Source: Acidobacteriota bacterium (GTDB lineage: Bacteria; Acidobacteriota; Terriglobia; Bryobacterales; Bryobacteraceae). Taken from it: a DNA stretch of 32,539 bases. Position 1 is the stretch's first letter. The number at the start of each line of letters is the position of its first letter. Below the pieces are notes generated by a model. It had not been told where the DNA came from. It worked only from the letters and a program-made list of their open reading frames with translations, and ran no database searches. This document shows, piece after piece, positions 1 to 32,539 of this stretch. Location: the NCBI GenBank assembly GCA_016871015.1, contig VFZX01000042.1, positions 1 through 32,539 on the forward strand, in the 5' to 3' direction. The position numbers and the translations under genes are program-made.

Positions 1-1056
1 GGCGCCGTCAAGCTCCATTACGGACGCGTCTACACGCCGGTGTCGTCAGTCGAGGAAGTGCCCGCGGCCAATCCGAAGTATGAGTGCTGCACCTTCCGCG
101 GCAGCATCGCCGCGCTGGCTGCGGCCACGGGCGTCCAGATCTGGAAGACGTACTCGATTCCGGACGAGCCCGCGCCGATCCGCGTGAATTCTGCCGGAAC
201 GCAGTTGCGCGGTCCGGCGGGCGGCGCCATCTGGTCCTCGCCGGCGCTGGATCCACCGCGCCGGATTCTTTACACCGGCACCGGCAACGCCTACATCGAT
301 CCGGCAGCGCCCACCACCAACGCCGTGCTCGCCATCCACATGGACACTGGAAAGCTGCTCTGGAAATCCCAACTGCTCGCCGATGATTCCTGGACGTTCG
401 CGTGTTCGAGTCCCGATAAGGCCAACTGCGCGAAGCCAGGTCCGGACTTCGACATCGGCGCTGCCGTGATTCTGGCGAGAGCCGGAAACCGGCAACTGCT
501 TCTCGTCGGCCAGAAGTCCGCCGTAGTCCACGCGCTCGATCCCAACGCGGAAGGCAAGCCCGTGTGGCGCGTCCAGGTGGGCCGCGGATCCGCGCTCGGC
601 GGCATCATGTGGGGCATGGCGGCCGATGGCGCGCGCGTCTACGTGCCGCTGTCCGACGTGTTGACGCCCGCTCCCGGCGGACTCCTCGCTGTCGACCTGC
701 GGACCGGCGTCCGCCAGTGGCATGTGCCGCCTGCCGTACCTGCCTGCAAGGGAACGCGCGGATGCACAGCCGCACTGATGGCCGCGGCCACGGCGATTCC
801 TGGCGCGGTGTTCTCGGCATCCATGGACGGCGTGCTCTGGGCGCATTCGGCAACGGACGGCGCGCCGCTGTGGCAGTTCGACACCCGGCGCGACTTCGAC
901 ACGGTCAACGGCGTGAAGGCCAAGGGTGCGTCGATCAGCGGATCCGGCCCGGTGGTGGCGGGCGGAATGGTCTACGTGCAGTCCGGCTACGGTGTGCTGG
1001 GCGGAATGCCGGGCAATGTGCTGCTGGCCTTTGAAGCCGGTCCCTCGGGGCAGTAA
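1..1056 (+). CDS. PQQ-dependent polyvinyl-alcohol-dehydrogenase-like beta-propeller protein, 5' truncated
   Basis: The reading frame is open from the first base to a TAA at 1054-1056, so the N-terminus lies outside the window. The visible 351 residues show repeated beta-propeller blades with W-docking type strands (VQIWKTYS, GKLLWKSQ, KPVWRVQV, VRQWHVPP, APLWQFDT), each followed by a Gly/Asp-rich turn. GGIMWGMAADG and the Cys-rich loop near TFACSS/ANCAKPG recall the quinoprotein alcohol or polyvinyl alcohol dehydrogenase group. Such enzymes are periplasmic, bind PQQ and pass electrons to a cytochrome c. The N-terminal part that might hold a signal peptide or haem c motif cannot be seen, so PQQ use is a family inference. 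The next gene starts 9 nt downstream. An outer-membrane BamB-like or generic PQQ-repeat protein is the alternative. Confidence 0.8.
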   Translation, partial: GAVKLHYGRVYTPVSSVEEVPAANPKYECCTFRGSIAALAAATGVQIWKTYSIPDEPAPIRVNSAGTQLRGPAGGAIWSSPALDPPRRILYTGTGNAYIDPAAPTTNAVLAIHMDTGKLLWKSQLLADDSWTFACSSPDKANCAKPGPDFDIGAAVILARAGNRQLLLVGQKSAVVHALDPNAEGKPVWRVQVGRGSALGGIMWGMAADGARVYVPLSDVLTPAPGGLLAVDLRTGVRQWHVPPAVPACKGTRGCTAALMAAATAIPGAVFSASMDGVLWAHSATDGAPLWQFDTRRDFDTVNGVKAKGASISGSGPVVAGGMVYVQSGYGVLGGMPGNVLLAFEAGPSGQ

Positions 1057-1065
1057 GATTGAAGT

Positions 1066-1665
1066 ATGGCCACGCGGCGGGATTTTCTCGCACTCGCACT
1101 TCCGGCCTGTTCCGTGTCCGCCCAGGTGATCGAATTCGAATCCGGCGGACTCCGCTACTTGACCCAGACGCGCAACGGGGTGACGGTCATGTTCGCGCCC
1201 TTGCCGGTGCAAATTCGCGAATACGCGGTGTTGCAAGTGGCCGTCTCGAACGGATCCTCCAGATCCTGGACGTTCCGCCCGATCGACTTCAAGTTCGAGC
1301 GCTCCGGACTCGCCACGTTGACCGGACTGCACGCCGCCACAGTCGTCCAGGACTTCATGCGGCATGGCGGGCGCGACGACGTGATCAAGCTGGTGACCAC
1401 CTATGAAAATGGATTGTACGGGATGAAGCAGCTCCGCTCGACCAACGGATATGAGTCGCGCCGGCAGAACTACATGGCGGAGGTCGAGTCGACCAGACTC
1501 AAAGCCGCCGCGGCGGCGTCGGCGATCGTATTCGCGCAGGTGAAGCTCAAGCCCGGCGAGTCGACGGACGGCGCGGTTTTCTACGCTACTGGCGGACGGC
1601 CGCTCGGTCCCGGGAAGCTGGTCGCCGAGTGCGCGGGTACGGTGTTCGAATTTCGGGCTCAATGA
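1066..1665 (+). CDS. Exported protein of unknown function with Tat-like N-terminus
   Basis: A 199-residue protein that I do not recognise. It begins MATRRDFLALALPA, a twin-arginine-type n-region followed by a short hydrophobic stretch and an Ala-x-Gln site (VSAQ), so export to the periplasm is likely. The mature part alternates short beta-like segments (VIEFESGGLRYL, GVTVMFAPL, YAVLQVAVSNGS, WTFRPIDFKFE) with a charged helix in the middle. It resembles a small immunoglobulin-like or DUF4352-like exported domain, but this is only an impression of fold. TAAGAT at 1054-1059 lies 6 nt before the ATG. Its stop overlaps the start of the HemQ gene (ATGA), so it is probably translated in the same operon. 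Confidence 0.75.
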   Translation: MATRRDFLALALPACSVSAQVIEFESGGLRYLTQTRNGVTVMFAPLPVQIREYAVLQVAVSNGSSRSWTFRPIDFKFERSGLATLTGLHAATVVQDFMRHGGRDDVIKLVTTYENGLYGMKQLRSTNGYESRRQNYMAEVESTRLKAAAAASAIVFAQVKLKPGESTDGAVFYATGGRPLGPGKLVAECAGTVFEFRAQ

Positions 1666-2483
1666 TGGATTCGCTCAACGTCCCACTGACACTCGAAGGC
1701 TCTTTCGCCTTGCATCAAATGGCGCGTATCCGGTGGCCGGAGTGGAAGCGCCTGGATCCGGCTGTGCGCGCGGATATCGCCTCGGAAGCGGCGTCGCTCG
1801 TCGAAAACATGGGACCCGCGAACTCTGCCGTGTTCTCCCTGTTGGGCCACAAGGGCGACCTGATGTTCCTGCACTTCCGCCGCTCGATGGATCAGCTCAA
1901 TCAAGCTGAGCTGGATCTCGCGCGCCTGCGCCTGTGGGACTACCTGGAGCTCACTACATCCTACGTCTCGGTTGTCGAGCTTGGCCTGTACGATTCCACC
2001 GCGCGCATGTGGCGGACCTTTCAAGAACAGGGATTGAAGCCCGCCTCGGAGGAGTGGAAAAAGGCGCAAGAAGAAGAAATCGAGCGTCAGCGCAAAGCGA
2101 TGGAGCCGCGCTTGTACCCGGCGATTCCCGCGCACCGGTTCGCCTGCTTCTATCCGATGGACCGCAAGCGTGGCGAGGAGAAGAACTGGTACCAGGTTCC
2201 CTTCCACGACCGTAACCGGATGATGCACGAACACGGCCAGGTCGGACGCCGGTACGCCGAAGTCGTGCGCCAGATCATCACCGGCTCCATTGGGTTCGAC
2301 GACTGGGAATGGGGCGTCGACCTGTTCAGTGAGGATCCGCTGTGGTTCAAGAAGCTGATCTATGAGATGAGGTTCGACGAGGTGAGCGCGGTGTACGCGT
2401 TGTTCGGCACGTTCTACGTCGGCGTGCGGACGCTCCCAGCGCAACTGGCGGCGTTGCTTGAGGGCCAGGCCCCTGAGCGATGA
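1662..2483 (+). CDS. hemQ: Coproheme decarboxylase / haem synthase HemQ (chlorite dismutase family)
   Basis: HemQ (ChdC) converts iron-coproporphyrin III to haem b by two oxidative decarboxylations, the last step of the coproporphyrin-dependent haem pathway, in the cytoplasm. The 273-residue protein has the family signatures: YPM at residues 164-166 (Tyr164 matching the catalytic Tyr of Gram-positive HemQ), and HGQVGRRY with proximal haem ligand His191, 27 residues later as in the Geobacillus enzyme. It also has QIITGSIGFDDWEWGV and YEMRFDEVSA. The basic residue four after the catalytic Tyr, usually Lys, is Arg168 here. The start is ATG 1662, which overlaps the previous stop as ATGA; ATG 1665 is an alternative, and GTG 1629 would run back into the upstream gene. 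The downstream dihydroorotate dehydrogenase gene is coupled in the same way. Confidence 0.93.
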   Translation: MMDSLNVPLTLEGSFALHQMARIRWPEWKRLDPAVRADIASEAASLVENMGPANSAVFSLLGHKGDLMFLHFRRSMDQLNQAELDLARLRLWDYLELTTSYVSVVELGLYDSTARMWRTFQEQGLKPASEEWKKAQEEEIERQRKAMEPRLYPAIPAHRFACFYPMDRKRGEEKNWYQVPFHDRNRMMHEHGQVGRRYAEVVRQIITGSIGFDDWEWGVDLFSEDPLWFKKLIYEMRFDEVSAVYALFGTFYVGVRTLPAQLAALLEGQAPER

Positions 2484-3511
2484 ACGCCTACGACATCACG
2501 CGGACCTACGACTGGAACTACGAGCACGTTCCCGCGCCCGTGGACATCGCGGTTCCACCCTGTCCCGGCCAATGGGACTTCTGCGGGATTCCCGTCAATT
2601 CGCCGCTCGGCATCCCGGCGGGTCCGTTGCTGAACGGCCGCTGGATACTCTACTACGCCTCGCTCGGCTTCGACGTACTGACGTACAAGACGGTCCGGTC
2701 GCGATCCCGTGCCTGCTATGATCTTCCGAATCTTCTTCCGGTGGAGTCCGGTGCGCTCACGGGCGAGGGCGCATCGGTGCGCGCGGCCACCCGGTCCCAG
2801 TCGTGGGCGATCTCCTTCGGCATGCCCTCGCGCGGCCCCGTGGTCTGGCAGCAGGACATCGAACGCACGCGGCGCGCGCTCGCCCCTGGGCAGGTGCTCG
2901 TGGTCTCCGTGGTTGCTTCGCCAGAGTCCGGCTGGTCTATCGCGGAGGTGGCGCGGGACTTTGCGCAATGCGCCCGGTGGGCCGCGGATTCCGGCGCGCA
3001 CGTGGTGGAGGCGAACTTGTCATGTCCCAACGTGTGCACGCAAGAAGCGGATCTCTACTTGTCGGCAACGGCGTCAGCCGAGATCGCCGCCGCACTACGG
3101 ACATCCGTGCCTGAATTGCCGTTGGTGCTGAAGATCGGACTGTTCCAGAATCGGGATCAAGCCTGGGCGCTGGTCGAAGCGGTGTCGCCTCACGTCGATG
3201 CGCTCAGCACGGCCAACTCGATCACGGCCCGCGTAGAGGGCGAGTTCGGCGGACTGCGGCGGGGCATCGGCGGCGCCTGCATCACCGCGCGATGCCTGGA
3301 GGAGTTGCGCATGCTTGCCGCGATCGTTCGCCAACAGCGGTCGCCGCTGCGGCTCATCGGTGTCGGCGGCGTGATGAACACGCAGGATGTACGCGGCCGT
3401 CTCGCGGCAGGCGCGCATCACGTCCAACTGGCTACCGCCCCGATGCTCGATCCGATGGTGGGCATCCGGATCCGATCGGCCGGTCTTACTTCTGAACCGC
3501 GGGCGGCGTGA
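2480..3511 (+). CDS. Dihydroorotate dehydrogenase family flavoprotein (class 1-like active site)
   Basis: A 343-residue FMN-dependent TIM-barrel enzyme. Family features seen: PLGIPAGPLLNG near residues 38-50 (flavin-binding start of the barrel), EANLSCPNV with catalytic-base Cys182 (Cys marks class 1 and cytosolic enzymes; class 2 uses Ser), LKIGLFQNR, STANSIT, IGVGGVMNTQD and VQLATAPMLDP (FMN phosphate loops). Known members oxidise dihydroorotate to orotate in pyrimidine synthesis, but related enzymes act on dihydropyrimidines. No other pyr gene is nearby, so the substrate is uncertain. Its ATG overlaps the hemQ stop (ATGA). Its 3' end overlaps the 3' end of the convergent sulfatase gene by 26 nt. 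Confidence 0.85.
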   Translation: MNAYDITRTYDWNYEHVPAPVDIAVPPCPGQWDFCGIPVNSPLGIPAGPLLNGRWILYYASLGFDVLTYKTVRSRSRACYDLPNLLPVESGALTGEGASVRAATRSQSWAISFGMPSRGPVVWQQDIERTRRALAPGQVLVVSVVASPESGWSIAEVARDFAQCARWAADSGAHVVEANLSCPNVCTQEADLYLSATASAEIAAALRTSVPELPLVLKIGLFQNRDQAWALVEAVSPHVDALSTANSITARVEGEFGGLRRGIGGACITARCLEELRMLAAIVRQQRSPLRLIGVGGVMNTQDVRGRLAAGAHHVQLATAPMLDPMVGIRIRSAGLTSEPRAA

Positions 3512-4844
3512 TCTCTGGCCGCGGCCAGGCGGGCGCAACGAGCGTGTTGTCCCACGCGCGCCACTCCTTCATCATGCGCTCCAGGCGGGCTGGCTCCGAG
3601 GATGCGAGATTGTTCTCCTCGCCGATGTCTTTGGCCAGATTGTAGAGCTCGGGCTGCTTGTTGTCCCACGTGCGGACCACCTTCCAATCGCCCATCCGGA
3701 CCGCCATCAACTCGCCGAACCGCCAATACAGCGCGCGATGCGGATCATTGCGCTGCTTGCCGGTCAGGTAGGGAATCAAGTCAACGCCATCGAGCTTCCA
3801 CTCGCGGTTGATCCGTCCGGTTCCCAGGCTTGCCGCGGTCGCGGAGATATCGAGTTGGATGACGGGCTTGTGATACGCGGTCCCGGCGGACAGCCGCCCC
3901 TTCCACTGCGCCAGCATCGGAACCCGGATGCCGCCCTCCCATGTATCGCCCTTGCTGCCGCGCAGGGGCCGGTTGATGGATCCATTCACCGCGTATTTGT
4001 TCGTCGGACCGCCGTTGTCGCTCAGGAAGAAGATCAGCGTGTCCTGCTCCAGGCCCGTCTCCTTCACCTTGGCGAGGATCGTTCCCACCGCGTCGTCCAT
4101 CGACTCAAGCATCGCGACGTAGGTCCGCCGGCGCGTGTCGGCGATGTGGGCGTGCTTCTTCAGCCGCTCATCTTCCGCCTGCATCGGCGTGTGGACCGCG
4201 TTGAACGCCACGTAGAGATAGAACGGATGCTTCTGATGCCGGTCAATGAAGCCCGCCGCCTCATTGCCGAACAGGTCCGTCAAGTATCCATCCCACTTCA
4301 CGGGTGAGCCGTTCCGTTCGATCTCGATCGGGCCGACACCACCCTTGCCCGCCGGAAAGTACTCGCGCGCGCCACCCAAGAATCCCACGTACTCATCGAA
4401 TCCGCGCTTGTTCGGGTGGAACTTGGGCGGCGCGCCGAGATGCCACTTGCCGATGGCTCCGGTCGCGTATCCGGCATCGCGCATCCGGCCGGCAATCGTG
4501 GTTTCACTGGTTGGCAGACCGAGATTCTCCGTGGTCCCTCCGGCATCGAAAAACGGCTTTGACGTGTGAGCGTTGAACTCGTGGCCGAAGCGTTGTTGAT
4601 AGCGTCCGGTCATCAATCCCGCGCGCGTCGGACTGCAGTAAGGACCCGAGACATAGGCGTTGGTGAACCGCACGCCGTTGCGCGCGAGCGAATCGATGTG
4701 CGGTGTGGAGGCATCTTTACCTCCGTAGGCGCCGAGATCGGAATAGCCGAGGTCATCGGCGAGGATCACAATAATGTTCGGCTTTCGTGCCTGCGCGGCC
4801 AGCGAAAAGGCTCCGGCGGCTCCAAGGAAATGGCGTCGTGTCAT
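3486..4844 (-). CDS. Tat-exported Cys-type arylsulfatase
   Basis: A 452-residue type I sulfatase that hydrolyses sulfate esters. The N-terminus MTRRHFLGAAGAFSLAAQA is a twin-arginine signal. NIIVILADDLGYSD carries the paired Asp metal ligands (about residues 30-31). YCSPTRAGLMTGR holds the sulfatase signature Cys-x-Pro-x-Arg with Cys70, which is converted to formylglycine in active enzymes. FFLSDNGGPT gives the second metal-binding Asp-Asn, and KWHLG and GSKGDTWEGG are typical substrate-pocket segments. No maturase is visible in the window. The gene lies 3 nt downstream of a TonB-dependent receptor on the same strand and is almost certainly co-transcribed with it. This suggests release of sulfate or sugars from a sulfated polymer whose fragments enter through the receptor (inference). 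Confidence 0.95.
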   Translation of the reverse strand: MTRRHFLGAAGAFSLAAQARKPNIIVILADDLGYSDLGAYGGKDASTPHIDSLARNGVRFTNAYVSGPYCSPTRAGLMTGRYQQRFGHEFNAHTSKPFFDAGGTTENLGLPTSETTIAGRMRDAGYATGAIGKWHLGAPPKFHPNKRGFDEYVGFLGGAREYFPAGKGGVGPIEIERNGSPVKWDGYLTDLFGNEAAGFIDRHQKHPFYLYVAFNAVHTPMQAEDERLKKHAHIADTRRRTYVAMLESMDDAVGTILAKVKETGLEQDTLIFFLSDNGGPTNKYAVNGSINRPLRGSKGDTWEGGIRVPMLAQWKGRLSAGTAYHKPVIQLDISATAASLGTGRINREWKLDGVDLIPYLTGKQRNDPHRALYWRFGELMAVRMGDWKVVRTWDNKQPELYNLAKDIGEENNLASSEPARLERMMKEWRAWDNTLVAPAWPRPEITPPAVQK

Positions 4845-4847
4845 GGA

Positions 4848-7800
4848 TCAGAAGGTCAGCTTCAATCCTACATGGATCCAGCGTGGGAACCCGGCGCTCG
4901 ACGTAATCGAGCCGAACAGCGTGTTCACCGGATCCGTGTTGGGTGCCCCCAGACCCGTGCGGTTGAACGCGTTCAACATCTCCCAGCGGAACTGCAGCTT
5001 GAGCGGCTCGCGCAGCGTGAAGTTCTTGATCGCCGAGAGGTCCCAGGTGGAAAGTGAGGGACCGCGGACCCCGGAGAATCGCGACGACAGCGTGCGGACA
5101 TTCTGCGCAAGCTGTTGCGCGGGACTCCGGTTGAACGCGTCGGTGTTGAACCAGCGGCCCACGCGCCGCTCGGATCCGGCCAGCCCGATGGCCCGCGGAT
5201 CCGCGATGAGGATCGAATTTCCGAATCCAAGCGGCGGCCCGGGATTGTGCTGCCACACTCCCTGAATCTGCCAGCCCCCCAGAATCCCGCCGGCAACACG
5301 GCTCCCGCCCATCTGCCAGCGCTTGCCCTTTCCCACGGGCAATTCCCACACTCCGGTAGCCGTGATCCGGTGGGTGCGGTCGAGGTCCGAGATCACTTCT
5401 TCCAGAAATGCATCTCCACCGTTCAGAAAGTTCATCGCCTCCATGAATTTTGACCACGTGTAGTTGACGTTGGCTGTGAATCCGGACGCGAACCGGCGCT
5501 CCAGCCGTGCCTGCAGCGAGTGGTACCACGAGTATCCGATCTGTTCCTGCGCCGACAGGCCCGAATACTGCGGATACGGCCGCAGCAATTGCGACTTCGC
5601 GACCGTCCGCGCCGCGAGATCCGTGCCCGGCAACGGAAAGAACGGATTCTGAACCTGCTGGTTCAGGTTGTTGATTGCCGTCTGATCCCGCACCGGCGAC
5701 TGGCTCAGGTATTGGTTCGGCACGGGGTTGTAGGGCCGCGAGACGCCGAGCCCGGTTCCCCGGTTGCCCACATAGCTGATCTCGCCCACCGATCTCCACC
5801 CAAACTCGCGCTCAACCGAGAAGCTGTAACGCTGCATGTAGCCGTTGCGTACCGGATCGGTGAAAAATGAAATCGAGCGGCCAATGTCGGTCGTAAGGCC
5901 ACCACTTGCTCCCGGCGGGTAGGCGATGCCCGTGGGAAAGGGATTGCGCAGCGACGCCGCAAAGCTGAGTCCGTTGTCCAGGCTCGCCACCAGGTTGTTG
6001 CGGATGTTGTAGCCGCTCTGGTTCACGCTGGTCCGGTCGGCTCCGACCGGCACAATGAACACGCCATAGCCGCCGCGGAACACCATGCGCGGAGTCGCCG
6101 CGAAGGCGAATCCGATCCGTGGCGCGAAGTTGTTCCGGTCGCCGCGCCAAAGCTGGCGCGGCTGGTTGACGCCTGCGAACGTGAGTCCGCCGCGGACCCG
6201 GAACTGCGAGACCGGAACCTCGGGGACCGGGCTTGTGGCATAGGCAGCCCGTGCCTGCGCCTCGATCGGGCTGGCCGCGGCGAAATCGAACCCGCGGACG
6301 CTGCGGTTGAACCGCTCGGTGACGGGGCCATCGTAGTCGTAGCGGATACCGAGATTCAACGTGAGCCGGCGCGTGACCTTCCAGTCGTCTTGAATGTAGG
6401 CGGCGGTAGTGGTCGACTGTTCGGCGAGCGAGTCGTTGACGTCGAGCCGCCCTCCGGTGGGAATGCCGAGCAGGAACGACGCCATCCCAAGTCCGATGGG
6501 AGCGACGGGAGACGTGTCGAGCGGGCCGCGCGTCCAGTCGGTGGAAAAATCAAGACCGGGAGACGAGAAGCTGAAGTTGTAGTTGTGCTCGCGGTAAACA
6601 CGATGCTCCACGCCGAACCGGATTGAGTGGCCGCCGATGATCCGCGTGAAGTCGGCGAGTCCGGTGTGGTAGTTGGTGAAGGCCTTCGTGACGAAACTAT
6701 TGCCCAAGGTCTGGATCCCCTGGACGTTGATCTGCGGGAACGTGCGGGCGGACTCGGGAATCAATGCGGAAAGGCCCGGCGAGAATCCAGCCGCGGTCAC
6801 GTCGAAGCCCACCGCCAGCGGATAGAACGATTGCTCGAAGCGCGAAAAACTGTAGCGCAGGTTCACCAGGAAGTTCGGATTCACGACATACACGTCGTCA
6901 AAGCCCGCGCCCGTGTTGTAGCGGTAGCGGTTGTTGCCCGTGGCATCGGTGGGCAGCACCTGGCCCGACTGGTAGAGGTTGAACCAATGGTTGTAGCGGA
7001 AGAAGGCGCGGTGCTTGGGCGAGAAGTTGTGATCCACCTTGCCGGTGTAGGTGCGGAAGATGTTCAACTCGTTTGGAAGCCGGATGAAGTTGTTGCGCCC
7101 GTCGGCTGTTCCGCTGGCATTTGGTAGCGGCCAGTAGTCAAGCAGCCGGCGCGCCGCGGGATCGATGCGCGAATCCGGAATCACATTGCCCGGAACCGGC
7201 TGCCGCGCGAACCTGCCTTCGGGAGTCCGCGTGATCGTGGCCGGATCGTAGATCTGGTAGATTGCGCCCACGCGGAGCAGTCCACTGAAATCGCCACGGC
7301 GCTGAGCAACTTCCGGAACGGTGAATTGCGAGTTGCCACGCACGATCCCATGCCGGTGCAGTCCTTCGAAGGAGAAAATCCAGAACGTGCGGTTGGCGCC
7401 GTTGTAGAGACCGGGGATCCGCACTGGGCCGGACAGCGTCGACCCGTAGCGGTTCTGCACGATGGTCGGATTCGCCGTCCGGCGCTTGGCGTCATTCACG
7501 GGGCCGGTGGTGGGATTGAACAGGAACTGGCGCTGGAACAGGTCCATGCCCTGGATTTTGTTGTTCGTGTGGAAGTCGTAGAAGGCGCCGTGCAGAGCGT
7601 TGGTTCCGGATCGCAGCGACAGGTTGACGTTGCCTCCCGGCGCGCGTCCGGAGCTTGCGTCATATGCGGCGGTCGACACCTTGAACTCGGCCACCAGGTC
7701 GGTGGGCGGCGCATAGGCCGAGTTCGTGCCCCACATGCTCGGCGCGCCGTCCACTGTGAATTCGACACTGCCCACCCGCGCGCCGTTGATGGCGATGTTG

Positions 7801-8324
7801 GAGGCAACTTCGACGGCCGGGCCGAGTGTCGGATGATTCGAAACAGCGAGACTCACGACGCCCGGAACCAGGCGGGCGAGCGACATCGCGGATCCGCCTG
7901 GCAGCGGCAGGTCCAGGATCCGCTTACCGTCGACCACCTGGCCGAGCGATGCGGTCTCCGTTTGGACCAGGCCCACCGAGGCTGGCACGGACACGGTCTC
8001 GGTCGCTTGACCGATCTGGAGCAGGATGTCCACCGACAACCGGTCACCCGCGCGCACATCGACACCGGTCCGCTCGTAGTGCTTGAACCCAGGCGCTGAT
8101 GCCCGCAAGGTGTAGGTGGCGGGGGACAGGTAGGGAAGCTCAAAGTGTCCCTGGCTATTGGCGTTCGCCTCGATGCGGATTCCGCGATCGGGTTGAAGGA
8201 CTTCTACAGCCGCTCCGGCTACCGCGGCTCCGGATGGATCGAGCACGCGGCCGCTGAGCAGTCCGCGCGCGTCTTGGGCGTTAAGAGAGAGGACGGCCAG
8301 AATCAGGCCTGGCAGGATTCGCAT
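4848..8324 (-). CDS. TonB-dependent receptor, Oar-like, with N-terminal carboxypeptidase-regulatory-like domain
   Basis: A 1158-residue outer-membrane receptor. I start it at the ATG at 8324, because MRILPGLILAVLSLNAQ is a clear signal peptide and GAGGTG lies about 7 nt upstream; the longer frame from 8378 would cover the promoter. Residues about 18-105 form the Ig-like carboxypeptidase regulatory domain (GRVLDPSGAAVAGAAVEV, GHFELPYLSPATYTLRASAPGF). A plug-like domain follows (VDGKRILDLPLPGG, LARLVPGV, IAINGARVGSVEFTVDGAP). The rest is a beta-barrel rich in Tyr/Asn/Phe turns that ends in Phe (VGLKLTF), as outer-membrane proteins do. Receptors of this type are abundant in Acidobacteria and are thought to import large substrates with TonB energy. 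The sulfatase gene follows at 3 nt. Confidence 0.93.
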   Translation of the reverse strand: MRILPGLILAVLSLNAQDARGLLSGRVLDPSGAAVAGAAVEVLQPDRGIRIEANANSQGHFELPYLSPATYTLRASAPGFKHYERTGVDVRAGDRLSVDILLQIGQATETVSVPASVGLVQTETASLGQVVDGKRILDLPLPGGSAMSLARLVPGVVSLAVSNHPTLGPAVEVASNIAINGARVGSVEFTVDGAPSMWGTNSAYAPPTDLVAEFKVSTAAYDASSGRAPGGNVNLSLRSGTNALHGAFYDFHTNNKIQGMDLFQRQFLFNPTTGPVNDAKRRTANPTIVQNRYGSTLSGPVRIPGLYNGANRTFWIFSFEGLHRHGIVRGNSQFTVPEVAQRRGDFSGLLRVGAIYQIYDPATITRTPEGRFARQPVPGNVIPDSRIDPAARRLLDYWPLPNASGTADGRNNFIRLPNELNIFRTYTGKVDHNFSPKHRAFFRYNHWFNLYQSGQVLPTDATGNNRYRYNTGAGFDDVYVVNPNFLVNLRYSFSRFEQSFYPLAVGFDVTAAGFSPGLSALIPESARTFPQINVQGIQTLGNSFVTKAFTNYHTGLADFTRIIGGHSIRFGVEHRVYREHNYNFSFSSPGLDFSTDWTRGPLDTSPVAPIGLGMASFLLGIPTGGRLDVNDSLAEQSTTTAAYIQDDWKVTRRLTLNLGIRYDYDGPVTERFNRSVRGFDFAAASPIEAQARAAYATSPVPEVPVSQFRVRGGLTFAGVNQPRQLWRGDRNNFAPRIGFAFAATPRMVFRGGYGVFIVPVGADRTSVNQSGYNIRNNLVASLDNGLSFAASLRNPFPTGIAYPPGASGGLTTDIGRSISFFTDPVRNGYMQRYSFSVEREFGWRSVGEISYVGNRGTGLGVSRPYNPVPNQYLSQSPVRDQTAINNLNQQVQNPFFPLPGTDLAARTVAKSQLLRPYPQYSGLSAQEQIGYSWYHSLQARLERRFASGFTANVNYTWSKFMEAMNFLNGGDAFLEEVISDLDRTHRITATGVWELPVGKGKRWQMGGSRVAGGILGGWQIQGVWQHNPGPPLGFGNSILIADPRAIGLAGSERRVGRWFNTDAFNRSPAQQLAQNVRTLSSRFSGVRGPSLSTWDLSAIKNFTLREPLKLQFRWEMLNAFNRTGLGAPNTDPVNTLFGSITSSAGFPRWIHVGLKLTF

Positions 8325-8348
8325 TGAACTCACCTCGGGGTTAGTGCA

Positions 8349-8378
8349 ATCGTAGTCCCGCTGGTGGTCCGTCTGCAA
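8349..8378 (-). promoter_or_regulatory. Sigma-70-like promoter for the receptor-sulfatase operon
   Basis: On the minus strand TTGCAG (8378-8373) and TACGAT (8354-8349) are separated by 18 nt, each with four or more matches to the -35 and -10 consensus. They stand 24 nt before the receptor start, leaving room for the GAGGTG ribosome site. Placement supports the call; no mapping data. Confidence 0.5.
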
Positions 8379-8393
8379 CCGCCGTGGAGTTCG

Positions 8394-8516
8394 CTACGCG
8401 CGTCCCCGCCGGACTGAGGGACGGACCTCCGGAATCCGGTGCTGCAGTTGCGCGCTCACCTTCCAATCCGGCAGCAGGTCCCGCAGTTCCTGAATGTCAG
8501 CTTCTTCGCCTTCCAC
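8394..8516 (-). CDS. Possible small ORF (40 residues) behind glcD
   Basis: A GTG at 8516-8514 opens two nucleotides after the glcD stop and runs 40 codons to TAG. The translation contains VEGEEADIQELRDLLPDW, an acidic amphipathic segment, then a basic tail. Codon third positions are GC-rich like real genes here. I see no ribosome site beyond possible coupling with glcD and recognise no family. It may be a real small protein, a remnant of a longer gene, or chance. Confidence 0.25.
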   Translation of the reverse strand: MEGEEADIQELRDLLPDWKVSAQLQHRIPEVRPSVRRGRA

Positions 8517-8518
8517 CC

Positions 8519-9940
8519 CTACAGCACAAAATCCGGCCGCTGCCGGATCTCCATGCACCCCCGGCCCGTCGGCAGCACCTTCCCCGGATTTAGCCGACAC
8601 TCCGGATCGAACAGGTTCTTGAACCCCTGAATCATATCCAGCGAGTCGCTCGAAAACAGGTTCCCCATCAGCTCCATCTTCTCCATCCCCACACCGTGCT
8701 CCCCGGTGATCGATCCTCCCACCGAGATGCAGAAGTTCAGGATCTCGTCTCCCGCCGCCTTGGCACGGTCCGTATCCCCTGGTTTGCGCGCGTCGAAAAG
8801 GATGATCGGATGCAGATTGCCATCACCGGCGTGGAAGATATTGCTGATGCTCAGTCCGTACTTGGCCGAAACTCCCCGGATGAATTCGAGCGTCGGCGCG
8901 ATCTGCGTCCGCGGCACCACGCCATCCTGCACGTAGTAGAACGGGCTCACCCGTCCCACCGCTCCGAACGCGTTCTTGCGGCCCTTCCACAACAGGTCCC
9001 GCTCCTCGGCCGACTTGGCAACGCGGAACTCCCGTGCATTGCATGCCGCGCATACGTCGCGGATTTGCTCCACCTGCTCTTCCACCTGTTCGATGAGACC
9101 CTCCAGCTCGATCAACAGCACCGCTTCAGCGTCCATCGGGAATCCGGCGTGCGTCGCCTCTTCGACCATGCGAAGCATCACGCCGTCGAGCATCTCCACC
9201 GCCACCGGCGTGATCGCACGCGCCGTGATCTCGGCCACGGTCTGTCCGCAATCGCTTGCGGCGTCATAGATCGCCAGCAGCGTCTTGACCGACTCCGGTT
9301 GCCGCATCAGCCGGACAATCACTTTCGTGACGAAGGCCATCGTGCCTTCCGAGCCGGTGAACAGCCCCGTCAGGTCGTAGCCCGGAACATCCTGCGCCAT
9401 GCCACCCGTGTTGACGACAGTGCCGTCCATCAGCACGAGCTCCAGTCCGAGCACGTGATTCGTCGTCACGCCATAGGCCAGCGTGTGCGGCCCGCCGGCG
9501 TTCTCCGACACGTTTCCACCGATCGTGCAAGCGCGCTGGCTCGATGGATCCGGCGCGTAGAAGTACTTGTCGCCCTGCACTGCCAGTGTGATGTCCAGGT
9601 TCACCACTCCCGGCTGGACCACGGCCCGTTCGTTGGCGAGATCGATCTCCAGGATCTGGTTCATTCGCGAGAACGACACCGTGATTCCGCCGGCGCGCGG
9701 AATCGCCCCGCCGCTCAACCCGGTACCCGCCCCGCGCCCGACGATCGGCACCCCATGCTTCCCCGTGATCTTGACGATCGCCACCACATCCTCAGTCGAC
9801 CGGGGAAACACGACCATCTCCGGCCGGTGCTTGTCGACACCACCGTCGTACTCATAGAGGACCAGGTCCTCGGCACGATCCAGGTAGTTGCGGGCTCCGA
9901 GCAGCCGCTCCAGCTCTTCCCTAGCCGCTGCCGGAACCAT
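8519..9940 (-). CDS. glcD: FAD-linked oxidase, glycolate/D-lactate dehydrogenase subunit GlcD
   Basis: A 473-residue member of the vanillyl-alcohol-oxidase superfamily that oxidises 2-hydroxy acids such as glycolate or D-lactate. The N-terminal half holds the FAD-binding PCMH domain: PEMVVFPRSTEDVVAIV, VPIVGRGAGTGLSGG (FAD pyrophosphate loop), PDPSSQRACTIGGNVSENAGG and YGVTTNHVLGLELV. The C-terminal half is the oxidase cap, with FHAGDGNLHPIILFD and SITGEHGVGMEKMELM, whose His residues belong to the active site. GlcE and GlcF partners are not in the window, so it may act alone like D-lactate dehydrogenases or with distant partners. Its ATG overlaps the stop of the upstream TlpA-like gene by one base (TGATG), which indicates translational coupling. 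Confidence 0.93.
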   Translation of the reverse strand: MVPAAAREELERLLGARNYLDRAEDLVLYEYDGGVDKHRPEMVVFPRSTEDVVAIVKITGKHGVPIVGRGAGTGLSGGAIPRAGGITVSFSRMNQILEIDLANERAVVQPGVVNLDITLAVQGDKYFYAPDPSSQRACTIGGNVSENAGGPHTLAYGVTTNHVLGLELVLMDGTVVNTGGMAQDVPGYDLTGLFTGSEGTMAFVTKVIVRLMRQPESVKTLLAIYDAASDCGQTVAEITARAITPVAVEMLDGVMLRMVEEATHAGFPMDAEAVLLIELEGLIEQVEEQVEQIRDVCAACNAREFRVAKSAEERDLLWKGRKNAFGAVGRVSPFYYVQDGVVPRTQIAPTLEFIRGVSAKYGLSISNIFHAGDGNLHPIILFDARKPGDTDRAKAAGDEILNFCISVGGSITGEHGVGMEKMELMGNLFSSDSLDMIQGFKNLFDPECRLNPGKVLPTGRGCMEIRQRPDFVL

Positions 9941-10446
9941 CAGAGCAGCGTCTTCAGGAAGCGGATCATTTCCTCTTCCTTCCAGTCGGCGCCGATGATC
10001 TTCTGTACCACCTTGCCGTCCTTGATCACATAGGTTTCGGGAACGCGATAGGTTCCAAACGAGTCGGAGATCGACGCGCTCTCGTCGCGCGCGGTCAGGA
10101 ACGTCACGCCGAACCGCTTGAGGAAGGACTTGTACTTCTCCTCCTTCTTATCGATGCTGATGCCCATCACTACCAGTCCCCGGTCCTTTAGCTCCCGGTG
10201 CAACTGTTCGAGGGCCGGAGTCTCTTTGACGCAGGGCGGACACCATGTGGCCCAGAAGTTGAGCACCAGCACTTTGCCGCCGAAGCTCGACAACGAAATC
10301 CGCATGCCGTTATCGGCGCGGATACTGAACTCCGGGGCGCGGTCGCCCACCTGAATCGTGCGGTCGCGGGTCACGTCCCACAGGACCACCGACAGCACGG
10401 CCAACGCCGCCGCCATCGCCATCTGCAGGAACCTGTCAGTAGTCAT
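9940..10446 (-). CDS. Membrane-anchored TlpA/ResA-type thiol-disulfide oxidoreductase
   Basis: A 168-residue redoxin. Residues about 7-24 form one hydrophobic segment (FLQMAMAAALAVLSVVLW), an uncleaved anchor or signal, so the domain faces the periplasm. GDRAPEFSIRADNG starts the AhpC/TSA-redoxin fold. FWATWCPPCVKETP carries the active-site pair Cys69 and Cys72. VPETYVIKDGKVV contains the conserved cis-Pro that faces the active site. Relatives reduce cytochrome c apoprotein disulfides or other periplasmic partners; no cytochrome maturation gene is adjacent, so the partner is unknown. It is the first gene of the minus-strand unit with glcD and is divergent from the pterin operon. Confidence 0.9.
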   Translation of the reverse strand: MTTDRFLQMAMAAALAVLSVVLWDVTRDRTIQVGDRAPEFSIRADNGMRISLSSFGGKVLVLNFWATWCPPCVKETPALEQLHRELKDRGLVVMGISIDKKEEKYKSFLKRFGVTFLTARDESASISDSFGTYRVPETYVIKDGKVVQKIIGADWKEEEMIRFLKTLL

Positions 10447-10459
10447 GGGCCAAATTTGT

Positions 10460-10474
10460 ATTCTAGTAGAGAAT
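10460..10474. promoter_or_regulatory. Divergent intergenic element: inverted repeat over a -10-like site
   Basis: In the 65-nt gap between the divergent tlpA-like and pterin genes, ATTCT and AGAAT form a perfect inverted repeat with a 5-nt centre. On the minus strand the same place reads TAGAAT (10465-10460), a -10-like hexamer 13 nt before the redoxin start. It could be an operator overlapping a promoter. The arms are short, so chance is possible. Confidence 0.25.
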
Positions 10475-10511
10475 CGAACGGTGCCGCCGCGGCATCAGAT
10501 CGGATGACGGA

Positions 10512-10922
10512 ATGTATATCACCCGGACAGCCGAATTCTCGGCTTCGCACGCCTGCTACCGGCCGGATTGGAGCGGGGAGCGCAACCGCGAAGTCTACGG
10601 AGAATCTTCGAACCCTCGCGGCCACGGCCACAACTACCAGTTGGAAGTGACGCTCGAGGGCGAACCCGATCCTGTCACCGGAATGGTGCTCGATCTCAAG
10701 GAGCTCAAGGAGATCATCCATAACGAAGTGATCGAGCCCTTTGATCACCGCTTCTTGAATCACGAGGTCCCGCCGTTCGACCGCGTCGTGCCGACTCCGG
10801 AGAATATCGCCCGCGAGATTTGGCGGCGGCTCTCTCCCCGCTTCAACGGGTCCGGCGGGCCGCGCCTGGCCAACATCCGCCTGTTTGAGACCGCGGACCT
10901 GTTTGTGGACTACGCGGAATGA
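10512..10922 (+). CDS. 6-pyruvoyl-tetrahydropterin synthase/QueD family protein, paralogue A (catalytic Cys replaced by Ser)
   Basis: A 136-residue T-fold protein of the PTPS/QueD family, which acts on 7,8-dihydroneopterin triphosphate. The zinc ligands are present: His13 (FSASH) and His38/His40 (GHGH). The Asp-His pair of the catalytic triad is present as Asp78-His79 (FDHRFLN). The pterin-binding Glu residues are present in PTPENIA and FETAD. The catalytic Cys, expected six residues before the first His of HGH, is Ser32 (YGESSNPRGHGH). Cys15 next to the zinc His is the only nearby thiol. The stop overlaps the start of paralogue B (ATGA), and folE follows. Alone it should be catalytically weak by the known mechanism; a role as partner of paralogue B is inferred. 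Confidence 0.88.
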   Translation: MYITRTAEFSASHACYRPDWSGERNREVYGESSNPRGHGHNYQLEVTLEGEPDPVTGMVLDLKELKEIIHNEVIEPFDHRFLNHEVPPFDRVVPTPENIAREIWRRLSPRFNGSGGPRLANIRLFETADLFVDYAE

Positions 10923-11344
10923 CCCGCGTCACACGCGAGTACCGCTTTGCCGCGTCGCACCGGCTCCACTCGGACCTCCTGCCAGCCGCCGACAATCAGC
11001 GGATCTTCGGCAAGTGCAACAATCCCTACGGGCATGGGCACGACTATGTCTTGCAGGTGTCGGTGTCCGGTCCGGTTGACCCCGATACGGGCTTGGTGTG
11101 CCGGCTGGCGGCGATTGATGCCGTGGTCGAGCAACAGGTTCTGCGCCATGTGCGTGATCAGGACCTCAATTGCTGGGATGAGTTCGCCTCGCTGGTTCCG
11201 ACCACTGAGAACCTCGCCGTAGTAGTCCGACGCCGGCTGTCCGGGGCCTGGCAGGTGGCGTTCCCCGATGGGCCCGGCCTCTGCGGTGTCCGGATTCTTG
11301 AAACCAAACGAAACACAGTGGAATGGAGATTGCCTTGTCGATAG
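10919..11344 (+). CDS. 6-pyruvoyl-tetrahydropterin synthase/QueD family protein, paralogue B (catalytic His replaced by Gln)
   Basis: A 141-residue second copy of the family. Zinc ligands His14 (FAASH) and His39/His41 are present. The catalytic Cys33 is present with the Cys-x5-His-Gly-His spacing of animal 6-pyruvoyl-tetrahydropterin synthases ([12 protein letters not shown]). Both Glu motifs (PTTENLA, LETKRNT) are kept. The triad His is missing: where family members have Asp-His, this one has Asp80-Gln81 (RDQDLN). It overlaps paralogue A by 4 nt and folE by 22 nt, so the three products are probably made together. The pathway could lead to tetrahydrobiopterin-like cofactors or to 6-carboxytetrahydropterin for deazapurines; no QueC, QueE or sepiapterin reductase gene is in view. 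Confidence 0.88.
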
Positions 11345-11892
11345 CGGCACAAATGGAGCAGGTCTTGCGTGGCTTGGGAGAGGATCCTCAGCGCGACGGC
11401 CTGCTGCGGACTCCACAGCGCGCCCAAAAGGCGCTGGAGTTCCTGACGAGCGGATATCAAGCCGATATCAGGAAAATCATCAATGGCGCGCTGTTCGAAG
11501 TCAAGCATGACGAGATGGTGATCGTTAAAGACGTCGAGTTCTACAGCCTCTGCGAGCACCACATGCTTCCGTTCTTCGGACGCATGCACGTCGCCTATTT
11601 GCCCAAGGACCGCGTGATCGGGCTCAGCAAAATCCCCCGGATTATCGACGCGTTCGCCCGCCGGCTTCAAGTTCAGGAGCGGTTGACGACGCAAGTGGCC
11701 GAAGCGATCCAGTCCGCCGTCGAGCCCCATGGCGTCGGAGTTATTTGCGAGGCGCGCCACTTCTGCATGATGATGCGGGGAGTCGAAAAACAGGGATCCT
11801 CCACGGTCACCTCGGCGATGCTCGGGGCGTTCAGGACGCAGCAGGCATCGCGCCAGGAGTTCCTGTCGCTGGTCCGGGAGACATCCCGCTGA
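11323..11892 (+). CDS. folE: GTP cyclohydrolase I
   Basis: GTP cyclohydrolase I opens the GTP imidazole ring and forms 7,8-dihydroneopterin triphosphate, the substrate of the two proteins encoded just upstream. The 189-residue protein is full length for the compact bacterial form. [10 protein letters not shown] contains zinc ligands Cys77 and His80 with catalytic His79; [11 protein letters not shown] contains zinc ligand Cys148. [23 protein letters not shown] and TSAMLGAF are family-typical. The chosen ATG lies inside the end of paralogue B (22-nt overlap), consistent with coupling in a pterin operon. A TTG at 11334 is a possible later start. Confidence 0.96.
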
Positions 11893-11894
11893 AG

Positions 11895-11900
11895 TAAAAT
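11895..11900 (+). promoter_or_regulatory. TAAAAT -10-like element before the 11909 gene
   Basis: TAAAAT begins 2 nt after the folE stop and ends 8 nt before the next ATG, the distance expected for a very short or leaderless transcript. GGAG between it and the ATG could also act as a ribosome site, so both readings are possible. Confidence 0.35.
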
Positions 11901-11908
11901 GACTGGAG

Positions 11909-12271
11909 ATGCCCGAATCGTTTCGTGAGTTCGAAGCGGCCGATCCGTTCGGAAAAACGCTTCAAGTCAAATTCGTGTGGCTCCAGACCGCCATTTCGAT
12001 CCGTCATGCCGACGCGGTGGACGTGAAGTTCACCCTGCTCGACGGCGCCTACCGTGATGAAAAGGTGATTGCCCTGCCGCATCCGGTGCTGCGTGCGATG
12101 GCGGGCACTAGCGGACGGCCCTTGTCCGACGCCTGGGTCTCGAAGCTCGCTGCCTCGCACCTCAGGCGGATGATCGAGACCGGTGAGGACATGGAGAAGC
12201 CGCTCGTCACCATGTCCACGGCCGATATCGAAGCCGCCGATTCCAGGCTTCGCGAAGCCGCCGCGGCGTGA
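11909..12271 (+). CDS. Small protein of unknown function
   Basis: A 120-residue soluble protein that I do not recognise. It has no signal peptide or membrane segment. The first half has beta-like segments (TLQVKFVWLQTAISI, AVDVKFTLLD); the second is helical and charged (VSKLAASHLRRMIETGEDM, ADIEAADSRLREAAAA) and ends in an Ala-rich helix. GGAG lies 3 nt before the ATG and TAAAAT 8 nt before it. It follows folE by 16 nt, so it may belong to the pterin operon or have its own promoter. Third-position GC matches its neighbours, which supports it as a real gene. Confidence 0.7.
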   Translation: MPESFREFEAADPFGKTLQVKFVWLQTAISIRHADAVDVKFTLLDGAYRDEKVIALPHPVLRAMAGTSGRPLSDAWVSKLAASHLRRMIETGEDMEKPLVTMSTADIEAADSRLREAAAA

Positions 12272-12355
12272 CGGTTCCCGGAAATTCATCGAGCCGCCCA
12301 GCCGCCCGGCCGTTGGCGCTAGACTGATCACTGGAGACCGTATGGAGATTGGTTG

Positions 12356-12781
12356 TTGGGACTGCTGAACCTCTCTGTCAAGGGAGAGTATGCGCTGCTG
12401 GCGGTACTCGACCTGGCGATGAACAAATCCGGTGATCCGGTGAAGATCGCCGCCATCGCGTCGCGGCAAAACATTCCGCAAAAATTCCTTGAGCTGATTC
12501 TCGCGTCGCTCAAGCAGGGGGGATTCGTTGAGTCGCGCAGAGGCGCTGAAGGCGGGTACTTGCTGGCCCGCCCGGCGGACCGGATCCGCGTGGGAGACGT
12601 ATTGCGCCATATCGAGGGCCGCCCCGAACGAAACCATGTTCGTGGTGAGTCGGCCTTCATCCGCATCTGGCAACAGGCGGAGTCGGCCCTGGGCGACGTT
12701 CTCGACAATCACAACTTCGCCGACATCGCACGCCAGTGGAGCGAGCGCCAGAGCGCCTACGTTCCCAACTGGGACATTTGA
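12356..12781 (+). CDS. Rrf2-family transcription regulator, CymR-like (no cysteines)
   Basis: A 141-residue winged-helix regulator. LSVKGEYALLAVLDLA matches the first helix of Rrf2 proteins. IAAIASRQNIPQKFLELILASL is the helix-turn-helix with recognition helix. GFVESRRGAEGGYLLARP is the wing, and VGDVLRHIEG starts the dimer helix. There are no cysteines, so it cannot hold the Fe-S cluster of IscR/NsrR; this and its place 26 nt before cysK fit CymR, the master regulator of cysteine metabolism that uses CysK as co-regulator in Bacillus. The C-terminus is ...VPNWDI with a terminal Ile. No ATG is in frame; TTG 12356 has GGAG 8 nt upstream, TTG 12353 is the alternative. The gene symbol is withheld because the phylum is distant. 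Confidence 0.88.
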   Translation: MGLLNLSVKGEYALLAVLDLAMNKSGDPVKIAAIASRQNIPQKFLELILASLKQGGFVESRRGAEGGYLLARPADRIRVGDVLRHIEGRPERNHVRGESAFIRIWQQAESALGDVLDNHNFADIARQWSERQSAYVPNWDI

Positions 12782-12807
12782 CTTGATCGAAGAATGGGAC
12801 TAAGAAA

Positions 12808-13761
12808 GTGATCTACGACGACAATTCACTCAGTATCGGCCGCACGCCGATGGTCCGCCTGGGCCGCCTTGCCAACGGGCTGGACTGCGAGATCTTTGGC
12901 AAGATCGAGGGGCGCAATCCGGCCTACTCGGTGAAGTGCCGCATCGGCGCCTCGATGATCTGGGACGCTGAGAAGCGCGGCATTCTCAAACCGGGCAAGG
13001 AGCTCATCGAGCCGACCAGCGGAAACACCGGAATCGCGCTCGCGTTTGTCGCCGCCGCGCGCGGATATCCCATCACGCTCACCATGCCGGAGACGATGTC
13101 CATCGAGCGGCGCAAAGTTCTCAAGGCCTTTGGCGCCAAGCTCCTGCTCACCGAAGGCGCGCTCGGCATGAAGGGCGCCATTACCGCCGCCGAGCAGGCG
13201 GCCGCTGCCGAGCCCAACCGCTTCGTGCTGCTACAACAGTTCAAGAACCCCGCCAACCCGGAAATCCACGTCAAGACGACCGGGCCGGAAATCTGGGAAG
13301 ACATGGAAGGGCGCGTCGACGTGCTGGTCTCCGGAGTCGGGACCGGCGGCACTATCTCCGGCGTGTCGCGATACATCAAACACGTCAAGGGACAGAAGCT
13401 GCTCTCGGTGGGCGTTGAGCCGTCGGCCAGTCCCGTGATCACCCAGACCCTGGCCAAACAAGCGGCCAAGCCGGGGCCGCACAAGATCCAGGGCATTGGC
13501 GCCGGATTCATCCCAGACACTCTCGATCTCGCCATGGTGGACCGTGTCGAGATGGTCAGCAACGAGGAAGCGATCGACGTGGCGCGCCGCCTGTCCCGCG
13601 AGGAAGGAATCCTGTCCGGCATCTCCTGTGGGGCCGCCGCGGCCGTCGCACTGCGGATCGCGCGGGAACCGGGTATGGCTGGAAAGCGAATGGTGGTGAT
13701 CCTGCCCGATTCAGGAGAACGCTATCTCAGTTCCGTGCTCTACGAGGGGATGTTTGACTGA
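12808..13761 (+). CDS. cysK: Cysteine synthase A (O-acetylserine sulfhydrylase)
   Basis: This PLP enzyme makes L-cysteine from O-acetylserine and sulfide. The 317-residue protein follows enterobacterial CysK closely along its length: [20 protein letters not shown] with PLP-binding Lys43, [12 protein letters not shown] (substrate-binding loop), [28 protein letters not shown] (PLP phosphate loop), [11 protein letters not shown] and [11 protein letters not shown]. The start is GTG at 12808; upstream in-frame alternatives would enter the end of the regulator gene. The Rrf2/CymR-like gene ends 26 nt before, suggesting one operon and possible feedback through a CysK-regulator complex, as known in Firmicutes. 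Pyridoxal phosphate for it would come from PdxST, also encoded in this window. Confidence 0.97.
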
Positions 13762-13778
13762 AGGGGAACTGATTGAGG

Positions 13779-13823
13779 AATCGGGCGCCTTGATTGGGTG
13801 ATGAGGGGTGAGGGCGCCCGATT
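13779..13823 (+). terminator. Hairpin downstream of cysK
   Basis: AATCGGGCGCC and GGCGCCCGATT form a perfect 11-bp inverted repeat with a 23-nt loop, starting 18 nt after the cysK stop. No T-run follows, so it is not a classical intrinsic terminator; it may stabilise the 3' end or end transcription with Rho. A smaller perfect hairpin, CCCTCG-ATG-CGAGGG, lies at 13893-13907. Confidence 0.45.
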
Positions 13824-13930
13824 GTCGTAACGGGGATAATGGTAAGGCGATGAGGGGTACCGGGGTGTTACGCATTGAGAGAGTTTAATGTACCCTCGAT
13901 GCGAGGGCGAATAAAAATCGAAAATTCTGC

Positions 13931-13959
13931 TTGACGCCAGTCCGCAGGCGGGTTATTCT
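13931..13959 (+). promoter_or_regulatory. Sigma-70-like promoter for the DUF72 gene
   Basis: TTGACG (13931-13936) and TATTCT (13954-13959) are separated by exactly 17 nt, with five and four matches to consensus. Transcription would begin near 13966, about 19 nt before the ATG at 13985. Confidence 0.6.
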
Positions 13960-13984
13960 GAAGGCGAATAAAGAGCGAATACAA

Positions 13985-14878
13985 ATGCCTTCAAACGTAG
14001 TCAGCCCTGTTCTTCGAATCGGTCCCTGTGGATGGCTCCACAAGGACTGGGAGGGCTTGGTGTATCCCAAACCGGCGCCGTTCGGATTCCATCCGCTGGA
14101 GTACCTCGCCGACCGGTTCGATACCGTCGAGATTTCGCAGTCGTTCGGCGAGTTCATCCGTCCGCAGCTTGCCCGCCTCTGGGCTGCCAAAGCCGCCCAC
14201 AACCGGGACTTCCAGTTCACCGCTCGGCTCCACCGGCAGTTCACCCATGAGCGTCTGCTGCACCCGGATGACATCCAGCGCTGGTCGGAAGGTCTGCTGC
14301 CGCTGCTCGAGGATGGAAAACTTGGTTGCGTTCTCATGCAGTTTCCCTCTGCATTCCGCTTCACTGCGGAAAACAAGGACTTCCTGATCCGGGTGCGGCG
14401 CGCCTTCCACCAGTTTCCGCTGGTTGCAGAACTGCGGCACGAAAGCTGGACCGTGCCAGAAGCAACCGGCACGCTGATCGACTACCACGTCGGATTTTGC
14501 AACCTCGACCAGCCGCGGACACTGCGTGCGACCAAGCCGGGCTCGATGCTCACCTGGAGGATCGGCATGGTGAAACTGCACGGCCCCGTGGCTGGCCCCG
14601 GCTTCGCCTCTTTCGATGACCGCCAGGAGCGTTCGAGCGGCAACAGCCACTTGTTCAGCCCGGAAGAGCTCCAAGCCTGGCGCACGCGGATCGACAAGTT
14701 CCTTCCCTTCAGCCAGTCTTCGTTTGTGATGTTCAACAACGACACGGGCGGAAAGGCTGTGGTGAACGCGCTCCAGATGCGCGCGCTCATGAAGGCCCAG
14801 CCCCAGCAGCTTCCACGGGCTCTGGCCCGCGCCTATCACACGGAGTTGCAGAGCCAGCCGCGTCTGTTCGCCGCCTAA
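13985..14878 (+). CDS. DUF72 family TIM-barrel-like protein
   Basis: A 297-residue protein of the DUF72 family (YecE-like), whose biochemical role is not settled. Family hallmarks seen are RIGPCGWLHKDWEGLVYP at the N-terminus, the first barrel strand DTVEISQSFG, FQFTARLHRQFTHE, CVLMQFPSAFRFT, LVAELRHESW and FVMFNNDTGGKAVVNALQM at the C-terminus. I start it at ATG 13985; the TTG at 13931 is rejected because it is the first base of the -35 element. Its stop overlaps that of the convergent HDOD gene by 4 nt. A nuclease or sugar-isomerase-like activity has been suggested for the fold, but nothing in this sequence decides it. Confidence 0.85.
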   Translation: MPSNVVSPVLRIGPCGWLHKDWEGLVYPKPAPFGFHPLEYLADRFDTVEISQSFGEFIRPQLARLWAAKAAHNRDFQFTARLHRQFTHERLLHPDDIQRWSEGLLPLLEDGKLGCVLMQFPSAFRFTAENKDFLIRVRRAFHQFPLVAELRHESWTVPEATGTLIDYHVGFCNLDQPRTLRATKPGSMLTWRIGMVKLHGPVAGPGFASFDDRQERSSGNSHLFSPEELQAWRTRIDKFLPFSQSSFVMFNNDTGGKAVVNALQMRALMKAQPQQLPRALARAYHTELQSQPRLFAA

Positions 14879-15723
14879 GCGGCGATCGCATCCACCTTGG
14901 ACTTGAGCTCGCTTGCCAGCTTGGCCGGATCCTCGGGGAAAGCTGCTCCAACCCTTTCCGGCAGCGATCCCCGGGCATCCTGGTAGGGGACCGGAGGCTT
15001 TGCCAGATCGTAACCAATGGCCGCGGCCATCCGGCTTGCCCACACAATAACCGCCACGAGATCGGGACGCGACGGATCCGGCTCCTCATGGTGCCGCGCA
15101 GCGGCCTGCCGGATCTCCTCCGGGAAGTTCCACATCTCGGCCAGCGCGTCGCCCGCCTCGCAGTGATTCAAGTCGAACAGGGCCTGCTCCTGTTGCAGCA
15201 GGTCGACCGGCTGGGTGCGGGCCCGCCGGAACATCTCGTCGTATTCATTGGGATAGTGGACCATCAGCCCGAACAGCCCAATGTGATGGAGTAGCCCGGC
15301 GGTGTAGGCGCGGTCGTGCTCGAACTGGATTCCGCGGGCAATCCGGTCGGCCAGATGTGCTGTAGCCAGGCTGTGACGCCAGCACTTTTGCAGGGATTCG
15401 ATTTTCATCGCAGGCTTGAAATATGTGGACATCGTGACCGCCATCGCAAGCTGGCGAATTTGCTCGAATCCCAGCAGCAGGATCGCATGTTGCAGGCTGC
15501 TCACCTGGGAGCTGAGTCCCATGGCTGCCGAGTTTGCGCGCCGCAAGATCTCGGCGCTTAACGCAGCGTCCGACCGGAGCAGGTCAACCAGTTGTTTTAC
15601 GTTCGCCGAGTCATTGTTCAGTGTCTTGAGGAGTTTGGTGGCGATGGCTGGAAACGCGGGGAGTTCCCGCAGAGCCCAGTGGTGATTTGCGAGTTCATCA
15701 GATGCAGCAGTTGTGGCGGCCAT
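14875..15723 (-). CDS. HDOD domain signalling protein
   Basis: A 282-residue cytoplasmic protein made mainly of an HDOD domain. Signs are ELPAFPAIATKLLKTLNND, VDLLRSDAALSAEILRRANSA, LQHAILLLGFEQIRQLAMAV, CWRHSLATAHLADRIA and LLHHIGLFGL. In the last, the metal-binding Asp of true HD phosphohydrolases (HD-IG) is His-His here, as in many HDOD proteins that signal without hydrolysis. The family is linked to cyclic-di-GMP, two-component and type IV pilus signalling. ATG 15723 is chosen because GAGG lies about 6 nt upstream; ATGs at 15747 and 15735 would add 8 or 4 residues. It is divergent from maf with a 45-nt gap. Confidence 0.85.
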   Translation of the reverse strand: MAATTAASDELANHHWALRELPAFPAIATKLLKTLNNDSANVKQLVDLLRSDAALSAEILRRANSAAMGLSSQVSSLQHAILLLGFEQIRQLAMAVTMSTYFKPAMKIESLQKCWRHSLATAHLADRIARGIQFEHDRAYTAGLLHHIGLFGLMVHYPNEYDEMFRRARTQPVDLLQQEQALFDLNHCEAGDALAEMWNFPEEIRQAAARHHEEPDPSRPDLVAVIVWASRMAAAIGYDLAKPPVPYQDARGSLPERVGAAFPEDPAKLASELKSKVDAIAA

Positions 15724-15756
15724 ACCGTCCCTCATCGGCCACTTCAAGCCTTTTGC

Positions 15757-15762
15757 TAGGAT
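15757..15762 (+). promoter_or_regulatory. TAGGAT -10-like element for maf
   Basis: TAGGAT ends exactly 6 nt before the maf ATG, with no Shine-Dalgarno between them. This spacing is expected for a leaderless mRNA and recurs in this window. Confidence 0.4.
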
Positions 15763-15768
15763 CTGCGT

Positions 15769-16368
15769 ATGTCTTTGATTCGGCGAATCGTGCTAGCCTC
15801 CGGTTCTCCCCGGCGGGCCGAACTGCTCACCCATGCGGGGATCCCGTTCCGGGTTTGCGTCCCGGGAGTTGCTGAATTTCGAATCATCGGAGAATCTCCC
15901 CAGGATTACGTCCGGAGGCTGGCACGCTTGAAGGCGCGGGCCGTCCACGCAGCGGCGGATGAAATCGTGCTCGCCGCCGACACAACGGTCATCGCGGAAG
16001 GGGAAATCCTGGAGAAGCCAACGTCTCCGGCCGATGCCAGGCGGATGCTCAGCCTTCTTTCCGGCCGTGTCCACGAGGTCAAGACCGGGATCTGCCTGCG
16101 GTTGGGGGGACGGGAGTGGGAGGACTGCGAAACAACACGGGTCCGGTTCCTGTCTCTCAGCCAGGCCGAGATCGATGAGTACGCCGCCTCCGGCGAGCCC
16201 ATGGACAAGGCCGGCGCCTACGGAATCCAGGGCCTGGCCTCCCGGTTCATCGACCGTATCGAGGGGTGCTACTTCAACGTCGTCGGGCTCCCCGTCTCGC
16301 TCGTGTGGCGCTACTTGGCATGTGTCTCAGAGGAAAACCCTGGCGTCCGGTTAAAATCCGGTGTATAA
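15769..16368 (+). CDS. maf: Maf nucleoside triphosphate pyrophosphatase (dTTP/UTP type likely)
   Basis: Maf proteins hydrolyse dTTP, UTP or modified nucleotides to monophosphates and are linked to septum arrest and nucleotide-pool cleaning. The 199-residue protein starts IVLASGSPRRAELL (substrate loop Ser-x-Ser-Pro-Arg-Arg). It has YVRRLARLKA, LAADTTVIAEGEILEKP with catalytic Asp71, and MLSLLSGRVHEVKTGICL. GEPMDKAGAYGIQGLA and IEGCYFNVVGLPV are typical of the YhdE/MafA subgroup that prefers dTTP and UTP. No ribosome site precedes the ATG; TAGGAT stands 6 nt upstream. Confidence 0.94.
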   Translation: MSLIRRIVLASGSPRRAELLTHAGIPFRVCVPGVAEFRIIGESPQDYVRRLARLKARAVHAAADEIVLAADTTVIAEGEILEKPTSPADARRMLSLLSGRVHEVKTGICLRLGGREWEDCETTRVRFLSLSQAEIDEYAASGEPMDKAGAYGIQGLASRFIDRIEGCYFNVVGLPVSLVWRYLACVSEENPGVRLKSGV

Positions 16369-16411
16369 AACAGAAGTGAGGCTATTTGTTTGCGGAGGGC
16401 CTGAGGACGGC

Positions 16412-16497
16412 CCGTGGAAATCGATGTGTAAACTTTTGATCTCAAAGGCGTTATTTTTCCACATCCCTACACCTGCGAGGCCCGGAATTTTCCACGG
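16412..16497 (+). promoter_or_regulatory. Cluster of DnaA-box-like sites upstream of dnaB
   Basis: In the 207-nt gap between maf and dnaB, TTTTCCACA (16455-16463) fits the loose DnaA-box rule TTWTNCACA. TTTTCCACG (16488-16496) and GTTTACACA on the minus strand (16433-16425) each differ at one position. In addition, CCGTGGAAA (16412-16420) and TTTCCACGG (16489-16497) form a perfect 9-bp inverted repeat around the group, so the heptamer TTTCCAC occurs three times. The gap holds no ORF of note. DnaA control of dnaB or a DnaA titration site are readings of this; the biology is inferred. Confidence 0.4.
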
Positions 16498-16575
16498 ACT
16501 AACCGGTTCATATGCCTTGCCCAATTTTGGGGTAGCGCCGAGGGAGAATTCTGGCCTATGGTAGGAAGTCACCCC

Positions 16576-17940
16576 ATGCCGACCGCAATCGATCTCGCCT
16601 TTGAGAAGGGGCTTCCTGCCGCCGTGGACACCGAGCGGCTCGTCCTAGGTGCGATCCTCTTGGACGACTCCGCGTTTGTGGTTGTCGCTGGTGCCCTCGA
16701 AGCGGAGGACTTCTCCCTCGAGAAGCACCGCCGCATCTTCGCCGCCATGCACGTGCTCAACGAACGCGGCGAGCGGATTGACCGCATCACCGCCGCCAAC
16801 GAACTCCAGAGGCTGGGGCAGCTCGAATCGGTCGACGGCATCAGCTACCTGGTTTCACTCGACGACGGCCTGCCCCAAATCTACAACCTGGACAGCTATG
16901 TCCGGATCGTCAAGGAGAAGTCGCTGACCCGGCGCATCATCCTGAGCGCCCAGCGGGTGATCGAGCGGGCTCTGCTGGACCAGGAAGCGCCGCAAACAAT
17001 CCTTGGCGATGCTGAGGAGTCGTTCCTGCGCCTCGGCGACGCCGGAGTGAAAAAGGCCCTGCTGACGCCCGGAGAGATCATCGGCCAGTTCGAAGGCGGT
17101 CTCAGCACTTTCCTCGATCCCTCCAAGCGGATCTCGGGCGTATCGAGCGGATTCGTGAAGCTCGACGAGATGACCAGCGGACTCCACCCCGGTGAGCTGA
17201 TCATCCTGGCCGCGCGCCCGGCGATGGGGAAGACCGCGCTGGCCCTCAACATCGCCCAGCACATCGCCACTCACGACCAGATTCGCAAGCCTGTGGCCGT
17301 GTTCTCGCTCGAAATGTCGAGGGAGCAGTTGCTCACCCGTATGGTCTGCGCCGACGCCCGGGTCGATCAGCAGAAGTTCCGCCTGGGCTACCTGAATCAG
17401 GACGAGCGGCGCCAGCTCCAGATGGCTGCCGGCAGGCTCGCCGAAGCGCCTCTCTATATAGATGACAGCCCGGGCGCCAACCTGATGGATATCCACGCCA
17501 AGCTCCGCCGGATGAAAGCCGAAAACGGACTCTCGCTGGTAGTGATCGATTACCTGCAACTGATGAGCGGCCGTGGACGCGTAGAAAACCGCACTCAGGA
17601 AGTCAGCGGACTCTCGCGCGGACTGAAGCTCCTGGCCAAGGAGCTGAGGGTGCCGTTCCTGGTGCTGTCGCAGTTGAACCGCGCGCCGGAAACACGCCCC
17701 GCTGGCGACCACATCCCGCAGTTGAGCGACCTCCGCGAATCGGGCTCGATCGAGCAGGACGCCGACATGGTCTGGTTCATCTTCCGCCCGGAATACTACA
17801 AGCCCGAGCGCGAGGACCTTCGTGGCCTCGCCGAGTTGATCATCGCCAAACAGCGCAACGGCCCAACAGGCAAGGTGAAGATGGCGTTCCTGCGGCAGTT
17901 CACTAAATTCGAGAATCTGGCCGACGATATTCCTGCCTGA
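16576..17940 (+). CDS. dnaB: Replicative DNA helicase DnaB
   Basis: The hexameric 5'-3' helicase at the replication fork. The 454-residue protein is full length. The N-terminal domain (about residues 16-120) has PAAVDTERLVLGAILLD, FSLEKHRRIFAAM and ISYLVSLDDGLP. The linker carries LLTPGEI. The RecA-like domain has SGFVKLDEMTSGLHPGELII, Walker A ARPAMGKTA (213-221), FSLEMSREQLLTRM, Walker B LVVIDYLQLM, and LSRGLKLLAKELRVPFLVLSQLNR. It ends with SGSIEQDADMVWFIFRPEYY and IIAKQRNGPTGKVKMAFL. No intein is present. I start at ATG 16576, which has GGAAG about 8 nt upstream; ATG 16558 would place that site inside the gene. Confidence 0.97.
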   Translation: MPTAIDLAFEKGLPAAVDTERLVLGAILLDDSAFVVVAGALEAEDFSLEKHRRIFAAMHVLNERGERIDRITAANELQRLGQLESVDGISYLVSLDDGLPQIYNLDSYVRIVKEKSLTRRIILSAQRVIERALLDQEAPQTILGDAEESFLRLGDAGVKKALLTPGEIIGQFEGGLSTFLDPSKRISGVSSGFVKLDEMTSGLHPGELIILAARPAMGKTALALNIAQHIATHDQIRKPVAVFSLEMSREQLLTRMVCADARVDQQKFRLGYLNQDERRQLQMAAGRLAEAPLYIDDSPGANLMDIHAKLRRMKAENGLSLVVIDYLQLMSGRGRVENRTQEVSGLSRGLKLLAKELRVPFLVLSQLNRAPETRPAGDHIPQLSDLRESGSIEQDADMVWFIFRPEYYKPEREDLRGLAELIIAKQRNGPTGKVKMAFLRQFTKFENLADDIPA

Positions 17941-18026
17941 CCCGGTCCGTAACGCCGCCCCGGCTTACGCGCAAATAGCTGTTCATGTTGTTCTTGCGAG
18001 AATCCTTAATCTCACGCGGGCGGAAA

Positions 18027-18046
18027 AAACGGCAGACTTGCCGTTT
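18027..18046 (-). terminator. Intrinsic-terminator-like hairpin, best oriented on the minus strand
   Basis: AAACGGCA and TGCCGTTT form a perfect 8-bp stem around GACT. Read on the minus strand the stem runs into six T residues (TGCCGTTTTTTCC), an ideal intrinsic terminator. On the plus strand, where dnaB ends 86 nt earlier, only three T follow. It may work in both directions. No convincing minus-strand gene enters it. Confidence 0.5.
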
Positions 18047-18184
18047 GGGCCGTTCCAAGCGCGCAATCGTGCTCAGACTGGGCCGCTGAAAAAATGCGAT
18101 GCGTGATCCATTCCGCCTTGTGTTTCCGCATGCATGGATGAGAGCGGAAAACGCTCAACAAGAAAACCAAGGAGAAACAGAACC

Positions 18185-18268
18185 ATGAAGATCAAAACGA
18201 ACACCAAGGCGGGCGGACTGCTGGGCGCCAACCACAACCAGACGCTGCGCGTGAAGAGCGGGGTGTGA
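18185..18268 (+). CDS. 27-residue peptide with Lys-Thr/Ala-Gly and NHNQT motifs
   Basis: A tiny gene with one of the best ribosome sites in the window (AAGGAG 10 nt before the ATG). The peptide begins MKIKTNTKAGGLLGANHNQT and ends LRVKSGV. It is basic, has no signal-peptide hydrophobic core, no Cys, and two related Lys-x-Lys-Thr and Val-Lys-Ser-Gly ends. I recall similar short Lys-Thr...Lys-Ala-Gly...Asn-His-Asn-Gln peptides annotated as hypothetical in other phyla, but cannot verify this. The GTG of the next ORF overlaps its stop (GTGA), suggesting coupling. It could be a precursor peptide of an undescribed system, a structural mini-protein or a leader peptide. Confidence 0.6.
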   Translation: MKIKTNTKAGGLLGANHNQTLRVKSGV

Positions 18269-18489
18269 CGGCCAATTTCGGCAATCCGAAGGACCCCATC
18301 CTGGCCGAGCCGTTCAGAGGATCGGTGATCGATGCGGGTGCGAACACCGCGGTCGGAGTGTTCACATGGGGCCGCGTTGCAGTCGACAATGACTCGAACT
18401 ACAAGTACCGCCTGATCTGCCAGGACTTCTCGCGCAACGCTCGGGCGATCGACTTCATCACGATGAACAACTTCCACGCCGGGCATTGA
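18265..18489 (+). CDS. 74-residue unknown protein coupled to the NHNQT peptide (possibly a gene fragment)
   Basis: This frame opens at GTG 18265, overlapping the TGA of the 27-residue peptide, and runs to TGA 18487-18489. Codon third positions are strongly G/C, as in real genes here. The product has beta-like, Asn-rich segments (RGSVIDAGANTAVGVFTW, VAVDNDSNYKYRLICQDF, AIDFITMNNFHAG) and no signal peptide. I recognise no family. Protein-like sequence seems to go on in other frames after the stop, so this may be the intact start of a frameshifted gene. A -1 shift at GTGTGA would fuse it to the peptide. Confidence 0.5.
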   Translation: MTANFGNPKDPILAEPFRGSVIDAGANTAVGVFTWGRVAVDNDSNYKYRLICQDFSRNARAIDFITMNNFHAGH

Positions 18490-18684
18490 ATCCCTCGACG
18501 CGCTACTTCTTTACCAACGGACGCAGGACACGACGGTGGTAAGGAACCTGCCCCCAGGCAATTGCGCCGGCAATGTCCGGGCTTGCGTGCAGGGGCCCAC
18601 TTGCGAGGAGGACCGGCGGCGTTCACGATGCAGTGATTCCGTCCCAAGGCGTAACGCTGTGGCGATGCTTCGACACAGAGAGGC
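18486..18684 (+). pseudogene. Stretch with protein-like segments in three frames; likely frameshifted remnant
   Basis: After the 74-residue ORF, frame 18486 reads LNPSTRYFFTNGR. Frame 18485 then reads TQDTTVVRNLPPGNCAGNVR and ACVQGPTCEED. A third frame reads GGVHDAVIPSQGVTLWRCFD up to the tyrosinase gene. Each piece has natural-looking composition and codon use and stops where the next begins. This suggests one gene with several indels, either true decay or assembly error. No intact ORF with a ribosome site is present. Confidence 0.35.
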
Positions 18685-21459
18685 ATGGCTACACGCAAGA
18701 ATGCGAAGTACCTCTCCGCCGCCGAGCGCGAGAACTTCGTCCGGGCCTGCATCCTCATGAAGGCCGACATCGTCAATCCCGCCGCGGCACTTGCCGACCA
18801 ATACAGCAGATGGGACCAGTTCGTCGCCCTTCACTGGATGATCCAGAACACGAATGCGCCGTTCGCCAACAATGTCAACTTCGGCCACGGAGGTACCGGC
18901 GCCTACGGATTCCTGGCCTGGCACCGCTACTTCCTGCTGATCATGGAGCAGCAGTTGCAGACCTACGTGGCCGGCGTCACGATCCCCTACTGGGATTGGA
19001 CCGACCCCGTCGGCGGCAACGTGTTCGTCGCCGACTTCCTCGGCCCCAACGGCGACCCGGGGTCTGGCAACGAGGTGCAGCAGGGCTATTTCGCGCGTGA
19101 AGCTCCGGGCACTGGAATTAATGCCACGGCCGCGCCCGCCTGGTGGCCCGCCGGACTCACCGGGTGGAACCTCCCGGCTGCGTTCGGCGTCAATGCGGGA
19201 GCGCTCCGCCGCGACCTGGATCCCGTGGGCTCTCTCCCGGGTTCCGCCAGCATTCGCAATGCCCTCGACAAGGGCACCTATCACGACTTTCAGCGCGGTA
19301 TTGAAGGCGGGAGCGGCGTGGTTCCGTTTCACCAAATGCATAATGGGCTGCATGGCTGGGTGGGAGGACAGATGAGTACTCTCGCCAGTTCTCCGTTCGA
19401 TCCCATGTTCTATCTCCACCATTGCAATATCGACCGGCTGTGGGCGATGTGGCAAATGGACGGACATGCCACGGACTACGGTCCTGACGCCACAGCCGAC
19501 GCGGGCCACACACTCGCCGACTTAATGTACCCGTGGATCGGCGCGGCCGCCGGATACACGCCAGTCAACACCGTGGCGGGAGTGGATCCGCCCGACTTCA
19601 CCGGCGATCCCGCCGTGACCGCGGCCGATGTGCTCGACCACCGCGCGCTCGGCTACAGCTACGACACCCAGATCGTGCTCGGGATTTCGCTCGACCGCAC
19701 CGGCAGCATGAACGGGATGACTCCGGATCCGATGGTTGTTGCCGCCCCCGACGTCACCAAGTGGGAAGCCGCCAAGCGCGGTGTCTCGGCATTTCTCCAC
19801 GACTGCGAGGTGGTGTACAGCTCGGGCGAGGCCTACGTCAACGCGGGCGTCAAGACGTTCCGCCGGACGGGTGGCGCCAACGACTTCACCGCTGTGTTCG
19901 CTGGAGTGCCGTACGGAATCGTGAAGCCTGCCGGCGGCTACAGCAGCGCCTCGTTCGACGCCGCGGTGGCTCCGCTTGCTCCAGGCGGAAGCACGCCGCT
20001 GGGCGATGCTCTGCTCGATACGCAAGCCACGCTCGTCGAGCCGCCGTTCGGCAACGTGCCCGCCGGCGAGCGCCGCTACATCGCGTTCTTCACGGACGGG
20101 AAATCGAACGCTGGCACGCCGCTCGCGGCGATTGGAGACGGCAGCCTCGCCAACACGACGGTCCTCGCCATGGGCTTCGGCACCGGCGCCGATGTCGACT
20201 ATCCGACCCTTGACGCGCTCGTTGCCAAGGGCCAGCCCGCGGGCGCTGGCGTGAACCAGGTGCTGCACGGGGACAACGCCGGCGCGATCGACAAGTTCTT
20301 CTCCGACGCCCTGGCCGCATCCATCGGATTCGACCACGTGATCGATCCCTTGTTCGAGCTCTCCCGCGGCGAGCATGTCCACATGGACTTCTACGCGACG
20401 TCCGCCGAGGACTCCTTTCTGATCGCGGCGCAAGGGCTCGACTTCGACGACACCGCCTGGAGCTATCAACTCATCGGGCCGGATGGCCATGTTGCCTACT
20501 CGGATGGACGCATTCCGGCACACAGTCACGGAGCAGGGCACGGGGACTGTGGCTGCCACCGCCGGCCCCACGTCACGGCGAAACGCCGGAAGGCGCGGTT
20601 GACAATCGTGCTGCGCCGCGACCATGCTGATCGCGAGGCGTGGGTTGGCCGTTGGATGTTGATTATCGCCTACCGCGCCGAGACGCTGGACGCGATGGTG
20701 ATGCCCGAGATCGGGGACATGCTGATCCCGGTGGCCGCGGGTCCGGTGCGCGGCGCCCGTTTCGCGCGGCTGCTCCAGAAGCCCGCGGAACGCGTGGCCA
20801 CGCGATTTGTCGCCGCCAAACCGGCGCACCGGCTGGATGTGCGTCCCGCGTCGACGAACAAGAGCCGCGGCGGGAGTTCTTCGGCCACAGTCAACGTGTA
20901 CGCGCGCACCCGGCTCAAGCTCAGCCTGCGGCCTGGAAAAGTACGTCTCGCGGGCGAGGCGTTTGAGGCGGCTGTCCAGCCGGATCTGCTCACGGGCTCC
21001 ATCAACACGTTCCGCGCGTTTGGCCGGATGCTCGCGCCGTCCAGGGACCTTGTCCCCGTGCTCGAGCGCGAGGTGGCCAACCTCAGCGACCAGCAGAACG
21101 CCGCGGTGTTCCGCGAAGATAAGGCGTTCGATACGGGTGCCATCCTGGCGAGGCTCGAAAACCGCGACCGGAGCATCGCCCGGGTCCGGGACGAAGCGCT
21201 TCCGGTGGTGACGCATCACGGCAGTCCGTTGCATGTGCATGTGAAGGACACCAAGATTCCGGGTCCCTACCATTTTGGCGTGTGGATTGAGGGCGAGTAT
21301 CAGCCGTCGGGCCCGCAGCAGTCCGGGCACGGACATGGGACGGGTGGTGGCGGTGGTGAGCGGTTCACGCGTCTGCTTACGCTGTCCACAGCGCTGGCCC
21401 GCCCGCCGGCCGTAAAGCGTCCCGCGGTCAAGAAGGCAGCCAAACGGAAAAGGGCTTAG
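18685..21459 (+). CDS. Tyrosinase-von Willebrand factor A fusion protein with metal-binding insert
   Basis: A 924-residue protein with no signal peptide. Residues about 1-290 are a type 3 dicopper tyrosinase domain: CuA His50, His68 and His80 (FLAWHRYFLLIMEQQL), PYWDWTDP, CuB His219 and His223 (VPFHQMHNGLHGWVGG) and FDPMFYLHHCNIDRLWAMWQ. Residues about 328-545 are a VWA domain with a full metal-ion-dependent adhesion site: Asp337-x-Thr-x-Ser341, Thr437 (GGSTPLGDAL) and Asp471 (FFTDGKSN). Residues 611-629 are rich in His and Cys (HSHGAGHGDCGCH), perhaps for copper. The C-terminal third is beta-rich, with a Gly/His stretch and a Lys/Ala/Pro tail (VKRPAVKKAAKRKRA). Tyrosinases oxidise phenols to quinones; VWA domains bind proteins. 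The target is unknown. Confidence 0.9.
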   Translation: MATRKNAKYLSAAERENFVRACILMKADIVNPAAALADQYSRWDQFVALHWMIQNTNAPFANNVNFGHGGTGAYGFLAWHRYFLLIMEQQLQTYVAGVTIPYWDWTDPVGGNVFVADFLGPNGDPGSGNEVQQGYFAREAPGTGINATAAPAWWPAGLTGWNLPAAFGVNAGALRRDLDPVGSLPGSASIRNALDKGTYHDFQRGIEGGSGVVPFHQMHNGLHGWVGGQMSTLASSPFDPMFYLHHCNIDRLWAMWQMDGHATDYGPDATADAGHTLADLMYPWIGAAAGYTPVNTVAGVDPPDFTGDPAVTAADVLDHRALGYSYDTQIVLGISLDRTGSMNGMTPDPMVVAAPDVTKWEAAKRGVSAFLHDCEVVYSSGEAYVNAGVKTFRRTGGANDFTAVFAGVPYGIVKPAGGYSSASFDAAVAPLAPGGSTPLGDALLDTQATLVEPPFGNVPAGERRYIAFFTDGKSNAGTPLAAIGDGSLANTTVLAMGFGTGADVDYPTLDALVAKGQPAGAGVNQVLHGDNAGAIDKFFSDALAASIGFDHVIDPLFELSRGEHVHMDFYATSAEDSFLIAAQGLDFDDTAWSYQLIGPDGHVAYSDGRIPAHSHGAGHGDCGCHRRPHVTAKRRKARLTIVLRRDHADREAWVGRWMLIIAYRAETLDAMVMPEIGDMLIPVAAGPVRGARFARLLQKPAERVATRFVAAKPAHRLDVRPASTNKSRGGSSSATVNVYARTRLKLSLRPGKVRLAGEAFEAAVQPDLLTGSINTFRAFGRMLAPSRDLVPVLEREVANLSDQQNAAVFREDKAFDTGAILARLENRDRSIARVRDEALPVVTHHGSPLHVHVKDTKIPGPYHFGVWIEGEYQPSGPQQSGHGHGTGGGGGERFTRLLTLSTALARPPAVKRPAVKKAAKRKRA

Positions 21460-21491
21460 TGGCCTGGCCGCCGCCGGTCAGGAAGGGAGCA

Positions 21492-22826
21492 TCAGGCCCG
21501 CCGCTTGCGTCCGTTCGCCCGGTTCTTTCCGTCGCCCTCATACCCCGGCCGCGCGCCCACTGGCTTGTCGAGGACCCGCTGCGCCGCCGCGTCGAAGAAC
21601 TTCACCCGGCCCTCACGATAGGAGTCGACGCCCAGCTTGATCGCCGTCATCAACTGGTAGCCGAACTGCGGACTCAACACGGGCTGCTTCCGGCTGCGCA
21701 TCGCCGCCAGCAAATCCGCCACGTGCAGGTCCACGAGATTGCCGCCTCCCTGCACTGGATAGGTCCGCGCCGCTCCCTTGCCTTCTTCGGCCCAGGTGGG
21801 CTCGGGCGAGACCGTCACGCTGTTGGCGCCGAACGTGACCGTGCCCTTCTGTCCATAGATCACGTCAGCGAAGTGCCTGCCCGCGGCGGCGTTGGCCATC
21901 GACGAGGACAGGTTCACGTAAAAGCCCGGATACTCGATCAGGGTCGCGTAGGTGTCGGGCACCTCGCGGTCCTTCTGCACGTAGATTCCGCCGGATCCAG
22001 TCACGCGCGTAGGAAACGCCGGACCCATCGCGTATAGCAGCGGACCCAGCTTGTGATAGAACAGATCGGTCGCGATGCCGCCCGAGTAGTCCCAATACTT
22101 GCGCCAACGGAAATAGCGCTCGGCGCTGAACGGGCGGCGCTTGGCTGGACCCAGCCAGCGGGTCCAGTCGATCGTCTCCGGAGTGCCCTCTTCGTCTACG
22201 TAATAGTTCCATTCGCCGTCCAGCGAGTTGCGCGAATAGGTCCCCTGCGCCCACAGCAGCGCGCCGATCTCGCCCCCGGCGATCAGTTCTTTCGCCTTGT
22301 GGTAGCGCGCGTCGGCCAGATGCTGGCTGCCCACCTGCAGCACCCGCCCATACCGGACAGCCGCCTCCGACACCGCCTTCGCCTCCGGGATGGTGAGCGT
22401 CATCGGTTTTTGCAGGTAGACGTCCTTGCCCGCGGCCATGGCGTCGATCGCCATTTGCGCGTGCCAGTGATCCGGGACCGAGATCACGACGCCGTCGATG
22501 CCGGTGCGCGCCAGCAGGTCGTGATAGTTGTGGTGGACATCCTTTTCGGCCAGCTTGGCAGCGTTGCGGGCGCGCTCCTTGCGGCGCGTGTAGATGTCGC
22601 TCACGGCCATCACCTGGACATCTCCCGGACCATCCTGGCGCGCGAGCAGCGTCCGCAGCATGCCCGATCCGTTGCCGCCGACGCCGATCACGCCCATCTG
22701 GATGCGGTCATTGGCTCCAATCACGCGCGCGGCGGGACGGGCGGCCATCATCGGCTTGAGTGAAGCGGCGGAGGCAGCGGCCGGAAGCCCGGCGGCGAGG
22801 AAGTACCTGCGGTTGAACGGTGCCAC
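21492..22826 (-). CDS. Tat-exported Gfo/Idh/MocA family oxidoreductase
   Basis: A 444-residue NAD(P)-dependent sugar dehydrogenase family member with a twin-arginine signal (FNRRYFLAAGLPAAASAA), so it acts in the periplasm with tightly bound cofactor as known glycoside-active relatives do. The Rossmann fold shows MGVIGVGGNGSGML, then VQVMAVSDIY, DGVVISVPDHWHAQMAIDAM and VYLQKPMTLTI (the usual Glu-Lys-Pro is Gln-Lys-Pro). The second domain has the W-rich ETIDWTRWLGPAKRRPF and WRKYWDYSGGIATDLFYHKL segments typical of bacterial exported members. The C-terminus is basic. The start is GTG 22826 with TAAGCT 6 nt upstream. It is divergent from pdxS and convergent with the tyrosinase gene. Confidence 0.92.
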   Translation of the reverse strand: MAPFNRRYFLAAGLPAAASAASLKPMMAARPAARVIGANDRIQMGVIGVGGNGSGMLRTLLARQDGPGDVQVMAVSDIYTRRKERARNAAKLAEKDVHHNYHDLLARTGIDGVVISVPDHWHAQMAIDAMAAGKDVYLQKPMTLTIPEAKAVSEAAVRYGRVLQVGSQHLADARYHKAKELIAGGEIGALLWAQGTYSRNSLDGEWNYYVDEEGTPETIDWTRWLGPAKRRPFSAERYFRWRKYWDYSGGIATDLFYHKLGPLLYAMGPAFPTRVTGSGGIYVQKDREVPDTYATLIEYPGFYVNLSSSMANAAAGRHFADVIYGQKGTVTFGANSVTVSPEPTWAEEGKGAARTYPVQGGGNLVDLHVADLLAAMRSRKQPVLSPQFGYQLMTAIKLGVDSYREGRVKFFDAAAQRVLDKPVGARPGYEGDGKNRANGRKRRA

Positions 22827-22832
22827 TCCGAC

Positions 22833-22838
22833 AGCTTA
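22833..22838 (-). promoter_or_regulatory. TAAGCT -10-like element for the oxidoreductase
   Basis: On the minus strand TAAGCT ends 6 nt before the GTG start at 22826. GTCGGA between them is too close to be a clear ribosome site. One of several TAnnnT-N6-start arrangements in the window. Confidence 0.35.
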
Positions 22839-22863
22839 TCGCAAGCTCCGCCGCGGCGTGCGA

Positions 22864-22869
22864 TAAAAT
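22864..22869 (+). promoter_or_regulatory. TAAAAT -10-like element for pdxST
   Basis: TAAAAT ends 6 nt before the pdxS ATG at 22876 (spacer TAAAGC), with no Shine-Dalgarno. A leaderless transcript is likely if this is the -10 box. Confidence 0.45.
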
Positions 22870-22875
22870 TAAAGC

Positions 22876-23763
22876 ATGATCTATCTCGATGACGCGTTCC
22901 GCGTCAAGGTCGGACTGGCGGAGATGTTGAAAGGCGGCGTCATTATGGACGTCACCAACGCGCAACAGGCTTTGATCGCTGAAAAAGCCGGAGCCGCGGC
23001 CGTGATGGCTCTCGAGCGCGTTCCTGCCGACATCCGCAAAGAGGGCGGCGTCGCGCGCATGGCTCCGATCAGCAAAATCCGCGAGATCATGGCGACCGTG
23101 ACGATCCCGGTGATGGCCAAGGCGCGGATCGGCCACTTCATGGAAGCGCGCGTGCTCGAAGCCCTCGAAGTCGACTACATTGACGAGTCGGAAGTGCTGA
23201 CACCGGCGGACGAAGAACATCACATCGACAAGCGCGGATTCAAGGTTCCGTTCGTGTGTGGCGCGCGGAATCTCGGCGAAGCACTGCGCCGGATCGCCGA
23301 AGGCGCCGCCATGATCCGCACCAAAGGCGAAGCCGGATCGGGCAACATCGTCGAAGCGGTCCGTCACATCCGGACGATCGTGAAGGAGATGCGCCAGTTG
23401 ACCGTGCTCGGGTCCGAAGAACTCGTCGCCGAGTCCAAGCGCCTGCAGGCGCCGCTCGAACTGGTCCAGGTGGTGGCGAAGACCGGGAAGCTCCCGGTCC
23501 CGAACTTCTCCGCCGGTGGCATTGCGACTCCCGCTGACGCCGCTCTCGTGATGCAGCTTGGAGCCGAGGCGGTGTTCGTCGGCTCGGGCATTTTCAAGTC
23601 CGACGACCCCGATGCGCGTGCCCGGGCCATCGTCAAGGCAGCGACCTACTATAAAGATCCGGCCAAGCTCCTCGAAGCGAGCGAAGAGCTGGGAATCGGC
23701 ATGCACGGGCTCGATTTGTCCAAGCTCGCCGAGTCCGAGCTGTTGCAGACGCGAGGCTGGTAG
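22876..23763 (+). CDS. pdxS: Pyridoxal 5'-phosphate synthase subunit PdxS
   Basis: PdxS builds pyridoxal phosphate from ribose 5-phosphate, glyceraldehyde 3-phosphate and ammonia delivered by PdxT; twelve subunits form the core. The 295-residue protein is full length. It begins [20 protein letters not shown] with catalytic Asp25. [30 protein letters not shown] (Lys82, which binds the ribose phosphate), [35 protein letters not shown] (second lysine) and [21 protein letters not shown] follow. pdxT begins 6 nt after its stop, as in most PdxST operons. No regulator of the PdxR type is adjacent. Confidence 0.98.
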
Positions 23764-23769
23764 CGGAAC

Positions 23770-24324
23770 GTGCCCACGATCGGTGTGCTGGCGCTTCAGG
23801 GCGACTTCGAAGCGCACCAGCGCGTGCTCCAGGAACTGGGTTGCAGCGCCCCGCAAGTGCGCGCCGCGAAGGACCTGCCACAACTGGACGCTCTCGTGAT
23901 TCCCGGTGGCGAGAGCACCACCATGCTGAAGCTGCTCCGGCTGGAGGATCTGCTGGAGCCGCTGCGCCAATTCGGACTCGCCAAGCCCATCTTCGGCACC
24001 TGTGCGGGAACCATCCTGCTCGCCTCCGAGGTCACGCGGCCGGAACAGGAATCGCTCGCGCTGATGGACCTGACCGTCGAACGCAACGCCTATGGGCGGC
24101 AGGTACACAGCCAGGTGACGCGGATTCCGTATGAGGGCGGGGAGCTGGAAGCGGTGTTTATCCGCGCGCCGGTCATCCGGCGGGCTGGACCCGGAGTCCA
24201 GGTGCTGTCCGAATTTCAAGGCACGCCGGTGCTGGTGAGCGAGGGACGCCATCTCGCCGCCACGTTCCATCCGGAGCTGACCGCGGACCGCCGGGTTCAC
24301 CGCCTGTTCCTCGACAGGATTTAG
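23770..24324 (+). CDS. pdxT: Pyridoxal 5'-phosphate synthase glutaminase subunit PdxT
   Basis: This class I glutaminase hydrolyses glutamine and channels ammonia to PdxS. The 184-residue protein starts at GTG 23770 with IGVLALQGDFEAH. It carries PGGESTTM (glutamine-binding loop, residues 46-52), GTCAGTILLA with nucleophile Cys78, QVHSQVTRI, and the catalytic His167-x-Glu169 in FHPEL. Every key residue is present, so the PdxST complex should work. It is in operon with pdxS (6-nt gap) and the phosphatase-like gene follows after another 6 nt. Confidence 0.97.
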   Translation: MPTIGVLALQGDFEAHQRVLQELGCSAPQVRAAKDLPQLDALVIPGGESTTMLKLLRLEDLLEPLRQFGLAKPIFGTCAGTILLASEVTRPEQESLALMDLTVERNAYGRQVHSQVTRIPYEGGELEAVFIRAPVIRRAGPGVQVLSEFQGTPVLVSEGRHLAATFHPELTADRRVHRLFLDRI

Positions 24325-24330
24325 CCCGTC

Positions 24331-24810
24331 ATGTCGCGCTTCTCGCCCCCTGAAAACTACCGCCGCAAGCCAGCGGCGCCCTTGCCCGCGCGGCGTGACG
24401 CGGTCACGCGCAAGGTCAAGGTGTTATTTGTCTGTATCGGGAACGCCGTGCGCAGCCAGATGGCCGAGGCCTTTGCGCGCCACTATGGCGGTGACGCAGT
24501 GGCCCCGTCGAGCGCCGGACTCGCGCCCGCGCAGTCGATCGCGCCACTGACCATGAAGGTCCTGCGCGACCGCGGTATCAGTGTCCGCGAGCAGTTCCCC
24601 AAAGGACTGGGCGAGGTCAACGCGCCGTTCGACTACGTCGTCAACATCAGCGGCGAGAAGCTGCCGCCTCCCTTTGACCGCGGAGCGAGGAACTGGGACG
24701 TCGCGGATCCCTACGTCCTGCCCGAGCAGGCTTACCTCGAGGCGGCGGCCAAGATCGAATCGCTGGTAATGAGCCTGCTGATGGAGATCCGCGGCCGCCG
24801 CGTCCCGTAA
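24331..24810 (+). CDS. Low-molecular-weight protein tyrosine phosphatase / arsenate reductase family protein
   Basis: A 159-residue protein with the LMW phosphatase fold. After a basic, Pro-rich extension of about 28 residues comes KVLFVCIGNAVRSQMAEAFA, with the P-loop Cys35-x5-Arg41. Next are SSAGLAPAQSIAPLTMKVLRDRGI, FDYVVNISGEKLP and NWDVADPYV, whose Asp-Pro is the general-acid region. The family includes tyrosine phosphatases and thioredoxin-coupled arsenate reductases; the Cys pair used by ArsC for resolution is not evident, so phosphatase or glutaredoxin-coupled reductase remain open. It lies 6 nt after pdxT and is probably co-transcribed; a link to vitamin B6 is not obvious. Confidence 0.85.
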   Translation: MSRFSPPENYRRKPAAPLPARRDAVTRKVKVLFVCIGNAVRSQMAEAFARHYGGDAVAPSSAGLAPAQSIAPLTMKVLRDRGISVREQFPKGLGEVNAPFDYVVNISGEKLPPPFDRGARNWDVADPYVLPEQAYLEAAAKIESLVMSLLMEIRGRRVP

Positions 24811-24814
24811 CGGG

Positions 24815-25678
24815 CTAGTCTTCGCTGCTGAAAATCCCGCCGATCGCATCGAGCGGACCCCGTTCATCCCCGCCGCTGCGAAACGATCCGAGTTCACGCC
24901 GCATCTTCTCTAGAGTCATGCTCTGCACGATGACCTTGCCCGGCCCCGTAAGGGTCGCCAGGAACAGGCCCTCGCCGCCGAAGATCGCCGTCTTGATGCC
25001 GCCCACGAACTGGATGTCGTAGTTGACGCTTTCTTCAAATCCGACGATGCATCCGGTGTCCACCTGGAGCGTTTCGCCTGGGCCCAACTGGAACTCCAGG
25101 TGATCGCCGCCCGCGTGAATGAACACCATCCCAGGCCCGGTGAGCTTCTCGAGAATGAAACCCTCGCCCCCGAAGAAGCCGCTGCCGAGCTTTTTCACCA
25201 GCGCGATATTCAACTGGACGCTTTCCTGGGCGACAACGAAGCTGTCGCGCTGCACCAGCCAGCTTTGGCCGGCCTTGAGGTCGAAGTGCTGGATCCGTCC
25301 TGGATAGTCGCCGGCGAAACCCACCTGTCCGGGCGTGTTGGCCCGGAAGTGCGTCATGAAAAGCGACTCGCCCATCAGCTTCCGCTTCACCGCACCCCAC
25401 AGCTTCTGGCCGATGGATCCGCCCTGCATCTTGGTCTCCCACTGCACGTTGGGAGTCTTGTACAACATCTTCCCGGCTTCCGCGATCAACTCCTGGCCGG
25501 GCTTCAGCCGGATCCGGACCACCTGAAGGTTGTCGCCGTGAATCTCGTAGTCCAGCGGCTCAGCCGATGTGGCCACTGCCGTGGAAGTGAACCCGCCGCC
25601 ACCGGAAGGCTGCCCGCATCCCGAGCAGAACTTCGCATCGTCCGCCATCCTGGAACCACAGTTCCCGCAAAACGCCAT
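24815..25678 (-). CDS. AIM24/TIGR00266 family protein with N-terminal zinc ribbon
   Basis: A 287-residue protein. MAFCGNCGSRMADDAKFCSG is a zinc ribbon with Cys4, Cys7, Cys18 and Cys21, followed by a Gly/Ser/Thr linker. From about residue 40 a beta-rich TIGR00266/AIM24 domain follows: LQVVRIRLKPGQELIAEAGKM, MTHFRANTPGQVGFAGDYPG and two repeat-like segments (GEGFILEKLTGPGMVFIHAGG and GEGLFLATLTGPGKVIVQSM). Its function is not established; the yeast homologue is mitochondrial. ATG 25678 is chosen because a GGGAGG ribosome site lies about 12 nt upstream and the zinc ribbon starts there; the longer frame reaches into the divergent gene. It is convergent with the phosphatase gene (4-nt gap). Confidence 0.9.
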   Translation of the reverse strand: MAFCGNCGSRMADDAKFCSGCGQPSGGGGFTSTAVATSAEPLDYEIHGDNLQVVRIRLKPGQELIAEAGKMLYKTPNVQWETKMQGGSIGQKLWGAVKRKLMGESLFMTHFRANTPGQVGFAGDYPGRIQHFDLKAGQSWLVQRDSFVVAQESVQLNIALVKKLGSGFFGGEGFILEKLTGPGMVFIHAGGDHLEFQLGPGETLQVDTGCIVGFEESVNYDIQFVGGIKTAIFGGEGLFLATLTGPGKVIVQSMTLEKMRRELGSFRSGGDERGPLDAIGGIFSSED

Positions 25679-25701
25679 GTATAAAAACCGCCTCCCTTTC
25701 G

Positions 25702-25711
25702 ATCTTACAAT
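25702..25711. promoter_or_regulatory. Overlapping divergent -10 elements
   Basis: In the 49-nt gap between divergent genes, TACAAT (25706-25711, plus) and TAAGAT (25707-25702, minus) overlap by two bases. Each faces a gene with a good ribosome site (GAGGAG on plus, GGGAGG on minus). RNA polymerase could probably serve only one side at a time. Confidence 0.45.
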
Positions 25712-25727
25712 TAGAGGAGAACCAACC

Positions 25728-27740
25728 ATGTGGCCCCTGACTCGAACTACGAAGTACGCGGCGGTTTTGTTCCTCGCCGCGGCGGGCTTGTTGGCCCGGC
25801 AGGATCCGCACACCTGCGGCACGCATCCGTTGCGCGCGGCCGAGGAGATCGCGCTGCACCGGCAGTCGCAGCGGAATCCGGCTCTCAAGGCGCGCCGGAC
25901 AGCGTTGCGCGGCGCAAACCGCGACGAGGGCAATATCGCGGTGCTCGAAGATGCGGGCGACCTGATCACGCGCCGGAATCCCTTCAACCTGAACCGGCGC
26001 AAACTCACCTTCACGCCCGCGGGACCCGAAGCCACCGCATATTCCTACGCGCTGGCGGATGCTGACTACGACGATGCCGCGGCGACTGACGGCGACCAAC
26101 TCGCCGGACTCGATGACGACGACACGCGCGAAGTCGCTCTCGGTATGGAGTTCCCATTCTACGGCAAGAAGTACACCCGGGCCTGGATCAACTCCGACGG
26201 CAACATCACGTTCGGAAAAGGGGACCCGGCAAGCAGCGACCGTTCGCTTGGCCGCGCGGTTTCGGGGCCGCCCCGGATTTCCGGGTTCTTCGAGGACCTC
26301 GATCCATCCCGCGCCGCCAGCGGCGTCCGCGTGCACCGCAGCGGTTCGCGGACGACCGTCTCCTGGCTCGCGATCCCGGAGTTCACCAATTCCGGAACAG
26401 GGCCGCTCAATACGTTTCAGATCCGTCTGCACGACTCTGGGGTCATCGAGTTCGTCTACTCCTCCGTCGCTTCGGCTTCGGCCGTGATCGGCTTGGCTCC
26501 GGGCGGGCAGACCACCGGCACAACGGTGGTCTCCTACGTTAACGATGCGAGCGCGGCATACGCGGCAGCGGTGGCGGAGAGGTTCACCAATGTTTCCGAG
26601 ATCGACACGGTGTTCGCCGCGCATCGCTTTTACGAGACACACGATGATTCCTTCGATTTCATCGCTTTCTACAACAACCAGGGGATCGCTTCCTCCTCGA
26701 CATCGGTTGCCTGGGAGCTCACCGTGCGTAATACGGTTCGCGGGATCAACGACGCTCAGACGGACGACGGCGCGATCTACGGCTCACCGAAGCGTCTTCA
26801 AGGCGTGTTGAACATGGGGCCGCTTTCCCAGTATCCGCAGGATCCCAACGCGGTAGTTTCCGGGCGGTTCCTGGCCGGGGACACGCCGCTCTCCGTGCTC
26901 GCCCACGAAATCGGGCACCGCTGGCTAGCCTACGTCAGCGTGCTCGGCCCGGGTGGCACGCCGGCGATGCTGGGGGCGCAAAACGCGCACTGGGGGTTCG
27001 CCTACAACTCGGACGCGTCGCTGCTCGAAGGAAACCGGATCCGCGACGATGGCGAGGGCGTTACGCCGCGCTTTTCCACCATCGCGACGGCGGAGAAGTA
27101 TTCCGCCCTCGACCAGTACCTGATGGGGTTCCGCGCTCCACAGGAGGTGGAGGATTCCTTCCTCGTCACCAACCCCAACGTCCCCGTTGCCAACCGCGCG
27201 CCTCAAAGGGGCATCTCGTTTGACGGCACGCGGCGCGACATCAGTCTTCAGGAACTGACCGGGATCTTCGGGCCGCGCAACCCCGATCACACTGTCGCCC
27301 AGCGCCGCTTCCGGGTCGCGGTGGTGCTGGTGACCCGGGCGGGCCAGGAGCTTTCTCCGGCGGCCCTGGAGCAGCTTGAAAACTACCGCGCCGCATTCGC
27401 CCAGTACTTCAATCGCGCCGCCGACGGCCGTGCCGAGGTGGATTTGACATTGCGCGCGGGCATTCACCTTTCCGCCGCGCCGCATATCGACCTGCGCGCG
27501 GGCGCCAAGGTGACCGCCACCGTAAATATCGCCAAGCCCGCGGCAGAGCCGCTCAGGCTGAAGCTGCAACTGGAATCCGGGCTGGTCTCGGTTTCCGAGA
27601 CGGTGACCATTCCCGCCGGTGAAACAAGCGTGGCGATCGAGATCTCTGCCGGCGGCAACCCTGGCGTCGACACGTTGACGGTCTCGGGTCCTGACGAAAC
27701 CTACGCGCCCGCTCAAGCGAAGCTCCGCGTCACCGGGTAG
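25728..27740 (+). CDS. Secreted zinc metalloprotease with C-terminal Calx-beta-like domain
   Basis: A 670-residue exported protein. The start is ATG 25728 with GAGGAG 9 nt upstream; the N-terminus WPLTRTTKYAAVLFLAAAGLLA is a signal peptide. Residues about 100-270 form a beta-rich nidogen-like or fibre-type module (VALGMEFPFYGKKYTRAW, SDGNITFGKG, RISGFFEDLDPS). The zincin motif is LSVLAHEIGHRWLAY with His393, Glu394 and His397. The stretch SALDQYLMGFRAPQEVED after it is common in related exported metalloproteases. The last 90 residues (KVTATVNIAKP, LQLESGLVSVSETVTIPAGE, VDTLTVSGPDE) resemble a Calx-beta repeat. It probably degrades extracellular protein, upstream of a barrel protein and a TonB receptor. 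Confidence 0.85.
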   Translation: MWPLTRTTKYAAVLFLAAAGLLARQDPHTCGTHPLRAAEEIALHRQSQRNPALKARRTALRGANRDEGNIAVLEDAGDLITRRNPFNLNRRKLTFTPAGPEATAYSYALADADYDDAAATDGDQLAGLDDDDTREVALGMEFPFYGKKYTRAWINSDGNITFGKGDPASSDRSLGRAVSGPPRISGFFEDLDPSRAASGVRVHRSGSRTTVSWLAIPEFTNSGTGPLNTFQIRLHDSGVIEFVYSSVASASAVIGLAPGGQTTGTTVVSYVNDASAAYAAAVAERFTNVSEIDTVFAAHRFYETHDDSFDFIAFYNNQGIASSSTSVAWELTVRNTVRGINDAQTDDGAIYGSPKRLQGVLNMGPLSQYPQDPNAVVSGRFLAGDTPLSVLAHEIGHRWLAYVSVLGPGGTPAMLGAQNAHWGFAYNSDASLLEGNRIRDDGEGVTPRFSTIATAEKYSALDQYLMGFRAPQEVEDSFLVTNPNVPVANRAPQRGISFDGTRRDISLQELTGIFGPRNPDHTVAQRRFRVAVVLVTRAGQELSPAALEQLENYRAAFAQYFNRAADGRAEVDLTLRAGIHLSAAPHIDLRAGAKVTATVNIAKPAAEPLRLKLQLESGLVSVSETVTIPAGETSVAIEISAGGNPGVDTLTVSGPDETYAPAQAKLRVTG

Positions 27741-27746
27741 TATGAT
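27741..27746 (+). promoter_or_regulatory. TATGAT -10-like element before the barrel gene
   Basis: TATGAT starts directly after the metalloprotease stop and ends 6 nt (GAGGAG) before the TTG start at 27753. GAGGAG touches the start codon, too close for normal ribosome-site use, so a leaderless start or internal promoter is possible. Confidence 0.3.
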
Positions 27747-27752
27747 GAGGAG

Positions 27753-29042
27753 TTGACGGCGCGTGCTCTCTTCTTCTCTGTCCTCACGCTCCCGGCGGGC
27801 GCGCAAATCGATCCCGGCAGGGAACTGAACAAGGCCCTGGCGGACAAGACCGGGAAGAAGCTCCAGATCACGGCGGAAGCCAAGCAGCGCGCCGAACAGC
27901 GCACAGCACAATTCTTCGGACGGGACCGCGACCTGGCCGCCGACTTCATCCGCCTTCGCATCGGATTGATCTACCGGCCCACAACGTGGATCAAGCTGGT
28001 AGGTGTCGCCCAGGACGCCCGCTCCGCGTTCTACGGCCTGCCGCCACCGGGCAGCGTGCGCGATCCTCACGACCTTCAAGAAGGCTACGCCGAGTTCCTC
28101 CGTCCCGATCAGCGCGGATTCGGCGCCACCATCGGACGCCAGATGATTGGCTACGGCGACACCCGCCTGATCGGTTCGCCGCAGTGGGCCTACACGGCGC
28201 GCACCTGGGACACCGCGCGTGTCTACTACCTGACCAAGAAGGCGCGGTTCGAAGCGCTTCACATCTCACCCATCGTCCCCCGTGGAACCGGATTCAACCG
28301 CCCGATCCTCGGCGATCGCATCTGGGGAACCTACAACACGTTCAAAGACGTGCTCGGCGCCACGGTGATTGACCTGTACGTGCTACGCCATGACCAGAAC
28401 CGTCCCAGCGGATTCACCGGCGCCGGACGGCTCGCGATTCAACTCTACGGGTCCCGCATGGGCGTTCCCCTGTCGAAGAGCTTCCGCTTCACCGCCGAGA
28501 ACGTGATCCAGCGTGGCCATGTGGGACCACTTCCGCACAGCGCCTTCGGATGGGTGGGCCAACTCGGATACAAGCGGACCCTGTTCGGCAAACCGGTCGA
28601 CTTCGCCAACGAGTACAAGTTCGCCTCGGGCACCAATCCTGCGTCCGGCAAGAGCGGAACCTTTGACCAGCTCTATCCCGCCGCCCACGACAAGCTGGGC
28701 CACATGGACGTGATCGGATGGCGCAACGTCCATAATGTCCGCTCGATCACCACCCTCAGCTCTAGCAAGACCTGGCAGTGGATCCTGATGTACAACAACA
28801 CCTGGCTCGCGGATCCGCGCGACGCGCTCTACAACGCGCAAGGCCGCGTGATCGTCCGCTCGCCCAGCGGGACTGCCGGCCGGCACGCGGGCCACGAGAT
28901 CGACCTTTATACTAACTACCAATGGAACTCCTATACCATCTCCGCTGGAATCGGGAAGTTCTTCCCCGGGGAATTCGTGCGCAACACCACTCCAGGCGCA
29001 CGGTCGCGTCTCATCTACCTGTCCACCTCGTACTCCTTCTAG
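27753..29042 (+). CDS. Outer-membrane beta-barrel, alginate-export/porin-like
   Basis: A 429-residue protein with a short signal (ALFFSVLTLPAGAQ) and a barrel-like body of alternating aromatic strands that ends in Phe (YLSTSYSF). Segments such as LRIGLIYRPTTWIKLVGVAQDAR, LQEGYAEF, FGATIGRQMIGYGDTRLIGSPQW and DLYVLRHDQN are typical of the alginate_exp/OprE-like porin family. The substrate is not indicated by the sequence. The start is uncertain: the only in-frame candidate between the previous stop and the signal peptide is TTG 27753. Its last 121 nt overlap the N-terminal coding part of the TonB receptor in another frame. Confidence 0.78.
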   Translation: MTARALFFSVLTLPAGAQIDPGRELNKALADKTGKKLQITAEAKQRAEQRTAQFFGRDRDLAADFIRLRIGLIYRPTTWIKLVGVAQDARSAFYGLPPPGSVRDPHDLQEGYAEFLRPDQRGFGATIGRQMIGYGDTRLIGSPQWAYTARTWDTARVYYLTKKARFEALHISPIVPRGTGFNRPILGDRIWGTYNTFKDVLGATVIDLYVLRHDQNRPSGFTGAGRLAIQLYGSRMGVPLSKSFRFTAENVIQRGHVGPLPHSAFGWVGQLGYKRTLFGKPVDFANEYKFASGTNPASGKSGTFDQLYPAAHDKLGHMDVIGWRNVHNVRSITTLSSSKTWQWILMYNNTWLADPRDALYNAQGRVIVRSPSGTAGRHAGHEIDLYTNYQWNSYTISAGIGKFFPGEFVRNTTPGARSRLIYLSTSYSF

Positions 29043-32000
29043 CAGCAGGCCTGCCGCTACACGCCCAGATCGCCACGGGCACGCTTGTCGGGACTGTGCA
29101 CGATCCAGGGGGGCTCGCGATATCCGGCGCGCAGATCACCGCCGTCAACCAGGCCACCGCCCGCCAGCGGACAGCGTCCACCAGCACGCTGGGTGACTTC
29201 GTCATCGCGGGACTTGAGTCCGGCGCCTGGACTGTCCGTGTCACGATGGCCGGATTCAAGCAAGCCGAGTGGGCCGCGGTGAACGTCGCCACCGGCGAGC
29301 GCGTGTCCGTGGGCGAGATCACGTTGGAGCTGGGTGCGGTGTCGGAATCCGTGTCGGTGTCAGCGCAGGGAGCTCTGGTCCAAACGCGCAGCGCCGAGCG
29401 CGCCGAACTGATCACACCGCGGCAGGTGACCAACCTGCTGGTCCGCGGGCGCAACGTGGCGGACCTGATGCAGCTCTTGCCCGGCGTCGTTGTCGGCGCG
29501 CAGCAGGAGGAACTGTCGAGCTCTTCGCAATTCTTCGTCCAGGGCAACCGGTCGACCACGAACAACATCGCCATCGACGGGATTCCAGCCACCGACATGG
29601 GCAACGGATCGCAGCTCAAGCTCACCGTCAGCCACGATGCCGTGGCCGAGGTCCGGATCCTGGTGAGCAACTACCAGGCCGAGTACGGCCGGATGTCGGG
29701 CTCGAACGTGCAGATCATCACCAAGTCCGGTACGAAGGACTTCCATGGACTGGGGTCCTACTTCAAACGTCATGAACAGCTCAATGCCAACGACTTCTTC
29801 AACAACATGAACCGGCTCGGCAAGCCGCGCTACCGCTACAACACCTGGAGCTACAACGTTGGCGGCCCGGTCTTCATCCCCGGGCGGTTCAACCGCAACC
29901 GTGACAAGCTGTTCTTCAACTGGGGACAGGAGTTCTGGCCCATCGCGCGCAATGCGATCGGACGGCTCACGGTTCCCACCGCCGCCGAAAAGCGCGGTGA
30001 CTACTCCCAGACGCTCGACCTCAACAATCGCCTGATTCCTATCCGGGACCCGCAATCGAACGCTACATTCCCGAACAACGTGATCCCCACCAGCCGCCTC
30101 GATCCCAGCGGGACCTCGCTGTTGCGCCTGTTCCCCGAGCCCAACTTCAGTGACCGCGGAATCTCCCGCGGCCAATACAACTACGTATTCAACGCGCCCA
30201 CCGACGCACCCAAGTACACGCACTCGCTCAAAGTTGACTACAACGTCAACGCGAACAACACGGTTACGGGGTCGTTCAACGCCTTCAACGAGGACCACAC
30301 CGGATCGGTTGGCATCCCCAGCTCCGGCGGTCTGAACTGGCCGCTCATGGTCAAGACCTGGTACACGCACCCGCGCGGATTCACCGGGCGCTACAACCGG
30401 ATCTTCTCTCCCACGCTGCTCAACGAGTTCAGCTTCGGCTGGCTCACGCAGCCCGCCAACGACCGCTATGAGGAGTCCGAGCTGCCCAAGGTCCAGCGCG
30501 ACAAGGTGGGCTTTGTGGCGGGCCAGTTCAATCCGTCGAACAACCCTCAGAACATCATTCCCAACGCGTCGTTTGGAGGGGTCCCGAGTCCGGCGAACCT
30601 GGTGGTCGAGGGCCGCTTCCCGCTGTACAACCGCTATCACATCCTTACGTTCAGCGACAACATCACCTGGACCCACGGTGCGCACACGATCAAGGCCGGC
30701 ATCTATGCCGAACACTACCGCCGCACGCAGCGTACCACGGTCGCCTTCAACGGCAACTTCGATTTCGCACGCACAGCGAACAACCCGCTCGACACCAACT
30801 GGGCCTATTCGAACGCATCACTCGGGGCCTACAACACCTACACGGAAGTCACCCAGCGGCTGCTGATGAACGAGATCTCGCAGAGTTGGGAGTGGTTCGT
30901 CCAGGACAATTGGAAGGTTGCGCGGCGCCTGACGTTCGACTTTGGCATCCGCTTCTATGTGATCCCGCCACTATACGAGCGGCAGGGCCGCGTGGCCGGA
31001 TTCGTGCCAAGCCGCTTCGATCCTGCCCGGCGGACACGCCTGATCGAGCCCGGATTCAACGCCCAGCGCCAGCGCGTAGGCGTGCACCCGGTGACTGGGC
31101 AGACCTACAACGCCGCGCAGATCGGCGCCATCGCTCCTGGGGTTGGCGCCCCCTACAACGGCATGTTGGTGGACTCGGAGGCGAGCGACTATCCCCGTGG
31201 TCTGATGAAGAACCGCGGAATGCAGTACGGACCCCGCGCTGGCTTCGCCTGGGACGTCTTTGGCGACGGCCGCACCGCGGTCCGGGGCGGCTTCGGCATT
31301 TTCTACAACCGCTTCTTCGACGGACCCTACTTCCTGCCGTTCGTCGGCCAGCCGCCGATCGTCAACACGCCGGTGCTGAACTTTGGTGAGGTATCGCAGC
31401 TCAGGAATTCGACCGGGCTTCTCTATCCCACCAACGTGTTTGCAGCCGACGCCCAGGGACTGCTGCCCCAGGTGATGAACTTCAGCTTCTCCGTCCAGCG
31501 CGACATTGGATTCGGCACGCTGCTCGACGTGGGTTACGTGGGATCGCTCGGCCGGCATCTGTACTGGCGGCGCGACATCAATCCGATCGCCATGGGTGCC
31601 AATTTCGCCCCGCGAAACTTCGACTCCACCCAGCCGGGCCGTCCGCTGCCTCCCGCCTTCCTGAGGCCCATCCAAGGCTACAACAACATCAATATGATCG
31701 AAGGTGGCGGCAGTTCCAACTACCATTCCTTGCAAGTTTCGGCCAAACGCCGCTTCCAGCGCGGCGTCGAATTCGGATTCGCATACACGTGGTCCAAGGC
31801 GTTGGACTTCAATGACGCCGACGGCGACACCATCAGCCCGCTTGTGCCGCTACGCGTTTGGCACTACGGACTCGCGGGTTTTGACCGGACCCACGTCGTC
31901 AATATCAACTACATCTGGGACCTGCCCCAGCGCAACTGGAGCTTCAAGCCCGCGGGCGCCGTGTTCAACGGCTGGCAGGTGTCCGGCATCTCCGGCTTTT

Positions 32001-32446
32001 CGAGCGGCCAGCCGCTTGGTATCGGGTTCACCACCACGACGGCGATTGACATCACCGGAACCCCGTCGCAAGGCGCGCGGACCGTGATCACAGGGAATCC
32101 GGTGCTGCCCAAGAGTGAGCGCACGTTCTCGCGGAATTTCCGGACGGACGTGTTCCGCCTGCCGGCCACCGGCACTGTCGGGACGGCGGCCAAGACCGTC
32201 ATCCGGGGTCCGGGCATCAACAACTGGGATGTCGCGTTGTTCAAGAACTTCCCGCTCGCCGAGAAGGTCCGGCTGCAGTTCCGGTGGGAGCTCTACAACG
32301 CGTTCAATCACACTCAGTTCGCGGGACTCGACACCACGGCCCGTTTCGATACCGCGAACGGCTCGCAGATCAACACGCGGTTTGGCGAGTTCACTTCGGC
32401 GCGGCTCCCGCGTCAGATGCAGTTGGCGCTGCGGCTGTTTTTCTGA
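28922..32446 (+). CDS. TonB-dependent receptor, Oar-like, second copy
   Basis: A receptor of up to 1174 residues. The hydrophobic signal HLVLLLAAGLPLHAQ ends near residue 48, then comes the carboxypeptidase-regulatory domain (GTVHDPGGLAISGAQITAV, GDFVIAGLESGAWTVRV). A plug follows (RQVTNLLVRGRNVADLMQL, NRSTTNNIAIDGIPATDM, YQAEYGRMSGSNVQIITKSG), then the barrel with FFNWGQEFW, YNRIFSPTLLNEFSFGW and the final MQLALRLFF. The only standard start before the signal is ATG 28922, which overlaps the previous gene by 121 nt, lacks a ribosome site and gives an unusually long n-region, so the true start may be non-canonical. With the upstream protease and barrel it may import peptides (inference). Confidence 0.92.
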   Translation: MELLYHLRWNREVLPRGIRAQHHSRRTVASHLPVHLVLLLAAGLPLHAQIATGTLVGTVHDPGGLAISGAQITAVNQATARQRTASTSTLGDFVIAGLESGAWTVRVTMAGFKQAEWAAVNVATGERVSVGEITLELGAVSESVSVSAQGALVQTRSAERAELITPRQVTNLLVRGRNVADLMQLLPGVVVGAQQEELSSSSQFFVQGNRSTTNNIAIDGIPATDMGNGSQLKLTVSHDAVAEVRILVSNYQAEYGRMSGSNVQIITKSGTKDFHGLGSYFKRHEQLNANDFFNNMNRLGKPRYRYNTWSYNVGGPVFIPGRFNRNRDKLFFNWGQEFWPIARNAIGRLTVPTAAEKRGDYSQTLDLNNRLIPIRDPQSNATFPNNVIPTSRLDPSGTSLLRLFPEPNFSDRGISRGQYNYVFNAPTDAPKYTHSLKVDYNVNANNTVTGSFNAFNEDHTGSVGIPSSGGLNWPLMVKTWYTHPRGFTGRYNRIFSPTLLNEFSFGWLTQPANDRYEESELPKVQRDKVGFVAGQFNPSNNPQNIIPNASFGGVPSPANLVVEGRFPLYNRYHILTFSDNITWTHGAHTIKAGIYAEHYRRTQRTTVAFNGNFDFARTANNPLDTNWAYSNASLGAYNTYTEVTQRLLMNEISQSWEWFVQDNWKVARRLTFDFGIRFYVIPPLYERQGRVAGFVPSRFDPARRTRLIEPGFNAQRQRVGVHPVTGQTYNAAQIGAIAPGVGAPYNGMLVDSEASDYPRGLMKNRGMQYGPRAGFAWDVFGDGRTAVRGGFGIFYNRFFDGPYFLPFVGQPPIVNTPVLNFGEVSQLRNSTGLLYPTNVFAADAQGLLPQVMNFSFSVQRDIGFGTLLDVGYVGSLGRHLYWRRDINPIAMGANFAPRNFDSTQPGRPLPPAFLRPIQGYNNINMIEGGGSSNYHSLQVSAKRRFQRGVEFGFAYTWSKALDFNDADGDTISPLVPLRVWHYGLAGFDRTHVVNINYIWDLPQRNWSFKPAGAVFNGWQVSGISGFSSGQPLGIGFTTTTAIDITGTPSQGARTVITGNPVLPKSERTFSRNFRTDVFRLPATGTVGTAAKTVIRGPGINNWDVALFKNFPLAEKVRLQFRWELYNAFNHTQFAGLDTTARFDTANGSQINTRFGEFTSARLPRQMQLALRLFF

Positions 32447-32450
32447 CCTG

Positions 32451-32465
32451 CGCTGCCAGGCAGCG
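32451..32465 (+). terminator. Short palindrome after the second receptor
   Basis: CGCTGCC-A-GGCAGCG, a perfect 7-bp palindrome, starts 4 nt after the receptor stop. The innermost pairs must open to form a loop, and no T-run follows, so termination is only possible, not shown. Confidence 0.3.
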
Positions 32466-32495
32466 TAGCGGAGGCTTGAAAACAGTGAAGCGGCA

Positions 32496-32525
32496 TCGTC
32501 AGCCTAGAGCATTTTCACGTATAAT
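32496..32525 (+). promoter_or_regulatory. Possible promoter at the right edge
   Basis: TATAAT (32520-32525) is a perfect -10 hexamer, with TCGTCA (four matches to the -35 consensus) 18 nt upstream. The gene it would serve lies beyond the window. Confidence 0.4.
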
Positions 32526-32539
32526 AAAAAGCTCCACGC

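Follow-up and report, generated by a model that had tools for sequence, protein, structure and literature searches.

Tandem 6-pyruvoyl-tetrahydropterin synthase paralogues with complementary loss of catalytic residues in Acidobacteriota: a probable heteromeric enzyme

The DNA analysed (32,539 nucleotides, called the window here) contains two adjacent genes encoding paralogues of 6-pyruvoyl-tetrahydropterin synthase (PTPS), A and B, and neither product has by itself a complete Cys-Asp-His triad, which is complete only across A and B. The best explanation is that A and B probably form a heteromeric PTPS with trans active sites of one polarity. From the residues, their conservation and phylogeny, the operon and the existence of natural fusions, we infer the physical complex, its geometry and its reaction. 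No heteromeric PTPS of this kind was found described in the literature searched, a set to which most subscription journals do not belong.

Gene A (positions 10512..10922, plus strand, 136 amino acids) and gene B (10919..11344, plus strand, 141 amino acids) overlap by 4 nt, in agreement with the earlier note, the stop of A and the start of B being contained in the ATGA at 10919..10922 of the plus strand. The same spacing of −4 was present in 42 of the 68 class loci measured. Both products matched PF01242 (A, 1.1e-33 and 116.3 bits; B, 2.5e-23 and 82.8 bits; Pfam curated cut-off, 22.4) and rat PTPS (1b66) by phmmer (5.8e-31 and 5.7e-25, respectively), and rat and human PTPS were the best-scoring solved structures for both. 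The curated cut-off of TIGR00039 (6PTHBS; 125.5) was missed by A (75.9 bits) and B (59.7 bits) and passed by two of the fused homologues presented below (L198, 151.5 bits; L192, 129.2 bits), and that of the QueD model TIGR03367 (89.25) was also missed by both (67.6 and 42 bits). The folE gene follows on the plus strand (11323..11892; TIGR00063, 2.4e-78, above cut-off) and, if read from its first ATG, shares 22 nt with the 3' end of B. Its product, GTP cyclohydrolase I, makes the substrate of PTPS.

Two other features were observed downstream. Immediately after folE there is a gene for a 120-aa protein (11909-12271) having no Pfam or NCBIfam match; 15 of the 54 related loci encode a relative, 14 of them on the same strand. 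Beyond the folE operon, an Rrf2 regulator and cysK occupy positions 12353-13761. Among 51 cyanobacterial loci (from the best 80 of 522 loci of the scan described below), 13 and 14 have Rrf2- and cysK-like genes, respectively, upstream of their fused PTPS, but only 2 of 54 close relatives have such genes close to the pair, so that their proximity to PTPS genes is perhaps due to chance. These neighbour counts come from named-query searches, the clustering of neighbours in the class being noisy, with many antisense frames.

In rat PTPS, the active site combines Cys42 and Glu133 of one chain with His89 of another. Alignment to this enzyme confirmed most of the residues listed in the earlier note. 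In A, Ser32 (10605..10607, plus strand) lies at the position of the catalytic Cys42 and Asp78-His79 (10743..10748, plus strand) at that of Asp88-His89, while zinc-binding His13, His38 and His40 as well as Glu97 and Glu126 are retained. In B, Cys33 (11015..11017, plus strand) aligns with Cys42, and zinc-binding His14, His39 and His41 are kept together with Glu97 and Glu128. The loss of Asp-His in B is also real, but the residues that the earlier note had given for it (Asp80-Gln81) were one position off: in the HMMER alignment to rat PTPS, anchored on DHxxLN, the place of Asp88-His89 is occupied by Arg79-Asp80 (11153..11158, plus strand). This register is settled by the RDRNLN stretch of the two B homologues of the same genus, which read VRDRNLN and TRDRNLN instead of DHxxLN. 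In both of these genomes the Cys of A is replaced by Ala or Ser and B has Arg-Asp, and sequencing error was therefore ruled out as the cause of the losses.

The products were also compared with subfamilies PTPS-I, PTPS-I/III, PTPS-II and PTPS-III. According to PMC5041015, the motif is CxxxxxHGH in PTPS-II, CxxxHGH in PTPS-I and CExxHGH in PTPS-I/III. B fits the PTPS-II motif (CNNPYGHGH) and A does not (SSNPRGHGH). In PMC2229834, the PTPS-III of Plasmodium (motif ExxHGH) has its catalytic Cys replaced, as in A. However, its Glu is located three residues before HGH, whereas Ser32 of A is six residues before it, and the motif is absent from both paralogues, which have Pro and not Glu at that place (PRGHGH in A, PYGHGH in B).

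Taking these data into account, A (10512..10922), devoid of the canonical Cys, is proposed as the Asp-His donor and B (10919..11344), which bears the PTPS-II motif and has no Asp-His, as the half-site with zinc, Cys and Glu. To the working site, B would bring the zinc held by His14, His39 and His41, the catalytic Cys33 and, as anchor of the pterin, Glu128, while Asp78-His79 would reach this site from A across the subunit contact. The reverse polarity, with the zinc site of A facing Arg79-Asp80 of B, would be incapable of the canonical reaction. The complex would act after FolE on dihydroneopterin triphosphate, that is, as a 6-pyruvoyl-tetrahydropterin synthase. Among the closest known systems is the animal PTPS-II (rat, 1b66; human, 3i2b), with which the pair has in common the family, the CxxxxxHGH motif of B, the zinc histidines, both glutamates and folE as partner. 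For the rat enzyme, the title of Burgisser 1995, which PMC2229834 and PMC7546909 cite, speaks of an intersubunit triad, and PMC7546909 describes the animal enzyme as a hexamer of six identical monomers. Here, in contrast, the parts of the triad are divided between different paralogues, Cys on B and Asp-His on A.

The conservation of the pair was studied in the genome of the window and 60 relatives (61 genomes). The tandem pair was present in 55 of them; three of the remaining six gave no PTPS match, two had a QueD-like copy only and one had QueD and a fragment at a contig edge. None of the 61 genomes examined clearly keeps A or B alone. Of the 55 loci, that of the window included, 54 have folE next to the pair and in the same orientation (53 of the 54 related loci); the sole locus where it was not seen is L049, whose contig stops within B. 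In the 55 pairs, Asp-His of A and Cys of B are present in all cases and Cys of A in only two, Ala, Glu, Gly, Asp and Asn being found at its position in relatives. Among the 54 readable B sequences of these pairs, Asp-His is kept in 35 and altered in 19. The replacements of this dipeptide were RD, GH, ES, RG, AN, DR, RW, DY, SN, RH, HH, DM, HQ and DE. When the 71 pairs of the class were considered, Asp-His of A and Cys of B were invariant (71/71 each), and Asp-His of B was intact in 49 and altered in 22. The zinc histidines and the equivalents of Glu107 and Glu133 are nearly invariant in both A and B. The earlier note had asked whether the Ser/Cys and His/Gln differences are conserved as a pair in relatives; Asp-His of A and Cys of B are constant, and Asp-His of B is still present in those 35 of 54 pairs. 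As consequence, obligate heteromery does not follow there, since B alone could be complete.

On class trees built without the catalytic columns and without L051, whose B is masked, the minimum number of changes in Asp-His of B was 14 with the A tree and 15 with the B tree. B evolves faster than A (tree lengths of 36.4 and 16.5, B representing 0.69 of the total). Given this share, the location of 14 of 14 Asp-His losses in B has p = 0.005, and that of 17 of 17 letter changes of the Cys column in A has p = 2.6e-9, both being rough binomials that treat the events as independent. The faster evolution of B does not easily account for such one-sided losses. Asp-His of B is altered in 4 of the 19 class pairs whose A retains Cys, and an independent-pairs test of the loss of A Cys against that of B Asp-His had just 1–2 usable pairs.

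The distribution was extended to a phylum sample of 149 genomes, for which 60 regions were picked from the matches listed and 14 more were added. Among these matches, further pairs were found in families f8 (at least 15), f22 (at least 4) and f19 (at least 2), as well as single PTPS-II genes, of which all 12 listed outside f39 keep Cys and Asp-His. As a control, the 30 QueD copies read in relatives keep them too (30/30). A and B were named by order, A being the upstream or N-terminal copy, except in the two pairs of f39, which were named by residues. In f19, A and B are naturally fused into a single open frame, of 309 codons in G072 and 297 in G174. The A domain of these fusions carries Arg or His at the Cys position and Thr or Ala at that of Glu133, and in their B domain Asp-His is replaced by Gln-Gly or Ser-Gly. 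In f39 (G111 and G149) the two PTPS genes are unlinked; A has lost Cys (Ala), zinc-binding His48 (Tyr) and Glu133 (Ile) and retains Asp-His, and B retains Cys and the zinc histidines and has Asp-Arg for Asp-His. The retention of Asp-His in an A that has lost its zinc site is difficult to account for unless this A donates Asp-His. In addition, a separate PTPS subfamily was observed at 17 loci of other Acidobacteriota families (L122, L124, L127, L130-L137, L139-L141 and L144-L146), with DH(R/K/Q)(M/L) followed by a DDP or EDP stretch instead of DHxxLN.

A scan of named genomes was done with the f19 fusions as queries, and the best 80 of 522 confirmed loci, a set biased to query-like fusions, were studied. 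A and B are in one frame in 77 of these 80, the fusion loci comprising 20 from Poribacteria, 51 from Cyanobacteria and a few from Binatota, Bacillota, Acidobacteriota and others. In 19 of the 20 Poribacteria fusions of this set, Cys of A is replaced by Ala and Asp-His of B by Asp-Tyr, and in one of the 19 the first zinc His of A is also Gln. The His-to-Tyr change of B is one fixed substitution, and the Tyr might still be functional. The 51 cyanobacterial fusions of the same set (among L206-L271) are tandem-domain PTPS with a decayed first domain and a complete second one: A lacks the His (Phe or Tyr in nearly all) and B is complete. In 11 of them A lacks Cys as well, so no A-B site can be formed and only B-B sites could work.

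The triads available to each pair were tabulated for 158 pairs, the best 80 of 522 scan loci included, of which 156 were readable after dropping L051 (B masked) and L195 (B at a contig end). The combination of B Cys with A Asp-His is the only one possible in 42 pairs (41 distinct ones, because L138 and L192 are one genome). It is possible together with a complete B in 35 and with a complete A in 4, and all combinations are possible, both copies being complete, in 23. The remaining pairs have a complete B plus A Cys with B Asp-His (41) or only a complete B (11). None of the 156 readable pairs is without any complete triad combination. Loci with a full triad, which the earlier note had set against its own proposal, thus exist, but they are better read as the older state, which probably had two full triads, as in 13 of the 15 f8 pairs and 4 of 4 f22 pairs listed and in the Binatota locus. 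Complementary loss, for its part, was seen in separate lineages (f1/f3, the f19 fusion, the unlinked f39 pair and Poribacteria), and the natural A-B fusions and the co-retention of both genes bear indirectly on the proposed A-B complex. Of the heteromer of the earlier note, in which only B Cys and A Asp-His would complete the site, the core is well supported by evolution, through the two invariant elements, the repeated changes in B and these lineages; its obligate character does not follow for the close relatives that keep B Asp-His.

A careful tree was constructed with 39 chosen pairs and 11 other sequences, after an earlier, wider tree from which near-duplicates, partial rows and 17 rows of low score were excluded; QueD was the outgroup in the trees. 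In the careful tree, 38 of the 39 A rows form one clade (support 98/93) spanning five phyla (Acidobacteriota, Poribacteria, Binatota, Bacillota and Cyanobacteria), which indicates that the duplication is old. The B rows do not form one resolved clade. The f39 pair seems to be a separate case, since its A falls outside the A clade and its B groups among single-copy genes. Deep forks are uncertain, as the alignment has few columns. The pair would have its origin in an old tandem duplication of one complete enzyme, after which Asp-His of B would have decayed many times and Cys42 of A would have disappeared no later than in the ancestor of the order of the window; an f4 genome of the same class also lacks this Cys.

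A single-chain AlphaFold2 model was obtained for a homologue of the pair, the fusion L198 from Poribacteria, together with 48 fused relatives (pLDDT 95.1, pTM 0.89). Its B domain resembles human PTPS (3i2b; Z 19.2) and its A domain QueD (4ntk; Z 16.2). The whole chain aligns over both domains with urate oxidase (Z 13.3, 227 residues, 4.2 Å) and GTP cyclohydrolase IB (Z 11.6, 198 residues, 4.3 Å), at 6–7% identity and with other chemistry, the likeness being of arrangement only. Both enzymes are tandem T-fold chains, and the model suggests that A and B lie side by side in one barrel. Among solved chains, no tandem-domain PTPS was identified with the fusion profile (14 distinct sequences matched, the longest of 188 residues).

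The residues of A require further consideration. Cys15 (10554..10556, plus strand), two residues after zinc-binding His13, is present in 50 of the 52 A sequences of f1-f3. It is absent from all 68 A sequences with Cys42 and from all 158 B sequences (best 80 of 522 scan loci included); the two f3 A without it have a loop two residues shorter. Thus, in the order of the window the loss of Cys42 accompanies a new Cys beside a zinc ligand. Cys15 may have taken over the catalytic role of Cys42, may be a fourth ligand that makes the zinc of A structural (His3Cys), or may belong to a re-wired site. Because of Cys15 and the near-invariant zinc histidines and glutamates of A in f1-f3, the own site of A should not be called dead; the earlier note had touched on this Cys as a possible route to activity of A alone. 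It is conceivable, though rather improbable, that A is active by itself as a homomer, its catalytic Cys having moved from position 42 to 25 (Cys15) and working with Asp78-His79 of A, and that B is a separate or regulatory partner. This would fit the distribution of Cys15 and the retention in A of the zinc histidines, both Glu and Asp-His. However, it leaves unexplained the invariant Cys of B (71/71) and the zinc histidines and Glu kept there beside a lost Asp-His, and Cys15 is absent from the Cys42-less A of f19, f39, f4, Poribacteria and two f3 genomes. Cys15 does not remove the need of the B half-site for an Asp-His, which in the heteromer would come from A. A tentative extension of the heteromer, which we hold as possible and no more, is a complex with two different zinc sites, the canonical trans site and a re-wired Cys15 site in A, with A and B possibly sharing the T-fold barrel.

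With respect to the pathway, the order PTPS-folE-SDR was found in the 20 Poribacteria loci (20/20; best 80 of 522) and in 4 of the 15 f8 loci among the matches listed. The 54 nearer loci have no such SDR gene next to the pair. The SDR matches general SDR models only, so sepiapterin reductase is a putative label for it. In L210 (5656-6399; SDR by Pfam), as in the other 19 Poribacteria loci and the 4 f8 loci, the row of PTPS, folE and SDR is a possible complete biopterin-type operon. The folE context, the PTPS-II motif of B and the PTPS-folE-SDR order point to a biopterin-type tetrahydropterin pathway. In the genome of the window, the sepiapterin reductase model TIGR01500 gave 25 matches, none above cut-off, and it also gave matches in 13 of 14 control genomes. 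PhhA (PF00351) was absent from this genome and present in 16 of the 61.

A different product, compatible with the heteromer, was also considered: instead of 6-pyruvoyl-tetrahydropterin, the pair could make 6-hydroxymethyl-dihydropterin for folate, replacing FolB. Of 37 f1 genomes, just 3 had FolB above the curated cut-off, below which the match of G016 fell, and 31 had FolK; no FolB was found in the genome of the window. However, a simpler answer is offered by the third PTPS, a QueD with CExxHGH, the PTPS-I/III hybrid motif, in 29 of the 30 read, and the sole exception sits in a FolB-bearing genome (the one of the three such genomes whose QueD was read). In addition, f3 has FolB in 18 of 18 genomes and retains the pair in 17 of them, which makes the folate role unlikely. 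QueD belongs to the same superfamily (PTPS-I, PTPS-I/III) and is found as one copy elsewhere in the genome of the window (contig C119, 20060-20413, L089; 109.1 bits against a cut-off of 89.25; CENLHGH), differing from A and B in a shorter loop, a complete triad and a separate locus. Because of its CExxHGH motif, and as FolB was not found in this genome, it may serve both queuosine and folate. A swap is seen within one order, f1 having hybrid-type QueD and rarely FolB, and f3 having FolB and no QueD match.

That B alone is the enzyme, tolerating the loss of Asp-His with A as a structural or regulatory pseudo-subunit, has little probability. B is indeed complete in 35 of the 54 close pairs and in the 51 cyanobacterial fusions (51/51; best 80 of 522), but Asp-His of A is invariant (71/71) where that of B decays, A is never clearly lost by itself in the 61 genomes, and A of f39 keeps Asp-His despite a lost zinc ligand. 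Finally, it is very improbable that the two copies are degenerating and dispensable: both do miss catalytic residues, but their zinc histidines and Glu107/Glu133 equivalents are nearly invariant, B Cys and A Asp-His do not vary, and the operon with folE is retained.

Among other enzymes, PMC3663545 describes for the trypanosome deoxyhypusine synthase an impaired subunit (DHSc) that is activated in a heteromer with a dead paralogue (DHSp). It is another enzyme with another chemistry, and the title speaks of allosteric activation, whereas A and B are proposed to complement each other directly as catalytic halves.

PTPS is described as a homo-oligomer and its subfamilies are annotated by signature motifs of one chain, a rule that a triad split over two paralogues breaks. 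Such a split would account for Cys-less PTPS genes that look dead. The pairs studied here form a natural series (both copies complete, half lost, complementary loss, fusion and unlinked genes) of the passage from a duplicated homomer to an obligate heteromer through a shared site. If the two-site complex were true, a duplicated homomeric enzyme would have turned into a heteromer with two activities, and the re-wired Cys15 site of A would be freed from the Asp-His of its partner.
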